DNA of 64,000 bases from Natrinema salsiterrestre (GTDB lineage Archaea; Halobacteriota; Halobacteria; Halobacteriales; Natrialbaceae): positions 682,001-746,000 of the forward strand of contig NZ_JAMQOT010000002.1 in the NCBI RefSeq assembly GCF_029502005.1, in the 5' to 3' direction. Positions 1-64,000 of the stretch are shown here, piece by piece. Within the stretch, counting starts at the first letter, position 1; the number at the start of each line of letters is the position of its first letter. The notes below the pieces were generated by a model, which was not told the DNA's origin, did not search any database, and saw only the letters and a list, made by a program, of their open reading frames with translations. The position numbers were made by a program, and so were the translations under genes.

Positions 1-1287
1 CCGATGGTCGCTCCCGCAGCCCTCGTCGGAACGGGGGTCGCGGCGACGATAGGCCTCTTTGCAGGGCCTCACCGTCGCATTTCGGCCGCAGCGATGCTCT
101 TGCCGACCGTCGTTCTCGGCGGGGTCGCCGTCGTCGGTCTCGGAGGCGGACCGATCCGTGCCCTCACGAGCGCGGTGGGAATACTCGTCGCGAGCGTCAC
201 CTGTAGCGTCGTTCGCGGTCGGCCGACGCCGTCCGCGCTCCGCCGGACGGGCGAAGCGGCGCTCTGTTCGGCGGTCGTCGCCGGCGGCGCCGCGTTACTC
301 GCGTTCGGTATCGACGCGCTGAGCGGCCCTGCGCCGATGATCGACGCGATCCTGTGGCTCACCGGCGAGGGCGTTTCGGGACTGCTCGTTGGGCTCGTCG
401 TCACGATCGCCGCGATCGCGTGCGCTCTCCTCTTCGTTCCACTGGCGGCCGTCACCGTCCCTTCTCGGGGGGACTCGGCACACAAAGCTCGAAACGCACT
501 CCTGCTGGCTGCGGGGATCGCGATCTCGATCGTGGTCGCGATCGCCGTGTTGACGGTACTTTCCCCGTTGATAGCGTTGTTCGAGCCGGTCCTCGAACCG
601 ATCGCCGCCAGTACCTTCGTTCGCGGCCTCCTGACGATCGCCACCGGATCGGCCGTCGCGGTGGCCGTTCTCGCGCTCGTCGTTCGCAAATCGTGGCTCG
701 AGACGGACGGCTACCGCAATCCCACCGTCCCGATCGTCGTCGGCTCGGTCCTCGGAATCACCCTCCCGTTCGTGGGAGTAACCGGCGTCGGCAGCTTCGA
801 CCCGGCCGTCGTGGCGGCGCTGTTCGCCGCAGCGGCGGTCGTGCTCGGCGTCGGCTGGCTGGCAGCGTGGCTCTACGAGGGTGCGGTCGTGAGAGGCGAG
901 GCTCCCGGTCCCGAACTCGTACTCGCCGCCGGCCTCGCCGGGGGCAGCATCGTCGCCGGTGCGAGCGTCGAGACCGTCGCTCTCGAGCGCGAGACGATCC
1001 GAGCGGGAACCGCCACGTTCGTCGCGCTCGCGGCCGCGCTGTTCACGTACGACGTCGGTCGCTACGGCCGGACGCTCGCGACCGAAGTCGGCGCCGACGC
1101 GTCCCGCCGGCCACAGGTCGTGCGACTCGGCTGGAGCGGCACGGTAGCGGTCGTCGGCATCCCGATCGCGATCCTCGGTCTCGCGGGGGCGGCGGTCCTC
1201 GCGCCGACGCTGTCGGTTCCGGCGACGGCGGGCGTGATCGTCGCCGTGACGGCGACCGTCGGCGGAACGTGGTTACTGTTCCGCTGA
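1..1287 (+). CDS. Multi-pass membrane protein of a MoxR cluster (partial, 5' end outside window)
   Basis: The protein is almost entirely hydrophobic, with about ten to twelve alanine/valine/leucine-rich membrane segments and short charged loops. The reading frame is open to the left edge. The first ATG (base 4) opens directly in a membrane segment, so the true start probably lies upstream. It converges on the MoxR ATPase gene, and the two 3' ends overlap by 15 bases. Haloarchaeal MoxR/DUF58 clusters commonly carry a protein of this kind (DUF7519-like, from memory). I see no catalytic motif. The role is unknown; the context suggests a membrane partner of a MoxR chaperone system. Confidence 0.8.
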   Translation, partial: PMVAPAALVGTGVAATIGLFAGPHRRISAAAMLLPTVVLGGVAVVGLGGGPIRALTSAVGILVASVTCSVVRGRPTPSALRRTGEAALCSAVVAGGAALLAFGIDALSGPAPMIDAILWLTGEGVSGLLVGLVVTIAAIACALLFVPLAAVTVPSRGDSAHKARNALLLAAGIAISIVVAIAVLTVLSPLIALFEPVLEPIAASTFVRGLLTIATGSAVAVAVLALVVRKSWLETDGYRNPTVPIVVGSVLGITLPFVGVTGVGSFDPAVVAALFAAAAVVLGVGWLAAWLYEGAVVRGEAPGPELVLAAGLAGGSIVAGASVETVALERETIRAGTATFVALAAALFTYDVGRYGRTLATEVGADASRRPQVVRLGWSGTVAVVGIPIAILGLAGAAVLAPTLSVPATAGVIVAVTATVGGTWLLFR

Positions 1288-2241
1288 GGGTCGTTCCATC
1301 GCCGGTACCTCGCAGTCCTCGAGCACGGCGTCGATGACCGCACGTCGCGAGACGCCGTCGACGCTGGCCTCCGGCGTCAACACGAGGCGATGGGCGAGCG
1401 TCGGGGCGGCGATCCGCTTGCTATCCTCCGGGACGACGTACTCGCGGCCCTCGAGGACGGCGCGGGCGCGACTCGCCTCGAACAGCCGCTGGACGCCGCG
1501 GGGTGAGACGCCGACGTCGACGCGACCGTCGGTTCGCGTCGTCCGACAGACCTCCGCGATGTAGTCCCGAACCGGCTCCTCGACTGCGACGTCCTCGGGG
1601 ACGCGCTGAAGGTCGAGCACGCGCTCGCGATCGATGACTCGCTCGACGGTCGGATCCGGACGGTCGCGGTCGGCCCGACGGTCGATCAACTCGCGCGTTC
1701 CCTCGGCGTCAGGGTACCCGAGCGAAGTCTTCACCATGAACCGGTCGCGCTGGGCTTCGGGGAGTTCGAACGTCCCCTCCTGCTCGACGGGGTTCTGCGT
1801 CGCGATGACGACGAACGGCTCGGGAAGTTCGTGGGTGTCACCGTCCACGGTCACCTGGCCTTCCGCCATCGCCTCGAGCAGCGCGGACTGGGTCTTCGGC
1901 GGCGCGCGATTGATCTCGTCGGCGAGAACTACGTTCGCGAACACCGGGCCCGGCGTGAAGTGGAACTCGCCCGTTTCCTCCTCGAACACGTACGACCCGG
2001 TGATATCGGCCGGCATCAGATCCGGCGTGAACTGAATCCGGGAGAACTCCAGTCCGAGCGCGGTGGCGAACGACTGTGCGGTGAGCGTCTTTCCGGTTCC
2101 GGGGACGTCCTCGAGCAACACGTGCCCGCGGGCGAGCACGCCGGCGAGCACCTCCTCGAGGACGGTTCGATCCGCGACGACTGCGGAGAGAATCTCGTCG
2201 ACGACGGCCTCCGCTGTCGCTGCGGCGTCGGGGACTGACAT
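1273..2241 (-). CDS. MoxR-family AAA+ ATPase
   Basis: MoxR ATPases are chaperone-like AAA+ proteins that act with von Willebrand/DUF58 partners. Of 322 residues, Walker A (GTGKT) is at 48-52, Walker B (VVLADEI) at 104-110 with catalytic Asp-Glu at 108-109, and sensor 1 (ATQNP) near 147-151. The C-terminal part contains the lid motif SPRGVQRL. Length is normal for the family (about 310-330). The start is an ATG followed by a typical MoxR N-terminus. The convergent membrane protein next door is its likely partner; the DUF58 gene would lie outside the window. Confidence 0.95.
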   Translation of the reverse strand: MSVPDAAATAEAVVDEILSAVVADRTVLEEVLAGVLARGHVLLEDVPGTGKTLTAQSFATALGLEFSRIQFTPDLMPADITGSYVFEEETGEFHFTPGPVFANVVLADEINRAPPKTQSALLEAMAEGQVTVDGDTHELPEPFVVIATQNPVEQEGTFELPEAQRDRFMVKTSLGYPDAEGTRELIDRRADRDRPDPTVERVIDRERVLDLQRVPEDVAVEEPVRDYIAEVCRTTRTDGRVDVGVSPRGVQRLFEASRARAVLEGREYVVPEDSKRIAAPTLAHRLVLTPEASVDGVSRRAVIDAVLEDCEVPAMERPSAEQ

Positions 2242-2342
2242 ACCGGTATCCGTTCCTACACGAACTTATGCGTGCTGAATTTACGCGCTTCGAGGATCGA
2301 AGACCGGCGGCGGTGGCCGACGTATCGCGGTCGCTGACGGGG

Positions 2343-2690
2343 CTAGTCGTCGAATTCGGCCGCGGGAGCGTCGCTCGCTGACCCGCTCCGATACACCGCG
2401 TAGAGTATCAATACCGCGATCAGGAAGTCGAAGCCGTGCTCGACGAGGTGGTGGACCGTCATCGGGACGAGTCCGAGGACCGTTCCGAAGCCGGTCACCG
2501 ACCGGACGACGAGCAGGCCGAGGACGACCGTGATCAGTAGATACCGGAGCGTCCGCCGTCGGGTGTACGCGACCAGTCCGGCGACGAACAACACGGTCGT
2601 TCCCATCACCGCGAGGGCGATCACACAGACGAGAACGGGCGCGAGCTGTGGATCCAGCCACTCGCCCGCGGCCGACATTGCGACCACCAT
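2343..2690 (-). CDS. Small haloarchaeal membrane protein, function unknown
   Basis: About 115 residues with three predicted membrane segments and an acidic C-terminal tail. The chosen ATG removes an arginine-rich upstream extension; ATGs at 2723 or 2678 are alternatives. I do not recognise a described family with certainty; it resembles small proteins (DUF7471-like) found near winged-helix regulators, one of which lies 0.8 kb away. The divergent SPW protein may share its upstream region. Confidence 0.6.
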   Translation of the reverse strand: MVVAMSAAGEWLDPQLAPVLVCVIALAVMGTTVLFVAGLVAYTRRRTLRYLLITVVLGLLVVRSVTGFGTVLGLVPMTVHHLVEHGFDFLIAVLILYAVYRSGSASDAPAAEFDD

Positions 2691-2903
2691 ACGATCGATA
2701 CGCCTAGTCGGGCGGACAGCCACCTATGCCCTTCGGTGTTTCCGGGCGGGATCGCGCTCACCCTCGTTTTCCGGCCGCGGCCGACGCTCGATCGCTCCGA
2801 CGAGATCCGACTCAAGGGCTCGAAACCGGGAGAAAACGACTACCAGACAGTTGCAGGCACGCTCGTTTTGCTCGAACGAGAGCTACCGGCGTGTGAGGAA
2901 CCT

Positions 2904-3335
2904 ATGAGTGACACACCAACCGATACCGAGCGCGATACCCGGACCGACTACAACTCCCTGAACACGGACGCGATGCAGTGGGTGAGCGCCCTCGCCGCGT
3001 TGATCGGGCTCTACCTCGTAGCCTCGCCGTTCGTGTTCGAGGCCACGGACGCGGCGATCTGGAACGACACGCTCGTCGGGACGGCGATCTTCCTGACCGC
3101 CGGGTACAACTTCTACCGACTGTCGAAGGATCGGCTGGCGAGCGTCGGCGTCGCATCGCTGGCCGTCCTGCTGGGGCTGTGGGCGCTCGTTTCTCCCTCC
3201 ATCATCGAGATGGGGAGCGACGAACTCGCGACCGGGACCGCGATCTCCGGCCTGATCGTCGCCGCCCTCTCCGCGTATAACGCCTACGCGAACAGGAAAG
3301 CGGACACGCCCGAACGAACGCGCGCTCGAGCCTGA
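2904..3335 (+). CDS. SPW-repeat membrane protein
   Basis: The 143-residue protein has an acidic N-terminus of about 30 residues and then four membrane segments. The two diagnostic motifs occur as ASPFVF near residue 41 and VSPSII near residue 101, giving the duplicated two-helix SPW unit. The ATG at 2904 was preferred over upstream starts because the longer reading carries a non-acidic, low-complexity leader. SPW proteins have no established biochemical role. It lies just upstream of a winged-helix regulator on the same strand. Confidence 0.85.
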   Translation: MSDTPTDTERDTRTDYNSLNTDAMQWVSALAALIGLYLVASPFVFEATDAAIWNDTLVGTAIFLTAGYNFYRLSKDRLASVGVASLAVLLGLWALVSPSIIEMGSDELATGTAISGLIVAALSAYNAYANRKADTPERTRARA

Positions 3336-3466
3336 TCTGGCGTTCTCGTCGGCTGCGACCGAGTATCGCGGCCGACGGTTCCCGGGGGTTGGGAACGGGC
3401 GAAACTCGTTATAATCACCGACGTGCTAGCACCGGGTACGCCCGAGTACGGACTCAGCGGGAACCA

Positions 3467-3991
3467 ATGACCGACACTCGACAACAGATCCGGACGCACG
3501 TCGGCGCGAACGCCGGCGTCCACTTCAACGAGCTCGTCAGGGAATCGGACTTCGCCCCGGGACAGGTCCAGTACCACGTGCGTCGGTTACGGGAGGACGG
3601 TCGGCTGGTCCGCGAGGAGTTCTACGGCCGAACGCACTACTATCCCCCGGAGTACGACGAGTGGGAACGAGCCGCGCTGGCGCTGTTCCGTCGGGAGACC
3701 GCCCGCGAGATCGTCGTCTACCTGATCGAACGCGAGCCGGCCGCACCCGGAGACGTCGCCGACGCCCTCGAAATTGCCCGCAGCACGCTCGAGTACCACC
3801 TCGACCGGCTGGTCGACCACGACCTCGTCGAGAAGCGCTACGACGACCGAAATCGCGTGCGCCTCGAACTCGCCGAGCCCGAGGCGACGGGGCGGCTACT
3901 GACGACGGTGACGCCGACGGTTCCCGACCGGCTCGTCGATCGGTTCACGCGCCTCGTCGACGAGTTGCTGGCGGGCACGCGCGAGCCGTAA
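3467..3991 (+). CDS. Double winged-helix transcriptional regulator
   Basis: The 174-residue protein contains two winged helix-turn-helix units. The first is around residues 3-50 (HFNELVRESDFAPGQVQYHVRRL), followed by a wing with YYPPEYDEWE. The second is around residues 70-125 (GDVADALEIARSTLEYHLDRLVDHDLV). The tandem layout is common in haloarchaeal ArsR/MarR-like regulators. ATG 3467 gives the conserved MTDTRQQIR start. Targets are not evident; the neighbouring SPW and small membrane protein are the obvious candidates. Confidence 0.85.
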   Translation: MTDTRQQIRTHVGANAGVHFNELVRESDFAPGQVQYHVRRLREDGRLVREEFYGRTHYYPPEYDEWERAALALFRRETAREIVVYLIEREPAAPGDVADALEIARSTLEYHLDRLVDHDLVEKRYDDRNRVRLELAEPEATGRLLTTVTPTVPDRLVDRFTRLVDELLAGTREP

Positions 3992-4015
3992 GCGGTTGGT
4001 TTCGCTTCCCGGATG

Positions 4016-5035
4016 TCACTGCATGCCGGGTTCGTTCTCGAGCCGATCGTAGTGGTCGTTCATCACGTCGAGCGTCGCCATCAGCGCGCCGAGGACGACG
4101 GGGCCGTAGAACAGCCCCATGACGCCGAAGGCGTAAACGCCACCGAGGACGCCGAGGATGATGACGGCGGGGTTGAGTTCGGCGTACCGATCGACGAGGA
4201 CGGGCCGGAGATAGTCGTCGGAGAGGCCGACGACGACGACGCTGTAGCCGAACAGCCCCGCCGCGAGCAGCGGTTCGCCGGTCAGGAAGAGGAAGATCAC
4301 GGCCGGCCCCCAGACCAGGAACGAGCCGATCAGCGGGACTAACGAGAGGATGACCATGATGAACGTCCAGAACGCGGCGTTCGGAACCCCCGTCGCGAGC
4401 AGCCCCAGTCCGGCGATCGTGCCCTGAATGATCGCGATCAGGACGTGACCCGCGAGGACGGCCCACATCACCTCGTCGAGTCGCCGGTAGAAGTCGTCCT
4501 GGACGTCGTCCGGGAGCGGCGTCAGTTCCCGCAGCCAGGCCAGCAGATCGTGACCGTCCTTGAGCAGGTAGTAGAGGAGAAAGATCGCGAGACCGAGCCC
4601 GATCAGGATGTGCGTCACCGCGCTGAACCACTCGGTCGACCGCTCGAGGAACACCGAGCCGACGTTCTGTGCGGCATCGAGGATCGCGGACGGCAGATCG
4701 ACGCGCTGGCCGGTCCGTTCCTCCATCAACCGCTCGAGTTCGGCCAGCTCGATGGAGTCGGTGTTGATGCGCTCGAGGAGTCGCCGGGCGTCGCTGGCGA
4801 CCGCCGCGATGATGACGATCAGCGGGACGACGAACCCGGCGACCGCGAGCAACACGAGCGCGAACGCGGCGATCGCCGGCGGTATCCGGTTCTCGAGTCG
4901 CACCTGTGCGGGATAGAGGACGTACGCGATGAGGATCGCACCGAGGACGTACTGGGAGAACGGCAAGACGAGTAACAGGGAGAGGTACGCGAAGAGCGCG
5001 ACGAGGGCGAGGAGAAATCCCTTGCTGAGATTCAC
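4016..5035 (-). CDS. AI-2E family transporter (PerM-like permease)
   Basis: This is a membrane permease of the AI-2E exporter/PerM superfamily, with about eight membrane segments, a long central soluble loop (residues about 65-125) and the C-terminal signature GLFYGPVVLGALMA. A GTG start at 5035 is preferred: it opens at VNLSKGFLLAL immediately before the first membrane helix, and a TTTTATG TATA-like box lies about 25 bases upstream. An in-frame ATG at 5116 would add a 27-residue hydrophilic leader and overlap the divergent gene's promoter. The transported substrate cannot be read from sequence; AI-2 is unlikely to be the real substrate in archaea. Confidence 0.9.
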   Translation of the reverse strand: MNLSKGFLLALVALFAYLSLLLVLPFSQYVLGAILIAYVLYPAQVRLENRIPPAIAAFALVLLAVAGFVVPLIVIIAAVASDARRLLERINTDSIELAELERLMEERTGQRVDLPSAILDAAQNVGSVFLERSTEWFSAVTHILIGLGLAIFLLYYLLKDGHDLLAWLRELTPLPDDVQDDFYRRLDEVMWAVLAGHVLIAIIQGTIAGLGLLATGVPNAAFWTFIMVILSLVPLIGSFLVWGPAVIFLFLTGEPLLAAGLFGYSVVVVGLSDDYLRPVLVDRYAELNPAVIILGVLGGVYAFGVMGLFYGPVVLGALMATLDVMNDHYDRLENEPGMQ

Positions 5036-5151
5036 ACAATTATTTTCAGTCTCGGCAGCATAAAACCACGGCTTGAACCTGTCCTCAGTCCGGACTGTCG
5101 TGCGAACCCGTGACACGGCTTCAAGGGCCTGCTTCGCAAATTTTGACCCGA

Positions 5152-5889
5152 ATGTCGACTCAGCTCGATCCCCTTTCGGTCTCGGCCGATCTCCTGTATA
5201 CCGTCAAGACCGAGGGTGACGCCGAGCCGCTTCGAGAGCGTCTGGCGGCGCTCGACCGATCGCAACTGGAGCGGGCTCTCGCCGGCCGAGAGGACAAACT
5301 CTCCTTCTGGCTCAACTGTTACAACGCCTACGCGCAACTCCTGTTGGAAGAGGAAGATCCCGACCTGATCGATGGCGGACTCCTCGAGCGCTGGAAGTTC
5401 TTCGCACGCGATCGAATCCCGGTCAGCGGGATCTGGCTGAGTCTCAACGATATCGAACACGGACTGCTCCGCAGTTCGAAGCAGCCGTGGGGCTTCGGCT
5501 ACCTCCCGCGGCTGTTCCCGTCGTCGTTCGAACGGCAGTTCCGCCTCGCGGAGTGTGACCCGCGGGTTCACTTCGCGCTCGGTCACGACGCCGAACACAG
5601 TCCGCCGATCGCGGTCTATTCGCCGCGGGACGTGGACGAAGACCTGGACATCGCCATCGAGTGGTTCCTCGAGGAGAACGTCACGTACGACTCGGAGGAA
5701 AACACCGCGACCGTCCCGCGGCTCTTCCGGCAGTATCGGGGCGATTTCGGCGGGACGTACGGCATCATCGGATTCCTCCGCGAGTACAACGCCGTCCCGA
5801 CCGATACCACCCCGTCGCTCGAGTACGAACGGGTCGATCGATCCGCGGAGCTCGACGTCGATCTCGACGCCGACGACGTCCGGCCGTAG
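5152..5889 (+). CDS. DUF547 domain protein
   Basis: The 245-residue protein carries the DUF547 core: FWLNCYNAYAQLLL near residue 60, ERWKFF..RIPVSG..LSLNDIEHGLLR near 85-120, and DPRVHFALGHDAEHSPPI near 140-155, which holds the conserved His/Cys-like cluster of this papain-like fold. ATG 5152 begins MSTQLDPLSV; an upstream in-frame GTG (5110) would overlap the promoter of the divergent permease. DUF547 proteins are widespread and uncharacterised; a thiol hydrolase-like fold has been proposed, but I see no clear catalytic Cys here. Confidence 0.88.
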   Translation: MSTQLDPLSVSADLLYTVKTEGDAEPLRERLAALDRSQLERALAGREDKLSFWLNCYNAYAQLLLEEEDPDLIDGGLLERWKFFARDRIPVSGIWLSLNDIEHGLLRSSKQPWGFGYLPRLFPSSFERQFRLAECDPRVHFALGHDAEHSPPIAVYSPRDVDEDLDIAIEWFLEENVTYDSEENTATVPRLFRQYRGDFGGTYGIIGFLREYNAVPTDTTPSLEYERVDRSAELDVDLDADDVRP

Positions 5890-5944
5890 CCCGCGATCGC
5901 GACCGGACGCGGCCGCCGAGTCGCCGGTGATGACCGGGATCAGC

Positions 5945-6634
5945 CTAGTCGAGTCGCCGAACGGTCGCCGTCGGTGCGCTCCGCATCACGCTCCGGGCCG
6001 CTCGTTCGGCGTTCGACCGCGAGGCGTAGCCCTCGCCGCTGTCGGCGACGATGTTCCCGTTCCAGTGGACGAGTCGCCAGCGCCACTGTCCGCCCCTGTC
6101 CTCGTAGACCTCGAACCGGCTGGTTCGACCGGACTCGCTCGATCCCGCCGCACTCGCGTCGCCCTCGACGTCCGCAGTCACCGCCGCCCCGTCCGCATCG
6201 GCGTCCTCTCCCGTACCGCCGCGATCCGCTACCCCCTCGAGCGGCATCACCGCCGTCGCGGCGTCGACGTCCGTCGTATCCGTTCGCTCGCGATCCTCGC
6301 CGTCGTCGCCGGCGGAGTCGCGGTCCGCGACGCGAACGCTCGCGCCGTCGGCGTCGTCCCACTCGAGTTCCAGTTCCAGCTCGCCGACCGACGATTCGCC
6401 GTCGGACTCGAGTTCGGCCTCGAAGGCGGCGGTGACCCGCTCCGGGACGGCGATCCTGACGGTCCGATCCTCGCCGTTCAGGCGAACGGGCCGTCCGTCC
6501 TCGAACGCGGTGGCGAACTCGCGGAAGACCGGGGCGAGGTCCGCGCGGTCGTAGGCGCGCTCGAGTTCGAACGCCGTCCCTTCGTCTCCGTTCGACGCTT
6601 CCGGGCGGTCCGTATCGTCCGGCGAATCGTTCAT
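5945..6634 (-). CDS. Amphi-Trp domain fused to a DUF1508/HVO_2922-type domain
   Basis: The 229-residue acidic protein has two recognisable ends. Residues about 20-95 match the amphi-Trp domain (ELERAYDRADLAPVFREFA, then alternating ELELELEWDD strands). Residues about 170-229 match the YegP-like DUF1508 repeat (FEVYEDRGGQWRWRLVHWNGNIVADSGEGYASRSNAERA, cited here in pieces). A disordered acidic linker of about 75 residues joins them. Neither domain has an established function. The ATG at 6634 starts MNDSPDD; earlier in-frame codons would add a basic, unlikely leader. Confidence 0.85.
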   Translation of the reverse strand: MNDSPDDTDRPEASNGDEGTAFELERAYDRADLAPVFREFATAFEDGRPVRLNGEDRTVRIAVPERVTAAFEAELESDGESSVGELELELEWDDADGASVRVADRDSAGDDGEDRERTDTTDVDAATAVMPLEGVADRGGTGEDADADGAAVTADVEGDASAAGSSESGRTSRFEVYEDRGGQWRWRLVHWNGNIVADSGEGYASRSNAERAARSVMRSAPTATVRRLD

Positions 6635-6750
6635 ACGGTAACGTACCGCAGGTTGTGGGTTAATATTTCGCACTAACGGACGGCACAGCACGGCCGTCGA
6701 CCGGACGCACTGTCGGAGCGTTTTTGTCGCCGCGCTGTCTTCGCTCGCCC

Positions 6751-7551
6751 GTGACTTCACGCGACTGGCGTGCCGACCGGGAGGCCGTGTTCGACCGCGA
6801 CGCATTCACGTGTCGACACTGCGGGACCGACGGCGACGACGAAGCGACCGCGCTCCGACTCTACCCCGTGGGGGACGTTCCCCTCGAGGGCGAGGTCCAC
6901 GAGAGCGCACTCGTCACCGTCTGTGCAGACTGTTTCGCGACGCTCGAAGGACCGGAACCCGCGGAGTCGATGGCCGCCGACGACCTGTTTCGGCTCGTTC
7001 GCGAGACGACCCGACTGCAGGGGACGACCATCTCGGCGGTCGCCGAGTTCGCGTCACTCGCGACCTCGCTCCCGTCGACTCTCCAGTCCGCTCTCGACGA
7101 CGGGACCGACGCCGACGTCGACGACACGCTCGCCGAGTACCGCCGAGACAGGCGCGACATCCTGCTCGCGGTGGCCGTCGTCGACGCCCGCCTCGAGCGA
7201 CTCGCGGCCCTCGACGACGACGCGTACGACCCCGAGGTCCGAACCGCGCTCGCGGCGTTCTCCGACGCCGCGGCCGACCTGCAGTCGACCCTGCGCGAGG
7301 TCGTCGCGCTGAGCGAAACCGTTTCCGCCGGTCTCGAGCGCTGTCACGGCTGTTTCGACCCGCTCGAGGGCGAGCGGTGTCCGACCTGCGGCCTCGAGGC
7401 CCGCGAGACGGCCGACTGGCGGGACGAGGACGGGACCCTCGCGTTCGACCGGCTGTTCGCGACGGTCAACGAACGGCTCCAGGGAGCCTCCGAGACGACC
7501 GAGACGTTGACCGATCGGACGACCGAACTCGCGGAGCAACTCACGGCATAG
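6751..7551 (+). CDS. HNH-type zinc protein (HNH endonuclease family)
   Basis: The 266-residue protein starts at GTG with VTSRDWRADREAVFDRDAFTCRHCG, the usual entry into an HNH/zinc module. CRHC near residue 21 and CADC near residue 58 form the first metal site. A long helical middle follows, then a second zinc ribbon (CHGC..CPTCG) near residues 205-225. The classical His-Asn-His catalytic triad is not complete by eye, so nuclease activity is inferred only from family resemblance. GTG 6751 is favoured over a TTG 27 bases upstream. Confidence 0.75.
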   Translation: MTSRDWRADREAVFDRDAFTCRHCGTDGDDEATALRLYPVGDVPLEGEVHESALVTVCADCFATLEGPEPAESMAADDLFRLVRETTRLQGTTISAVAEFASLATSLPSTLQSALDDGTDADVDDTLAEYRRDRRDILLAVAVVDARLERLAALDDDAYDPEVRTALAAFSDAAADLQSTLREVVALSETVSAGLERCHGCFDPLEGERCPTCGLEARETADWRDEDGTLAFDRLFATVNERLQGASETTETLTDRTTELAEQLTA

Positions 7552-7592
7552 CGGTCGGAAACCGACGGTCGACCGCCCGTCTCGCGTCTCCA

Positions 7593-8351
7593 TCAGGAGT
7601 CGGCGGTCTCGCTCGAGCGAAAGCTCCTGATCGTCTCCTCGGTGACGCCGTTCCGAGAGAAGACCGTGACGATGTCGTCCGGTCGGATTTCCGTGTCTCC
7701 GTGGGGGGTCAACACGGTGTCGTCCCGTTCGATCGCGATCACGAGCGTATCGTCGGTGAACGTTTCGCGGCGGGCGGCCTCCTGTAAGCTCACGCCGGCG
7801 ACCGGGGCGTCTCGATCGACCGTCACCTCGGCGACTTCGGCGTTTCCCGAGAGACTGATAAAGTCCGTTAGCATGGCCTCGCGCGTCTCGTTTCCCGGAC
7901 CGAAGGGCGAGTACGATTGCGTCGTTTCGTTCTGGACGAGGACCTCGTCTTCGATCTCGAGCCCGAGATCCGAGAGCGAGCGGGCGATCCGGCGCAGGTC
8001 CTCGGTATCGGCCCCGACCGCGAGCACGTGCAGGTTTCGGCGACCGGTCAACAGCTCTCGAACGTTGATCACGCCGGGGATTATCCGCGCCTGTTGCGCG
8101 ATCGACTCTCGTTCCGAGACGGGCGCGTTACACATGAAGAGGTTCGGGAGATAGCTCTCGGCCTGTTCGAAGTCGATGGCCGCGTGATAGCCGGTTATGA
8201 CCCCCTGTTCCTCGAGTTGTGCGATGCGGTTTCGGATCGTTCCCGAGGAGACGCTGACGTCCTCCGCGATCGTCGGCGCCGACGTCGTCCGGGCGTCGGC
8301 CATCAGCGCGTGTATAATTCGACGATCGATCTCGTCGAGTCGATAGTCCAT
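7593..8351 (-). CDS. Lrp/AsnC-type regulator with TrkA-C (RCK_C) domain
   Basis: The 252-residue protein joins an N-terminal Lrp helix-turn-helix (LDEIDRRIIHALMADAR, SSGTIRNRI; residues 5-55), an Lrp ligand-binding-like middle (PGVINVRELLTGRRNLHVLAVG), and a C-terminal RCK_C/TrkA-C domain (about 165-245, with VTVDRDAPVAGVSL and IRPDDIVTVFSR). RCK_C domains bind small ligands in potassium transport systems, so this is probably a transcription factor sensing an ion- or nucleotide-linked signal. It is divergent from a tandem UspA gene with about 150 bases between starts, a natural target promoter. Confidence 0.92.
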   Translation of the reverse strand: MDYRLDEIDRRIIHALMADARTTSAPTIAEDVSVSSGTIRNRIAQLEEQGVITGYHAAIDFEQAESYLPNLFMCNAPVSERESIAQQARIIPGVINVRELLTGRRNLHVLAVGADTEDLRRIARSLSDLGLEIEDEVLVQNETTQSYSPFGPGNETREAMLTDFISLSGNAEVAEVTVDRDAPVAGVSLQEAARRETFTDDTLVIAIERDDTVLTPHGDTEIRPDDIVTVFSRNGVTEETIRSFRSSETADS

Positions 8352-8503
8352 ACGCGCTTCGTTCTCGGTCGGGTACTATATGCTGTACTGATCCGGACCA
8401 GTGCGATCAGCCGACGCAGTTCGACACCCATCGGTGACGACCCGCGGCTCGATGTCGATCACGGCGAGGTCTTTATGCACTCCCTCGCGAAACGGGGTAC
8501 CGA

Positions 8504-9385
8504 ATGAGCGAGCCGGCGGACGAAACGGAGGGTTGGGACGACTACCGCGTGCTCGTGGCGCTCTCCAACCCCCGCACCGAACGATCGCTGATCGAGCTCG
8601 CCAGCACGCTCGCCGCCGAACGGGACGGCGTCGTTCACGCGGTCCACATCGTGCAGGTCCCCGACCAGACGCCGCTCGAGCACGCCGGCGAACACCTCGA
8701 TCGGATCGACGCCGAGTCCGCGAAGCTGCTCGAGCGGGCTCGCGACCACGCGGCGGCCTCCGACGTCCCGATCGAAACGACGACGATACTCTCCCACCGC
8801 TCGTTCGAGGAGGTGTTCGACGCCGCCCGCGAACACGACGCCGATCGGGTGGTGATGGGCTGGGGCGGAGACCGACCGTGGGCGGCGGGTCGCGCCGAGC
8901 GACCGCTCGACGAGCTCGCCCGCGACCTCCCGTGTGATTTCCTCGTGCTGAAAGACCGGGGCTACGACCCCAGCCGGATCCTCCTGCCGACCGCCGGCGG
9001 TCCGGACTCCGATCTGGGCGCCGAAATCGCGAGGGCGCTGCGCTCGGCGACGAGCGCCTCGATCGACCTGCTCCACGTCGTCGACGACGAGAGCGAACGC
9101 GACGCCGGCGAAGCGTTCCTCGCGGAGTGGGCGGCCGACCACGACATCGGTGACGCCGTACTGACGGTCGACACGTCCGGCGACGTCGAAAGCGCGATCG
9201 CCCGCGAGGCCGCCGACGAGACGCTCGTGATCATCGGCGCGACCGAACGCGGGCTGCTCTCACGGCTCGTCCGCGGCTCGCTCGTCTACGACGTCGTCGA
9301 CGACCTCGAGTGTTCCGTGCTGCTCGCCGAACGACCGACCGAGCGGTCGCTCCGCGAACGGCTGTTCGGGCGCTCCGAGGAGTAA
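8504..9385 (+). CDS. Tandem UspA universal stress protein
   Basis: The 293-residue protein contains two Usp domains (about 15-148 and 155-280). The second ends with the nucleotide-loop pattern GATERGLLSRLVRGS followed by CSVLLAERP. The first keeps VVMGWGGDRPW in place of the usual Gly loop and may bind nucleotide poorly. The ATG is 150 bases from the divergent Lrp/TrkA-C regulator. Haloarchaeal proteins of this type often accompany amino acid or ion transporters, though none lies directly beside it here. Confidence 0.92.
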   Translation: MSEPADETEGWDDYRVLVALSNPRTERSLIELASTLAAERDGVVHAVHIVQVPDQTPLEHAGEHLDRIDAESAKLLERARDHAAASDVPIETTTILSHRSFEEVFDAAREHDADRVVMGWGGDRPWAAGRAERPLDELARDLPCDFLVLKDRGYDPSRILLPTAGGPDSDLGAEIARALRSATSASIDLLHVVDDESERDAGEAFLAEWAADHDIGDAVLTVDTSGDVESAIAREAADETLVIIGATERGLLSRLVRGSLVYDVVDDLECSVLLAERPTERSLRERLFGRSEE

Positions 9386-9402
9386 CGATCGGATTCGGCC
9401 GG

Positions 9403-10131
9403 CTACAGTTCGGTCGCGGCCTCGAGCGAGAGATCGATCGCGCGGCCGACGTTGTTCTTCGCCTTCTCGGGGAGTTCGTCGTCCTCGGTGTCGGTTCCCT
9501 TCTGGGTGCCTTCGACGAGGTTGCCGTCGACGGTACAGATCGCGCCGGCGCGGAGTCCCTTGCGGCGGGCCAGCGAGAAGACCGCGGCGGCTTCCATCTC
9601 GACGGAGAGCATCCCGGCGGCCTCCCAGTCGTCGACGTACGCGTCGGTCTCGGCGTAGTAGGCGTCGTCGGAGGCGATCGGGCCGACGTGGACGTCCTCG
9701 TCGTTCGCTTCGGCGGAGTCGACGAGCGCCGATAGGACGTCGTAGTCCGGCACTGCGGGGTACTCGGCGGCCTCGTAGCGCTTGCTCGTTCCCTCGTTTT
9801 TCGCCGCGCCGGTCGCGACGATCATGTCGCCGATTTCGATCTCCGACTGGAGCGCCCCGGTCGTCCCGACGCGGATGAACGTCTCGACGCCGACGTTAGC
9901 CAGTTCTTCGATCGCGATCGCGGCGGAGGGGCAGCCGATCCCCGTCGAACAGATCGTCAGCTCCCGCCCCTCGTAGGTCGCGTTGACGACCTTGTACTCG
10001 CGGTTTTGCGCGATCGTCTCCGACTCGTAGCAGTGGTCGGCGATGCGATCGACCCGTCCGGGGTCCCCCGGAATGAGCGCGATGTCTGTCAGGTCCCCGT
10101 CGTCGACCAGTAAGTGTGGCTGGGTCGCCAT
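9403..10131 (-). CDS. udp: Nucleoside phosphorylase (uridine/guanosine phosphorylase family)
   Basis: The 242-residue enzyme splits a ribonucleoside with phosphate to base plus ribose 1-phosphate. Features are the N-terminal IALIPGDPGRVDRIA, the phosphate-binding TFIRVGTTGALQ near residue 90, and the ribose-binding SVEMEAAAVFSLARR near residue 185. Length is normal for the hexameric NP-I family. ATG 10131 begins MATQPHLL; upstream in-frame sequence is basic. It is the last gene of a minus-strand group with a PfkB kinase and ribose-1,5-bisphosphate isomerase, which suggests it feeds ribose 1-phosphate into them. Substrate preference (uridine or guanosine) cannot be assigned from sequence. Confidence 0.93.
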   Translation of the reverse strand: MATQPHLLVDDGDLTDIALIPGDPGRVDRIADHCYESETIAQNREYKVVNATYEGRELTICSTGIGCPSAAIAIEELANVGVETFIRVGTTGALQSEIEIGDMIVATGAAKNEGTSKRYEAAEYPAVPDYDVLSALVDSAEANDEDVHVGPIASDDAYYAETDAYVDDWEAAGMLSVEMEAAAVFSLARRKGLRAGAICTVDGNLVEGTQKGTDTEDDELPEKAKNNVGRAIDLSLEAATEL

Positions 10132-10248
10132 ACCGTCGCCTTCCGCGGGCGGTGAGAAAAAAGGTTCGAGGAAGGACCGAGGAACCACCGACGCGTTCGG
10201 CGATCCTCGACGCCACCCCACCCCGCACCGATCGGCTCTGCTCGACCG

Positions 10249-10551
10249 TCAGGTGTCCGGAGACACCTCGACGCGCTCGGGTCGAATCGTGACCACCGCG
10301 TCGTCGGTCTCGAACTCGACGCGCCCCTCCGATCGGGCATCACCGCGGTTCGTCTCGGCGAAGAGGGCATCGAGCGCGTCCGGGTCGATGTAATCGTATA
10401 GCTGCGTGCTGGCCGCAGTGACGTCGTCTCCGTGGTAGCGGGCCAGTGCCATCGCAGCGGCGATGCTCGGCGGTTCGTCCACTCGTCGCTCGTACTGGAT
10501 GCGGCGTCTGAGACCGCAGCCGTGAGCGTCGTTTACCCTTCCTTCCGTCAT
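10249..10551 (-). CDS. HalOD1 (halobacterial output domain 1) protein
   Basis: The 100-residue protein shows the HalOD1 pattern: PSIAAAMALARYHG, then the core YDYIDPDALDALF near residues 52-64, then beta strands VEFETDDAVVTIRPERVEV. HalOD1 is a small haloarchaeal signalling or output module, usually single-domain, without a known biochemical activity. It sits between the phosphorylase and the PfkB kinase genes on the same strand. Confidence 0.85.
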   Translation of the reverse strand: MTEGRVNDAHGCGLRRRIQYERRVDEPPSIAAAMALARYHGDDVTAASTQLYDYIDPDALDALFAETNRGDARSEGRVEFETDDAVVTIRPERVEVSPDT

Positions 10552-10690
10552 GTCTCTCAGTCACGGTATCGTGACCGTTCATTCCAGTCGGCAACGTCGC
10601 CGCCCATATACCTACCGTCAGACGACACCCGGTGAGAACCACCCGAGGGCACCGTGTTCTATCGACCACATCGACCGGCCGAAGGCGCGG

Positions 10691-11578
10691 TTACGACCAC
10701 CGGCTGAGAACGTCTTCGAGGCGGTCGGCCGTCGGCGCGCTCCGCGTACCGTCGCGGCCGGCGGTCACTGCGCCGCACGCGTTCCCGTGAGTGAGTGCGC
10801 GCTCGATATCGCCCTCCTCGAGCCACGCCGCGAGGAATCCCGCCGCGAAGGCGTCCCCCGCACCGGCGGTATCGACGGGGTCGACGTCGAAGCCCGCGTG
10901 AACGGCGGTGCCGTCGGGCGTGTACGCTTCCGCGCCGTCGGCACCGCAGGTGACGATCACGATCCGATCGCGGGCCGCCTCATCGAGCCCGTCGACGCCG
11001 AACAGCGCCCTCGCTTCCCGATCGGTTACGAAAAGGATGTCCGCGAGCGCGAGCGCCTCGCCGTACTCCCGATCCCCGAGCCGGCGTCCGGGATCGAAGC
11101 TGACGGGAACGTCTGCCTCGCTCGCGATCCGCGCGATCGCGGCCGCCGTGTCGGGTCGTTGGCCCGTGAGATGAACGTGATCGGCCGCCCGGATCCGGGC
11201 CGGCTCGAGGTCGTCGGGCGTCACCGCCTCGTTGACGCCGTCGTTACCCAGCACGGCGACCTCCCCCGTTTCGTCGACGAGGAGGTATTTGACGGCCGTT
11301 TCGGCGCCGTCGATCACCCGCAAGCTCTCGAGAGAGACCCCCGCGGCCTCGAGCTCTCGACGGGCGAGGAGGCCGTGATCGTCGTCGCCGACGCTGCCGA
11401 TCAGTTCGGCTTCGATCTCGAGACCGGCGAGCGCCGCGGCGACGTTGGCAGCGCTCCCGCCGCCGGACTGGTGCTGCGAGCGGATCGACGCCTCGCCGTC
11501 GGGTTCGGGGAACCTGTCGACCCGAAGGGTCACGTCCCAGTTGACGTGGCCGGCGGTGAGTACCGTAACCGAATCCAT
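10691..11578 (-). CDS. PfkB-family sugar kinase (candidate ribose-1-phosphate kinase)
   Basis: The 295-residue ribokinase-fold protein has GGGSAANVAAAL near residues 39-50, FDPGRR at 161-166 and the catalytic DTAGAGDAFAAGF at 236-248 with base Asp242. The family phosphorylates sugars and nucleosides with ATP or ADP. Position between a nucleoside phosphorylase and ribose-1,5-bisphosphate isomerase makes ribose 1-phosphate the most economical substrate (product ribose 1,5-bisphosphate), as in the haloarchaeal non-carboxylating pentose bisphosphate pathway. This substrate is inference from context; ribokinase or another nucleoside/sugar kinase is the alternative. Confidence 0.88.
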   Translation of the reverse strand: MDSVTVLTAGHVNWDVTLRVDRFPEPDGEASIRSQHQSGGGSAANVAAALAGLEIEAELIGSVGDDDHGLLARRELEAAGVSLESLRVIDGAETAVKYLLVDETGEVAVLGNDGVNEAVTPDDLEPARIRAADHVHLTGQRPDTAAAIARIASEADVPVSFDPGRRLGDREYGEALALADILFVTDREARALFGVDGLDEAARDRIVIVTCGADGAEAYTPDGTAVHAGFDVDPVDTAGAGDAFAAGFLAAWLEEGDIERALTHGNACGAVTAGRDGTRSAPTADRLEDVLSRWS

Positions 11579-11695
11579 TCGATGCTAGGAAGCGAACGAT
11601 CCCGCGGGGGAAAAGTCTAGGTGACTGCCCGGCGGGTACCGTCGAGCGGTTTGCCGCACTTCCAACTCGTCGATACCCGCGATGGGGATCAGGTC

Positions 11696-12517
11696 TCAGG
11701 CGACGGTGAACAGCAGGGTGTTGTGAACGGCCGGTCCGAGCCCGACCGCGGCGACGAACGCGAGAACGAGTCGGGCCTGCTGCGGTTGCTCCTCGACGAA
11801 CTCTCGGAACAGTCCGAGGATGACCATCGCGAGCCCGACCTTGACGAGGACGAACAGCCAGCCGGCACCGATGTATTCCGCGGTCGGCAACGATCCGCCG
11901 GCCTCGAGGAGTAACAGGGAGAGCGGCACGTTCTCGGTGGCTGAGAGGATATCGTAGCCGATCGCGGTCGTGACTCCGTCCAGCGTGTGACCGAAGACGA
12001 CGAGTACGCCCGTCGCGCCCGTCGTCGCTGCGACGTCGGTAAACCAGAGACCCAGTGCGAGCCAGGCGATCGCGGTCACGATACCGGCGACGACGACGGC
12101 GATGACCGGCCAGAACGGCTCGAACGTTCCGATTTCGAGGCTGAGGAAGAGCGCGAACATCGCGAAGACGGTGAAAAACGCCGTGCCGGTGATACCGATA
12201 AACCGGGAAATCGTTTCCTGGAGGCCGCCGACGTGGAGGAATACGCCGATGATCCAGACGAGTCCCGTGACGACCGCCGTGACCGCATACACCATCGGCG
12301 CGGTAAACAGCGGCTCGATGCTCGACGGGAACGTGCCCATCTTGTAGAGGACGTGAAGGGTCGCACCGAACATCATCCACGGGGCGAACGCGATCACCGT
12401 CCGATCGGTCACCGGCGGCTCGAGTGCCCACAGGAGAGCGATGATACCGCCGAGAATAACGAGAACCGGCACCACCAGATACCACGGTGGAACGACGAAC
12501 CCCTCGGGTAACACCAT
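11696..12517 (-). CDS. DUF63 family membrane protein
   Basis: The 273-residue protein has about eight membrane segments and the DUF63 signatures PWMMFGATLHVLYKMG near residue 46 and VVFGHTLDGVTTAIGYD near residue 174. DUF63 is an archaea-wide membrane family of unknown function; the conserved His/Asp inside membrane helices suggests an enzyme or transporter active site. It is placed between ribose-1,5-bisphosphate isomerase and the PfkB kinase, all co-directional. A poorly spaced TATA-like TATAC sequence lies before the start. Confidence 0.92.
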   Translation of the reverse strand: MVLPEGFVVPPWYLVVPVLVILGGIIALLWALEPPVTDRTVIAFAPWMMFGATLHVLYKMGTFPSSIEPLFTAPMVYAVTAVVTGLVWIIGVFLHVGGLQETISRFIGITGTAFFTVFAMFALFLSLEIGTFEPFWPVIAVVVAGIVTAIAWLALGLWFTDVAATTGATGVLVVFGHTLDGVTTAIGYDILSATENVPLSLLLLEAGGSLPTAEYIGAGWLFVLVKVGLAMVILGLFREFVEEQPQQARLVLAFVAAVGLGPAVHNTLLFTVA

Positions 12518-12627
12518 AGGGGGTATAGTTTACACCAGTGACTAACACTTTCCGATTATCGACGGATCATACTGCTGAAAATTATCGCGGTGAGCGGCAG
12601 TGATCGCGACGCGCGGCCCGCGTGAGA

Positions 12628-13656
12628 TCACGCCTCCCAGGGTTCGTCGGTCGTCTCGCCGAATAATTCGCGCATGAGCGTCACGATGCTTTCCGGCGGA
12701 AACTGGCCGCGTTCGGTGACGATCGCGTCGACGTACCGCGCCGGCGTCACGTCGAATGCGGGGTTCTCGACGGTCAGCGCCCCGTCCGTCTCGGGGGAGC
12801 GGTCGCCCTCGTCCCCACCGGTCGATTCGGAATCGACGATCGACGCTCGCTCCTCGCCGGTCAGTACTTCGCTCTCGTCGCGCAGTTCGATCTCGACGGT
12901 GTGGCCCGTCATCGTATCGGGGTGGAGCTTGATCGTCTGGGCCGCGACCATCAGCGGCACGCCGCGCTCGCGGGCGTTGACCGCCAGCCCGCTCGTCCCG
13001 ATCTTGTTGATCACGCTGCCGTCCGCCGCGATGCTGTCGGCCCCGACGAGCACGTGATCCGTCCGGTCGAGGTAGCGGCGGGCCGCGTTGTCCACGATCA
13101 GCGTCACCGGGACGCCCCACTCGCGCAACTGCCGTGCCGTGATGTGACCCTGCTTTCTGGGTCGGGTCTCCTTGACGATCGCCTCGAGGGCCTTCCCGTC
13201 CTCGAGGGCGGCCTCGATACACGAGAGGGCGTCCGTCGAGTGACAGTGGGTCATGACGACGTCGCCGTCCTGAAGCCGGTTCGCGCCGATTTCGCCGAGG
13301 GTCTCCTGGGCCTGCGCGAGGTCGCGCTGGAACGCTTCCGCGCGGGCGATGGTCGATGCCCGGAGATCGGCGACGGTGTCGCCGTCCATGCCTCGAAGCA
13401 CGTATCGGAGCGCGTTGGGGAGGCTCACCGCGGTCGGCCGCGTCTCGTAGAGCGTTCTGGCGGCGGCCCGGAGCTCCCGTCGGAACGCCGCCGGAGTCTC
13501 GGCGGTGGACCGGTCGGCCTGAGTCGCCAGCGCCGCCGCGGCCGCGTCGGCGATCGTCGCCGCACCGCGAGTCCGCATCTCGGCGATGTCCTCGGCGGTG
13601 GATTCGACGGCCGGAACGACGCCGGGTTCGCCCTCGTCCATGCGGATTGATTGCAT
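12628..13656 (-). CDS. Ribose-1,5-bisphosphate isomerase
   Basis: This eIF2B-alpha-like sugar isomerase converts ribose 1,5-bisphosphate to ribulose 1,5-bisphosphate. In 342 residues, the catalytic Cys is Cys138 in VVMTHCHSTDA and the acid is Asp207 in LVGADSIAADGS; their 69-residue spacing equals that of the characterised Thermococcus enzyme (Cys133/Asp202, from memory). Other motifs are VKETRPRKQG and GSVINKIGTSGLAV. An acidic insert of about 35 residues near 260-295 is a halophile feature. The ATG at 13656 is favoured; an ATG at 13641 is also possible. No RuBisCO gene is present, so RuBP would go to a phosphatase/aldolase branch outside the window. Confidence 0.93.
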   Translation of the reverse strand: MQSIRMDEGEPGVVPAVESTAEDIAEMRTRGAATIADAAAAALATQADRSTAETPAAFRRELRAAARTLYETRPTAVSLPNALRYVLRGMDGDTVADLRASTIARAEAFQRDLAQAQETLGEIGANRLQDGDVVMTHCHSTDALSCIEAALEDGKALEAIVKETRPRKQGHITARQLREWGVPVTLIVDNAARRYLDRTDHVLVGADSIAADGSVINKIGTSGLAVNARERGVPLMVAAQTIKLHPDTMTGHTVEIELRDESEVLTGEERASIVDSESTGGDEGDRSPETDGALTVENPAFDVTPARYVDAIVTERGQFPPESIVTLMRELFGETTDEPWEA

Positions 13657-13890
13657 GGCATAGCTGAAAAGGGTGCCGTCAGCCGTACCCGGAGACGGAA
13701 TCCGGCGGCCCGTCCGGCGAATCATCGCGGAGATCACCGATCAGTAGGTCACGTCGAGCTCCCCAGCGACTGCTGTGTCTGACACGGTAACCACAGGGAC
13801 GAGTGAGACTGTCCCGCTACGATACGGGCTTCTTCGACGGCCCGACAGACGGATTCCGGGTGAGTCTGGTGGTCACTCGAGTCCACCGCC

Positions 13891-15186
13891 TCACCAGTTG
13901 GCGACGACGCGGTGCATACAGCCGCCGCGTTTGAAGTACTCGCAGTGTGAGCCGACGTCGTCGGAGACATCGTGGTCGTAATAGTTGTCGGGCGTCCACC
14001 CCTCGGCACCGGAGTAGCCGAGCGCGTCGTCCCACTCGCCGACCTCGTAGATGACGTCGAGTATGCTGTCGTCGTAGCTGTGATAGTTGTGGACCTCGCC
14101 GACGGCGTTCTCGACGCCGTCCGTCCAGGTGTCGCCGATAGAGTCGTGGTCGACGGCACCCCCGACCAGATCCAGCGAGTGGATCCATTCGCCTCGGTCG
14201 GCGAGCCGGTTCAGTGCCGATAGCGTCATCATCGCGCCCAGCGAGTGGCCCATGACCCGGACGGTGGTCGCAGGGTTGCGCTGGCGGAACCGTGCCAGCC
14301 AGTCGCCGAAGATGCGGCCGGCGCGTTCGGCCTCGTCCGTGGCGTCCCACCAGTCCAGGTCGAGCGAATCGTACTCGTTGCCGATGACCGGGCCATCGTA
14401 GCCCGCTTCGCGAAGCGCGACCTCCGCGTTGTAGGCCTGATCCTCGGCGCTTCCGCCGATCTCCTCGAGCCAGCCGTGCGTGAAGACGAGCAGCGTCCCG
14501 TCGTTGTGGGCGAACTCGGGGAGCCACTTCTGGTTGTCGCCGCCGTGCCAGTCCCACTGGTGGACGTTCGCGCCGTCGTCCGTGGACCCATCGAGGACGT
14601 CGGCGACCTTGTCGCTGTGGACGGCCCGCAACCGGTGTTCGCCGTTGTCGCCGACCGCGTCCACGTACCACTTCTGGTTGTCGTTGCCGTGCCAGCTCCA
14701 CTGGTGGACGTTCGCACCGTCGTCGGTGGACGGTCCCGAGACGTCGAGGACCTTTCCGCTGTGTTCGGCGACGAATCTGTACCCGCCGTCGGCGACGCGC
14801 TCGAGTCGCCAGACCTGATTGTCCCCGTCGGCCCAGGCCCACTGGTGGACGTTCGCGCCGTCGTCCGGAGACGCGTTCGAGACGTCGAGGACCTTTCCGC
14901 TGTGGGCGTTCACGAACCGATACTTCATGCCCGATCGGACGCCGTTGAGCCGCCCGTAGTACAGGTGCGGATACCCGCTCGGGGCGTCGAGGTAGTCGCC
15001 ACAGCTGAGTGCTGCCGCGTTGCCGGAGAACGCCCCGATACCGGTCGCCACCGCGGTAGCTGTACCGGTGGCCTTCAGAAGCGTCCGGCGTGCGAGGTCG
15101 CGGCCCCCACCGTCTACAGTCGTGTCGTCCGTCTCTGAATCAGCGCTCGATTCCCCCGTCGAAGATTGCGTGTCGTTGTCTATCAT
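13891..15186 (-). CDS. Tat-exported RICIN-lectin / alpha-beta hydrolase (lipase-like)
   Basis: The 431-residue protein begins with an acidic leader and a twin-arginine signal (ARRTLLKATG, Arg33-Arg34, then an Ala-rich core to about residue 60). Residues about 85-225 form a RICIN beta-trefoil: three repeats each carry HSGKVLDV-like strands and end in HQWxWxxxDNQxW. Residues 228-431 form an alpha/beta hydrolase with FTHGW (235-239) as oxyanion-hole region and nucleophile elbow GHSLG (313-317, Ser315). Near-terminal His residues may complete the triad. It is probably a secreted, glycan-anchored lipase or esterase. A CTTTAATCATTAAG palindrome overlaps the expected TATA position. Confidence 0.87.
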   Translation of the reverse strand: MIDNDTQSSTGESSADSETDDTTVDGGGRDLARRTLLKATGTATAVATGIGAFSGNAAALSCGDYLDAPSGYPHLYYGRLNGVRSGMKYRFVNAHSGKVLDVSNASPDDGANVHQWAWADGDNQVWRLERVADGGYRFVAEHSGKVLDVSGPSTDDGANVHQWSWHGNDNQKWYVDAVGDNGEHRLRAVHSDKVADVLDGSTDDGANVHQWDWHGGDNQKWLPEFAHNDGTLLVFTHGWLEEIGGSAEDQAYNAEVALREAGYDGPVIGNEYDSLDLDWWDATDEAERAGRIFGDWLARFRQRNPATTVRVMGHSLGAMMTLSALNRLADRGEWIHSLDLVGGAVDHDSIGDTWTDGVENAVGEVHNYHSYDDSILDVIYEVGEWDDALGYSGAEGWTPDNYYDHDVSDDVGSHCEYFKRGGCMHRVVANW

Positions 15187-15545
15187 TCGTCCCCCCGACC
15201 CCTAAAGTACACTCTTAATGATTAAAGTTTTTGATCGTTCACGAGACTCTATATGGGTGTGTGAGCACCTCGGCGGGCCGCTAGCCGGGTTCGGCACCTC
15301 GTCGCCGAACGACTTCGGATCCGGGTTCGAGTCTCACAGAGAAATCACACTGACACAGACCGCGCGTGGAGAGCAGTGTGCTGTCGGACGTCGACGGCCC
15401 CTCACTGGAGGGCGATCTCGATCCGCACCGGATGGGGAAGCCAACTCGCAAGAAATCGGGCCGGAATCGATTCGGGTCGTCCGGACGAATCGCGCTGAAC
15501 CAGCAGTCCCCGATGGTTCACGGGGAGTGGCCGATACCAGTCGCG
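15187..15545. other. Intergenic region between two Tat-exported protein genes
   Basis: I see no supported gene here. The right part shows no continuation of a GH15 catalytic domain behind the glucodextranase-N-like gene. The left 40 bases hold the promoter of the RICIN-lipase gene, including an AT-rich near-palindrome (CTTAATGATTAAAG) at about 15212-15226. A GGGTTCGAGTCT motif near 15314 imitates a tRNA T-loop but no tRNA folds around it. Confidence 0.5.
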
Positions 15546-16430
15546 TTACGACCAGGGGATGTACTTCTCGCGTTCCGACTCGTACCCGCTGTCGACCACG
15601 GAGACGGCGTTCGAGACGGCCGCGTCCTCGCTCCCGCCGATTCCGATTCCGGTCAGCCACGAGAGGCTGTCGACATCGCCTCCGTAGAGGCCGACACCGA
15701 CGTCGATACGACCCCGATTGGACTCGTTGCTGTCGATCCACCCGTCGTTATCGGTGTAAATGTCGTCCCAGGCCGTCTCGCCGTCGACGGTGCCGATTCG
15801 TTGCCCGTCGAACTCTTTCCGCCAGTCCTGTCGCTGGGCGAAGGCGACGTACTGCCCGTCGTGCGTGGCGACGATGACGTCGTACCCGTCGTGATCGGTC
15901 AGCCACGCCTCGTTGTCCGCCCCATCGTCGGAGCCGATCGTGGGGGTCGCGATCGTATAGAACGTGAACTCGCCGCTCGCGTCGATCGTGGCCTCGCTCT
16001 CGAGGAGGATCGCGGGCCTGTCCTCGGCTGCGAGGACCATCTGGTAGAGGTCGACGGTCCCGTCCGCGACGGGCACCGTCGTGGACATGTACGCTTCCGC
16101 GACGTACGATGTCGTCACGTTCACCTCGCTAGACGACGCGTCCGCCCGGGTGTTCCGCGTCACGGATCCGTCGTAGACGACCGTATCCAGAGCGTCGACG
16201 ACGATATTCGATCGGTCGCCGCTGTAGACGTCCTCGAGGCGTGCACCCTGCTGGTCCGACGTATCGTACTGCTCGGCCGAGACGCCGACCTCCCAGCCGT
16301 CCCCGCGCGCAGAGAGAGGAATGTCGACGTCGTCGGCGGCGACGGCTTCCGCGCCTCCGAGCGCTCCGAGTCCCGTCACTGCTGTCGCTGCACCCGTTAC
16401 AAATTTCCGACGTGATTTCTCTTCAACCAT
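15546..16430 (-). CDS. Tat-exported stand-alone glucodextranase-N / GH15 N-terminal-like domain
   Basis: The 294-residue protein has a twin-arginine signal (SRRKFVTGAATAV, residues 6-18, cleaved around AEAVAA near 30). The rest is beta-rich and follows the N-terminal super-beta-sandwich domain of bacterial glucoamylase/glucodextranase: ARLEDVYSGDRSNIVVDALD near 63-82, FTFYTIATPTIGSDDGADN near 155-173, YVAFAQRQDW, and the closing helix EDAAVSNAVSVVDSGYESE before YIPWS. In the full enzymes the catalytic (alpha/alpha)6 barrel starts about here; it is absent. It may be a glucan-binding exported protein or a relic of a larger enzyme. Family assignment is by pattern only. Confidence 0.6.
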   Translation of the reverse strand: MVEEKSRRKFVTGAATAVTGLGALGGAEAVAADDVDIPLSARGDGWEVGVSAEQYDTSDQQGARLEDVYSGDRSNIVVDALDTVVYDGSVTRNTRADASSSEVNVTTSYVAEAYMSTTVPVADGTVDLYQMVLAAEDRPAILLESEATIDASGEFTFYTIATPTIGSDDGADNEAWLTDHDGYDVIVATHDGQYVAFAQRQDWRKEFDGQRIGTVDGETAWDDIYTDNDGWIDSNESNRGRIDVGVGLYGGDVDSLSWLTGIGIGGSEDAAVSNAVSVVDSGYESEREKYIPWS

Positions 16431-16439
16431 TGCAGATGG

Positions 16440-16510
16440 AGGTATGCAACGGGAGAGGATTAAATTATTCTATGTTGATACTATAATCCAATTTATTATA
16501 GATTATAATC
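16440..16510 (-). promoter_or_regulatory. AT-rich promoter region of the exported beta-sandwich gene
   Basis: This is one of the most AT-rich stretches in the window. On the minus strand a TTTAAT box lies about 30-36 bases before the start. Upstream of it the heptamer GATTATA occurs twice, about 20 bases apart, which could be a repeated regulator half-site. The function is inferred only from position and composition. Confidence 0.45.
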
Positions 16511-16609
16511 GTCTTCCGATCCGATGCTGAAATTCGATACTGCAGGGTCGCAGCGGACGAGATTTCGAACAGAGCGACGGCGATTTCAGTGACCCCCTCG
16601 ACGGGCGGG

Positions 16610-17458
16610 TCACCGTCCGTGCCGGTTTTCGAGAAACCGTCGGACTAGCCTCCCGACCGCCGACCGAAACGATTCCGGATCGACGGCCCCGTCTCCGCGG
16701 TAGAGCCGCGCGTGCTCTTCGCGAACGATATCCTCGAGGACTCGCTCGGAAAGCGTCTCGAACGTGACGGGATGCCCTCGATCCTCGAGCGCGGTCGCGA
16801 CCTTCTGGATTCGCCGGTCCGTCGCGTATTCGTCGGCCAGCGCCGGCGCTGCTGCGTCGACCGGAACCGACTCGTCGACGTCCCGAAAGGCCGGGTGGAG
16901 TAGCGTCGCCCGTCGCCCGCGTTTGTTCCGGATTACGACGCCCTCGGCCGGCCCGTCGTACCACTTCGACCGGGGGACGGTGTACGATTCCGGATCGAAA
17001 TCTCGAGTGTGACGTTCCCGTTCGAAGGCGTTCACCGGCCGGAGCCCGATCCGATCGAAGATCCGTTCGACGGTATCTGGCGGGTAGAACCCGTCCGTCT
17101 CCACGGACCAGATATCGAACCCGAGGAACGACGGGAGCCGATCCCAGTCGTAGTCGATCGCGTGCCGGTGGGTCGCCTCGCCGAAGAAGACGATGGTCTC
17201 GACGTCGTCGACGGCCTGTCGGAGCGCGTCCCGATCGAGGCGCTCCCGAACGTGACGGACGGCGTGTTGGTACGGGTCGGGAACCGCAGCCGGATCCGTA
17301 TACCACCGATCCCGATCGCCGAATCGGATAAGCCCCGACTCCAGCAGTTGAAACCGAAGCTGCGCGCCGTCGATCTTCTCGAGGAGCCAGAGGTGCCCGT
17401 CGTCGAAGCACTCTTCGGGCGCGTTCGCAACGCGCGGGATGGACGGGTATTCCTTCAC
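16610..17458 (-). CDS. RNA ligase family protein (Rnl2-like)
   Basis: The 282-residue protein shows the covalent nucleotidyltransferase motifs of ATP-dependent RNA ligases: motif I LLEKIDGAQLRF near residues 25-36 (Lys-x-Asp-Gly, adenylated Lys), motif III-like VFFGEATH near 88-96, FDIWSV near 110, and motif IV GPAEGVVIRNKRG near 166-178. A helical C-terminal extension of about 100 residues follows. A GTG start at 17458 opens with VKEYPSIPRV, the usual N-terminus; TTG or ATG codons a few residues upstream are alternatives. It is divergent from the DUF7342/TumE-like pair, with about 190 bases between the starts. RNA ligases of this type repair cleaved RNA; the substrate here is unknown. Confidence 0.85.
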   Translation of the reverse strand: MKEYPSIPRVANAPEECFDDGHLWLLEKIDGAQLRFQLLESGLIRFGDRDRWYTDPAAVPDPYQHAVRHVRERLDRDALRQAVDDVETIVFFGEATHRHAIDYDWDRLPSFLGFDIWSVETDGFYPPDTVERIFDRIGLRPVNAFERERHTRDFDPESYTVPRSKWYDGPAEGVVIRNKRGRRATLLHPAFRDVDESVPVDAAAPALADEYATDRRIQKVATALEDRGHPVTFETLSERVLEDIVREEHARLYRGDGAVDPESFRSAVGRLVRRFLENRHGR

Positions 17459-17595
17459 GTGTGATGTGAGACACACGTTCTGGCGGCTTCAACCCTCTGC
17501 TCGGACGCTCGAGAGTGAGGGGCTCGAAGAGACCAGTCTATCGCCCCGTCCTCGAGTCAATAATACGAACTTGGAACGGCTATCGGCGCAGAGTT

Positions 17596-17630
17596 TACGG
17601 AATAGTCCGTAGAGACAAGATATATTCCGT
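17596..17630. promoter_or_regulatory. Overlapping inverted repeats and TATA box before the DUF7342 gene
   Basis: TACGGA-ATAG-TCCGTA is a perfect 6-bp inverted repeat (17596-17611), and ACGGAATA...TATTCCGT is a second perfect 8-bp inverted repeat (17597-17604 with 17623-17630). The TATA-like GATATATT (17619-17626) lies inside the second one, 25-32 bases before the ATG at 17651. A repressor bound here would block TBP/TFB, as expected for autoregulation by the HTH protein encoded just downstream. Confidence 0.6.
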
Positions 17631-17650
17631 TGTAGAACGACGTATCAGGT

Positions 17651-18226
17651 ATGGAGGACCCGCGTCCGGAACTGACGGCGACCGCCGACGAACGCGACGC
17701 GTCGCCGGATTTCGATTCACTGACTCCCCCTGACGAACTCGTCCGCGGTGAGCGGACGCGCGATGACTTCTTCGATGTCGTGCTCGGGCTGGACAGCCCG
17801 ACGACGGTCGCTGACGTCGCTGACCGCGCCGGTCACGGTGTGGATGCAGCGAGGGAGTACCTCGAGTGGTTCGAGCGAATGGGGATCGTCACGCGGGTCA
17901 CTGACTCGCCGGCGACGTACGAACGAAATCAGGAGTACCTGACCTGGCGTCGCGTCCAGCGGCTCCGGGACCAGTACACCACCGACGAACTGCTCACCTT
18001 CCTGTCCGCAGAGACGGAGCGCGACGACGCGTTTCGCGAGACGTTCGACGTGTCGTCCCCGACCGACGTCTCGATCGCAGCCCGCGCATCGGCGACCGAT
18101 CGCTCGGTCGAGGAAGTGTGGGAAGACGTGTCCGCCTGGCAAACGGCTCGCCGCCGGATCGTTCTCCTCGAGCGGGCGGTGACGACCGGATCCGGGACCG
18201 CCGCGGAGGAACGAAACGCTGTATGA
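17651..18226 (+). CDS. DUF7342 family HTH protein (antitoxin-like partner)
   Basis: The 191-residue haloarchaeal protein has a winged helix at about residues 45-90 (TTVADVADRAGHGVDAAREYLEWFERMGIVTRV), then YERNQEYLTWRRVQRLRDQY and a helical C-terminus with VEEVWEDVSAWQTARRRIVLLERA. This is the DUF7342 pattern as I remember it. Its stop overlaps the next start (ATGA), so the two are translationally coupled. Partner identity (TumE-like) and the operator palindromes before it suggest an autoregulating antitoxin. Confidence 0.85.
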   Translation: MEDPRPELTATADERDASPDFDSLTPPDELVRGERTRDDFFDVVLGLDSPTTVADVADRAGHGVDAAREYLEWFERMGIVTRVTDSPATYERNQEYLTWRRVQRLRDQYTTDELLTFLSAETERDDAFRETFDVSSPTDVSIAARASATDRSVEEVWEDVSAWQTARRRIVLLERAVTTGSGTAAEERNAV

Positions 18227-18675
18227 CCGATCGGAGCGACGGGACGGGGACACCCGACGACGACAGCAGTGGCGCACCGATCGATTTCGATCGCCTCGAT
18301 GCCATCGCGGACCGACTGTCGTCCGACGATCGCTTCGATCGCATCGACGCACAGCCCGCATTCGCACCGGATCGATTGGTGTGTGTTTACGATGCTGGGT
18401 TCTACCCGAATCGGGTTCACAGCGCCCGCCTGGAAATCGTCTGGTTCGAGAACGGCGACTTTTCGCTCCAGTACCACGAGGAGCACGACGAGGGCGCGTT
18501 CGACCATCGGTGGGATCGGCACCCGTCCGACCACAACGCCCGTGATCACGTGCATCCAGGTCCCAACGCGCCGACGCCGGGGACCGATACGTCACACCCA
18601 CCGGATTGGCGCGACGTCCTCTCGACGGTACTCACCGAAATCGAAACCCGGCAACGGGGGTTCTGGACCCCGTAG
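18223..18675 (+). CDS. TumE-like / DUF6516-type protein (toxin-like partner)
   Basis: The 150-residue protein has a core beta sheet LEIVWFENGDFSLQYHEEH near residues 70-88, then a conserved charged segment FDHRWDRHPSDHNARDHVHPGP near 91-112 (quoted in parts elsewhere), and a final helix WRDVLSTVLTEIETRQRGFW. The order of a dibasic/His-rich loop followed by a proline-rich turn and a C-terminal helix matches the TumE toxin-like family. It overlaps the upstream DUF7342 gene by four bases. Toxicity and RNase activity have not been shown; the call rests on pattern and operon layout. Confidence 0.75.
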   Translation: MTDRSDGTGTPDDDSSGAPIDFDRLDAIADRLSSDDRFDRIDAQPAFAPDRLVCVYDAGFYPNRVHSARLEIVWFENGDFSLQYHEEHDEGAFDHRWDRHPSDHNARDHVHPGPNAPTPGTDTSHPPDWRDVLSTVLTEIETRQRGFWTP

Positions 18676-18750
18676 CCAGTTCGCAAACATCCTCATAGAA
18701 CTCAGTGACGCAGCCGAACGAGCGGATGGCCCCCGCACACCCCCGATCCC

Positions 18751-18981
18751 TCAGTCGGCGTCGGTTCCCCTCCCCTCGAAAAGCGCCGCTGAGACCGGAC
18801 AGCCACAGGGCGTGGCCTTGTGCGTCAGCGGGCCGTAACTGACGATCAGCCCGACGGAGGTGTCACAGCGGAGACACCGAAGCGGCTCTCGGCCGGCGGG
18901 TGAGTTGCTGGCGGCGATCGAGTCGGTATCGACTGTCAGCTCGTCGAGTCCGGACGAGTCGTCGGCATCGTCCTCGCTCAT
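18751..18981 (-). CDS. Small CxxC protein, function unknown
   Basis: The 76-residue protein has a disordered acidic N-terminal half followed by CLRCDTSVGLIVSYGPL and CGCPV, giving four to five cysteines in a zinc-ribbon-like spacing (residues about 36, 39, 58, 60). Small proteins of this kind are frequent in haloarchaea and mostly uncharacterised. It faces the TumE-like gene tail to tail. I do not recognise the exact family. Confidence 0.6.
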   Translation of the reverse strand: MSEDDADDSSGLDELTVDTDSIAASNSPAGREPLRCLRCDTSVGLIVSYGPLTHKATPCGCPVSAALFEGRGTDAD

Positions 18982-19091
18982 CGGTCACTCCGGACGGCCC
19001 GCTGCCGTCGTGGTGGCCGCTCGAGCGCGGCCGATACTCGGATGCGATACTGTCGTCGTGCGAGACGTTTATGTCTCGGTGGGAGTAAGCG

Positions 19092-19215
19092 AAACATGGC
19101 TTTCGAATCCCTGGTGCGGGATTGGAAGCCAGTCTCGGGTGCTGCTACACCCGGGGCGTTTCCGTACGCCCCCGCTGGAGCTGACTTCCAGCGTAATATT
19201 CAGGATTGTCTGACT
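19092..19215 (+). ncRNA. Candidate structured RNA: four consecutive perfect hairpins
   Basis: Four stems follow one another: AATCCC/GGGATT (19106-19123), CGGGTG/CACCCG (19136-19153), GGGGCG/CGCCCC (19153-19172) and CGCTGGA/TCCAGCG (19173-19193). All are perfect and have 6-8-base loops. An outer alternative, TGGAAG/CTTCCA (19123-19128 with 19185-19190), could close the middle two into a multi-way junction. A TATA-like box lies about 25 bases upstream of the boundary given. No known RNA family is recognised. It might also be a relic of an IS200/IS605-type end or its guide-RNA scaffold. Confidence 0.45.
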
Positions 19216-19330
19216 TATACCTAATGAAAACTACGAGCTGAATATGGGTGCCGCTTCCAGAATCAGCGCTGGCGAGGGTGTTCGAACTGGAGAACGGTCT
19301 TCAAAAGAGACGAATGGAATGTTTTGCCAT

Positions 19331-19520
19331 CGTGGCAACACTGAATTGCCACGCCCTCCCCAACCGATTTCTACTCACGGCGGCTCTGCCGCCGTTCGTA
19401 TGGTTCGCGGAACCTTCGGTTCCGCGCTAACGCTCGGTCGCTTCTACTCCCTCGCTCATCCCTCGCGCAAATTTGTTCTGCGGTTCGCCATCGGCGAACC
19501 GCACCACAGCGCGCGCCACC
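19331..19520. repeat. Mosaic intergenic repeat, copy A
   Basis: Conserved blocks are shared with copy B 2.6 kb away: a CGTGGCAA/TTGCCACG hairpin leading into GCCACGCCCTCCCCAACC (19348 on), CTCATCCCTCGCGCA (19455-19469) and CAGCGCGCGCCACC (19507-19520). Between the blocks lie non-conserved perfect hairpins with three-base loops: CGGCGGC-TCT-GCCGCCG (19378-19394), GCGGAACC-TTC-GGTTCCGC (19407-19425) and a 10-bp stem with loop ATC (19480-19502). Conserved blocks plus interchangeable hairpins suggest a dispersed non-coding element. Confidence 0.75.
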
Positions 19521-19629
19521 GCGTCCGTGCGTTCGGTTTGGAGGAAGAGGGCCGAGAACCGGACGCCGAAGAGCACCGACCGACGGATAACCGGGCGCCT
19601 TTTTCCCCGTTCGGCGACTCGAGGGGGGT

Positions 19630-20265
19630 ATGGACCGTAGCGAACTCGCCCCCCTGATCGATCACACCGTCCTCGGCCCCGAGACGACGCCCGCCGACGT
19701 CCGACGCGTCCTGAATGCGGCCGCGGAGCACGGAATGAACGCCTGTATCCCGCCCTACGCGGTCGAGACGGCCGCCGAGCACGCGCCCGACGTGACGCTC
19801 GCGACGGTGATCGCCTTCCCGCACGGGCAGCAGGCCCCCGAGGTGAAGCGAAAGGAAGGCGTCGCGGCGTGGAAGGACGGCGCGGACGAACTCGACGTCG
19901 TCATCAACGTCGGTCGGCTGAAAGCCGGGGAGGACGACGCGGTCAGGGCCGAGCTGGCGGAACTGGTCGCCGCCGTGCCGATCCCCGTGAAGGTGATCAT
20001 CGAGACCGCGCTGCTGACCGACGCCGAGAAGCGGCGGGCCTGCGAGGCCGCCGAAGCGGCCGACGCGGCGATGGTCAAGACGTCGACCGGATTCGCCGAT
20101 GGCGGAGCCACCCTCGAGGACGTCGAGCTCATGAGCGAGTACCTCCCGGTCAAGGCCAGCGGCGGGGTCGGCAGCTACGACGAGGCGATCGCGATGCTCG
20201 AGGCCGGTGCCGAACGGATCGGTGCCTCGAGCGGGGTCGACATTCTCGAGGGCGCACCCGAATAA
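19630..20265 (+). CDS. deoC: Deoxyribose-phosphate aldolase
   Basis: A class I aldolase cleaving 2-deoxyribose 5-phosphate to glyceraldehyde 3-phosphate and acetaldehyde. In 211 residues the Schiff-base lysine is Lys150 (AMVKTSTGF), the second active-site lysine is Lys175 (PVKASGGV) and the acid is Asp89 (ELDVVINVG). The length fits the short archaeal form. It is transcribed away from the repeat-rich stretch. Together with the phosphorylase at 9.4 kb it would complete deoxynucleoside breakdown if a phosphopentomutase exists elsewhere. Confidence 0.96.
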
Positions 20266-20371
20266 CGGAGCCCGGCTACGGGCGGTGAACTGACCGGCCA
20301 CGGCGACGAGTCGCCGGCAGGGTCCGGCGAAGCCGAACAGTTTTGGTCGACCCGTCACCAACGGAGGGCAT

Positions 20372-21796
20372 ATGCTCGAGCGGGTCCGAGCGCGACTCCA
20401 CGCGCTCGCGAGACGGCTCCGGCGGCTGGAGCGGCGCGAACTCGATTCGTTCGGTCGGTGGCTCGAGCACACGGGGAACCTCCTCCACCTCTCGGTGCTG
20501 GTGATCGTCCCGCTGTTGATCGCCGCGGTGACGTGGGTGGCGAACGTGGCCGGGCCGATCTCGTTCCTGCTGTTCCCGCCGCTCGCGTCCGGGACGTACA
20601 CGCTCTTCGCCGATCCGGAGGGGAAGTACGCGACGCCGACGAAGTTCGTCGGCGGGATGACCGTCGGGGCGCTCTGTGGCTGGCTCGCGCTCGAGCTCAC
20701 GACCACAGCCGGGCTCGACGGCGGCGGCGTCAGCGCGTCCGGCGCCGCCCTCGGCATCTTCTTTACCGGCGCCTGCACCTGGGCGCTCGACCTCGAGGAG
20801 CCGACGGCGTTCTCGACCGCGCTGCTCGTGCTCGTCACCGGGAACGCGCAGTTCGCGTACGTCCTCGGGATCGTCGTCTCGAGTTCGTTCGTCGCGGCCG
20901 CCTTCGTCCTCTGGCGGGATCGCTTCTACGAACAGCGCGCTCGCTTCCTCTATCAGACGACCAGCGGCGACGATCACGTGCTCGTTCCGATGGGCGACGG
21001 CGGGGAGACGGTCGCCCGGTTCGCCGCCTCGATCGCCGGCGCGCACGACGCCGGGAAGGTGGTGCTCTTCGACGTCGTCGACGAGGACGCCGTCGGACGG
21101 GAAGACGGAGCCGACGAGGATAGCGGAGACGAAGCGACGACGCCGGCGGAACGCGCGGCCACCGACGTCGGTCGCCGCCTCGAGTCCCTCGCCGCGGATC
21201 TCGAGGCCGCCTACGACGTGCCCTGCGAGGTCGTCGTCGCGGCCGACGGCGGGGCCTCAGCCGGACTCGTGTTGCGGACTGCGCGGCAGGAAAACTGCGA
21301 TCTAATCGTCACGCCGTACGCCGAGCGGGAGAGCGGCGGTCTCTCGTCGTTCATCACGGGCCTGTTCGACAGCGAGATCGACGTCATCGCCTTTCGATCG
21401 AACGGAACGTCGCGACGCCGATGGCGGGACGGCCTCGTGGCGGTCCGGGGTGCCGGCGACACCGCGCGCGCGATGCTCGACTTCGCGATTCGGGTGGCCG
21501 ATTCCGACCGGACCATCAGCGTCTGTACGTGTATCGACAGCGAGTCGCGCCGCCGGGCGGCCGAGAGCACGCTGGCAGACCTCGTGGACGCCTTCTCGGG
21601 CCGATTCGAGACGCACGTGGTCACCGCGGCGGTCGAAGACTACCTCGCGCGGGTCGCACCGCGATACGACGTGGTCTTCGTCGGCTCGAGCACCGACCGG
21701 TCGGCCGCCTCGCGGTTCGTCTCCCCGCCGACGTTCCGGAAGCTGAGCGATCTCGAAGCGGACGTGGCGATCGTTCACCGCGGTCGCCGTCGCTAG
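20372..21796 (+). CDS. HPP-family membrane domain fused to UspA-like domains
   Basis: In the 474-residue protein, residues about 35-180 contain four to five membrane helices with the HPP-type motif LLFPPLASGTYTLFADPEGKYATPTKFVGG (given here in abbreviated sense), followed by two Usp-like cytosolic domains (about 200-345 and 350-470). The first contains DLIVTPYAE, the second VVFVGSSTDRSAASRF. HPP proteins have been linked to nitrite or anion transport in other organisms; the Usp domains suggest nucleotide or stress gating. It heads the potassium/stress block that follows. Confidence 0.88.
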   Translation: MLERVRARLHALARRLRRLERRELDSFGRWLEHTGNLLHLSVLVIVPLLIAAVTWVANVAGPISFLLFPPLASGTYTLFADPEGKYATPTKFVGGMTVGALCGWLALELTTTAGLDGGGVSASGAALGIFFTGACTWALDLEEPTAFSTALLVLVTGNAQFAYVLGIVVSSSFVAAAFVLWRDRFYEQRARFLYQTTSGDDHVLVPMGDGGETVARFAASIAGAHDAGKVVLFDVVDEDAVGREDGADEDSGDEATTPAERAATDVGRRLESLAADLEAAYDVPCEVVVAADGGASAGLVLRTARQENCDLIVTPYAERESGGLSSFITGLFDSEIDVIAFRSNGTSRRRWRDGLVAVRGAGDTARAMLDFAIRVADSDRTISVCTCIDSESRRRAAESTLADLVDAFSGRFETHVVTAAVEDYLARVAPRYDVVFVGSSTDRSAASRFVSPPTFRKLSDLEADVAIVHRGRRR

Positions 21797-21899
21797 CAGT
21801 GCTCGGTGATGAGAACGAATTCGGAAGTGAGCCGTCAACCCGGCTCGTACGTCGTCGAACCGGACGGAGAACGGGGGAGGAGAGAGCGACAGTTAAAGA

Positions 21900-21940
21900 T
21901 TGTACGCGTCATCCCACGGCTGAAGTCGTGGGCGTTCGCG
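21900..21940. repeat. IS200/IS605-type end hairpin, isolated relic
   Basis: CGTCATCCCACGGCTGAAGTCGTGGGCG folds into an 8-bp stem with a GAA-type loop and one G-U pair (21913-21920 with 21925-21932). It closely resembles the right-end hairpin of haloarchaeal IS200/IS605 elements (CCCACGGCTAAAGCCGTGGG, from memory). No tnpA or tnpB is present, so it is a solo end or relic. Repeat copy B starts 30 bases downstream. Confidence 0.5.
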
Positions 21941-21969
21941 CTGTATCTGTGTACCGAGTGTGTTGCTAG

Positions 21970-22097
21970 CGTGGCAACGGGGAATCGCCACGCCCTCCCC
22001 AACCGATTCGTTCGCGCCTCGCGGCGCTCACTCATCCCTCGCGCAGTATCGTTGGCCGCCCTCGTTCCCACTCGGACGGCCAACAGCGCGCGCCACC
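21970..22097. repeat. Mosaic intergenic repeat, copy B
   Basis: It carries the same three conserved blocks as copy A in the same order: CGTGGC...GCCACGCCCTCCCCAACC (21970-22008), CTCATCCCTCGCGCA (22031-22045) and CAGCGCGCGCCACC (22084-22097). The spacers differ completely. One contains TTGGCCG...CGGCCAA (22052-22083), a hairpin with a long loop. The first stem differs from copy A but remains paired (CGTGGC/GCCACG), consistent with selection or a mechanism that preserves folding. Confidence 0.75.
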
Positions 22098-22194
22098 ACA
22101 CGCCGGCTGCGTAAGCCGGAACGATACGTAGATCACTCAACGGAACGTCGCTGGTCGATCCGACTGAAATCGCGTTCGGCGCTCTCGCAACGTC

Positions 22195-23382
22195 TCACTC
22201 GCGCTCGAGAATCCGCTCGATCAGGCCGCTCTCGTCGCTGCCGAGCGCCGACCGGACGAGCAGGTGGCCCCCGAGCATGGAGGGGCTGATCACCGCGTCC
22301 GCGCCGGCTCGCTCGAGTTTCTTGACGTTCTCGCGGTCGGTCGCGCCGGCGACGATGCGCGTGGTCGGTGCGAGCTGGCGGGCGGTGAGGATCGCGAGCG
22401 CGTCTTCGGCGTCGTTGTTCGTCGCGACGAGGATCGCGACTGCTCGGTCGACCTTCGCGCGGTTGAGCGGCTCCTCGTCGCTGGGATCGCCCGTGACGAC
22501 TGGGACGTCTCGGTCGCCGAGCGTCGCTGCAGCCTCGCGATCGTTGGTGACGACGACGAACTCGCGGCCGCTGTCCGAGAGTTCGTCGACGATCGGTTCC
22601 GTCAGTTCGCCGTAGCCGAGCACGAGGATGTGCTGGTCGAGGAGTTCGATTTCTGAATCGTTCATCTTTCCGAGTGTTTTCGAGATTCGGTCCTGAATCG
22701 CCGGGCCCACGAGCGCCCCGATGGCGATACCGAAGCTGGCGACGCCGAGGACGAGCACGGACATGGTAAACAGCATCGCTTCGGTCGAGCCGGTGTTCGG
22801 CGTCACGTCGCCGTAGCCGACCGTGCTCGACGTGATCAGCGTGAAGTAGAAGGCGTCGAGGATGCTACTGATGCCGTCGAAGTCCTCGCGGAGCGCGTAG
22901 CCGCCGATGGTCCCGTAGACCTGCACGCCGACGAGCGCCGCGCCGGCCGCGATCTGCGTCGTCGACAGCGAGAGCGGTTTGGTAAACCGCTTGCGGGTGA
23001 GCAACAGGACCGGGATCGAGACGAGCGAGAGGACGACCAGCGGGAACGAGTACGGGCTCGACTGGAGGAGCCCCTGTGCCGCCGTCAGCGGGAGCAATAG
23101 CAGCGTCGCCCACCAGCCGGTCCGGAGGCCGCGGCGGAGCGCGAGCGCACTGCCGACCATCATGAACCCCGTGAGCGCGCCGGTGAACGCGGCGGCGCTC
23201 TGGACGGCATCGGGGACGAATTCCGCGAGCGGGCCGCCGACGGCGTTGGTCCCGATGTTGACGACCGCGGTCGCGACCGAGAGCAACGCGACGAGCAGGA
23301 CGAGCGCGATGGCCGCCCGCGTAGTGAGCACTCGTCGCCAGTTGTCCGGCAATCGCGCTCGAAGCGACCGGGCCTCGACCAT
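22195..23382 (-). CDS. Two-domain potassium channel with RCK/TrkA-N domain
   Basis: The 395-residue membrane protein has an N-terminal four-helix region (20-135), a pore helix and the potassium selectivity filter TVGYGD at 187-192, an inner helix (about 200-225), and a cytosolic Rossmann domain beginning HILVLGYGEL at 251 with GDPSDEEPLNRAKVDRA and ILVATNNDAEDALAI. The arrangement is that of a ligand-gated (MthK-like) channel with extra membrane helices. ATG 23382 begins MVEARSLRARL. It lies between repeat copy B and a UspA gene on the same strand. Confidence 0.95.
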   Translation of the reverse strand: MVEARSLRARLPDNWRRVLTTRAAIALVLLVALLSVATAVVNIGTNAVGGPLAEFVPDAVQSAAAFTGALTGFMMVGSALALRRGLRTGWWATLLLLPLTAAQGLLQSSPYSFPLVVLSLVSIPVLLLTRKRFTKPLSLSTTQIAAGAALVGVQVYGTIGGYALREDFDGISSILDAFYFTLITSSTVGYGDVTPNTGSTEAMLFTMSVLVLGVASFGIAIGALVGPAIQDRISKTLGKMNDSEIELLDQHILVLGYGELTEPIVDELSDSGREFVVVTNDREAAATLGDRDVPVVTGDPSDEEPLNRAKVDRAVAILVATNNDAEDALAILTARQLAPTTRIVAGATDRENVKKLERAGADAVISPSMLGGHLLVRSALGSDESGLIERILERE

Positions 23383-23501
23383 ACACACCGTGGGCAGTGG
23401 TGTTAGTTAAACGTCTCCGTCTCTCCCGGACGAGATATATCGATCCCGTTCGGCCCCGAAGCGATCGAAATCGGGGAACGAACAAGACTGTTCGGACCGG
23501 A

Positions 23502-23921
23502 TCAGCGAACCACGGTAACCGGCACGGGCGAGCGCTGGAACACGGTTTCCGCGACGTTGCCGACGAACAGTCGGTCGACCATGTCACCGCCGTGGCTCCC
23601 GATTACGATCGCGTCGTAGTCGTCGGCGTGGCCGACGATCGCCCGTGCGGGACGGCCGATTTCGACGACGGTGTCGATCTCGGCGTCGTAGTCGGCGGCG
23701 ATTTCGCGGGCGCGATCGAACACCTCCGCCGCGCGGTCCTCCGCGGCCCCCTCGATGTCGTCTTCGATGGCGAGACTCATCGCGTCCCCCATCATCACCG
23801 ACGGCTCGGCGACGACGGTGAGGACCGTCACCGCCGCATCCGGGTGATTCTCGAGCGCGTACGTGAGTGCGCGCTCGGACAGCACGGACCCGTCCATCGG
23901 AACGAGAACGCGATCGAGCAT
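23502..23921 (-). CDS. Single-domain UspA universal stress protein
   Basis: The 139-residue Usp domain begins MLDRVLVPMDGS, has YDAIVIGSHGGD near residue 107 and the nucleotide loop GNVAETVFQRSPVPVTVV at the end, so the G-2x-G-9x-G(S/T) site is near complete. ATG 23921 gives the canonical start; longer readings are basic. It is upstream of and co-directional with the potassium channel, and a stress-responsive partner role is likely. Confidence 0.93.
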   Translation of the reverse strand: MLDRVLVPMDGSVLSERALTYALENHPDAAVTVLTVVAEPSVMMGDAMSLAIEDDIEGAAEDRAAEVFDRAREIAADYDAEIDTVVEIGRPARAIVGHADDYDAIVIGSHGGDMVDRLFVGNVAETVFQRSPVPVTVVR

Positions 23922-24075
23922 GGTGACAGCCACCACGGGTGAACGAATAAACCCCTCCCGAGAAGGTGTGCACACGCTCGCGCTCGACCGTCGCCATCGG
24001 GTCGCCATCGGTTCGGTATTCCCGCGCAGTGACCCCGTCGGTGCTGATTTAACCGTTCCGAACAACTGACCGACA

Positions 24076-25329
24076 ATGCAATCGCTTCCCGTCGATCTGG
24101 TGGTCGAGGTGTTTCTGGGCCTCTACCTCGGGCTCCTGACCGGGATCGTTCCCGCGTTCGTCGCCGGCTCGCTGGGCTTTCTCGTTCGGTACTTCAGCGG
24201 CGTCACGCTACCCGGGTTCGGTGTCGTCGTCCTCGCGCTGTCGATCGCCAGCGTCCAGGGCGGGTTGCTCGGCCTCATCGAACCGACGATCGCCCAATCG
24301 CCGCGACTGCTGGTCGCCGTCCTCGTCGTCCTCATGCTCGCGCTCTACGCTCACAATCAGGGGGACAAGCTCGGCGCGGAACTCCCCCGTCGGCTCTCGC
24401 TGACGTCGCTCCGACAGCGGACCCTCTCGGCCGACGTCGTCGAACTCGTCGGCTCGGTCGGCCAGGTCACCGTCCGACCGACCGGCGAAATCCACGACAT
24501 GGAGGGCTATCCGCCACTCTCGCCGGATCTCCGGCGAACCCTCAAAGCCGGCTCGTGGCGGCTCCCGGCCGATATCCCGCTGTCCGAGCTCGAGTCCCGG
24601 CTCGAGGAACGGCTCCGGACGGATCACGATCTCGCCGACGTCGACGTCGAGATCGACGAGCAGGCACGGGCGACCGTCATCGCGGCACCGCCGTCGGGAA
24701 GCCTTTCGCGACGGGTCCCCCCGGGCCAGCGGGCCGTCTCGATCGCGACGCTCGTCCCGACGGGGCTCGCTCGAGGCGACGAGGTGAGCGTCCGGACCGG
24801 TGAGCGCTCGATCATCGGGACGGTACTGAGCGCCCGAACGGATATCGACGACGAACACGAGACGGCCGTCTCCGAGACGCCAGTTGACGACGTCGCGACC
24901 GACGGCGGAGAGGAAACCGAGCCGCCGCTTCCCGACGCGAAACCGAACGCGGCGACCGCCGGCGGGCCGGGACGCGTGACCGTCGCCGTCGCCCGCCGAG
25001 ACGTCAAGTCCGTCCTCGAGGCGGAGTCGCCGCGACTCGTCGTGCGCTCCCGCGGGACGAGCCGCGAGTTCGAGGCCTTCGCGCTGGTCAAGCGCAGCGG
25101 ATACGCGATCCGTCGGTTCACCGTCGGTTCGGCCGGGGCCGACGAGCCCGCGCCGGCGGACGAGGTGACGCTCCTCGCAGTGCGCCGACAGGGCAGCGAA
25201 ACGGGCGGTCGCCGCCACGGCTGGGTATTCGGCCCCGGTATCGAACGGCGACTCGAGTCCGGCGACGAGGCGTTCGTCGCGGGACCGGAGGACGCGACCG
25301 AGGCGTACGCGGAGGCGATGGCCCGATGA
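24076..25329 (+). CDS. Membrane protein with TrkA-C-like domains (first of a tandem pair)
   Basis: In the 417-residue protein three membrane helices (about 8-95) are followed by RCK_C-like soluble units. The segment VVELVGSVGQVTVRPTGEIHDMEGYPPL near 120-147 and the C-terminal region RDVKSVLEAESPRLVVRSRGTSREFEAFALVKR (given in sense only) are hallmarks of a haloarchaeal membrane-anchored TrkA-C family. It overlaps the next gene by four bases (ATGA). The neighbouring channel and Usp genes support a role in potassium handling, but no transport pore is evident in it. Confidence 0.8.
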   Translation: MQSLPVDLVVEVFLGLYLGLLTGIVPAFVAGSLGFLVRYFSGVTLPGFGVVVLALSIASVQGGLLGLIEPTIAQSPRLLVAVLVVLMLALYAHNQGDKLGAELPRRLSLTSLRQRTLSADVVELVGSVGQVTVRPTGEIHDMEGYPPLSPDLRRTLKAGSWRLPADIPLSELESRLEERLRTDHDLADVDVEIDEQARATVIAAPPSGSLSRRVPPGQRAVSIATLVPTGLARGDEVSVRTGERSIIGTVLSARTDIDDEHETAVSETPVDDVATDGGEETEPPLPDAKPNAATAGGPGRVTVAVARRDVKSVLEAESPRLVVRSRGTSREFEAFALVKRSGYAIRRFTVGSAGADEPAPADEVTLLAVRRQGSETGGRRHGWVFGPGIERRLESGDEAFVAGPEDATEAYAEAMAR

Positions 25330-26576
25330 GCGCCGCTCTCGTCCCCGCGCAGGTCGTCAGGTCCGCGACGCTGGTGGACGCGCTCGTTCAGATCGTCGGC
25401 TTCGCCCTGCTCGCGGCCGGAGCGGGGGCCGGTGTCGCGTTCATGTACCGCTGGTACAGCTCCGACGAGATTCCCGAAGGGGTCGCGGTCCTGTTCGGCG
25501 TCGCACTCGTCGCGCTCTGGTTGAACACCGAGACGGCGTTACAGCAGGCGATTATCGGCGATTCGGCGCTGACCGACCCGAGTACCGCGGTCTTCACGGT
25601 GAGTGCGTTCGTCGCCAGCGCCATCGCCGCCGACGCCGGCCGGCGGCTGGGCGATTACCTCGCTCGAGACGTGTTCGTGGCCGCCACCCCGCGGACGATC
25701 ACCGAGGTGAGGCAGCTCGTTCGCTCGGCCGGTCGCGTCGTCACGGTCGAACTCCCGACGGAGATCGGCGACATCGACGGCTACGACCCCGTCGACGAGT
25801 CGGTGAAGGCCGAACTCGCGGGGGAAACGTTGCTCTTCCCCCGTCGGCTCACCGTCGAGGAGCTGCGCGAGCGACTGGTCGCCCGCCTCGAGCGCGACCA
25901 CGGGATCGGCCACGTCGACGTCGATCTCGCTGCCGACGGGACGATCGACTACCTCGGAGTCGGGAGCCGACCGGCCGGGATCGGGCCCACGCTCGCACCC
26001 GGGACGGTGGCCGTCGCCCTGACGGGCGATCCCGCGGCCGACGCCAGCCCGGGCGACGCGGTCCGGATCTGGGGCCGAGACGACGCGGACGGAACCGCTC
26101 GACGGATCGCCGGCGGCGAACTGCGCGCGACGGCCGCCGACACCGTGACGGTCGCCATCGACGCCGAGGACGTTCGCGACCTCGAGGGCGATCGACCGCA
26201 CCGGGTCGTGACCCTGCCGGGCAGTCCCGATGCCGAACGAGAGCTCGTCTCCCTGCTCCGCGCGGCCGACGAGACGGTGACGACGGTCGGCGTCGGCTCC
26301 GACGATTCGCTCGTCGGCGTCCCGGTCGACGCGCTGCCGGTCCTGGTGCTGGCTCTCGAACGCGCGGGCGAGGACGGTGACGAGCACCTCCCGCTACCGG
26401 CCGACGACGTTCGGCTCGCCGCGGGCGACGTCGCCTACGTTCTCGGTCGCCCGGAGGCGCTGCGGCGAGTAACGGAACGAGCGCTCGCACGTACTGATCG
26501 GTCTCGAGAGGGCGGAGAGTCCGTCGCCGACGAATCGGAGCCCGATCGGCAGCCGGAACGACCACAGGAGCGGTAG
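25326..26576 (+). CDS. Membrane protein with TrkA-C-like domains (second of a tandem pair)
   Basis: The 416-residue relative of the upstream protein has three N-terminal membrane helices (about 18-110), then SAGRVVTVELPTEIGDIDGYDPVDESVKAELAGETLLFPRRL (described, not quoted in full), matching the GDIDGY/HDMEGY site of its neighbour. The C-terminal part has VGVPVDALPVL and LAAGDVAYVLGRPEALRRV, an RCK_C-like fold end. The four-base overlap implies co-translation, and the two probably form a heteromer. Confidence 0.8.
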   Translation: MSAALVPAQVVRSATLVDALVQIVGFALLAAGAGAGVAFMYRWYSSDEIPEGVAVLFGVALVALWLNTETALQQAIIGDSALTDPSTAVFTVSAFVASAIAADAGRRLGDYLARDVFVAATPRTITEVRQLVRSAGRVVTVELPTEIGDIDGYDPVDESVKAELAGETLLFPRRLTVEELRERLVARLERDHGIGHVDVDLAADGTIDYLGVGSRPAGIGPTLAPGTVAVALTGDPAADASPGDAVRIWGRDDADGTARRIAGGELRATAADTVTVAIDAEDVRDLEGDRPHRVVTLPGSPDAERELVSLLRAADETVTTVGVGSDDSLVGVPVDALPVLVLALERAGEDGDEHLPLPADDVRLAAGDVAYVLGRPEALRRVTERALARTDRSREGGESVADESEPDRQPERPQER

Positions 26577-26607
26577 CTACTTGCCGTCGGCACCGATAGC
26601 GCCACGT

Positions 26608-26889
26608 ATGCCTACGGAGTGGAAGCTGTTCGCCGACCTCGCCGAACGCGCCGGTGACAAGCACGTGACCGTCGACGCCGCAGCCGGCGACACCGTCGGT
26701 GACGCCCTCGATATGCTAGTCGCGGATCGCCCCGACCTCGAGGGGCGCGTGCTCGAGGACGGCGACCTGCGATCCCAGATCAACGTGCTTCGCAACGGAA
26801 CGAACGTCCTGGTCGAGGAGGAGGGTCTGGAGACGGAACTCGAGGAGGGCGACGAGCTCGCGCTGTTCCCGCCGGTCAGCGGCGGGTAG
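26608..26889 (+). CDS. samp1: SAMP1-type ubiquitin-like small archaeal modifier protein / MoaD family
   Basis: The 93-residue beta-grasp protein reads MPTEWKLFADLAERAGDK, INVLRNGTNVL and ends LFPPVSGG. The C-terminal diglycine is what UbaA (E1-like) adenylates for protein conjugation and sulfur transfer to molybdopterin. The whole pattern follows Haloferax SAMP1. ATG 26608 fits the conserved MEWKLFADLAE N-terminus. It lies 88 bases upstream of an M48 protease gene on the same strand. Confidence 0.93.
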   Translation: MPTEWKLFADLAERAGDKHVTVDAAAGDTVGDALDMLVADRPDLEGRVLEDGDLRSQINVLRNGTNVLVEEEGLETELEEGDELALFPPVSGG

Positions 26890-26977
26890 CTGCGGACCGG
26901 CGCTGGAGACCGACGTGACTACGGTCCTCTCGGAAGCCGTCGAATTTCTTAACTGTCCGCGATCGAAACGAGGGGTC

Positions 26978-27934
26978 ATGCGAGCACGAACGATGCTCGG
27001 CCTCGCGGGACGAGCGCTCGGTGCCGGGATCATCGGCCTCGGTACGCTCGCGGTACTCGGGATCGTCCTCGCGGTGCTCGGCGGTCTCGCGGTCGGCGGG
27101 GTCGTGCTCTCCGTGGCCGACCTCGTGATCGAGCCGGGCCTGCGGACGTTCGTCGCGGCACTGCTCGTCGGCGCAGTTCTGCTATTGCTATCGTGGGCGG
27201 CCGGCGTTCGAAAGGCGATCCGTCGCAGCCGCGCTCGACTGCGCCGCGAGACGGAGCCGATCGACCCCGGCGGAACCGGACGGGTCGCGTCGTCGGCCGC
27301 CCGGCTGGCCGCCCAGTTCGACCTCCCGCTGCCGGCGTTGCGACGCCACGCCGCGACCGCGCCGATCGCGTGTACGACCACCCACGAGGGCGAGCCGGTG
27401 CTGATCGTCTCCGACGGCCTGCTCGAGGCGCTCCCCGATGCCGAACTCGAGGCGGTGCTCGCCCACGAATTCGCCCACGTCGCGAACGGCGACCAGCGGT
27501 TGATGACGTGGGCGCTCGTGCCCCTGATCGCGTCCGAGGAGTTCTACGAAATGATGGACGACGAGGGAGACGAGTTCGATCCCCGCGACCTGCCCTGGCT
27601 GGCCCTCGGCCGACTGCTGGTCGGCGGGTCGACGCTCGGCGCCGGGCTGTTCTCCCGCGGCAGGGAGTTCGCGGCCGACCGCGCCGCCGTCGCCGCGACC
27701 GGCGACCCGGGAGCGCTGGCCGCGGCGCTCGAGCGACTCGATTCGGCGGCGGCCGAGCGGCCGCCCGAGGACCTCCGGAAACACACCCGTTCCGTCGACG
27801 CCATCTCCGTCCTCCCGACCCTGGATCCGGAACGCGACGGCGGCGGCGGCCTCTTCGCGACCCATCCCGCGACCGAGCGGCGACTCGAGCGGTTGCGGCG
27901 GCTGGCGGACCAGTCCGGCGTCACTCCCCCGTGA
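26978..27934 (+). CDS. M48 family zinc metalloprotease (HtpX-like)
   Basis: The 318-residue protein has two N-terminal membrane helices (about 10-75), then the M48 active site HEFAH at 163-167 (two zinc His and catalytic Glu) and the third ligand region SRGREFAADRAAV near 230. HtpX-type enzymes degrade misfolded membrane proteins. ATG 26978 is preceded by a GAGGGG-like purine run. The gene overlaps the convergent GNAT gene by 14 bases. Confidence 0.93.
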   Translation: MRARTMLGLAGRALGAGIIGLGTLAVLGIVLAVLGGLAVGGVVLSVADLVIEPGLRTFVAALLVGAVLLLLSWAAGVRKAIRRSRARLRRETEPIDPGGTGRVASSAARLAAQFDLPLPALRRHAATAPIACTTTHEGEPVLIVSDGLLEALPDAELEAVLAHEFAHVANGDQRLMTWALVPLIASEEFYEMMDDEGDEFDPRDLPWLALGRLLVGGSTLGAGLFSRGREFAADRAAVAATGDPGALAAALERLDSAAAERPPEDLRKHTRSVDAISVLPTLDPERDGGGGLFATHPATERRLERLRRLADQSGVTPP

Positions 27935-28880
27935 GATCGATCCCCAGAACGAAGTCCGGTTCCTCAGAGATACCGACTCCCGCGTAAGGCGCGTCGGTAA
28001 CGTATCGGGCCGTTTCGGGGATCAGGACCCGCGTCTCGTCGGCACCGCGCTCGGCCGCGTCTCGACCGATCGCGGCGAACAGCGACCGGGCGGCGTCGAC
28101 GTCCTCCCAGGCCCCGACGCCGTATTCGGCCCACGTCTCGGTCGTCGCGTCGTCGCTCGCAGCCGCTGCGTCGTCATCGTCGATCTCCCGGTCGTACGTT
28201 CGCGACCGGTAGGCCGTTCCGGCGAGTCCGTCCTCGCCCTCGACCGTCAACACGGCCGTCTCCTCCGCGAGCCGGTCGAAGTCGTCCCGCGTGAGCTCCC
28301 GGACGGCCCACGATTCTTCGGGCGCGAGTCCGAGTCCGTTCAAGCGCTCGCGGGCGTCGCTGTGCGTCCAGTAGCGCCACGCGGCCGCGGGATCGCTCGA
28401 GACCCGGGACGGGCCCTCGGCGGTCGAATCCGGCTCCGGGTGGGCGAATCGGAATTCGGTGATCGGGTCGTAGCCGCTGGCCCGCGCGGCGCCGAGCGAG
28501 GCGGCGTTCCACGAGAAGACCATGACCCGACCGACCGTCGCCTCCTGTTCGCGAGCCCACTCGAACGCCGCCTCGTTCAATCGGCGGGCCACGCCCCGGC
28601 GGCGGTAGTCGGCGGCGACGCGCATCCCCTGAAACCAGGCCTCGTCCGGCGAGAGCATGACCCCCTGGAGGATCCCCGCGGCCTCGCCGTCGACCTCCGC
28701 GAGGAAAGTCTTCTTGCCCCGCCCGGGTTCGTCCTCGAGCCAGTCGTGGTAGACCCGCGGGATGTAGTCGCCGCCGCGGTCGGGCCAGATGTCACTGGTG
28801 AAGTCGACGACAGCATCGTAATCGTCGTGGGTCGCGCGGCGAATCTCGATGGACGGGTCGGCGTTCGAATCGGGTGACAT
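27921..28880 (-). CDS. GNAT family N-acetyltransferase
   Basis: The 319-residue protein has an N-terminal GNAT domain: IEIRRATHDDYDAVVDF at the start and the acetyl-CoA motif A MRVAADYRRRGVARRL at about 87-102. The C-terminal half (about 165-319) resembles a second, degenerate GNAT fold (RELTRDDFDRLAEETAVL..., AIGRDAAERGADETRVLIPE). The acceptor is unknown. Confidence 0.9.
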   Translation of the reverse strand: MSPDSNADPSIEIRRATHDDYDAVVDFTSDIWPDRGGDYIPRVYHDWLEDEPGRGKKTFLAEVDGEAAGILQGVMLSPDEAWFQGMRVAADYRRRGVARRLNEAAFEWAREQEATVGRVMVFSWNAASLGAARASGYDPITEFRFAHPEPDSTAEGPSRVSSDPAAAWRYWTHSDARERLNGLGLAPEESWAVRELTRDDFDRLAEETAVLTVEGEDGLAGTAYRSRTYDREIDDDDAAAASDDATTETWAEYGVGAWEDVDAARSLFAAIGRDAAERGADETRVLIPETARYVTDAPYAGVGISEEPDFVLGIDLTGE

Positions 28881-29016
28881 CGGTAGGTGATCAGTCGCAC
28901 CTCACGCAGTCGCGCGGGAAAGGGCTTCGCAGAGTCGACGCGGCTCGTCCACTGCGACGAACGAGCGCACTCGAAGGCCCCGCCCGAAGCACCGCGAACA
29001 CCGGGTGATACTGAGG

Positions 29017-29430
29017 TCATTCCGGACCGACGATTTCGACTTTGATTCCATCGGGGCCCTCGCAGTAGAGCGCGTAATAGCCGCCGGCGTACGGATGCCG
29101 GTCCTCGTACAGAACGGCGGAATCCGATCGGTCACGAATCTCCGCGGTCAGCGTATCGACCTGGTCACGAGAACCGGCGTGGAACGCGAGGTGATTCAGG
29201 CCCGGAGCCCGGCGCTGAAATGGTGACTCGAGGTCGTCTGCCTCTTTGAGTACGATGTACGTCGGACCGTTCCGCCAGGAACGACCGCCGCTTCACTCGT
29301 TCTTCGGCTCGTAGCCGAGTTCGGCGAGTAACCACGCCCAGAAATCGACTGCCGACTCGAGATCGGAGACGCACAACTCGACGTGATGGAGGTGACCGGC
29401 ACGCTCGGGATCGGCGTGGTCGTGACTCAT
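29017..29430 (-). pseudogene. VOC/glyoxalase-family gene with one in-frame nonsense codon
   Basis: Reading from ATG 29430 gives MSHDHADPERAGHLHHVELCV, DLESAVDFWAWLLAELGYEPKNE, then TGA (29295-29293, codon 46), then continues in the same frame SGGRSWRNGPTYIVLKEADD, APGLNHLAFHAGSRDQVD, HPYAGGYYALYCEGPDGIKVEIVGPE and a normal stop. The join reads exactly like an intact VOC protein (E-W-S/D-GG-RSW) if the TGA were TGG. Metal-ligand positions (H16, H in NHLAFH, E in KVEIV) persist. One substitution has thus inactivated a 137-residue VOC gene, or it is a sequencing error. Confidence 0.8.
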
Positions 29431-29515
29431 ACGCGATACTATGGGAGGAACTATCAATTCAGTATCTCTTTCGGTGCGGCGAGTTCGCAGCTATCGTCGC
29501 CAAATGAAACCCGAC

Positions 29516-30769
29516 TCACTCCCAGGGCACCGACCGCTCCTGAATCTCGCCGGCGAGCGACGTTCCCATCGCCGCTTCGACGTCCTCGGCGTTCGCGAGC
29601 GCCCACATCAGCTTCACTTTCGCCGTCCCGGGCAGCGTGTCCTCGCCCTCGATCACGCCCGCCTCGAGCAGGTCCCGGCCGGTGTCGTAGACGCGATCGC
29701 AGACGCGACCCTCGAGACATTGACTGGTCATGACGACCGTCGTGCCGTCCTCGATCAGCTCCTCGATGCGGGGAATCAGATCGGTGTGGACGTGACCGAG
29801 GCCGGTACCCTCGATGATCAGCCCTTCGCTCCCCTCGACGACGTCGAGGAACTGCGGATCCATTCCGGGCGTGAACTTGAGGAGTTCGACGTCGCTCTCG
29901 AGGGTCGGTTCGATCGAGAGCTCGGCGGCGTCTCGCTGCTGGTAGTCGCGGCGGAAGCTGACGGTCTCGGTCTCGTAGTCGACCTCGCCCAGCGGCTCCG
30001 CCCCGACGGTTTCGAACGCGTCCCGGCGCGACGTATGGTTTTTCCGTACGCGAGTCCCCCGGTGGAGCGCGCAGACGTCGTCCGATTCGGAGGCGTGCAT
30101 GCAGACCAGCACTTCGGCACAGTCGCTCTTGGCGGCCTCGACGGCCGACACGGCGTTCATCACGTTGTCCGACGACGGCCGGTCCGCCGAGCGCTGCGAG
30201 CCGGTGAAGACGATCGGGACCGGCGTCTCGAGCATGAACGACAGCGCCGAGGCGGAGTACTGCATCGTGTCGGTGCCGTGCATGACGACGACCCCGTCGG
30301 CACCGGCCGCGATCTCCTCGTGCACCGCCTCGGCGAGGTCCTGCCAGATCGGCGGCTCCATGTTCTCCGACAGGATGTTGGCGACGACCCTGCCCCGATA
30401 GTTCGCGCGGCCCGCGAGATCGGGAACGGCTCGCAGGACGTCCTCGGCGTCGAACTGGGCCGTCACCGCGCCGGTCCGGTAGTCGACCGTCGAGGCGATC
30501 GTGCCGCCCGTCGAGATCAGCGAAATCGTCGGCAGGTCGTCGTCGAACTCGATCTCCGAGCCCGCCTCGTCGGCCCCCGTCGAATCGGTGCCGTCGATCT
30601 CGTAGACGTCCTCTGCGAGCACGTCCACGTCGGCCCCGTCCCGATCGACGCCGACGTTGTAGCCGCCCTCGAGTTTCACCACGAGGTTGTCGTCCGTGCT
30701 CGAGGGGAGCAACACGCCTTCGTACGTCCGATCCGCGCGATCGACGCGGACGCGGTCGCCTGGGTTCAT
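29516..30769 (-). CDS. gatD: Glutamyl-tRNA(Gln) amidotransferase subunit D
   Basis: The archaeal GatDE amidotransferase converts Glu-tRNA(Gln) to Gln-tRNA(Gln); GatD is the L-asparaginase-like subunit that releases ammonia from glutamine or asparagine. In 417 residues, an N-terminal beta-barrel (1-75) is followed by the asparaginase motifs ISTGGTIAS (85-93, nucleophile Thr) and VVMHGTDTM (161-169), with the Lys-containing TSRRD/RKN region near 245. Its length matches archaeal GatD. gatE is not in the window. Confidence 0.96.
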   Translation of the reverse strand: MNPGDRVRVDRADRTYEGVLLPSSTDDNLVVKLEGGYNVGVDRDGADVDVLAEDVYEIDGTDSTGADEAGSEIEFDDDLPTISLISTGGTIASTVDYRTGAVTAQFDAEDVLRAVPDLAGRANYRGRVVANILSENMEPPIWQDLAEAVHEEIAAGADGVVVMHGTDTMQYSASALSFMLETPVPIVFTGSQRSADRPSSDNVMNAVSAVEAAKSDCAEVLVCMHASESDDVCALHRGTRVRKNHTSRRDAFETVGAEPLGEVDYETETVSFRRDYQQRDAAELSIEPTLESDVELLKFTPGMDPQFLDVVEGSEGLIIEGTGLGHVHTDLIPRIEELIEDGTTVVMTSQCLEGRVCDRVYDTGRDLLEAGVIEGEDTLPGTAKVKLMWALANAEDVEAAMGTSLAGEIQERSVPWE

Positions 30770-30956
30770 GGGAGGGCGTTGCGCGGCGGCGGACTTGAAG
30801 GCACGCTTTCCGTCCGGTGTGGCTCGGGTGGGAGAATAGATACGGGGGCATCGGAATCGACCGAACGCCCCGTTCAGTCCCGGCCGAGGGAGGGCCGTCG
30901 AATCGGCCGGTATTCGAGAAAACGACTACCGAGCACCTCGAGAACGGAATCCGTCG

Positions 30957-32249
30957 TCAGGAACCCGTCTTCTCGACCTCGTACCAGGTCCCGTCCCAGC
31001 TGAGCCCGTAGCCGAGCAGCGATTTGAGCGTCAGTATGCCGAAGGCGGGATAGAGGAGCGGCGCGAGGACGACGGTCCAGCTGAGGCCGTCGATCCGTCC
31101 GTCTCTGGTGTCGCGCCACGCGACGAGGGCGACCGTCCCGACGAGGATCGCCGCGGGGAGGAGAAACGCCGACTCGACGTCGAGGACGAACAACAACAGG
31201 AGTTTCGAGGTGAGGGCGAGCGTGAACAGGCAGCCGAGCAGGCTCGAGCACATGCGACCGATCGAGATGAGACCACGGCGGCCGAGTCGGCCGCGCAGGA
31301 GTTCGATGAGGGTCGCGTGGAGGACTTCGATCTGCCCGACGCGCCAGCGCTTGCGCTGGCCCCAGAGATCCCGCAGGGTGTGGGGGGCCTCCATCGTGTT
31401 CGTACACTGGCGGGCCTGTTCGACGGTCAGCCCCTCGCGATAACACGCGTGGGCGAAATCGAGGTCCTCGGTGAGCACGTCGTCGTAGCCGTCCACGCGC
31501 TCGAAGGCCTCGCGGGTGAGCACCGTCGACGAACTCCGGCAGTTCGCGAAGCCCGAGAGTTCGACGATCTTGTAGCTGGCGTGGAAGACGATCCGCTCGC
31601 AGTAGGCGATCGTCTCGATGACGCCCGTCGGCCGGGGAATCCGCCGTCCCTGAAAGACGTCCGCGTCCTCGAGTACCGCGCTCATCCCCCGCGACAGGAA
31701 CTCGGGAGTGACCCGTTCGTCGGCGTCGAAGACCGCGATGTACTCCGCGCCGGTCTCGCGCACCGCGTAGTTGATCGCGCCGGCTTTCGACCCCGGATTC
31801 CCGTTGATCAGACACTGAACGCGCTCGTTCGCGGCGGCGAGTTCGCGGGCTCGCTTCAGCGTCGCCTCGTCGTTCGGCTCGGCGACGACGACGATCTCGA
31901 GGTTCTCGTACGTACTCTCACGGAGGCTCTCGACGCTCTCGTCCATCACCGCGTGATCGCGATACACCGGGACGATCGCGGTCAGCCGCGGGCCGTCCGT
32001 CACCGGCTCGATGGTATCCCGCGACGTCCACACCTCGCGGACCAGCAACAGGCCGGTGATCGCCACGAAACCGGTGAAGACGGCCATCGACGAGATCGCC
32101 TCGAGGAACACCACCTGAACGGTCACGACGAACAGATCGACCGAGACGCGCTGGATTTCCCGCCCCTGCGCGAACCCGAACAGCAACAGGGTGAACGCAC
32201 CGACGACGGTGGCGCCGTGGTCGACGGCTCGAGGGGCTGTCGAAATCAT
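30957..32249 (-). CDS. Membrane-bound family 2 glycosyltransferase
   Basis: The 430-residue protein has N-terminal membrane helices (13-70), a GT2 domain with [15 protein letters not shown] near 91, the DxD metal site VFDADE (173-178), the TED base (260-262) and the processive-enzyme motif QRKRW (298-302), then C-terminal membrane helices (about 330-400). This layout is typical of hyaluronan/cellulose synthase-like GT2 enzymes and suggests polymer or lipid-linked glycan synthesis. ATG 32249 is preceded by a TTGATATG box about 25-32 bases upstream. Confidence 0.92.
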
Positions 32250-32478
32250 TGCCGGGGGTTGTAGGCGACGGCATATCAATATTGTCATAAGTCCGGAGGA
32301 GGACGGAAAATACGGAATTCGCGAGTGGTCGGGCACGGTATCGAGGCAATGCCGAGGACGACGAAACGCCGGTAAGACCGACGTTCGACGGGTGAATATC
32401 CGGTTTCCGATCGGAGAGAGTGCGCGGAACTCGTCAACAAACACAACTCATAAGCCGACGACCGTTTACGTTCGTGAT

Positions 32479-33564
32479 ATGCAATCCGAGCCGCAAGCGT
32501 TCGACCGGGTTCTCTCGTCGATGTGTACGGACCCCCACCCGGCGGCGCGCGACGCGGCGGAACGGTTTCTCGCGACGAATCCCGGCGATCCCGGGAGCTA
32601 CCCGGCCGTCGCGGCGCTCGAGGACGACGCGATCGAGCTGTTGAGCGATATTGCGGGTCTCGACGAGCCGGCGGGCTACATCACGAGCGGCGGCACGGAG
32701 GCCAACATTCAGGCCGTTCGAATCGCTCGCGAGCGGGCCGACAGCCGGACGCCGAACGTCGTCATGCCCGACTCGGGCCACTTCAGTTTCCGGAAGGCGG
32801 CCGACCTGCTCGGCGTCGAACTCCGGATCGTCCCCACCGACGACGACCACCGGGCCGACCTCGCGGCCGTTCGGTCCGCCGTCGACGACGACACCGCCGC
32901 GGTGGTCGGCGTGGCGGGAACGACCGAGTACGGCCGCGTCGATCCGATTCCGGAACTCAGCCGGCTCGCCCGGTCGGTCGACGCCACCCTCCACGTCGAC
33001 GCCGCGTGGGGCGGCTTCGTCCTCCCCTTTACCGACTACGACTGGCACTTCGGCCACGCCGCGGTCGACACGATGTCGATCGACCCCCACAAGATGGGAC
33101 AGGCCGCGGTTCCCGCGGGGGGACTGCTCGTTCGCTCGCCCGACCTGCTCGACGAACTCGCGGTCGACACGCCCTACCTCGAGTCGACCTCGCAGGCGAC
33201 GCTGACGGGAACCCGTTCCGGCGCGGGCGTCGCGAGCGCCGTCGCCGCGATGGAGGAACTGTGGCCCGAGGGCTACCGCCGCCAGTACGGCCGCTCCCAG
33301 AACAACGCCGAGTGGCTCGCCGACGCCCTCGAGAAGCGCGGCTACGCGGTCGCCGAACCCGCGCTGCCGCTGGTCGCGGCCGACGTGCCCCGGTCGACGT
33401 TCGATGCGCTGCGGGCCAATGGATGGCGGATCTCGCGAACGGCGACCGGCGAACTGCGCGTCGTCTGTATGCCCCACGTCAGCCGCGAGATGCTGGCCTC
33501 GTTTATCGGTGATCTGGACCGGCTCGAGGTCCGTGCGAGCGTGCCGGTCGCGAGTGACGACTGA
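32479..33564 (+). CDS. mfnA: Tyrosine/aspartate decarboxylase MfnA
   Basis: This PLP enzyme is used in archaea to make beta-alanine from aspartate (coenzyme A) or tyramine from tyrosine (methanofuran). A haloarchaeon lacks methanofuran, so aspartate decarboxylation is the likely role. In 361 residues, [12 protein letters not shown] is at 70-81, HVDAAWGGF at 172-180 and PLP-lysine SIDPHKMGQ at 200-208 (Lys205). ATG 32479 follows CATAAG about 27 bases upstream, consistent with a leaderless transcript. Confidence 0.93.
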
Positions 33565-33717
33565 GGGAGTATACCCGAAGAGGGCAGACGCTGGTGGGAC
33601 GGACCGGCAGTCCCCGCTCGATCGACTGGGAGAGGCGAGGAGTCTCCGATCGTGTGAGCGTCACTACCTGATGCGGTGGGGCGCAAGGGAACGATTTCGG
33701 CGATCGAAACCGGCGGG

Positions 33718-33724
33718 TTTTACG
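33718..33724 (+). promoter_or_regulatory. TATA box of metG
   Basis: TTTTACG lies 24-30 bases before the metG ATG, the spacing that gives a leaderless transcript in haloarchaea. This supports the ATG at 33748 over the in-frame GTG at 33676. Confidence 0.6.
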
Positions 33725-33747
33725 CCCGCGAGCGCAACGTGACGAGC

Positions 33748-35865
33748 ATGAGCCACGACGAGTTTCCGACGGACGAACCCGCCGTCGTGACCTGCGGGTT
33801 GCCCTACGCCAACGGCGACCTGCACATCGGTCACCTGCGGGGCTATATCGGTGCAGACGCGTTCAACCGCGCGCTCGAGACGCTCGGCCAGGAATCGATC
33901 TACGTCTGCGGGTCGGACATGCACGGGACGCCGGTCGCCGTCAACGCCGAACAGCAGGGCGTCGATCCGGAGGACTTCGCGCTGGACTGGCACGAGCAGT
34001 ACGAGGAGACGTTCCCGAAGTTCAACGTCGACTTCGACAACTACGGTCACACCCACGACGAGACCAACACTCAGCTGACCCGGGAGATCGTCCGCACGCT
34101 GGACGACGAGGGCTACATCTACGAGAAGGAGATTCAGGTCGCCTACGACCCCGAGGCCGACCAGTACCTCCCCGACCGCTACGTCGAGGGGACCTGCCCC
34201 TACTGCGGCGCGAAGGCCCGCGGCGACGAGTGCGACGAGGGCTGTCAGCGCCACTTAGAGCCGGGCGAAGTCGAGGATCCGACGAGTACGATCACCGGGA
34301 ACGCGGCCGAATACCGCGAGCGGACCCACAAGTTCTTCGAGGTCTCCGAGTTTACCGACTTCCTGACCGAGTTCCTCGACGGCCTCGAGGGCACCTCGAA
34401 CGCGCGCAACCAGCCCCGGCAGTGGATCGAGGACGGCCTGCAGGACTGGTGTATCACGCGGGACATGGACTGGGGGATCGACTATCCTGACGACGAGACG
34501 GACGATGAGGACGACCTCGTCCTCTACGTCTGGGTCGACGCCCCGATCGAGTACATCTCGAGCACGAAGCAGTACTCCGAACGCGTCGGTACGGACGAGT
34601 ACGACTGGGAGCAGGTCTGGAAGGGAGACGGCGAGATCATGCACGTCATCGGCCGGGACATCATTCAGCACCACGCGATCTTCTGGCCGGCGATGCTCGA
34701 GGGCGCGGGCTACAACAAACCGCGCGGGATCGCCGCGACCGGCTTCATCACGATCAACGGCAAGGGGCTCTCGACGAGCCGCAATCGCGCGATCTGGGCG
34801 AAGGAGTACCTGGACGAAGGGTTCCACCCCGACCTGCTTCGGTACTACCTGACGACGACGGGCGGACTCCAGCAGGACGTCGACTTCTCGTGGGACGCCT
34901 TCCAGGAGAAGGTCAACGGCGAGCTCGTCGGCACCGTGGGCAACTTCTGGTACCGCTCGCTGCTCTTCGCCTACCGGAATTTCGAGGGGACGCCGGAGGC
35001 GGACGTCTCCGAGGAGGTCAAAGCGCGCATCGAGGACGCCATCGCAGACGTGCGCGAGAGTGTCAACGACTACTCCATGCGCGGGGTCGGGCAGGCCGCC
35101 ACGGGACTGGCCCAGTTCGGCAACGAGTACATCCAGCGCAACGAGCCCTGGAAGCTCACGGACGACGATCCGGAAGAGGCGGCACAGGTCATCCGCGACT
35201 GCGTCCAGATCGCCAAGGCCGTCGGCGTCCTCATCGAGCCGATCACACCCGACAAGGCACAGGCGCTGTGGACACAGATCGGCGAAGACGGCGAGATCGC
35301 GGACGCCCGCCTCGAGCACGCGCTCGAGGCCCCACCGCGGACCTTCGACGAACCCGGCGAGCTCTTCGAGAAGATCGAGGACGAGCGGGTCGAAGCGCTC
35401 ACGGCGAAACTCGAGGAGCGCGTCGAAGCGGCGTCGGACGACGACGAGGAATCCGACGCCGATGCGGCCGAAACCGAAAGCGACGACACCGACGCGAGCG
35501 AATCCGAGGGTATGACGGACACGGATGACCTCGAGGCGCTGGCCGAGGACCGAATCGGTTTCGACGACTTTCAGGAACTCGATATCCGCGTCGGTCGGAT
35601 CGAATCGGCCGAGGGGATCGAGGGCGCGGACGACCTCGCGCGCCTCGAGGTCGACATCGGCTTCGAGACGCGACAGGTAGTCGCGGGGATCAAGCAGCTC
35701 CACGATCTCGACGAGCTGCCGGGCGAGAAGTGCGTCCTGCTGGCGAACATGGAGAAGGCGGAACTGTTCGGCGTCGAGTCCAACGGGATGATCCTCGCGG
35801 CCGGCGAGGAGGCGGACCTGCTAACGACTCACGGCGACGCCGACGTCGGCGAGAAAATCAAGTAG
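33748..35865 (+). CDS. metG: Methionyl-tRNA synthetase
   Basis: The 705-residue class I synthetase has the HIGH motif at 26-29 (GDLHIGHLRGY), a zinc knuckle CPYCGAK..CDEGC near 150-170, the KMSKS-like KGLSTSRNR near 355, an anticodon-binding helical domain and, after a very acidic linker (about 570-615), a C-terminal EMAP/Trbp111-like tRNA-binding OB domain (DFQELDIRVGRIESAE to end) that promotes dimerisation. The fused OB domain and acidic linker are normal for haloarchaea. A T-run after the stop (GTGTTTTTTCACC) is a likely terminator. Confidence 0.97.
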   Translation: MSHDEFPTDEPAVVTCGLPYANGDLHIGHLRGYIGADAFNRALETLGQESIYVCGSDMHGTPVAVNAEQQGVDPEDFALDWHEQYEETFPKFNVDFDNYGHTHDETNTQLTREIVRTLDDEGYIYEKEIQVAYDPEADQYLPDRYVEGTCPYCGAKARGDECDEGCQRHLEPGEVEDPTSTITGNAAEYRERTHKFFEVSEFTDFLTEFLDGLEGTSNARNQPRQWIEDGLQDWCITRDMDWGIDYPDDETDDEDDLVLYVWVDAPIEYISSTKQYSERVGTDEYDWEQVWKGDGEIMHVIGRDIIQHHAIFWPAMLEGAGYNKPRGIAATGFITINGKGLSTSRNRAIWAKEYLDEGFHPDLLRYYLTTTGGLQQDVDFSWDAFQEKVNGELVGTVGNFWYRSLLFAYRNFEGTPEADVSEEVKARIEDAIADVRESVNDYSMRGVGQAATGLAQFGNEYIQRNEPWKLTDDDPEEAAQVIRDCVQIAKAVGVLIEPITPDKAQALWTQIGEDGEIADARLEHALEAPPRTFDEPGELFEKIEDERVEALTAKLEERVEAASDDDEESDADAAETESDDTDASESEGMTDTDDLEALAEDRIGFDDFQELDIRVGRIESAEGIEGADDLARLEVDIGFETRQVVAGIKQLHDLDELPGEKCVLLANMEKAELFGVESNGMILAAGEEADLLTTHGDADVGEKIK

Positions 35866-35992
35866 ACGCCTCCTCGGCTCGAGGACGAGTGTTTTTTCAC
35901 CCAAACGTTTTGTTCTACTGCAGATTAGGACACATTCGTCCGTTCTTTCGCCGATTGATAACCGAACATGCATTAAAAATCCACGCAAATAG

Positions 35993-35998
35993 ATATTT
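35993..35998 (+). promoter_or_regulatory. TATA box of the NAD-binding channel-like gene
   Basis: ATATTT within AGATATTTGT lies 26-31 bases before GTG 36024, in a stretch much richer in AT than its surroundings. The spacing supports the GTG as a leaderless start. Confidence 0.5.
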
Positions 35999-36023
35999 GT
36001 AATCGGAACTCCAATCGCCGTGT

Positions 36024-36788
36024 GTGACCCCCGGTATCACACCTCACTTCGGTGATCGGCCGGTTTTGCGCCGGACGCTGACACCGATCGGCGTTTTCGC
36101 CGCGATCGTCGTTGCGGGGATTACGGGCTTTGCAGCGCTCGGAAACGTCGGATTCGTGGAGGCAGCGTTCTGGCTGGTCGATCTGACGAGCATCGATCTG
36201 CACTTCGAGGCACATGCCGGCCCCGAGCGCGCGACGAAGGCCTACGCCGTCCTGGTAACCGGCGGGCTCGTCCTCTCGGGGCTGTGGATCGGTGAAACGG
36301 TCGTTACCGAACTGTTCGGGGGACGAATTCCAGCGGAGGTATCACGAGCAACGATGCAACGACGAATCGAAAACACTGACCGACACGTCATCGTTTGTGG
36401 CTACGGAATGTTCGGACGAACGATCGCCAACCGACTCGCGGAGGCGGGTCAGGCGGTCGTCGTCATCGAGATAGACGCGGACAATGCGGATCGAGCTCGA
36501 GAGGACGGGCACCTCCTCGTGAAGGGCGACGCGAGACAGGAACAGGTACTGCGAGCCGCCGGGGTGGATCGATCGACCAAGCTGGTCGCAGCGATCGACG
36601 ACTCGAACGTCAACATCCAGATCGCGATCGTCAGCGGAACGGCCACGTCAGCTCCCGACATCCTCGTTCGCGTCGGCGACGAGATGTACGAGTCCGTCGC
36701 GAAGGAAGCCGGTGCCGACGAGGTCGTCATCCCCGAAGTCGTCAGCGGCGAACAGGTCATCGGGCTGCTCGAGCGGCCAGCAGACTGA
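36024..36788 (+). CDS. Channel-like membrane protein with TrkA-N domain, no canonical selectivity filter
   Basis: The 254-residue protein has two membrane helices (about 20-45 and 75-98) flanking a re-entrant-like segment, then a full TrkA-N/RCK Rossmann domain (HVIVCGYGMFGRTIANRLAE near 121-140, IEIDADN, LLVKGDA, VVAIDDSN-like). The layout is that of a minimal two-TM RCK channel. The expected TVGYGD is replaced by LTSIDLHFEAHAGPERATKAY between the helices. It could conduct another ion or act as a regulatory subunit. The start is GTG (alternative GTG two bases upstream is out of frame). Confidence 0.85.
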   Translation: MTPGITPHFGDRPVLRRTLTPIGVFAAIVVAGITGFAALGNVGFVEAAFWLVDLTSIDLHFEAHAGPERATKAYAVLVTGGLVLSGLWIGETVVTELFGGRIPAEVSRATMQRRIENTDRHVIVCGYGMFGRTIANRLAEAGQAVVVIEIDADNADRAREDGHLLVKGDARQEQVLRAAGVDRSTKLVAAIDDSNVNIQIAIVSGTATSAPDILVRVGDEMYESVAKEAGADEVVIPEVVSGEQVIGLLERPAD

Positions 36789-36938
36789 CTCGAAGCGCGC
36801 GTGGCTCGAGTTCGATTCGGGTGCTGCCGCCGGACCGGAACCGAGAGCAGCGATACCGTCCGCGGAGAGTAACGAGCCGATCTCGGATCGGTCGGTCAAT
36901 ACCTCGGGCCGAAGCGGCTGCTCTCGAACGCCGACCGA

Positions 36939-37226
36939 TCAGATCTCGTCGACGACGTCCGAGAAGTCGTCGGTGTCGACCACCTCCATCGTGTTCCCCT
37001 CGAGGCCGTGCCGGTGGAGCGTCAGTGCAGACTTGAACGCCGCTTCGCTGTCGTCGGTCTCGAAGACGATGAGGAAGTCGTACTCCCCGAGCGCGGCGTA
37101 GGAGTCGCGGAGTTCCGCGCCGTGAGTCTCGAACTCCGTCCTGATCTCGCCCCAGATCGTCGCGAGTTCCTGTGCGTTCTGGACGTCCCGGTCGACGAGA
37201 TCGACGAGCGTCGCGTAGGTCGGCAT
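36939..37226 (-). CDS. GYD domain protein
   Basis: The 95-residue alpha/beta protein has the dimeric ferredoxin-like pattern of the GYD family: YATLVDLVDRDVQNAQELATIW, then LGEYDFLIVFETDDSEAAFKSAL near residues 46-68 (the GxYD/F core). Function is unknown. It is divergent from pyruvate kinase. Confidence 0.85.
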   Translation of the reverse strand: MPTYATLVDLVDRDVQNAQELATIWGEIRTEFETHGAELRDSYAALGEYDFLIVFETDDSEAAFKSALTLHRHGLEGNTMEVVDTDDFSDVVDEI

Positions 37227-37330
37227 GTCGGACTCGACGGCCGGTCTATGGAAAACGGTTGACGTGGCGAGCGACGGGACCGACCGCGGCCGGATCGAGA
37301 CTGGTACTCGAACGCGAGTAAGTGACTATC

Positions 37331-37337
37331 TTTTAGG
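37331..37337 (+). promoter_or_regulatory. TATA box of pyk
   Basis: TTTTAGG lies 24-30 bases before the ATG at 37361 and supports this start as a leaderless one. Confidence 0.6.
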
Positions 37338-37360
37338 CGATGCTGCCGGTAGGGCCCGGT

Positions 37361-39118
37361 ATGAGAAACGCGAAGATCGTCTGTACGCTGGGGCCGGCGT
37401 CGAACGACCGGGGAACGATCCGGGAGCTCGCCGAAGCCGGAATGTCCGTCGCGCGGCTGAACGCGAGCCACGGGAGCCGGGAGGATCGCGCCGAACTGAT
37501 CGATCGCGTCCGGGCGGTCGACGAGGAGCGAACGGAACCCGTCGCGATCATGCTCGATACGAAGGGGCCGGAGATCCGGACAGCGCCGCTGCCGGAGGGC
37601 GAGACGGTGACGCTCGAGACCGGCTCCGAAGTTCGGTTCGTCGAGGGCGAGGAGGCGACGCCGGAGACGGTCGGCCTCTCGGTATCGATCGACGCCGTCG
37701 AGCCCGGGGACCGCGTCCTGCTCGACGACGGGCTGATCGAGGCGACCGTGCTGGACCACGAGGGCGACGGGGTTCGCGCGCGCATAGACACCGGCGGCGA
37801 GCTGAGCAGCCGGAAAGGGGTCAACGTTCCCGGCGTCGAACTCGACCTCGACGTCGTCACCGAGAAGGATCGCGCGGACCTCGAGCTGGCCGCCGAGAAA
37901 GGTGTCGACTTCGTCGCGGCGAGTTTCGTCCGGGACGCCGAGGACGTCTACGAGGTCGGCGAGGTTCTCGAGGAGAACGATGCCGATATCCCGATTATCG
38001 CGAAGATCGAACGCGCCGGCGCGGTGGAGAATCTAGACGAGATCATCGACGCCGCCTACGGCGTGATGGTCGCGCGGGGCGACCTCGGCGTGGAGTGTCC
38101 GATGGAGGACGTGCCGATGATCCAGAAGCGAATCATTCGGAAGAGCCGCGAGGCAGGGCGGCCGGTCATCACGGCGACGGAGATGCTCGATTCGATGGTC
38201 CACGCCCGCAGACCGACGCGCGCAGAGGCGTCCGACGTCGCCAACGCCGTCCTCGACGGCACCGACGCGGTCATGCTGTCGGCCGAGACCGCCGTCGGCG
38301 ATCACCCCATCGAGGTCGTCGACGCGATGGACAGCATCATCCGCGAGGTCGAACGCTCCGAGGAGCACGCCGAGTTGCTCGAGCAGCGCGTGCCGGCCTC
38401 CGGCGAGGCGCGGACGGACGCGCTGGCGCGGTCGGCGCGGTTCCTGGCGCGGGACATCGGCGCGGACGCGGTCGTCGCCGCGACCGAATCCGGCTACACG
38501 GCGCTGAAGACGGCGAAGTACCGGCCCGGCGTCCCGGTCGTCGCCTCGACGCCGAGCCAGGCGGTCCGCCGCCAGCTCGCGCTGACGTGGGGCGTAACGC
38601 CGCTGTACGCGCCCGTCTCGGATCAGGGTGCCGACGCCGTCGTCGAGAAAGCGGTGCAGGCCGCACTGGACGCCGGCGTCGCCGAGAGCGGGGACACCGT
38701 CGTCGTCCTCTGCGGGATGATGACCGACCTCGAGGGGGCCAACACGACGAACATGCTGAAGGTCCACGTCGCGGCGGACGCGCTGACGACCGGACAGGTA
38801 GTTGTCGAGGGCCGGGCGACCGGACCCGTCGTTCACGTGAGCGACGGCGACCTCTCGGACGTCCCCGACGGGGCGATCCTCGCGTTGCCCACCGACTTCG
38901 ACGAGGAGTTCACCGGGGAGACGAGCCGAATCGCCGGTATCGTCAACGCCGAGCGGGGGATGACCGGGTATCCGGCGATGGTCGCCCGCGAACTGGGGAT
39001 TCCGATGATCAGCGACGCCGAGGTCGGTGGCCTCGCGACCGGAGACGTCGTCACCGTCGACGCCGAGCGCGGCGTCGTCTACGGCGGCGATATCGAGGGG
39101 CGTCCGGAACGACCCTGA
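37361..39118 (+). CDS. pyk: Pyruvate kinase with C-terminal PEP-utiliser-like extension
   Basis: The enzyme catalyses PEP + ADP to pyruvate + ATP. Residues 1-475 are the usual kinase: KIVCTLGPAS at the start, MLDTKGPEIRT near 65, the active-site signature IPIIAKIERAGAVENLDEI near 210, ARGDLGVE near 237. Total length is 585 because a further domain (about 478-585) resembles the phospho-His domain of PEP-utilising enzymes, ending GMTGYPAMVARELGIPMIS. The catalytic His of that domain (SH in GGxTSHAAI) is replaced by GY, so it is probably structural or regulatory. Confidence 0.96.
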   Translation: MRNAKIVCTLGPASNDRGTIRELAEAGMSVARLNASHGSREDRAELIDRVRAVDEERTEPVAIMLDTKGPEIRTAPLPEGETVTLETGSEVRFVEGEEATPETVGLSVSIDAVEPGDRVLLDDGLIEATVLDHEGDGVRARIDTGGELSSRKGVNVPGVELDLDVVTEKDRADLELAAEKGVDFVAASFVRDAEDVYEVGEVLEENDADIPIIAKIERAGAVENLDEIIDAAYGVMVARGDLGVECPMEDVPMIQKRIIRKSREAGRPVITATEMLDSMVHARRPTRAEASDVANAVLDGTDAVMLSAETAVGDHPIEVVDAMDSIIREVERSEEHAELLEQRVPASGEARTDALARSARFLARDIGADAVVAATESGYTALKTAKYRPGVPVVASTPSQAVRRQLALTWGVTPLYAPVSDQGADAVVEKAVQAALDAGVAESGDTVVVLCGMMTDLEGANTTNMLKVHVAADALTTGQVVVEGRATGPVVHVSDGDLSDVPDGAILALPTDFDEEFTGETSRIAGIVNAERGMTGYPAMVARELGIPMISDAEVGGLATGDVVTVDAERGVVYGGDIEGRPERP

Positions 39119-39189
39119 GCGAGCGTCGCGACTGACCGGTCCCGCGATCGGACCGCGGGTTTTTGACTCCGGGAGCGTTACGACGGTGT

Positions 39190-39522
39190 ATGGCAGGCGA
39201 CCGGTCCGGGAACGACGACGCGACCGACGACCGATGGAACGAGCGGTCGGCGACGGAGCCGGACGTCCGGACGACGACCGACTCGAGCGAAACGGACTCG
39301 AGCGACGCCGAGCGGGATCGGATCCCGCTCGACCTCTCCGGCTCGGATGCCGACGACGGGTCGGCGGACGACGAGACGAGCGAGGCGGACGAATACGCAC
39401 CCGAGGCGAGTTCGACGCCGATCGAGGCCGGCGATCCCGACCTCGAGAACGCGCTGTTCGTCGCCCTCGGAGCGATCGCGATGGTGCTCGTCCTCGTCAG
39501 ACTGGTCGGGATCTCGCTGTGA
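39190..39522 (+). CDS. Acidic protein with one C-terminal membrane helix
   Basis: The 110-residue protein is 80 residues of disordered Asp/Ser/Thr-rich sequence followed by IEAGDPDLENALFVALGAIAMVLVLVRLV (described here in part), a tail anchor. It looks like a haloarchaeal DUF7312-type protein, recalled from memory only. The ATG follows a TTTTTGAC box about 30 bases upstream. It lies between pyk and a small unknown gene on the same strand. Confidence 0.75.
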   Translation: MAGDRSGNDDATDDRWNERSATEPDVRTTTDSSETDSSDAERDRIPLDLSGSDADDGSADDETSEADEYAPEASSTPIEAGDPDLENALFVALGAIAMVLVLVRLVGISL

Positions 39523-39584
39523 GGGACTCACGGGGGGCAAACGCGAGTTCGATCGCCCCGAAGACCCAGGAGCGATAAGCACCG

Positions 39585-39944
39585 ATGCGCGTCAGACACT
39601 ACATCTACGATTCGGAGCGCGCCGAGGCGCACGTCGACGACGTCCTCGAGCGACTATCGAGTCGCGACGAGGGGATCGAGTATCTGGACGTCGCCGCCGC
39701 GGACGACCGGGACGACGCGATTCGGGAGGCGATGTTGACGGTTCGCGAGTCGGTCCGGATCGGGACGAGTCCGGACGGAATTTACGACGACGACGGAAAC
39801 CCGGACTTCTCAGCCGGCGTCCTCGTGACGCAGGAGCCGACCGGCCGCCGGGGGCTTTCGGTCGGTCGGGCGGCGCTCGAGGCGCTGGACGAAGAGGCCG
39901 ACTCCGACGTCGGGGAGGGCGGTGCCAGCACCGGCGAGCGGTAA
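39585..39944 (+). CDS. Conserved haloarchaeal protein of unknown function
   Basis: The 119-residue soluble acidic protein begins MRVRHYIYDSERAEAHVDDVLERL with EYLDVAAADDRDDAIREAM and GIYDDDGNPDFSAGVLVTQEPTGRR. The N-terminal alpha/beta pattern resembles a thioredoxin-like fold, but no Cys is present. Codon use and acidity match neighbours, so it is a real gene. It is placed 61 bases before the tRNA methylthiotransferase. Confidence 0.75.
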   Translation: MRVRHYIYDSERAEAHVDDVLERLSSRDEGIEYLDVAAADDRDDAIREAMLTVRESVRIGTSPDGIYDDDGNPDFSAGVLVTQEPTGRRGLSVGRAALEALDEEADSDVGEGGASTGER

Positions 39945-40005
39945 CGGACGGCGGGTCCGATCCGTCGCGCTTTTGATTCACCAGCCCCGAGTGCGTTGCA
40001 AGCGA

Positions 40006-41259
40006 ATGGCCCGGTATCACATCGAAACGTACGGCTGCACGTCGAATCGCGGAGAGAGTCGCGAGATCGAGCGACGGCTCCGCGATGCGGGCCACTACCG
40101 GGTCGACGGCCCGGACGAGGCGGACGTCGCGATCCTCAACACCTGTACCGTCGTCGAGAAGACCGAGCGGAACATGCTCCGGCGGGCCGAGGAGCTGGCC
40201 GACGAGACCGCCGATCTCTTCATCACGGGCTGTATGGCCCTCGCACAGGGCGAGGAGTTCGCACGGGCGAACGTCGACGGGCAGGTGCTCCACTGGGACG
40301 AAGTGCCCGAGGCGGTCACCAACGGCGAGTGTCCGACGACGACCCCCGACGCCGAACCCATCCTCGACGGCGTGGTCGGCATCCTCCCCATCGCGCGGGG
40401 CTGTATGTCCGACTGCTCGTACTGCATCACCAAGCAGGCGACCGGCAAGATCGACTCGCCGTCGATCGAGGAGAACGTCGAGAAAGCCCGCGCGCTCATC
40501 CACGCCGGCGCGAAGGAAATCCGGATTACCGGCCAGGACACCGGCGTCTACGGCTGGGACGAGGGCGAACGCAAGCTCCACCGGCTGCTCGAGGCGATCT
40601 GCGAGATCGACGGCGAGTTCCGGGTCCGCGTGGGGATGGCCAACCCGAAGGGCGTCCACGGGATCCGCGAGGAACTGGCCGCGGTCTTCGCCGCGAACGA
40701 CGAACTCTACGACTTCCTGCACGCGCCGGTTCAGTCCGGGAGCGACGACGTCCTCGGCGACATGCGCCGCCAGCACCAGGTCGAGGAGTACGTCGAGGTC
40801 GTCGAGACCTTCGACGACGCGCTCGAGTACTGGACGCTGTCGACGGACTTCATCGTCGGCTTCCCCACCGAGACCGACCGCGACCACGAACAGTCGATGG
40901 CCCTCCTGCGCGAGACCCGCCCGGAGAAGATCAACGTCACCCGCTTCTCGAAGCGGCCGGGAACCGACGCCGCCGACATGAAGGGCCTGGGCGGGACGCT
41001 CAAGAAGGAACGTTCGAAGGCGATGAGCGAGGTCAAGCGCGAGATCGTCCGCGAGGCCTACGCGGACATGGTCGGCGAGCGCCGCGAGGACTGCCTGGTC
41101 GTCGAGGAGGGAACCGCCGATTCCGTGAAGTGTCGCGATTCGGCGTATCGCCAGGTCATCGTCCAGCACGCGAGCGAGCACGGCATCGAACCCGGCGACT
41201 TCGTCGACCTCGAGATAACGGCCCACGAGACGATGTACGCGTTCGGCGAGCCGGTGTAA
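40006..41259 (+). CDS. tRNA t6A37 methylthiotransferase (e-MtaB/CDKAL1 type radical SAM)
   Basis: It converts t6A to ms2t6A at position 37 of ANN-decoding tRNAs. The 417-residue protein has the UPF0004 domain with Cys11, Cys47 and Cys76 (auxiliary 4Fe-4S), the radical SAM triad CMSDCSYC at 133-140, and a C-terminal TRAM domain (CLVVEEG..VKCRDSAYRQVIV..DLEI to end). The archaeal form begins MARYHIETYGC, fixing the ATG at 40006. Confidence 0.93.
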   Translation: MARYHIETYGCTSNRGESREIERRLRDAGHYRVDGPDEADVAILNTCTVVEKTERNMLRRAEELADETADLFITGCMALAQGEEFARANVDGQVLHWDEVPEAVTNGECPTTTPDAEPILDGVVGILPIARGCMSDCSYCITKQATGKIDSPSIEENVEKARALIHAGAKEIRITGQDTGVYGWDEGERKLHRLLEAICEIDGEFRVRVGMANPKGVHGIREELAAVFAANDELYDFLHAPVQSGSDDVLGDMRRQHQVEEYVEVVETFDDALEYWTLSTDFIVGFPTETDRDHEQSMALLRETRPEKINVTRFSKRPGTDAADMKGLGGTLKKERSKAMSEVKREIVREAYADMVGERREDCLVVEEGTADSVKCRDSAYRQVIVQHASEHGIEPGDFVDLEITAHETMYAFGEPV

Positions 41260-41353
41260 GGTCGCGGCGTCGGGACTATATCCGTGACGACCGATCCTCA
41301 GTTCTCGGGAATAATGGGAGACACCGAAGTGAGAGCTCGTCGAATCGGTATAT

Positions 41354-41719
41354 ATGAGCGATACAGTCGAACAACCGACCCGCTGTCCGCGGATCGAACG
41401 GGACGGAGAGATCGGGTGTGACCCCCATCGGATCGTGGAGCTGCTCAGCGACGACGACGCTCGAGCGGTGTATCTGTTCGTCGCGGAGCCGGCGACGGTC
41501 CGTGAGGTCTCCGACGCGCTCGACCTCCCGCAGTCGACGGCGTACAGAAAAGTCGAGAACCTGCAAGAGGCCGGCCTCATCTCACGGCTCAACGAGCGCT
41601 CGCGGACCGGAACCCCCGCACACTACGTGCAGGCCATGGATCGCGTGTCGGTGACCTACGACGACCCGCTCCGGATCGAGTGTGCGTGCAACGGAACCGT
41701 CCTGTACTGTGAGCCCTGA
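41354..41719 (+). CDS. Winged-helix transcriptional regulator (ArsR/TrmB-like)
   Basis: The 121-residue protein has a winged helix at about 25-85 (IVELLSDDDARAVYLFV, TVREVSDALDLPQSTAYRKVENLQEAGLI) followed by a wing SRTGTPAHY and a Cys-containing tail IECACNGTVLYC. The tail cysteines may bind a metal or sense redox state. The nearest candidates for control are the redox genes just downstream. Confidence 0.85.
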   Translation: MSDTVEQPTRCPRIERDGEIGCDPHRIVELLSDDDARAVYLFVAEPATVREVSDALDLPQSTAYRKVENLQEAGLISRLNERSRTGTPAHYVQAMDRVSVTYDDPLRIECACNGTVLYCEP

Positions 41720-41804
41720 CCGCCGCTCACGGACTCGTTTCACGGTCGTTTACGATGACGGCTGACTCGAGCGGACGGTATCCGAAGACAGCTGTCGCGT
41801 CTGG

Positions 41805-42284
41805 CTACAGATCCGCAACGGCGGCTTCGATCTCCTCGCGGGGAAGCGGGGAGATCCAGTCGTCCGCGACGAAGGCGTACTGTACCTCCCGGTCGGCGTC
41901 GACGACGAACGCGGACCGCCAGGGGGTCGACACGTTCGCCATGTGCGACCGCTCGGCGAGGAGGTCGAGGGACTCGCTGACCTCGCCGTCGACGTCCGCG
42001 AAGAACCGGAACTCCGGGTGATCGAGCCAGTTGAGGAACTCGTTTTGCGCGTAGGGACCGTCGCGGCTCACGCCGAGGACCGGCACGTCCTCGAACTCGT
42101 CCCAGCCGGCGCGGACGAACTGCTTCCACCAGTTCTGTGCGATCGCACTGAACGCGAACCCGGTAGAGACGAGGACACCGCCGCGAGCGCCGAGCGCCTC
42201 GGAGAGGGGCGTCGATCGGAACGTCTCGCCGTCGCAGAGGAGCGCTTCGAAGTCGGCAACGGTCTCGCCTGCAGTCGGTGGCAT
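41805..42284 (-). CDS. Redoxin-fold protein lacking the peroxidatic cysteine
   Basis: The 159-residue AhpC/TSA-like fold has VADFEALLCDGETF near residue 10, VLVSTGFAFSAIAQNWWKQF near 37, VPVLGVSRDGPYAQNEFL near 68, FRFFADVDGEVSESLDL near 92 and WRSAFVVDADREVQYAFV near 121. In peroxiredoxins the second segment holds PxxxTxxC; here it reads STGFAFSAIA, so there is no resolving or peroxidatic Cys at the usual place. It may be a binding or chaperone-like relative. It is divergent from a glutaredoxin-like gene. Confidence 0.8.
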   Translation of the reverse strand: MPPTAGETVADFEALLCDGETFRSTPLSEALGARGGVLVSTGFAFSAIAQNWWKQFVRAGWDEFEDVPVLGVSRDGPYAQNEFLNWLDHPEFRFFADVDGEVSESLDLLAERSHMANVSTPWRSAFVVDADREVQYAFVADDWISPLPREEIEAAVADL

Positions 42285-42398
42285 ACGCGAGGACTGTCGC
42301 GTGACTACAAAAAGCTCCGTTCCGCGGCCGATCGTACCCCACGAGGGGAGACCGAATCGACACGTATCCTTTTGTCCGAGCGCTCCGTACCGCGTGCT

Positions 42399-42635
42399 AT
42401 GGTAACGCTCTACCGCCTGGAAGGCTGTCCGTACTGTGAACACGTCGTGGACCGACTCGAGGAGCTCGACGTCGACTACGAGAGCGTCTGGGTCGAGGGG
42501 CTCCACTCGAAACGCAACGAGGTCAAGAGAGTATCCGGTCAGCGGCAGGTCCCGGTCATCGTCGACGAGGACCGCGGTGTGACGATGGCCGAGTCCGAAC
42601 GGATCCTCGACTACCTCGATTCGACCCACGCCTGA
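42399..42635 (+). CDS. Glutaredoxin-like protein
   Basis: The 78-residue thioredoxin-fold domain has the active site CPYC at residues 10-13 (YRLEGCPYCEHVVDRL), the cis-Pro QVPVIVDEDRG near 51 and an SERILDYLD ending typical of glutaredoxin and GST N-terminal domains. Haloarchaea use gamma-glutamylcysteine rather than glutathione. It is divergently paired with the redoxin-like gene across 114 bases. Confidence 0.9.
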   Translation: MVTLYRLEGCPYCEHVVDRLEELDVDYESVWVEGLHSKRNEVKRVSGQRQVPVIVDEDRGVTMAESERILDYLDSTHA

Positions 42636-42655
42636 GTTCGTCGTCGTTCCCGCGA

Positions 42656-43060
42656 CTACTCCTCGTCGAGGCCGTGCGGATCGAGCCCGGGATCGTCGAC
42701 CGCGGGCGCGCCGATCGCGAGGACCACGCCTTCCTCGTCGCCGACGTTCCGGTGGCCGTGCCCGATCTCCGGTTTGGCGATCCAGAACGTTCCCGGTCCG
42801 GCGTCGATGTACTCTTCCTCGCCCGACCGGCCGAGTTTCACCGAGAACTCGCCCTCGAGGACGTAGTAGAGCTCCTCCTGTTCGGCGTGTGCGTGGTACC
42901 GGATCTCCTCGCCGGGCTCGAAGTACCAGAGCTTGCAGTTGAGCGCGTCGGTCTCCAGGAACTCGTCGAGCGCGCGGATGCGCAGATCCGGCGGGACCTC
43001 GTCGACGTCGGAGAGGTCGGTGAGCGGTACGTCGTCCGTCTGGACCACTTTGTAGTCCAT
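42656..43060 (-). CDS. Cupin domain protein
   Basis: The 134-residue single cupin has WYFEPGEEIRYHAHAEQEELYYVLEGE (motif 1, described) with His, His and Glu metal ligands near residues 57-64, and FWIAKPEIGHGHRNVG (motif 2) near 92. ATG 43060 opens MDYKVVQTDDV; an ATG at 43072 is possible. It could be a small dioxygenase or sugar-binding protein; the substrate is unknown. Confidence 0.88.
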   Translation of the reverse strand: MDYKVVQTDDVPLTDLSDVDEVPPDLRIRALDEFLETDALNCKLWYFEPGEEIRYHAHAEQEELYYVLEGEFSVKLGRSGEEEYIDAGPGTFWIAKPEIGHGHRNVGDEEGVVLAIGAPAVDDPGLDPHGLDEE

Positions 43061-43275
43061 GCTACCGTCCATCACGTCAACAGTCACCAAAAGTGTCCCG
43101 TCGCCCGGTCCGGTTTGCTGGCTGTGCGATTACTGGGCCGTTCCGGCCGTCTCTCGGCGCTCGAGGCGGTCGGATTTGCGACGAGTGCCGAGATCGTCGG
43201 CTTCGATACGAGACGTCGACCCCGAGAAGGACGTGCAGAGAGGGGGTATTATGAGGCTATCCGCAGCGCGGGCCG

Positions 43276-43815
43276 CTATTCGAAGACGACCGCGCCGTCC
43301 TCGTCGGGAACGACCGCACCGTCCTGGGCGGCGAACGCGTCGCGGACGTGGTCGTAGGTCGCCTCGAGCGCCTCGACGATCACCGTCGTATCGCTGAGAA
43401 CGGGCATGAAGTTGGTGTCGCCCTGCCACCGCGGAACGACGTGGGTGTGCAGGTGGTCGTCGATCGAGCCGCCGGCCCCGTCACCGAGGTTCAAGCCGGC
43501 GTTGAACCCGTCTGGCTCGAGGGCGGTCTCGAGCGCGTCGAACGTTCGCTGTTTCAAGCGGGCATGATCGAGGAGGATATCGTCCGCGAGAGCCCCGTAC
43601 TCGCCGGTATGGGTTCGCGGGATGACCATCAGGTGTCCCGGGTTGTACGGGTAGTTGTTCAGCATGACGAACGCGTGCTCGCTTCGGGCGACGAGCAGGT
43701 TCTCTCGATCGGTCTCCCGCTCGGGCAGTTCACAGAAGGCGCAGTCCTCGATGTCGGGGTTCTTCTCCTCGCGTCTGATCCACTCGATCCGCCACGGTGC
43801 GAACACCTGGTCCAT
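43276..43815 (-). CDS. HIT family protein
   Basis: The 179-residue nucleotide hydrolase/transferase has MDQVFAPWRIEWIRR, a CAFC zinc motif near residue 25, LNNYPYNPGHLMVIPRTH near 51 and the histidine triad HLHTHVVPR near 117. It is most like archaeal Ap4A/adenylyl-hydrolysing HIT proteins. ATG 43815 is preferred to a GTG four codons upstream. Confidence 0.94.
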   Translation of the reverse strand: MDQVFAPWRIEWIRREEKNPDIEDCAFCELPERETDRENLLVARSEHAFVMLNNYPYNPGHLMVIPRTHTGEYGALADDILLDHARLKQRTFDALETALEPDGFNAGLNLGDGAGGSIDDHLHTHVVPRWQGDTNFMPVLSDTTVIVEALEATYDHVRDAFAAQDGAVVPDEDGAVVFE

Positions 43816-44035
43816 AGTCGATGGCACTCGAGGGTGACCTAAAGCGTTTCAGTCCGTCGCGCGGGACCGATACTCGTGGGAAGATTCCGATAAAACCATG
43901 CCACTGTAACGCATAATTTCGATATAAAGTCACGAAAACCGGATCTAAACGATATAGAACGTTTTCAGGGCGTTTCGCGGAGATGTCACCGCCCTCTTGC
44001 GTTTTTACGACTCAGCGTTCAAAATGAAGCGTGGG

Positions 44036-44042
44036 TTTAAGA
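44036..44042 (+). promoter_or_regulatory. TATA box of the zinc-ribbon gene
   Basis: TTTAAGA lies 26-32 bases before the ATG at 44068, the normal haloarchaeal leaderless spacing. A second AT-rich box (GATATAAAG near 43921) further upstream could serve the divergent HIT gene or be unused. Confidence 0.55.
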
Positions 44043-44067
44043 TAGGGCTACTTCTAGTAATTCAGTA

Positions 44068-44268
44068 ATGGCAACGACTGACGACTCTGTCAACGGGATG
44101 ACCGAGCACTGCGAGGACTGTGACCTGGAAACGCTCCACGAAGTCTCCGTCCAGATCAGAACCGAGAGCCTCAAAGAGGAGAACTCACAGTTCTCCCGCG
44201 AACCGTACCGCGTGAGCGAGTGCCAGCGATGCGGAAACCGCTCGAGCCAGCGGATGAACAACGCCTGA
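44068..44268 (+). CDS. Small zinc-ribbon protein (DUF7835-like)
   Basis: The 66-residue protein has CEDCDLETLHEVSV near residue 15 and SECQRCGNRSSQ near 51, giving two CxxC knuckles 36 residues apart. The basic/charged middle is typical of haloarchaeal small zinc proteins that probably bind nucleic acid or other proteins. The intergenic stretch on each side is otherwise empty. Confidence 0.82.
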   Translation: MATTDDSVNGMTEHCEDCDLETLHEVSVQIRTESLKEENSQFSREPYRVSECQRCGNRSSQRMNNA

Positions 44269-44390
44269 TCGCGCCGCGAGTTCGAATCACCCTCCAGCGA
44301 ACCGCCCTCGTTGCCCGGTCTCCCGTCTTTCTGCGTTTCTCCGCGACGCGCGTATTACCGATTGGGATGCCCGATAGCGGTGTGACGTAA

Positions 44391-45290
44391 CTATTCTGCA
44401 GTCGTCACTTCACAGCCGTCTTCGGTGATGATGATCGTGTGCTCCTTCTGACTGACGAGCTTGCCGTCGTCTTCCTTGAGCACCGGATAGCCGTGGACGA
44501 TGTCGTTGCGCTTGAGTCGGCGCAGCGCCATCTCGGCTCGGTCCGTCTCGAGCCATCGCGTCGCGAAGGGGAGCGTGCGGAACTCCTCGGTGATCTGTTC
44601 GAGGGCCTCGCGGGCCTGCCGGTTCCGGACGGTCCCCTCGCGCTCGAGCGAGAAGATTTCCTCGCTCGCGCCTTCGGACACCTTCCCGCCGCCGTCCGTC
44701 GCAAAGGGTTCGATTGCGACCACGTCGCCGACCTCGAGGGTCGTTCCCTGCGAGACGGCGCGGTTCGGGATGTTCGGCGCGGTGTGTTGCTCCCAGTGGC
44801 CCAGCCCGTGGCCGGTGAGGTTGACGACGGGGTTGTAGCCGTAGCCGTCGATCACCTCCTCGATCGTCGCACCGATTTCGCCGGTTCCGATGCCGGGCTC
44901 GATGATGTCGACCGCCGCCTCGAGGGCCTGCTCGGACGCCTCCGCCAGCTCGGGATTCCCGGAGAGATCGACGGTGATCGCGGTGTCGGCCAGCCAGCCG
45001 TCGACGTGGACGCCGATGTCGAGATTGACCATCTCCTCGCCGAAGGTCGTCTCGTCGCCGATCGACGGCGTCGCGTGGGCCGCCTCCTCGTCGATGGAGA
45101 TATTGACGGGGAACGCGGGTCGACCGCCGAGTTCTCGGATCCGCTCCTCGGCCCACTCGGCGACCTCGAGGTGGCTCGCACCGACCTCGACGCGCTCGGC
45201 CGTTTCTTCGCGCACCTGTGCGAGGATCGCCCCCGCTTCGCGGTGTTTCTCGTACTGCTCGGACTCGAGGTCCACCTCGGATTCGGTCAT
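44391..45290 (-). CDS. map: Type II methionine aminopeptidase
   Basis: The enzyme removes N-terminal methionine co-translationally. In 299 residues, the metal ligands sit in VNLDIGVHVDGWLADTAIT (Asp-x11-Asp near 91-102), TGHGLGHW (His near 161), VAIEPFATDG (Glu near 192) and KEHTIIITEDG (Glu near 287). The helical insert of type II enzymes is present around 205-260. It is transcribed away from the palindromic element at 45.4 kb. Confidence 0.96.
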   Translation of the reverse strand: MTESEVDLESEQYEKHREAGAILAQVREETAERVEVGASHLEVAEWAEERIRELGGRPAFPVNISIDEEAAHATPSIGDETTFGEEMVNLDIGVHVDGWLADTAITVDLSGNPELAEASEQALEAAVDIIEPGIGTGEIGATIEEVIDGYGYNPVVNLTGHGLGHWEQHTAPNIPNRAVSQGTTLEVGDVVAIEPFATDGGGKVSEGASEEIFSLEREGTVRNRQAREALEQITEEFRTLPFATRWLETDRAEMALRRLKRNDIVHGYPVLKEDDGKLVSQKEHTIIITEDGCEVTTAE

Positions 45291-45375
45291 GCTCCGGGGT
45301 TGGACAGGTCGACAAAAAGAGGTTCCGTCTCTCCGTCGGGGAAGCCGGTACCGGCCACGCGGTCGACGGTTCCGT

Positions 45376-45450
45376 TATAGTAGTCGTTGAAAGTCATTGC
45401 ACTCCCGCTCGCACTCGAGCGGTGAGTAAATCGTTTCAACGACTACTATA
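45376..45450. mobile_element. 75-bp palindromic element with 17-bp terminal inverted repeats
   Basis: TATAGTAGTCGTTGAAA at 45376-45392 is a perfect inverted copy of TTTCAACGACTACTATA at 45434-45450, with 41 bases between them. The size, the terminal repeats and the absence of coding sequence fit a MITE or a similar non-autonomous insertion. Its right terminal repeat supplies the stop codon of the adjoining tiny zinc-ribbon gene. No flanking target duplication longer than two bases is obvious. Confidence 0.65.
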
Positions 45451-45561
45451 GCCGCTCTCGACCCAGTTACACTCGGAACAGGTCGCGATTCCCTGAACGT
45501 TCGATACCGTCACGGCACACCGTGGACACTGCCGCGGGGCGTACTGCGGTGATCGAAGCAT
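45436..45561 (-). CDS. 41-residue zinc-ribbon microprotein
   Basis: ATG 45561 reads MLRSPQYAPRQCPRC, then AVTVSNVQGIATCSEC and NWVESGYSSR, with CPRC (12-15) and CSEC (28-31) forming a compact zinc ribbon followed by the CxWxE ending typical of haloarchaeal zinc microproteins. The last codons (Ser-Ser-Arg-stop) lie inside the palindromic element, so the original C-terminus was probably ...WVESGY or similar. It would be missed by length cut-offs. Confidence 0.7.
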   Translation of the reverse strand: MLRSPQYAPRQCPRCAVTVSNVQGIATCSECNWVESGYSSR

Positions 45562-46174
45562 GAATCGGCCAATGCATACGTCGATAATAAAACCTCTCCA
45601 CGACAATCGTCGAAGACTCGGAACGAGCGGTGTCGGCTGCGGATCGGAAACGAGGAACCAGTTCCTGAATCGACCGTTCGAAAAAGAAACGACGAGTAAC
45701 GACGCCCCGATCGGTGAAACGGTCCCGACGGATTATCCCGCCCGCGGGTCTCGAGTGCGACTGGCGTGAGAGACGCCACCGATCAGGGCCGGTCGTCACG
45801 GGCACGCTGACGTCGGCTCGACCACCGTGATCGCCACCGGCGAGACGGCGAACGCGACTGCCGGTCCCGGCGGGTGGACCGTCGTCTCGAGGGTGACGGT
45901 CACGCGGTCGTTTTTCCCGCGCCCCGCGTTCTATCCGGACGCTATCGGGACCGACCGGCGTCCGGTCGAAAATGCTGATTTTGCGGCAATCGCGCCCTTC
46001 ATTTAACGGATTTTTATATGTGCCACTGGGCGCTATTCTTGCCGTATCGGGCGTTCGAACGCGCGTTTTGGCCGCGTACGCACCGTTCGTGCCGACTGGG
46101 TATCGTTCAATGTTTGCCGCCCCGAGACGGAAATGGTAGACCTTTTACCCCCGTCGAAGAACCGTACAGACGAG
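45562..46174. other. Long intergenic region before icd
   Basis: I find no convincing gene. A minus-strand frame with GTG start (45903-45796) reads VTVTLETTVHPPGPAVAFAVSP, which looks protein-like but is only 35 residues and lacks a promoter I trust; it may be a gene remnant. ATTTAACGG (46001) and TTTTTATATG (46011) are two TATA-like boxes about 160 bases before icd, upstream of the box nearest to its start. Confidence 0.45.
46143..46149 (+). promoter_or_regulatory. TATA box of icd
   Basis: TTTTACC is 26-32 bases before the ATG at 46175. It supports the ATG over a GTG-type start 14 codons upstream. Confidence 0.55.
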
Positions 46175-47437
<1,263 letters not shown>

Positions 47438-47451
47438 GAGTTTCTCGCCCG

Positions 47452-47550
47452 CTCGCGGCGTCGCCGCGAGAATATCGAGAAACCGGCGGAAGCCAGCTTC
47501 GCTGGCGATCGGAACGCTGTGCGTTCCGACGATCTGAAGCGTTCTTTCTT
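47452..47550 (+). terminator. Triple-hairpin region and T-rich tract after icd
   Basis: Three perfect hairpins with three-base loops follow the stop: CTCGCGGC-GTC-GCCGCGAG (47452-47470), GCCAGC-TTC-GCTGGC (47492-47506) and CGGAACGC-TGT-GCGTTCCG (47510-47528), then TTCTTTCTTTTC (about 47541-47552). AGAATATCGAGAA, present at the end of icd, recurs between the first two hairpins, suggesting a local duplication. The terminator role is inferred from the T-rich end. Confidence 0.6.
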
Positions 47551-47725
47551 TTCTGTGGGGCGTCGATGCAGTGACTCCCAGCCGGTAGATCCCGGCGTCG
47601 TTCCGCACCGAGCACAGCGCTCCGATCCCGAACCATCGATCTCGAACCGTCGAACTGTCGCCGAGGGATTCATCCGTTCAACCAAAGGGTAACGTTCTCA
47701 CCACCGGACTCCGTACGCGCTCGCA

Positions 47726-48163
47726 ATGACCGACATCGATGTGTTCGTCGCCGACACCGAGCACCGACGCGACGATGCCTTCGCAGTCCGACGGACCGTG
47801 TTCGTCGACGAGCAGGGCGTCGACGAGGACCTCGAGTACGACGACCACGACGAGACGGCCACGCACTTCGTCGCGTACGACGGCGACGAGCCGATCGGCG
47901 CGGCTCGCCTCCGCGAGTACGAGGCCGGCGTCGGCAAAGTCGAACGGGTCGCCGTCCTCGAGTCCCGGCGCGAGGAGGGAGTCGGTCGAGAGCTGATGAC
48001 TGCCCTCGAGGACCGCGCCGACGAGCGGGGGTTTGCGACGCTGAAACTCCACTCGCAGATCCGGGCCGTCGACTTCTATCGGCGGCTGGGGTACGAACGG
48101 CGGGGGGAGGAGTTCGAGGAGGCCGGGATTCCGCACGTCGAAATGCGGAAGCGACTGGAGTAA
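47726..48163 (+). CDS. GNAT acetyltransferase (ElaA/YjdJ-like)
   Basis: The 145-residue single GNAT domain has the family opening VRRTVFVDEQGVDEDLEYDDHDE near residue 20 (described), VERVAVLESRREEGVGRELM near 72-91 (acetyl-CoA loop) and HSQIRAVDFYRRLGYER near 113. This N-terminal FVDEQGV pattern belongs to a widespread subgroup of unknown acceptor. Confidence 0.93.
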   Translation: MTDIDVFVADTEHRRDDAFAVRRTVFVDEQGVDEDLEYDDHDETATHFVAYDGDEPIGAARLREYEAGVGKVERVAVLESRREEGVGRELMTALEDRADERGFATLKLHSQIRAVDFYRRLGYERRGEEFEEAGIPHVEMRKRLE

Positions 48164-48258
48164 CGGGCGGCAATCCGTCGATCGTTCTTGCACCGGATTT
48201 TTGCCGTCATTCGGTCGTCTGACTGAGTTTCAAGTCCTCACGTGTGGGCGTCGGTGCT

Positions 48259-48417
48259 ATGGAGCACGGAATACCCCTCCCGGTGAACGTCGCGGCATCC
48301 ACGAGAGAGACGGTCCGGAGAGTGTCACGAATACTCGTTCCGATCGCGATCGTGGCCGTCACCACCGGCATCGGCTTGCTCGTCTTCTTCGAACTGGTGA
48401 GCGCGTTTCCGCTGTAG
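48259..48417 (+). CDS. 52-residue single-membrane-helix protein
   Basis: ATG 48259 reads MEHGIPLPVNVAASTRETVR then VSRILVPIAIVAVTTGIGLL and VFFELVSAFPL, with a short cytosolic amphipathic N-terminus and one membrane helix (about 25-46). Codon choice (GTC, CTC, ATC) matches haloarchaeal genes. No named family is recognised. It sits in an otherwise empty space between the GNAT and cupin genes. Confidence 0.6.
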   Translation: MEHGIPLPVNVAASTRETVRRVSRILVPIAIVAVTTGIGLLVFFELVSAFPL

Positions 48418-48554
48418 CTGCTTGCGGGTAACCGTCCGAGCGACGGAGCGTTCGAGTAGCCGCCGACAGTCGAACGCCCCGAGCGACCCCGGAGACGAGC
48501 CGCTGCTCGTGATTCGAGCGCCCGGAAGAAACCGCGGCCCGACGAGTGTCGTCC

Positions 48555-48893
48555 TCACTCCTGCCAGCTCGGGTTCTCCCGCGGCGGGCTGAAGATGTCG
48601 ACCCCGCGAACCGTCTCGTCGCCGCGGTTTTCCGCGGCGTGTGGTTGCTCACCGGGAATAGCGTAGGAGTCGCCGGGGCCGCAGACGATCTCCTCCCCGT
48701 CGGTGAGGAAGACCAGTTCCCCCTCGACGATGAACCCCGTCTGTTCGTGGGGATGGCTGTGTTCGTCCACCACCGCGCCGGGTTCGATCTCGAAGTGCTG
48801 GACGTTCATCGAGTCGGTGCCCGCCATCAGCGCCAGGTGGACGCCATCGGCGGCCTCCGACGGCTCGAGGTCCTCGAGCGAGACGCGTTCCAT
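48555..48893 (-). CDS. Cupin domain protein
   Basis: The 112-residue cupin has HFEIEPGAVVDEHSHPHEQTGFIVEGE (motif 1, described, ligands His-His-Glu near 45-51) and GPGDSYAIPGEQPHAAEN (motif 2, His near 86). It is a minimal single-domain metal-binding cupin of unknown substrate. ATG 48893 begins MERVSLEDLEP; a longer frame upstream is non-acidic and unlikely. Confidence 0.88.
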   Translation of the reverse strand: MERVSLEDLEPSEAADGVHLALMAGTDSMNVQHFEIEPGAVVDEHSHPHEQTGFIVEGELVFLTDGEEIVCGPGDSYAIPGEQPHAAENRGDETVRGVDIFSPPRENPSWQE

Positions 48894-49023
48894 GTGCGGG
48901 CACCACGGGGGCGGATTACATAATTCCGCGGATACCGCCGAGGGGGTCCACCAGTCAGTCCCGTTACTTCGATCGCGTTCGTGATTCGAAACTAACATAT
49001 GTTTTCTAACAGTAACGCACCCT

Positions 49024-49356
49024 ATGAACCCGTACGTGATACTCGGCGGTGCGATCCTGTCGGAACTGCTCGGAACGACGGCGCTCAAACTCTCCGACGG
49101 GTTCTCGCGGCCGCTCCCGACGCTCGGTGTCGTTGTCGGCTACGGGCTGGCCTTCTATCTCCTCTCGCTGACGCTCGAGGAGTTGCCCGTCGGCGTCGTC
49201 TACGCGACGTGGGCCGCGCTCGGTATCGTCGGCGTCGCGTCGATCGGCGTGCTCGCCTTCGACGAGCAGTTCGACGGCGCGGCCGTCGCCGGCGTCGGAC
49301 TCATCCTCGCGGGCGTCTACTGTCTCAACATCGTCTCCGACGTCTCGGCTCACTGA
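49024..49356 (+). CDS. Small multidrug resistance (SMR) transporter
   Basis: The 110-residue protein has four membrane helices and the essential membrane Glu14 in ILSELLGTTALKLSDGFSR (11-29), plus PVGVVYATWAALGIVGV near 57. It is EmrE/SugE-like and would work as a dual-topology dimer exporting cationic compounds by proton exchange. Substrates (lipophilic cations or guanidinium) cannot be told apart here. Confidence 0.93.
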   Translation: MNPYVILGGAILSELLGTTALKLSDGFSRPLPTLGVVVGYGLAFYLLSLTLEELPVGVVYATWAALGIVGVASIGVLAFDEQFDGAAVAGVGLILAGVYCLNIVSDVSAH

Positions 49357-49413
49357 GCGTGTCGACGGTTCGGGCGCGTTCGTTCGAGTGTCAGTGGGAT
49401 CGGTGACCGTCGC

Positions 49414-50391
49414 TCACAGGCTCAGCCAGAGCGTCAGGATCGCACCGGAGGCGGCGAACGCACAGCCGATCCCCGCGCTCCCCCGGACGAGCCGGCGAAC
49501 CGACCCGGAGACCGTCTCGGCGTCGCCGCCGGTCGCCGCGAACGCCGGCGCATCGCCCGCCTCGGTGATGACCCTGTTCCGATCGTATCCGTGTGCGACC
49601 GATCGACACGACCCGACGACGTGGACCGCGTCACCGGGCTGAATGTGGTCCTCGCGGTAGCGTCGGTCGTTCGTCGACGGGCCGATCTCGAGGTCGTCGA
49701 ACGAATCGCTGACGTGGTCCGGCGGCGACTCCTCGCCGTCCACCGCGACCGACACGTCCCGATCGACGGTGGGAGACGGACCGGCCGGACGGACGTCGGC
49801 GGTCGCCGGATCGACGAGTACCGGGCCGGTACCGTCGTCGACCGTGAATCGCGTCGCGTCGCTGTCGATCGCGATCGGGACCTGTGTCCGCGAGCTGCCG
49901 TGGCTGTTCGGTAGCCAGCGTCGATCTTTAACGGTCACCGCGTAGGCGAGACACGGCCCGTCGGAAATCGGACCGGTCAGCGGGGCGTCGACGGGACGGG
50001 CTTCGCCGGAGATCTGTACCGGCCCCTCGCGAACGAACCCGGTCTCCGAGACGGGGAGATCCGTCGCCCGGTACCAGTCGGCGTTCGCGACGGCGACCGA
50101 GAGCGAGAAGACGCCGAGGACGAACACGGCCGATCCGGCGAGGAACCAGTCGGTATCGGGAATCGATCCGAACTCGCGGAGAAGCCCGAACCAGGCCCCG
50201 ACGACGAGCACTGCTCCGAGAAAGACCGGCCACTCGAGTCGCAGCCGGCGAGCCAGGAGCCGACACTCGGTACCGAGCCTGATATACCGAAACAGGAAGG
50301 CGGTCGGAACGCCGACGACCAGGAGCAGAAACGCGCCGGCGATACCGTACAGTGCGAGTACCCCTATCGACGGAACGTCAGGGACGACCAT
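49414..50391 (-). CDS. GIDE-type (MUL1-like) membrane protein
   Basis: The 325-residue protein has membrane helices at about 8-30, 55-75 and 80-100, then a soluble domain (SGEARPVDAPLTGPISDGPCLAYAVTVKDRR near 132, FTVDDGTGPVLVDPATADV near 175, IQPGDAVHVVGSCR near 250) and a C-terminal helix (about 300-322). The middle follows the GIDE/BAM domain of mitochondrial E3 ligase MUL1 (GxVxxxxxPLxSPxxGxxCVxYxxxV). The RING finger is absent, as in other prokaryotic members. Confidence 0.8.
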   Translation of the reverse strand: MVVPDVPSIGVLALYGIAGAFLLLVVGVPTAFLFRYIRLGTECRLLARRLRLEWPVFLGAVLVVGAWFGLLREFGSIPDTDWFLAGSAVFVLGVFSLSVAVANADWYRATDLPVSETGFVREGPVQISGEARPVDAPLTGPISDGPCLAYAVTVKDRRWLPNSHGSSRTQVPIAIDSDATRFTVDDGTGPVLVDPATADVRPAGPSPTVDRDVSVAVDGEESPPDHVSDSFDDLEIGPSTNDRRYREDHIQPGDAVHVVGSCRSVAHGYDRNRVITEAGDAPAFAATGGDAETVSGSVRRLVRGSAGIGCAFAASGAILTLWLSL

Positions 50392-50516
50392 CGCTACGCG
50401 GGTATCAGTCGAACAACTAAAATCTTCTGACGGTCGAGACGGTTGAGCCGACGAGGACCGATCACTTCCGCTCCGCTTGCCGAAGGTTGAATTACCGCGA
50501 GCAGCCACTGTGAGAC

Positions 50517-51041
50517 ATGTACGCCGTCGTCGGCTGCAGCGAGTGTTCGAACCTCTGGATCATCGAGGGGCGATCGGAGACGACCCAGTGTCCCCGCTGT
50601 GGCTCGCGTCGAGCCTACGAGAGGCGCAAGAAGTTCGTCGAGACCGACGACGCCGCCCACGCTCGCGACGTCCGCGCGTCGATGCTCGCGAACCGCCAGG
50701 GCGAGGGCGAGGCCTTCGCCGAACTCGACTCCTTCGCCGAACTCGAGGACGACGTCGCCGGCGGCGTCGTCGACGACAACGAGTACCTCGAGGAGTCCGG
50801 ACTGGACGTCGACGAAGTGGCGGCCGCCGGCGATCGCGATCCGCGGGGCTCGAGCCACGACGGGAGCAAGAAGGAGATCGTGAAAGGTGCGCTCGAGGCC
50901 CTCGACAGGCCGACCGAGGACGAGGTCGTCGACTACGCCGGCGAACGCGGCGTCTCGGCGGAGTACGCCAGAGACGCGCTCGAGAAACTCACGCGACGCG
51001 GCGTCGTGAGCGAGAGCCGCGGGCGATACCGGCTGTTGTAG
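50517..51041 (+). CDS. DUF5817 zinc-ribbon/winged-helix protein
   Basis: The 174-residue protein opens MYAVVGCSECSNLWIIEG with a second knuckle CPRCGSRR near residue 25 (CxxC...CxxC ribbon), has an acidic middle and a C-terminal winged helix (KKEIVKGALEALDRPTEDEVVDYAGERGVSAEYARDALEKL, about 120-165, described). Archaeal DUF5817 proteins are conserved in haloarchaea and likely bind nucleic acid; function is not established. Confidence 0.88.
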   Translation: MYAVVGCSECSNLWIIEGRSETTQCPRCGSRRAYERRKKFVETDDAAHARDVRASMLANRQGEGEAFAELDSFAELEDDVAGGVVDDNEYLEESGLDVDEVAAAGDRDPRGSSHDGSKKEIVKGALEALDRPTEDEVVDYAGERGVSAEYARDALEKLTRRGVVSESRGRYRLL

Positions 51042-51094
51042 GGTCGTCACGACGGGACCGCCACGGCTATCCCGTCCCGGCGACTCCCGTCGGT

Positions 51095-51460
51095 ATGGCA
51101 GACACGGTCGATCTCCAGGACCCCGTCGTCGGCGCGGGACTCCTGCTCGCGGTCGGACTGGTCGTCTACGGCGCGGTCGTCAGCGACACGATCGCCGGGC
51201 TCGAGGCGACGGTCGCGGCGACGTGGGTCTTCGCGGTCACGTTCGCCGTTCTCGCGGGGATCCACGCGAACGTCGGGCAGTACGATCTCGCGCTCGGCCA
51301 CGGCGGTGCCGCCGTCGGCTGGCTGTTCGTCCTGCTTGGAACGTCGGGACTGCAGAGCGTCCTCGGACTGGTCCTGCTCGTCCTGTCCGGGAGCTACATC
51401 GCGATCAGAACGGTTCGACGCCGCGGTGATGCCTCCGAAGATCCTCCAGAAGCGGCGTGA
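51095..51460 (+). CDS. Small four-helix membrane protein
   Basis: The 121-residue protein has membrane helices at about 12-30, 36-56, 68-85 and 88-105 and a charged C-terminus RTVRRRGDASEDP. No motif identifies a function. The start MADTVDLQDPVVGAG and composition match haloarchaeal small membrane proteins. It follows DUF5817 by 53 bases and may be co-transcribed. Confidence 0.75.
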   Translation: MADTVDLQDPVVGAGLLLAVGLVVYGAVVSDTIAGLEATVAATWVFAVTFAVLAGIHANVGQYDLALGHGGAAVGWLFVLLGTSGLQSVLGLVLLVLSGSYIAIRTVRRRGDASEDPPEAA

Positions 51461-51516
51461 TCGATACGGTCAGAGAGAGAAGACACCTGTTCTTCGCCTG
51501 CGACACCGATCCGCAG

Positions 51517-52743
51517 CTATCGCCCGAGGTCCTCGTGCGCGCTCGCGAGGTGTCGCGAGGCGAGCGCGGCTAACAGCGAGAGTTCGCCCGCCAGCGCGCC
51601 GACGGCGATGATTTCGGCGAGCGCGTCGGCGTTCGATCCGGGCGGGTCACCGCCCCCTCGAAGGCCCAGAACCTCGAGCGCTTCGGCCTGCGTCGGGAGT
51701 TTCGTGCCGCCGCCGACGGTGCCGACCTCGAGGGAAGCCAGCGAGACGCTGGCGTAGAGATCCGTGGTGCCGTCGTCGCGTTCGCGGGCGTCCATGGTGG
51801 TGATCGTGTTCGCGGCCTCGACGACCTGAGCCTCGTCCTGGCCGGTCGCGAGGAACGCCGCGCCGACGACGTTGGCGGCGTGGGCGTTGAATCCCAGACT
51901 GCCCGCCTTGGCGCTCCCGATCAGGTTTTTGCGAGTGTTGGCCTCGGCGATGGCGTCGGCGGTCGTGTGGAGCCGATCTTCGACGAGTTCGCCGGGGACC
52001 AGCACGTCAGCGGTGACCGAGCGTCCCCGTCCCTCGACGGCGTTGATCGCGGCCGGTTTCTTGTCCGAGCAGAGGTTACCCGAGAGGGCCACGAGCGAGG
52101 CGGGCGTCTCGCGCTCGACGAGTTCGCAGGCCTCGCCGGTCGCGATCGTGGCCATGTTCATCCCCATCGCGTCCTTGGTGTCGTAGGCGAAGCGCAGGAA
52201 GACGGAGTCGCCGACCACGTAGGGTTCGATATCGAGCAACTCCCCGTGGCTCGTCGTCGACTCGGCGGCCTCACGGAGCGCCTCGAAATTGTCCTCGACC
52301 CACTCGACCGTCTCGGCGGCCTCGGCGACGCCCGCCACCCGAAAGACCGGGGCTCGCGTCATTCCGTTTTTCGTGACGCGGGCGTCGGCTCCCCCCGCAG
52401 TGCGGATCACGCCGAGGCCGCGGTTGACCGACGCCAGCAGCGCGCCCTCCGTCGTCGCGAGCGGGAGGTAGTGCTCGTCGTCGGTCGCGCCGCCGTTCAC
52501 CGGGACGGGACCCACGACGCCCATCGGCACCTGCGCCGCGCCGATCATGTTCTCGATGTTCGGGTCCGCTTGCTCGGCCGGGAACGCGTAGTCCCCGATC
52601 GCCTCGAGTTCGGTCCCCGTCTCGCGTTCGACGAGCAGCCGGCGCGCGTGCGCTGCAGTGTCGTAATCGGCGTGCTCCTCGAGTTCGTGAATGCGAAGGT
52701 CGCCGTCGCGCACCCGCTCGGCGAGGTCCTCGGCGTCTGTCAT
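51517..52743 (-). CDS. hmgA: HMG-CoA reductase (class I, archaeal)
   Basis: This is the key enzyme of the mevalonate pathway for archaeal isoprenoid lipids: HMG-CoA + 2 NADPH to mevalonate. In 408 residues, ENMIGAAQVPMGVVGP near 64 (signature 1 with catalytic Glu nearby), RFAYDTKDAMGMNMATIATG near 180 (NADPH site), GNLCSDKKPAAINAVEGRG near 220 (catalytic Lys) and GTVGGGTKLPTQ near 330. A His near the C-terminus (ASRHLASAHEDL) is the general acid. Statins target this enzyme in haloarchaea. Confidence 0.97.
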   Translation of the reverse strand: MTDAEDLAERVRDGDLRIHELEEHADYDTAAHARRLLVERETGTELEAIGDYAFPAEQADPNIENMIGAAQVPMGVVGPVPVNGGATDDEHYLPLATTEGALLASVNRGLGVIRTAGGADARVTKNGMTRAPVFRVAGVAEAAETVEWVEDNFEALREAAESTTSHGELLDIEPYVVGDSVFLRFAYDTKDAMGMNMATIATGEACELVERETPASLVALSGNLCSDKKPAAINAVEGRGRSVTADVLVPGELVEDRLHTTADAIAEANTRKNLIGSAKAGSLGFNAHAANVVGAAFLATGQDEAQVVEAANTITTMDARERDDGTTDLYASVSLASLEVGTVGGGTKLPTQAEALEVLGLRGGGDPPGSNADALAEIIAVGALAGELSLLAALASRHLASAHEDLGR

Positions 52744-52839
52744 GGATGGGGCAAGAGGGCGGTGGGTCCTAACAGTTGCTGATCGTCGCGGCTCGAGCGG
52801 GCGACGTCTCCTCCGACCCGTCGAACAGACCCGTAGCCG

Positions 52840-53226
52840 TCACGATACCCTCGTCACCGAGTCGTCGGTCTCGGTCCCGTACTCCGCGAGGATTTCGTAA
52901 CAGACCAGTGCGACGACGGAACCGGTGCCGATCGCGGCGATCAGGAGGTAGCCGACTCCCTCTGCCTCGGCGGTGAACGCGAGCGCGAACGCCGCCGTCG
53001 TGATCGCGGCGACGCGCAGCCTGCTTCGGAATCGATCCCCGTCGCCGGTGGCCGCGAGATACAGGTTCGGGAGCGCGACGGCGATCCCGGCGATCAGGAG
53101 AAACGAGAGGAGCGGTCGGTCGCGAACCGCGACCCCGAACTGTCGATCGACGACGATGGAGCCGGCGAGCGCGAGGACGAGCAGGAGAAGCGATCCAAAG
53201 AGAACGCGGCCTTCGCGATCGATCAT
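52840..53226 (-). CDS. Four-helix membrane protein, function unknown
   Basis: The 128-residue protein has membrane helices around 8-26, 37-58, 68-88 and 90-110, with an Asp/Thr-rich tail ending VTRVS. No recognisable motif. The start MIDREGRVLFGSLLL is well placed and the reading is acidic outside the helices, so the gene is likely real. It is divergent from an amidohydrolase. Confidence 0.72.
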   Translation of the reverse strand: MIDREGRVLFGSLLLLVLALAGSIVVDRQFGVAVRDRPLLSFLLIAGIAVALPNLYLAATGDGDRFRSRLRVAAITTAAFALAFTAEAEGVGYLLIAAIGTGSVVALVCYEILAEYGTETDDSVTRVS

Positions 53227-53400
53227 ACCGCTCGGTCAACGGGCGGTCAAGTGAACCTTGCGCCCCGGGCCGGGTTGTAGGGACGTGTTACGGCTCGAGT
53301 TCGAGGTTTGGGGTCTCCTACAGTCTCGAGCCGGCGAGAACGAACGCACGCGGAGCGAGCGGACCAAACCGTTTTGCCCCTCGCCCGTGCGCGTTCTCCC

Positions 53401-54990
53401 ATGACGGCGGCCGCCGACCTCCTGCTCGTCGACGCGGAGGTCCAGACGCTCACCGAGTCGGGCACCGAGTACGAGGCAGTCGCGATCCGCGACGGCGAGA
53501 TCGTCCGGCTCGGAGACGCGGACGACTGCGAGTTCCTCGCGGGCGTCGAGACCGAGGTGATCGACTGCGAGGGTCGCGTCGTTTTGCCCGGATTCATCGA
53601 CGCGCACACGCACATGGAGCAACTGGGACAGCACCTGGTTCACGCGGACCTCTCGAGCGCCGACAGCGCGGCGGAGTGCGTGCAGTCGCTCCGCGACCAC
53701 GCCGCCGACGAGCCGGATCGCGAGTGGATCCTCGGGTTCGGCTACGACGACAGCGCGTGGCCCGAGGGGCAGTCGGCCCCGCTGACGCGCGCGCAACTCG
53801 ACCGGGTCAGCGGGGATCGACCGGTCGTCGCGATGCGGGTCGATCTGCACACCGCCTCGTTGAATTCGGTCGCGCTCGAGACCCTCGGCGACGCCCTGCC
53901 CGAGGGCGACCTCCGGCAGAAGGACGGCGAGCCGACGGGCGTCGCAGTCGAGGACGCCGCCGAAGCGGTCAGGAAGCGACTCACGGCCGACCGGGAGGAG
54001 ATGCGAGACGTGCTCGAAGCGGCGACGGCGTACGCTGTCGAGCGCGGCGTTACGGGCGTCCACGACAAGGTTCGGGGCTCGGTCGCCCCGCGCGTCTACC
54101 GCGAGCTGGCCGCCGACGGCGACCTCCCGCTGCGCGTGCGGATCGACTACTGGAGCGACCACCTCGAGGCGCTCGTCGAGGTCGGGCTGGGGACGAACGA
54201 CGGCGACGAGCGCGTGCAAACCGGCGCGATCAAGTCCTTCTCGGACGGGAGTTTCGGGAGTCGGACGGCGAAGCTCCGGGAGCCGTACGCGGATTCCGGC
54301 GATAGCGACACCGACTCCGAGGGTTCCGACGAGGTGACCGACGAGCGCGGCCAGTGGGTCGTCGAACCCGCCGAACTCGACGACCTCGTCGAGCGGGCCG
54401 ACGGCGAGGGATACCAGCTCTGCGTTCACGCGATCGGCGACGACGCGATCGAGGAGACGCTGTCGGCGCTGGAAGCGACCGCCGATCCCGGCGGCTCGCG
54501 CCACCGAATCGAACACGCGGAGCTGGCGACCGACGACCACCTCGAGCGAATGGCCGATGCGGGGGTCGTCGCGTCGATGCAGCCGAACTTCCATCGCTGG
54601 GCCGACGACGGCGGGCTGTACGACCGGCGATTGGGCCAGCAGCGGCGCACGCGAACGAACCGATTCCGCCGGGTGCTCGAGGCCGGCGTCCCCCTCGCCT
54701 TCGGCTCGGACTGCATGCCGCTGGATCCGTTGTTGGGAATTCATCACGCCGTAAACGCGCCGACGGAGGCGCAGCGACTGTCCGTGACGGAAGCGCTACG
54801 CGCCTACACGGGAGGCGCTGCCTACGCCGGCTTCGATGACGGGCGACTCGGCGCGCTCGAGGTCGGCAAGCGCGGCGACCTCGTGGTTCTCGAGGCGTCG
54901 CCGTGGGATCGGTCGGACCGGATCGACGACATCGACGTCGCGGCGACGATCGTCGGCGGCGAGGTCGTCTTCGACGGCCGCTCGAGGTGA
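53401..54990 (+). CDS. Amidohydrolase family protein (YtcJ/N-substituted formamide deformylase type)
   Basis: The 529-residue metal-dependent hydrolase begins with the urease-like beta sandwich (LLLVDAEVQTLTESG), has the metal motif GFIDAHTHMEQLG near 63, the carboxylated-Lys/His region around GAIKSFSDGSFGSRTAKL near 277, HAIGDDAIEETLS near 342, RIEHAELA near 365 and PLAFGSDCMPLDPL near 435. The TADLLLVNG..HxH..DG pattern is the large YtcJ branch with mixed amide substrates. An acidic 15-residue insert follows the active site. The substrate is unknown. Confidence 0.93.
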   Translation: MTAAADLLLVDAEVQTLTESGTEYEAVAIRDGEIVRLGDADDCEFLAGVETEVIDCEGRVVLPGFIDAHTHMEQLGQHLVHADLSSADSAAECVQSLRDHAADEPDREWILGFGYDDSAWPEGQSAPLTRAQLDRVSGDRPVVAMRVDLHTASLNSVALETLGDALPEGDLRQKDGEPTGVAVEDAAEAVRKRLTADREEMRDVLEAATAYAVERGVTGVHDKVRGSVAPRVYRELAADGDLPLRVRIDYWSDHLEALVEVGLGTNDGDERVQTGAIKSFSDGSFGSRTAKLREPYADSGDSDTDSEGSDEVTDERGQWVVEPAELDDLVERADGEGYQLCVHAIGDDAIEETLSALEATADPGGSRHRIEHAELATDDHLERMADAGVVASMQPNFHRWADDGGLYDRRLGQQRRTRTNRFRRVLEAGVPLAFGSDCMPLDPLLGIHHAVNAPTEAQRLSVTEALRAYTGGAAYAGFDDGRLGALEVGKRGDLVVLEASPWDRSDRIDDIDVAATIVGGEVVFDGRSR

Positions 54991-55045
54991 CCGCCGTCGT
55001 CGCCTGGGGAATCGATTTTTGCCGCTGGAGAGCGACAACGGGAGC

Positions 55046-56029
55046 ATGGACGTGGGACTCATGGTCACGTCGTTCGGCGACGTGAACCTCGCAGACATCG
55101 CCGTTCGAGCCGAAAATCAGGGATACGACGCAGTCTGGGTCGGCGAGCTCTGGGGCGAGAGCGGGGTCGTGCAGGCGACCGAGATGGCCTGCCGGACCGA
55201 CGAGATCGGGATCGGCACCGCGATCCTCAACGTCTACTCCCGGTCGCCGGCCGTCCTCGCGATGACGGCGACGTCGCTCGAGCGCGCCTCCGAGGGCCGG
55301 TTCACGCTCGGCCTCGGGACGAGTACGGCGACGGCGGTCGAGGGCCTCCACGGGATGTCGTTCGATCGGCCGGTGAGACGCGCCCACGAGACGATCGAAC
55401 TGATCCGCGAGTTCACCGCGGGGACCGGCGGGCCGGTCGACTACGAGGGGGAACTGCTCGAGGCGGCGAACTTCCCGTCGGTCTCGACCGACGTCCCGAT
55501 CTATCACGCCGGCCTCGGACCGGCCAACCGCCGCGTCGTCGGCCGGTTGTGCGACGGGTGGATCCCGCACAACATCCCGTTCTCGCGGCTCGAGGGTGCC
55601 TTCGAAGAAGTCGCGACGGCCGCGCGGGAACGCGATCGAGATCCGGACGAGATCACGATCGCACCGTACGTGCCGTCGGCGGTCAGCGACGACCCGACCG
55701 AGGCCCGCGAGACCCTGCGTCGACACGTCGCCTACTACGTCGGGAGCGGCGACGGGTACCGCCGCGCCGTCGCGACGGAATTCCCGGACGAAGCCGATCG
55801 GATCGCCGAGGCGTGGCGCAACGGCGAGAAAAGCGACGCCGCGGGCGCAGTGACCGACGAGATGATCGCCGATCTCGGCGTCGCCGGGACACCCGAGGAG
55901 GCCCGCGATCAGCTTCGGACGCTCGCGGCCGAGACGGGAATCGACCACCCGATCGTCGTCGTTCCGGAACCGGCCTCGAACGAGGTCACGGAGACGACGA
56001 TCGACGCGCTCGCGCCGGAGCGGTTGTAG
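55046..56029 (+). CDS. LLM-class F420-dependent oxidoreductase
   Basis: The 327-residue luciferase-like TIM barrel reads MDVGLMVTSFGDVNLADIAV, DAVWVGELWGES near 29, FTLGLGTSTATAVEGLHGM near 91 and VDYEGELLEAANFP near 131. F420 is the expected cofactor in haloarchaea and the TIM-barrel geometry fits the mer/adf-like group. It is co-directional with the amidohydrolase with 55 bases between. Confidence 0.9.
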   Translation: MDVGLMVTSFGDVNLADIAVRAENQGYDAVWVGELWGESGVVQATEMACRTDEIGIGTAILNVYSRSPAVLAMTATSLERASEGRFTLGLGTSTATAVEGLHGMSFDRPVRRAHETIELIREFTAGTGGPVDYEGELLEAANFPSVSTDVPIYHAGLGPANRRVVGRLCDGWIPHNIPFSRLEGAFEEVATAARERDRDPDEITIAPYVPSAVSDDPTEARETLRRHVAYYVGSGDGYRRAVATEFPDEADRIAEAWRNGEKSDAAGAVTDEMIADLGVAGTPEEARDQLRTLAAETGIDHPIVVVPEPASNEVTETTIDALAPERL

Positions 56030-56142
56030 CGGCTGTCGCGGTGGAATCAGTGCAATCCGGTCTGAGACTGCCACCGACCCTTGCGAATCCGCGGACAGCG
56101 CTTTTCCAGCGAACCGGCGAACGGCCGGACGACGGACGACCC

Positions 56143-56598
56143 ATGAGTACGAGCTACACCGATTTCGTCGGCGAGGTACAGCACCGAATCGAGGCCGGTC
56201 GGCAGGCCGAAGCCGTCCGAACGACGCGTGCGGTCCTCGAGACGCTCGGCGAGCGCGTCGGGGAAGGCGGTGCGACGGACATCGCCGGCCCGCTCCCGAT
56301 GGAGATCGACCGATACCTGCTGGCCGCCGACCACGGGCAGACCTACGACTACGACGCGTTCGTCGATCGGGTCCTCGAGCGGCTGAACTACGACGATCTG
56401 GACCTCGACGCGTCGTACGGCCGGCCGTCGACCATCGACCGCTCCGAGGCGGTCTACCGGATCAAGGCCGTCGTCGAACTCGTCAGCGAGCGGGTCCCCG
56501 GCGGGGAACTGGCCCACGCCGAAGAGCAGTTGCCCGACGAGTTCGAGGAGCTGTTCGAGTTCGTCGACGTCGAGACCAAACCCTGGGAAGAGGCCTGA
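56143..56598 (+). CDS. DUF2267 protein
   Basis: The 151-residue helical protein has the duplicated DUF2267 unit: FVGEVQHRIEAGRQAEAVRTTRAVLETLGERV near 8-39 and YRIKAVVELVSERVPGGELAHAEEQLPDEFEELF near 105-138 (both abbreviated). The repeat of VLETLxER and LPxEF is typical. It has no known activity; homologues accompany stress genes. Confidence 0.9.
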   Translation: MSTSYTDFVGEVQHRIEAGRQAEAVRTTRAVLETLGERVGEGGATDIAGPLPMEIDRYLLAADHGQTYDYDAFVDRVLERLNYDDLDLDASYGRPSTIDRSEAVYRIKAVVELVSERVPGGELAHAEEQLPDEFEELFEFVDVETKPWEEA

Positions 56599-56791
56599 GT
56601 ACCGCCCCGTGCGGAAAGACGAGCCGATCGCAGTAGTCTCCGTTTCACGCCGGATCGGCGCCCACCGTGCCGTCGTTCGCGATGTTCGCCCGAGCCACCA
56701 GCGAGCGCGACTCGAGACTGCGCGAAATCGTCCGGCGAGGGGCCGCCGATCCGCGCGAGGTACTAAGAACTGCGGGCCCGATCGTACGGGC

Positions 56792-57580
56792 ATGGAATCC
56801 GTTGGCAGTGGACTCGCCGCGATCGACTGGAACGACCGCCGGGCCGACGTCTACCTCTCGCGGCCCGACAAGCGAAACGCGATGACCGTCCCGCTGATGC
56901 GGGACCTCGTCGACGCTTTCGACCGCGTCGACGCGGCCGAGGACGTCCGGGCAGCCACGTTGCTCGGCGAGGGGTCCGTCTTCTGCGCGGGGATGGACCT
57001 CGAGATGATGCGCGATCGCGTCGAACCGGATTCGGAGATCGATCGCGACGTCTTCCCCGACGTGCTCGCCGCGATCGAGGAGACCCGCCAGCCGGTCGTC
57101 GCCGGGATCAAGCGCGCGGCCCCGGCGGGCGCGTTCGAACTCACGCTCCCCTGTGACTTCCGAATCATCGGCCGGGATGCGAAATACGGGCTGCTCGAGG
57201 TCGCGCTCGGCACGTTCCCCCACGGCGGCGGGACCCAGCGACTCCCCCGTCTCGTCGGGCTCTCGAATGCGAAAGAGATAGTGCTCACCGGGGAGTTCGT
57301 CGCCCCCGAAGACGCGGCCGACATGGGTCTAGTCCACGAGGTCGTCGACACCGAGGCGGTCGACGACCGGGCGAAAGCGTTCGCCGACGACCTCTGTGAG
57401 AACGCGCCGCTCGGACTCCGAAACGGGAAACGGGCGCTCAACGCCGCGTTCGAGCTGCCCCTCGAGCGCGGCCTCGAGTACGAACGCCAGTTGGGCCGCG
57501 AACTCGACGAGACGCACGATTACCGTGAGGGATTCGAGGCGCAGCTCGAGGGGCGAAAGCCGGAGTTCAGAGGCGAATAA
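56792..57580 (+). CDS. Enoyl-CoA hydratase/isomerase family protein
   Basis: The 262-residue crotonase-fold protein has RADVYLSRPDKRNAM near 17-31, the first oxyanion segment SVFCAGMDLEMMRD near 63, and the second in KRAAPAGAFELTLPCDFRIIG near 107-127, followed by GLLEVALGTFPHGGGTQRLPRLVG near 133. Glu136 is in the position of a catalytic acid; the other Glu (GxGGG region) is replaced by AAPAGAF, so hydration may be altered. It may act in fatty or branched-chain acid degradation. Confidence 0.9.
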   Translation: MESVGSGLAAIDWNDRRADVYLSRPDKRNAMTVPLMRDLVDAFDRVDAAEDVRAATLLGEGSVFCAGMDLEMMRDRVEPDSEIDRDVFPDVLAAIEETRQPVVAGIKRAAPAGAFELTLPCDFRIIGRDAKYGLLEVALGTFPHGGGTQRLPRLVGLSNAKEIVLTGEFVAPEDAADMGLVHEVVDTEAVDDRAKAFADDLCENAPLGLRNGKRALNAAFELPLERGLEYERQLGRELDETHDYREGFEAQLEGRKPEFRGE

Positions 57581-57603
57581 GCGGAAAACGCGGGAGCGAT
57601 CGA

Positions 57604-58503
57604 TTACCGACGGTCGTAGACCCGCACCGCCCGATCGTGCCGCTTCGAGAGACCGTTGGGGTTGCGCCGGGTCGATCGGTCGGCGTATCGAGCGCGGACG
57701 CCGTCCCACAGTCCGCGGGCGATGTTCCTCCCCACGTCGGTCCCGTCCGACGCCCAGCCCGTCGGCGTCGCGTCGCCGGACGCCAGCCGGCGAACGCCGC
57801 TGAGGCCGTCCCGGAACGCGCTTCCGGCGGTCCGAGCGAGGACGGTCGGCCGCACGCCGTAATTCTTCGCGAGCCGGTAGGACAGCGACCGGTAGGTCAC
57901 TCCCCAGTCGGGGTCGGCTCGGCCGCCATCGGTCCCGACCTCACAGCGGACGGCCATCGTCGGGTTCCAGGCGACCTCACGCTCGAGTCCCGCGATGCGG
58001 TGTGCGCAGTCGCGTTCGCTCGCCTCCTCGAGGTACTCGTCGAACCCGTCGAGTGACTCGAGGACGGATCGATCGAACGCGACGTTGTCTCCGTGGAAGT
58101 GGGTCACCGGTCGGCCTGCGACTCGCTGCGATGACCGCCGGTCAGTCCCGAACGGACCGCCGGTCACCGGGCCGGTGACGACGGCCGTCCCGTCGGTCAT
58201 GGATTCGTCGATACCCCGATACCAGCCCTCGTCGACGGCGTACTCGCCGTCGAGGAAGGCGACGACGTCTCCCGTCGCGAGTTCGAAGCCGGCGTTCCGG
58301 GAGACGCTCGGGTTCCGTTCCGAGATTTCGACGAGGACGTCCACGTCGTCGCGCTCCCGAACGACGCCGGTCGTCCCGTCCGAGGAGGGGCCGTTGACGA
58401 CGATGACCTCCGTCGACGAGGGGGTCCGTTCGGCGATCGCGTCGAGACACGACAGCAACTGCTCTCGGTCGTTGAGCGTCGACACCACTACCGAGAGATC
58501 CAT
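57604..58503 (-). CDS. Family 2 glycosyltransferase (Agl-like)
   Basis: The 299-residue soluble GT2 begins MDLSVVVSTLNDREQLLSCLDAI, has AFLDGEYAVDEGWY near 83 (DxD-like site DGE in place of DAD) and NVAFDRSVLESLDGFDEYLEEASERDCAHRIAG near 141-173 (described). A basic C-terminus follows. The layout resembles Agl enzymes of archaeal N-glycosylation. A methyltransferase gene lies 53 bases upstream on the same strand, a common pairing for glycan decoration. Confidence 0.9.
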   Translation of the reverse strand: MDLSVVVSTLNDREQLLSCLDAIAERTPSSTEVIVVNGPSSDGTTGVVRERDDVDVLVEISERNPSVSRNAGFELATGDVVAFLDGEYAVDEGWYRGIDESMTDGTAVVTGPVTGGPFGTDRRSSQRVAGRPVTHFHGDNVAFDRSVLESLDGFDEYLEEASERDCAHRIAGLEREVAWNPTMAVRCEVGTDGGRADPDWGVTYRSLSYRLAKNYGVRPTVLARTAGSAFRDGLSGVRRLASGDATPTGWASDGTDVGRNIARGLWDGVRARYADRSTRRNPNGLSKRHDRAVRVYDRR

Positions 58504-58556
58504 ACCGGCCGATAGGAACTCCGAATAGTAAATAGATTGGTTTCAGATCGGTTCGA

Positions 58557-59264
58557 TCAGCGAACGCGGGTGTTCCAGTACGATACCGACGCCAAGTGAT
58601 CGGAAAGGGAGAACTCACCGATCCCCTCGTCGAGCGCTCGGAGCGGCGACGCGAGCGCGTTGGGGATCGACCGGTATAGCCCGTATGGCAGGAGAAAGTC
58701 GTCTTCGACGTCGACCAGCGTGAGATCCGTCTTCGCGAGGAGGACTGCGACTTCGCTCTTCGAGTAGAGCCGCGATCCCATCGGGAGCGCCCAGTTATAG
58801 ACGCTCCGGGTCGAAAACCGGTTGAACGTATCGAAGACGATCTGATCGCGGGAGACCCGTCGCATCTCCTGGAGGAACGCCTCGGGATCGTCCGCGAGAT
58901 GGAAGAACCGCATCGCCACGACGGTATCGAAGTGATCGTCCGGAAACGGCAATCGACCCGCGTCACCGCGGAGGAAATCGAGCGTTCCCGCGAGGTCGGC
59001 ATCCCGCGCTTTCCGTCGCCCTTGCTGTAACATCGCTGCCGAGATATCCAGTCCCACCACGTCCGCACCCTGATCGGCCAACATGACGGTAAATCGCCCG
59101 GTACCACAGGCGATCTCGAGGATCTTACGGTCCTCGATCGGCATGATAGCGTCGAGGACGGCTGCCTTCTCCCGGCGGTCGATCAGCTGTCCGCCCCGGG
59201 AGAACCGCTTATCGTCGTACTCCTCGGCGATGTCGTCGGCCTGGTACCACTCCTGTCCTTTCAC
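58557..59264 (-). CDS. Class I SAM-dependent methyltransferase
   Basis: The 235-residue UbiE/type 11-like protein has motif I ILEIACGTGRFTVMLADQG near 48-66, motif II VVGLDISAAMLQQG near 69, FLRGDAGRLPFPDDHFDTVVAMRFFHLADD near 98-127 (motif III and the acidic region, abbreviated) and a C-terminal beta part. It lies just before the GT2 gene and probably methylates a sugar or lipid carrier intermediate; that target is inferred from the pair only. Confidence 0.92.
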   Translation of the reverse strand: MKGQEWYQADDIAEEYDDKRFSRGGQLIDRREKAAVLDAIMPIEDRKILEIACGTGRFTVMLADQGADVVGLDISAAMLQQGRRKARDADLAGTLDFLRGDAGRLPFPDDHFDTVVAMRFFHLADDPEAFLQEMRRVSRDQIVFDTFNRFSTRSVYNWALPMGSRLYSKSEVAVLLAKTDLTLVDVEDDFLLPYGLYRSIPNALASPLRALDEGIGEFSLSDHLASVSYWNTRVR

Positions 59265-59487
59265 ACTGAGCGAAGCTACTGTCGTGATGGGATAAAACGA
59301 TACTGAAGTCGGATGACGAATACCGAAGCGGCGAGATGGACGTTCGAACAGTTTACGCGACGGCCGCCGCCGAAAGCGGCCAGCAAATTAAGTGTGTTAA
59401 TACATCATTCATACGCCTTATACAAACTACATTGTTCGTATCCACATATAGGGAAGCTTTACCACTGGCGGTTCCGCCCACGTAGGT

Positions 59488-59769
59488 ATGAGCACGAGCA
59501 CAGCCGAGGACCGCACCGCCGCCGCCGAGGAAACGCTTTCCGAGGACGAATACCGCGATCGCCTCCGCGATCTCCCGCCGAGTGCGAAACTCGTCGCGAA
59601 GGTGCTCGAAACCGATTCGCCGCTCTCGCAGGGACAACTCGCCGAGGAATCGCTGCTTCCCGATCGCACCGTTCGCTACGCGCTCAACCGACTCGAGGAC
59701 GTCGGGCTCGTCGGCTCCCGGTACAGCTTCCGAGACGCTCGCAAGCAGGTCTACTTCCTCAAGCACTAA
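59488..59769 (+). CDS. Winged-helix transcriptional regulator (MarR/TrmB-type, single domain)
   Basis: The 93-residue protein has an acidic N-terminus and a winged helix (LPPSAKLVAKVLETDSPLSQGQLAEESLLPDRTVRYALNRLEDVGLV; about 30-77, described) with a short wing YSFRDARKQVYFL. The promoter stretch before it is unusually AT-rich and contains ACAAACTACATTGT, an ACAA/TTGT inverted pair that could be a self-operator. Confidence 0.88.
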   Translation: MSTSTAEDRTAAAEETLSEDEYRDRLRDLPPSAKLVAKVLETDSPLSQGQLAEESLLPDRTVRYALNRLEDVGLVGSRYSFRDARKQVYFLKH

Positions 59770-59887
59770 CCGGGGAGACGCCGGTTGCCCGGTTCCGTGG
59801 GACGTGCGGGGGGATCGGGAGTGACGCGGGCACTGGGGAGTCGCCGGCCGCCGATATACACTTTTCCGCTCGGTGTCACCTCGAGGT

Positions 59888-60679
59888 ATGAACGTCGTTT
59901 CCCGGTCCGTGTCAGTTGCAACGCGCGCCCCCAGCGGTGAAACCAACGCCTATCTGCTCGGGACGGATCCAGCGATCCTCGTCGATCCGGCAGCGCGTAC
60001 CGAGGACCTCGACCGACTGGTTCGCGAGCGAAACGTCGCACACGTCCTCGTCACCCACACCCACCCCGATCACGTCGGTGCGGTCGACGCCTACGCCGCC
60101 GAGACCGACGCGACGGTCTGGGCCCGGTACGGTCGAGTCGACCGGTTTCGCGACGCGACGGGCCGTTCCCCCGATCGAACGTTCGCCCCGGGAACGACCA
60201 TCCGCCTCGGCGACGAACGCGTTCGGGTTCTCGACGCGCCCGGACACGCGCCGGACCACGTCGCGCTCGAGGCCGGTCGCGACGGACCGATCCTCTGTGG
60301 CGACTGTGCCGTCCGCGAAGGCAGCGTCGTCGTCGGTGCCCCTGAGGGAGACATGCGCGCGTACGTGACGACGCTGCGACGCCTCTGGGCGATGGACCCA
60401 CCGGCGCTCTATCCGGGTCACGGCCGCGAAATCGACGACCCGCGTGCGACCCTCGAGCGACTGCTTTCTCACCGCGCCCGGCGCGAGGAACGCGTCCGCG
60501 AGGCAGTCGACGAGGGCGCCGAGACCCTCGATGAAATCCTCGACGGGGCCTACGAAAAGGACCTGTCGGGCGTGCGCGACCTCGCGCGGGCGACGGTCGC
60601 CGCCCACCTCGAGAAGCTCGCCGTCGAGGGGCGAGTGACGTGGGACGGCGAGCGAGCGACGCCGTCCGAGGGCGACTGA
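59888..60679 (+). CDS. Metallo-beta-lactamase fold hydrolase
   Basis: The 263-residue MBL protein has the metal motif HTHPDH at 57-62, a downstream His in LDAPGHAPDHV near 117-127, an Asp in CGDC near 137 and the final His in LYPGHGREIDD near 178. A C-terminal winged-helix-like domain (about 195-255, VREAVDEGAETLDEI...LARATVAAHLEKL) is typical of the LACTB2/RNase-like subgroup. It could hydrolyse thioesters or nucleic acid ends; the substrate is unknown. Confidence 0.92.
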   Translation: MNVVSRSVSVATRAPSGETNAYLLGTDPAILVDPAARTEDLDRLVRERNVAHVLVTHTHPDHVGAVDAYAAETDATVWARYGRVDRFRDATGRSPDRTFAPGTTIRLGDERVRVLDAPGHAPDHVALEAGRDGPILCGDCAVREGSVVVGAPEGDMRAYVTTLRRLWAMDPPALYPGHGREIDDPRATLERLLSHRARREERVREAVDEGAETLDEILDGAYEKDLSGVRDLARATVAAHLEKLAVEGRVTWDGERATPSEGD

Positions 60680-60709
60680 CTTTTCCCCGTCGGCTTCCTC
60701 CCCTCCGGT

Positions 60710-61381
60710 GTGCAATCGCTCGAAGCGGAACTCGGAGACGCGCGCCAGCTCGCCGTCGACGACCTCGCGGACGCGATCGAGTCGATCGGCTTCGAGTGTA
60801 CCCGCTGTGGCGCCTGCTGCAAGGGCGACGACGAGGACGATCACACCGCGACCGTCTTTCCTGACGAAGTGCGCGATCTAAAGGAGAGCGACAGCTACGA
60901 CGGCGACTACGACTGGCGCGACGTCGCTCGGCCGATGCCGTACGGACTCTCGGCGGGTGACGACGGGCTCGAGGGCGAGACGTTCGAGTGGGCGCTCCAG
61001 ACCGACGGCTGCGGTGACTGCACCTTTTACGAAGAAGACGACTCGGGAACGGGCGCCTGCGCTGCCCACGACGACCGCCCGCTGATCTGTCGCACCTACC
61101 CGTTCAGCGTCGCGCTCGCGGGCACCAGCCAGCCGATGGGCGAAGCCGTCGACGAAGCGGGCATGGTCCGCGCCCACGAGTGCGAGGGGCTCGGTCGGGA
61201 CATCTCCCGCGATGACGCTGAGGAGTTAGCTCGAGCGCTGAAAGAACGCGCCGTTCGAGAACTCGAGGAGGCCATCGCGGTCCGGGACGAGTACGAACCC
61301 GCCGACCGCGGTCCCGGCGAGATCGTCGTTCACGACTCCGAGGGGGCGAAGCGGGTCGACGGGACGCCGCTCGAAGAGTGA
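60710..61381 (+). CDS. YkgJ-type cysteine-cluster protein
   Basis: The 223-residue protein has a CTRCGACCKGDD cluster near residues 25-36, CGDCTFYE near 101, CAAHDDRPLICRTYPFSV near 118 and HECEG near 154: the CxxCxxCC...CxxC...CxxH pattern of the YkgJ/Fe-S or zinc cluster family (UPF0153). GTG 60710 is the start. Members are thought to bind a metal cluster and have an unclear role. It ends at the hairpin terminator region. Confidence 0.9.
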   Translation: MQSLEAELGDARQLAVDDLADAIESIGFECTRCGACCKGDDEDDHTATVFPDEVRDLKESDSYDGDYDWRDVARPMPYGLSAGDDGLEGETFEWALQTDGCGDCTFYEEDDSGTGACAAHDDRPLICRTYPFSVALAGTSQPMGEAVDEAGMVRAHECEGLGRDISRDDAEELARALKERAVRELEEAIAVRDEYEPADRGPGEIVVHDSEGAKRVDGTPLEE

Positions 61382-61435
61382 AGGAGCGATCGCCATAGAT
61401 CGAGCAATAAGACCCCTCTCAGTAGCGGTTCTGTA

Positions 61436-61492
61436 CGGCGCGAAGCGCGCCGTTTCCCCGAGCGCGAGCGCCGCTCGCGCTCGGCCTTTTTT
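61436..61492 (+). terminator. Strong hairpin terminator with T-run after the YkgJ gene
   Basis: CGGCGCG-AAG-CGCGCCG (61436-61452) precedes a 12-bp perfect stem CCGAGCGCGAGC-GCC-GCTCGCGCTCGG (61458-61484) and TTTTTT (61487-61492). Stem plus T-run looks like an intrinsic-type stop signal for the plus strand. Confidence 0.7.
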
Positions 61493-61500
61493 GGTCCAGA

Positions 61501-61544
61501 TTTTTTGCGCGAGCGGTCGGCAGAGCCGACCCGGGCGCAAAAAA
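61501..61544. terminator. Bidirectional terminator between convergent genes
   Basis: TTTTTTGCGC (61501-61510) and GCGCAAAAAA (61535-61544) pair perfectly around an inner hairpin GGTCGGC-AGA-GCCGACC (61515-61531). This puts a T-tract on either strand after the fold. The YkgJ gene ends 120 bases to the left and the TRAM gene ends 7 bases to the right. Confidence 0.7.
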
Positions 61545-61551
61545 GTGGGTC

Positions 61552-61995
61552 TTAGAACGTCTCTTCGATGATCTCGCCGACGGCGAAGTTCGACTTGACC
61601 TCGGTGACTTCGATTTTGACGCGTTCGCCGACGTCCGCACCGGGAACGATGATGACGTAGCCGCGCTCGACGCGGGCGATGCCGTCGCCCTGCTTGCCGA
61701 TGTCTTCGATCTCGACGTAGCGGGTTTCGCCGACGTCGACCGGTGGCTGCGGCTCGGACGGCGCGCTCTGCGGTTGGGTCGTCGCCGAGACGTCCTCGGC
61801 GTCGGACTCGTCCTCGCGCGAAATGAGCGCGACGCGGTAGACCTCGCCGGGATCGATATCGCCGGTCTCGATCTCCTGACGCGGTACCTCGATAACGTAA
61901 CGATCCTCCTCTTCCGAAACGTCCGTACTGAACAGACACAGCAGTTTTTCAGATATTTCCACAGGCAGACCCTCACTTTCTTCTCTTCGTCTCAT
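61552..61995 (-). CDS. TRAM domain protein
   Basis: The 147-residue protein has a variable acidic N-terminal half (with an STDVSEEEDRYVIEVPRQEI beta segment) and a C-terminal TRAM OB-like fold (ETRYVEIEDIGKQGDGIARVERGYVIIVPGADVGERVKIEVTEVKSNFAVGEII; about 88-143, described). TRAM domains bind RNA, and single-TRAM proteins in archaea act as RNA chaperones. ATG 61995 starts MRRREESEGL; an earlier in-frame Met would add a basic run. Confidence 0.92.
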   Translation of the reverse strand: MRRREESEGLPVEISEKLLCLFSTDVSEEEDRYVIEVPRQEIETGDIDPGEVYRVALISREDESDAEDVSATTQPQSAPSEPQPPVDVGETRYVEIEDIGKQGDGIARVERGYVIIVPGADVGERVKIEVTEVKSNFAVGEIIEETF

Positions 61996-62070
61996 TCGTA
62001 ATAGAACTACCGACAGGTCAGCGGCGGCGTTTTTCTTTCGACGGTTCACGGTCCCGAGATCGGGACTCCA

Positions 62071-62493
62071 TTATTGCCCGCTAATGGTGGCGGTCGAACC
62101 GCGATACCGATCGATCGCTCGAACCGTTGCGATCGAAACGAGTATCAGCGCGAGGGTGACAGGCACCGTCGTCATCGAATCCGGCGGCGTAACGAGGGGC
62201 GTAACGTTGACACCGATACTGCCGCCGATTCCGACGGTCCAAAAAGTGCGCTCGGAACGGCTAGGCGGCGTCTCCCGACCTCGAGACCGTCGGACACAGA
62301 GGGCTGCGTAGACGGCAACTGCGAGGATCCCGAAAACCAGCGTCACGAGCGTCCACTTGACTCGGTTTGCGCCTCGTGCGGTTGCATCCCTCTAGACAGC
62401 AGAAGAGAGGCATGCCGTAATCACGACAAAAAGGAGCGTGTAAATCATAAATCCGATCTCAGACGGAATCGGGAAACTGAGGAGATCGATCAT
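62071..62493 (-). pseudogene. Two-to-three-helix membrane protein gene interrupted by one in-frame TAG
   Basis: From ATG 62493 the frame reads MIDLLSFPIPSEIGFMIYTL, LFVVITACLSSAV, then TAG (62394-62392, codon 34), then in the same frame RDATARGANRVKWTLVTLVFG and onward through two further helices (PPDSMTTVPVTLALILVSIA) to ...RYRGSTATISGQ. The V-Y-RDA(T/R)xRGxN pattern is common in haloarchaeal small membrane proteins, so TAG probably replaced a Tyr codon. A separate downstream start (GTG 62346) would give only the tail. The intact gene would be 140 residues. Confidence 0.6.
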
Positions 62494-62680
62494 AACAATC
62501 GATCTCATCATCAGCATATGAAATTTATTATTTGGTTGAGGGTACGAAAGTTACTGATATCGGTCAACGAGTTGTTCACGGAACGGTCCGACAGGAATCG
62601 ATTCACCTGCTCGTCGAGACCGCCGGGCGATCAGAACGTCACCGGGACGCTCGAGTCCCGTCGAGCGAATCCACGAGCGA

Positions 62681-64000
62681 TCAGTCCGCAAGTTCGAGCG
62701 GCCGCGTCGTGACGAACCGAGAGAGGTCGAACTCCGTGCCGAGATCGGCGTCGGCGATCGACTCGTAGGGGCGGTTGACGACGATGTCGCCCGCGGTGCT
62801 GTCGCCGATACCGGGGATCGCGGTGAGCTCGTTCATCGAGGCCGCGTTGAGATCCAGCGGGTACGGGACCCCGGTTACCGAGCGGTAGCCGTGATCGACG
62901 ACGGCGACGTCGATCGTTCGGCCGAGTTGACGCTCGCCCGGGATCCCGACCAGCAGGGGATAGGTACCCAGCTGGCGGCCGAAGGTCTTGCCGTCCTGGT
63001 GGTACTCGAGGTGGATGTCCGGGAGGACGGTCCCCGGCGGTGCGACGCGCTCGAGCATCGGATTGTCGATCTCCTCGCGGACCCGCTTCTTGTAGCGTTT
63101 GAACAGCTGTTTGTGCTCGTTCGCGATCTCGGCCCCCGTGTCGCTCATGTCGGTGCCGTCGAAGGCCATCACCTGCCGGATGTTGATCCGCCGGAGCATG
63201 TAGCCCTCGTCGTAGACCCGCTGGAGGAACGCGCGGTTGCGCTCGTAGGTCTCCTCGCGCTCGCCCTTGAGTCCGTGTAAGAGGTTGATCCCGGGGAGGA
63301 GCTTGGGGAGTCGGCGCGGCGCGTCGTCGCCGAAGGTGGGCGCGTCGGCGGGGTCTTCACCGGGTCGCCAGCCGGCTTCCTCGTTGACGATCTTGACCGC
63401 CTCGAAACACTCCTCGGCGCTGACGTTCAGGTTGTTTTCCTCCTGGACGACCGGATCGGCCGACTCGAGGCCGAACGCGGCCGTGTCGCCGGGCGTGTTG
63501 TGCTCGGCGATGATCCGGATCCCCTCCCGGCTCTGCTCGGGCCAGTTGACGATCGTGATGGGGTTCATGTTGTCCAGGTGGAGCGTCTCGAGGTCGGGCG
63601 CGACCTCGCGGATCCCGCTGTAGAGCTGTCGAAGCGCGTCCGGGTTCGGCGCTTCGCCGTCGCCGCCGTACGCGAGGATGTCGGCCTGCCGGCCGATTCG
63701 GAAGTGTTTGACGCCGAAATCTGAGAGCGCGTCGACCTCGCCGACGACCGTCGGCGGCGGTCGGAACGAGGGGTTGCCGTAGAGCGGTTCCGTGCAGAAC
63801 GAACAGCGATACGCACAGCCGCGGGAGGTCTCGAGTTCCGCGATGAGGTGCTCCGGATGATTGGGGTGTTGCTCGACGATGAAGGCACCCTCCTGGGCCC
63901 ACCGCGAGACCTCGTCGATGTCGCGCATCCGGTTGTTGAAGCCCTCGAGGCCGCTCTCGACGAGGTCGAAGACGGCGGCCTCGACGTCGCCCTTGGCGAC
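62681..64000 (-). CDS. Radical SAM protein with C-terminal helix-hairpin-helix (partial, 5' end outside window)
   Basis: The frame is open at the right edge; reading inward from base 64000 gives VAKGDVEAAVFDLVESGLEG before MRDIDEVSRW, so the true start is outside. The radical SAM triad is CAYRCSFC near residue 62 of the visible part, with ELETSRGC before it. Other motifs: HFRIGRQADILAYGGDG, HNTPGDTAAFGLESAD, GINLLHGLKGERE, RRINIRQVM. The end DLNAASMNELTAIPGIGDSTAGDI is a helix-hairpin-helix DNA-binding motif. It is a putative DNA-modification or B12-independent radical SAM family; the substrate is unknown. Confidence 0.9.
   Translation of the reverse strand, partial: VAKGDVEAAVFDLVESGLEGFNNRMRDIDEVSRWAQEGAFIVEQHPNHPEHLIAELETSRGCAYRCSFCTEPLYGNPSFRPPPTVVGEVDALSDFGVKHFRIGRQADILAYGGDGEAPNPDALRQLYSGIREVAPDLETLHLDNMNPITIVNWPEQSREGIRIIAEHNTPGDTAAFGLESADPVVQEENNLNVSAEECFEAVKIVNEEAGWRPGEDPADAPTFGDDAPRRLPKLLPGINLLHGLKGEREETYERNRAFLQRVYDEGYMLRRINIRQVMAFDGTDMSDTGAEIANEHKQLFKRYKKRVREEIDNPMLERVAPPGTVLPDIHLEYHQDGKTFGRQLGTYPLLVGIPGERQLGRTIDVAVVDHGYRSVTGVPYPLDLNAASMNELTAIPGIGDSTAGDIVVNRPYESIADADLGTEFDLSRFVTTRPLELAD

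Follow-up and report, generated by a model that had tools for sequence, protein, structure and literature searches.

A locus of Natrinema salsiterrestre raises the question of how the gene for a small zinc-ribbon protein comes to end inside a palindromic repeat, and of what kind that repeat is. The locus lies in a stretch of 64,000 nucleotides, the whole of which is referred to here as the window. Our answer is that the 75-bp repeat is very probably a non-autonomous MITE of the IS630 (Tc1/mariner) family, now a relic, which most likely entered the stop codon of the microprotein gene (Table 1).

Table 1. Features at the end of the microprotein gene; positions are those of the window.
Feature	Position	Strand	Basis
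Palindromic element, probable MITE, 75 bp, one target-duplication TA at each end counted in	45376..45450	.	arms, fold, family alignments
Outer terminal inverted repeat, 17 bp	45376..45392	+	
Inner terminal inverted repeat, 17 bp	45434..45450	-	
TA copy adjoining the microprotein, presumed bases 1-2 of the old TAA	45449..45450	.	family duplication and local sequence
Third base (A, minus strand) of the presumed old TAA	45375	-	
Presumed second TA copy of the target duplication	45376..45377	.	
Inner part, conserved GTCATTG and TAAATCG, largely unpaired, around an apical stem	45393..45433	+	
CPRC/CSEC zinc-ribbon microprotein gene, 41 residues and stop	45436..45561	-	
Element-derived gene end, TAT AGT AGT CGT TGA (YSSR, stop)	45436..45450	-	
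Next gene downstream of the element, same strand, open and intact	44391..45290	-	

Structure of the element

The two 17-bp arms are 100% complementary and 41 bp apart, which confirms the original prediction of 17-bp terminal repeats with 41 bases inside, 75 bp in all. A search of the 64-kb window for the arm with at most three mismatches gave three matches against 0.02 expected from 100 dinucleotide shuffles; two are the arms of the element and the third is a weak, solitary arm-like 17-mer at 35061-35077 on the minus strand, with 3 mismatches. The whole 75 bp is predicted to form a single hairpin with RNA and DNA parameters alike, the RNA fold reaching -40.5 kcal/mol (z = -9.4), a value that none of 200 shuffles equalled. 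The apical loop has four bases, CACT in the window copy and AGTG, that is, the inverted form, in three sister copies; a further sister, L029, is inverted relative to these three in the same way as the window copy.

A dispersed haloarchaeal repeat family

The original prediction proposed looking for the 17-bp repeat elsewhere, and the arm proved to be widespread. Within the N. salsiterrestre genome (G000) it recurs in elements of 75, 84 and 112 bp; lengths in the family are mostly 84 bp, with others of 75, 112 and about 120-125 bp, and the 75-bp form resembles the 112-bp form minus the segment between its CCGCTCG repeats. A covariance model built on 14 copies matches 29 distinct places in the N. 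salsiterrestre genome at E <= 0.01 (40 rows with the strands kept separate), and it has matches in 36 of 61 genomes, N. salsiterrestre included. Across the class, with 15 candidates scored per genome, 117 of 292 genomes and 32 of 77 genera contain matches. An exact pattern was found in 112 stretches of named genomes; the 80 listed are all haloarchaeal, mainly from Natrinema and Natronosalvus, with Natrarchaeobius, Natrialba, Halostella, Salinibaculum and a Natrialbaceae MAG also among them. Phage records searched by blastn and viral contigs searched with the exact pattern gave no match to the element.

In the relative G028, of which 20 copies were read, ten identical 84-bp copies stand between unrelated flanks. 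For counts of ends and targets we used a set of 104 copies, from which one repeated place (L079) and weak matches (L203, L212 and two in L213) are excluded; 88 of the 104 are 84 bp long. Some elements occur in tandem or are inserted in the ends of others (L092, L243, L249, L269, L300, L302). A separate 204-bp repeat (L123:12152-12355) lies exactly between two elements and has dozens of matching places across the genus.

Target site and duplication

The ends read TATA...TATA in 84 of the 104 copies, and CTAG, with its flanking C and G, is the target of 64. IS630 reportedly prefers TA in CTAG, to go by the title of a 1991 paper by Tenzen and Ohtsubo. Empty sites were sought by joining the flanks of 221 elements into 186 distinct queries and searching the collected loci with these. 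Apparently unoccupied sequence was matched by 25 queries, 13 of them nested or tandem, 6 too diverged and 6 clean. At all six clean empty sites exactly two bases stand at the junction: TA in three, and in the others TG (CG in some relatives), TG and CA. The element therefore makes a two-base duplication of its target, which is TA and in most cases part of CTAG. The window site is among the six too-diverged matches and gave no clean empty allele.

Insertion into the microprotein gene

The inner arm does supply the last codons and the stop of the microprotein, as the original prediction held, although the codons number four (YSSR, then TGA) rather than three. The gene is conserved: protein matches at E <= 0.001 occur in 38 of the 61 genomes, its own included, of which the weaker are perhaps other zinc ribbons; neither the window microprotein nor one orthologue has a Pfam or NCBIfam match above the cut-off. 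The gene was picked by its motif in 22 best-match loci of the 38 genomes, namely the window, 20 element-free loci and one from a related species (G010). The element-free orthologues have 40-49 residues, and none of the 20 carries the SSR C-terminus, the observation that would have spoken against a contribution of the inverted repeat. G010 has the element at the same place and its protein ends in YRSR. This shared position, together with flanks that are 91% identical, suggests that the insertion probably predates the split between the two lineages.

Restoring a single TA turns the window sequence into GGC TAA CGG and that of G010 into AGC TAA CGG, so that both have an in-frame stop. Since the family duplicates TA and the restored frame yields TAA, the element most likely entered the stop codon itself and added four residues (YSSR) and a TGA, instead of replacing a longer tail. 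In the rival account, which develops the replacement of the natural end first put forward for this locus, the insertion point lies before the old stop and a longer tail (TEPSIA) was lost from the protein; we regard this as unlikely. Insertion into the stop codon implies an ancestor of 37 residues, shorter than all 20 element-free orthologues with their 40-49, and in G010 the sequence past the insertion point, read without a duplication, is ACG GAA CCG TCG ATC GCG TGA, which spells TEPSIA and then a stop (in the window the last codon is TGG). However, tail displacement needs an insertion without target duplication, whereas two extra bases were found at six of six clean empty sites, and the frame with one TA restored reads TAA. 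The earlier statement that the natural end was replaced is not supported in that form, given the two-base duplication that leaves GGC TAA in frame. What is supported is that the element is mobile, has one end within the gene, provides the stop and spares the zinc ribbon. An annotated CDS of Natronorubrum bangense stops five bases into a related element.

We take the gene downstream of the element to be methionine aminopeptidase-like from its sequence, and in orthologous loci the start of its counterpart comes after the microprotein gene. A block, GAGACGGAACCTCTTTTT, lies between the two genes on the minus strand (45280-45340) and is found in most of the orthologous loci read; it is perhaps the promoter of the downstream gene.

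Resemblance to IS630 elements

Haloarchaeal ISs of about 1,054-1,062 bp at PF13358 loci have the ends TATAGTAG or TATAGTAA; IS630 loci were reached by way of PF13358 in 6 of 13 genomes in one search and in 11 of 15 in another. The transposase of one such IS, L192, exceeds the cut-offs of both models, with 134.3 bits for PF13358 (DDE_3) and, for one frame, 135.3 bits for NCBIfam transpos_IS630 (cut-off 100). In three ISs that were translated (L173, L177 and L192) the transposase extends over two overlapping frames, as if frameshifted.

The first eight bases are common to the MITE and IS ends. Beyond these, and without gaps, the MITE left end agrees with one IS end at 13-14 of 24 positions in four of five ISs, a level matched by 1-13 of 5000 shuffles, and the right end agrees with the other IS end at 13-15 of 24 in three of five (0-20 of 5000); ends paired crosswise agree at 7-12 of 24. 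When scored by local alignment, the resemblance of the left end is clear in only three of the five ISs and that of the right end is not significant, with 45-461 of 500 shuffles as good across the five; our confidence in the MITE account was lowered slightly on this point and remains high. Set against the MITE consensus, one end of the IS L338 has 6 differences in 30 positions.

A length of 75-125 bp, many copies, exact 17-bp arms in the window copy and the lack of a transposase gene are the features of a MITE, as are the two-base duplication at all six clean empty sites and ends like those of an autonomous transposon, a likeness seen in the eight bases and the ungapped identity at both ends and in local score at the left only. 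Insertion at TA with duplication of TA (three of the six empty sites) agrees with the IS630/Tc1-mariner family, and L192 provides a partner with an IS630 DDE transposase, a domain (PF13358) that is absent from several MITE-rich genomes. We regard the element as an IS630-type MITE, a known kind of element to which it adds a new member from haloarchaea.

Two other classes of short repeat were weighed against this assignment. The short mobile repeats (SMRs) of Haloquadratum walsbyi are in the same size class (80 to ~110 bp), with prominent inverted ends and no coding capacity, according to their description in PMC3119063. An SMR would make no duplication, would have ends unlike any transposon and would be moved by an enzyme of no known type; the two-base duplication at the empty sites and the resemblance of the ends to IS630 elements make this identity highly improbable. 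A repeat of the REP/RAYT type or an IS605-derived PATE would likewise be palindromic and high in copy number, and the haloarchaeal element has GTAG inside. The REP class is associated with a Y1 (RAYT) transposase. True terminal inverted repeats, the two-base duplication and IS relatives with a DDE transposase leave this reading with next to no credibility, and PATEs, as defined in the part of PMC3119063 that deals with them, have near-terminal palindromes and no terminal inverted repeat.

If the element is an IS630-type MITE, as we hold, the source of its transposase is a separate matter. PF13358 has no match in the N. salsiterrestre genome or in G010, G005 and G021. The numbers of ISs and MITEs are out of step: G024 combines 62 matches to PF13358 with 6 to the MITE, while G005 and G021 have 0 PF13358 matches and at least 72 MITE matches each, with the strands counted separately. 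It is on these two grounds that we consider the window copy a relic, and so most copies in its own genome were presumably moved by an enzyme that has since been lost or that the PF13358 model misses. G028, with its burst of identical copies, contains a PF13358 fragment only, and the cognate transposase of the youngest copies was therefore not found. An autonomous element was also sought in G028 through apparently unpaired arms, for which at least 100 places were listed and 20 regions read; each of the nine arms read belongs to a short element, some of them decayed.

Paired arms

Among 73 distinct 84-bp copies, arm positions 9-12 are variable and mostly still complementary. Over the whole structure the double-change cells number 66, whereas shuffles give 15.2 and none of 500 reaches the observed value; counts of this kind are inflated by kinship among the copies. 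For comparison, the two ends of 16 ISs (seven of 21 loci were omitted, for example L199, with a broken end, L194 and L197) agree at position 8 in 3, at position 9 in 0, and at positions 10 and 11 in 10 each. The two ends of an IS are thus unlike, and transposition does not seem to require that they match. It is plausible that the paired change of the MITE arms is caused by the copying of one arm from the other.

Elements at gene ends

Gene-end elements had been suggested to be tolerated or selected. With genes called by a codon-usage script of our own rather than a standard program, we classed 168 of the 221 element sites, having dropped 13 of the own lineage, 32 repeats, 7 with short flanks and 1 with N. 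Of these 168 sites, 24 coincide with a stop codon, 16 follow one by no more than 20 bp, 11 are in genes and 1 precedes a start by no more than 20 bp; the corresponding figures for 218 unoccupied CTAG sites are 16, 2, 47 and 12. Gene ends, defined as the stop or the 20 bp after it, a limit set only once the distances had been seen, thus hold 40 of 168 elements against 18 of 218 CTAG sites (p = 3e-5), and gene interiors 11 against 47 (p = 4e-5). The 114 CTAG-sited elements by themselves behave alike, with 27 at gene ends (p = 2e-4) and 6 inside (p = 6e-5). Stop codons taken alone give a difference in this larger set (24 of 168 against 16 of 218, p = 0.03); a first count, with 17 of 104 elements at stops compared with 28 of 213 CTAG sites, gave none (p = 0.49), nor did the same 104 elements set against a background without re-created element sites (20 of 163, p = 0.37) or two stricter gene-calling settings (p = 0.70 and 0.54).

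The own lineage was treated as a set of its own, to which G000 contributes 24 of its 29 places and G010 28 of its 30, making 41 distinct sites. Stop codons account for twelve of these, the window gene being a manual addition; 11 more lie no further than 20 bp past a stop and none is inside a gene, compared with 9, 0 and 14 of 52 background CTAG sites. Gene ends again stand out (23 of 41 against 9 of 52, p = 1.5e-4), while stop codons alone show no significant excess (12 of 41 compared with 9 of 52, p = 0.21). One site common to both genomes is at a stop in G000 (L387) and inside a gene in G010 (L409); counted as inside, it leaves 22 of 41 at gene ends (p = 3e-4) and 1 of 41 inside (p = 0.001). 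In both sets, gene ends are about threefold over-represented relative to the local background and gene interiors are depleted, and with similar enrichment in the two, a rise with age is not established. The 20 young G028 copies include 3 at stop codons and as many in gene interiors. The bias fits tolerance and probably comes from the loss of insertions elsewhere; a benefit, the other half of the suggestion, is not shown by it. At L029:2819-2893, two convergent genes are predicted to share one CTAG as their stop, and an element occupies it.

A strong hairpin, covarying arms (the 66 double-change cells against 15.2) and the bias towards gene ends are also what a structured RNA or terminator retained for its function might display. 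However, copies are not confined to 3' ends, the 81 intergenic copies comprising 19 divergent, 16 convergent and 29 tandem positions and 17 at locus edges; the single Rfam match in the scanned region lies off the element and scores 14.7 bits against a gathering threshold of 50; and identical copies with unrelated flanks fit a mobile element. We consider such a retained function very unlikely as an explanation of the family, while single copies may be used by the host.

The MITE account leaves room for a further and tentative reading, to which we give only a small chance: CTAG would serve as a safe address, the leftover CTAG sites being mostly outside gene interiors, and the hairpin would be kept perfect by arm copying, new arm sequences thus appearing as pairs. 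In the loci read, CTAG occurs 173 times in 402 kb against 1354 expected from base composition, an approximately eightfold depletion. In 198 of 208 MITE arms (TGA) and in all 32 arms of the 16 ISs (TAG), reading in the frame of the stop codon meets its first stop at codon five; a second IS630 type (L194, L197), omitted from that comparison, has one end without an early stop, as judged by eye. Within the safe-address reading, a stop at the same fifth codon in the MITE arm and in that of the IS type resembling it, whose sequences differ, would make entry into a stop codon nearly silent.

Proposed mechanism and known systems

We propose the following mechanism for the origin of the present gene end. 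An IS630-family transposase, acting in trans, would recognise the TATAGTAG ends of the MITE, which would insert at TA, preferably in CTAG, with duplication of the TA. A copy would then have entered the stop codon of the microprotein gene, either TAA or a TAG later changed, in an ancestor common to N. salsiterrestre and G010; this pre-insertion state of the gene is one that we infer. With the arm read in frame as TAT AGT AGT CGT TGA, the product would have gained four residues and a new stop, its zinc ribbon untouched.

The closest parallel is RUP of Streptococcus pneumoniae, an IS630-Spn1 MITE described in PMC2229807 as 107 bp long, inserted at TA and high in copy number, and thought there to be moved in trans by the transposase of an IS630 element whose ends are similar. 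RUP is bacterial; in the haloarchaeal element the two arms pair into a single near-perfect hairpin, and CTAG is the main target. ERIC and Correia/NEMIS are likewise short palindromic repeats that are mostly intergenic, and some can alter neighbouring transcripts, as reported in passages of PMC10969869 and PMC2229807; their hosts are bacteria, and it is for the haloarchaeal element that an IS630 with similar ends has been identified here. The SMRs of H. walsbyi share the haloarchaeal host, a length of 80 to ~110 bp, inverted ends and a size too small to code for a transposase, but the SMR descriptions in PMC3119063, with no duplication and no related transposon, set them apart from our element, which has both. 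IS630 of Shigella sonnei also inserts at TA with a two-base duplication (as described in PMC2170065) and is, unlike the haloarchaeal MITE, autonomous and bacterial. Our literature search, which did not extend to ISfinder, found no haloarchaeal IS630 MITE.

For a widespread haloarchaeal repeat, this provides a probable identity, a target site and a kind of enzyme that may mobilise it. CTAG is under-represented in every haloarchaeal genome analysed in PMC6471742 and is methylated in two Natrinema strains according to PMC6696651, and in the light of these accounts the family should make it easier to test what keeps CTAG rare. The paired change of the arms would offer a clean case for palindrome correction in an archaeon, and insertion into a stop codon, the most likely event at this locus, would represent a concrete route by which mobile DNA rewrites protein C-termini.
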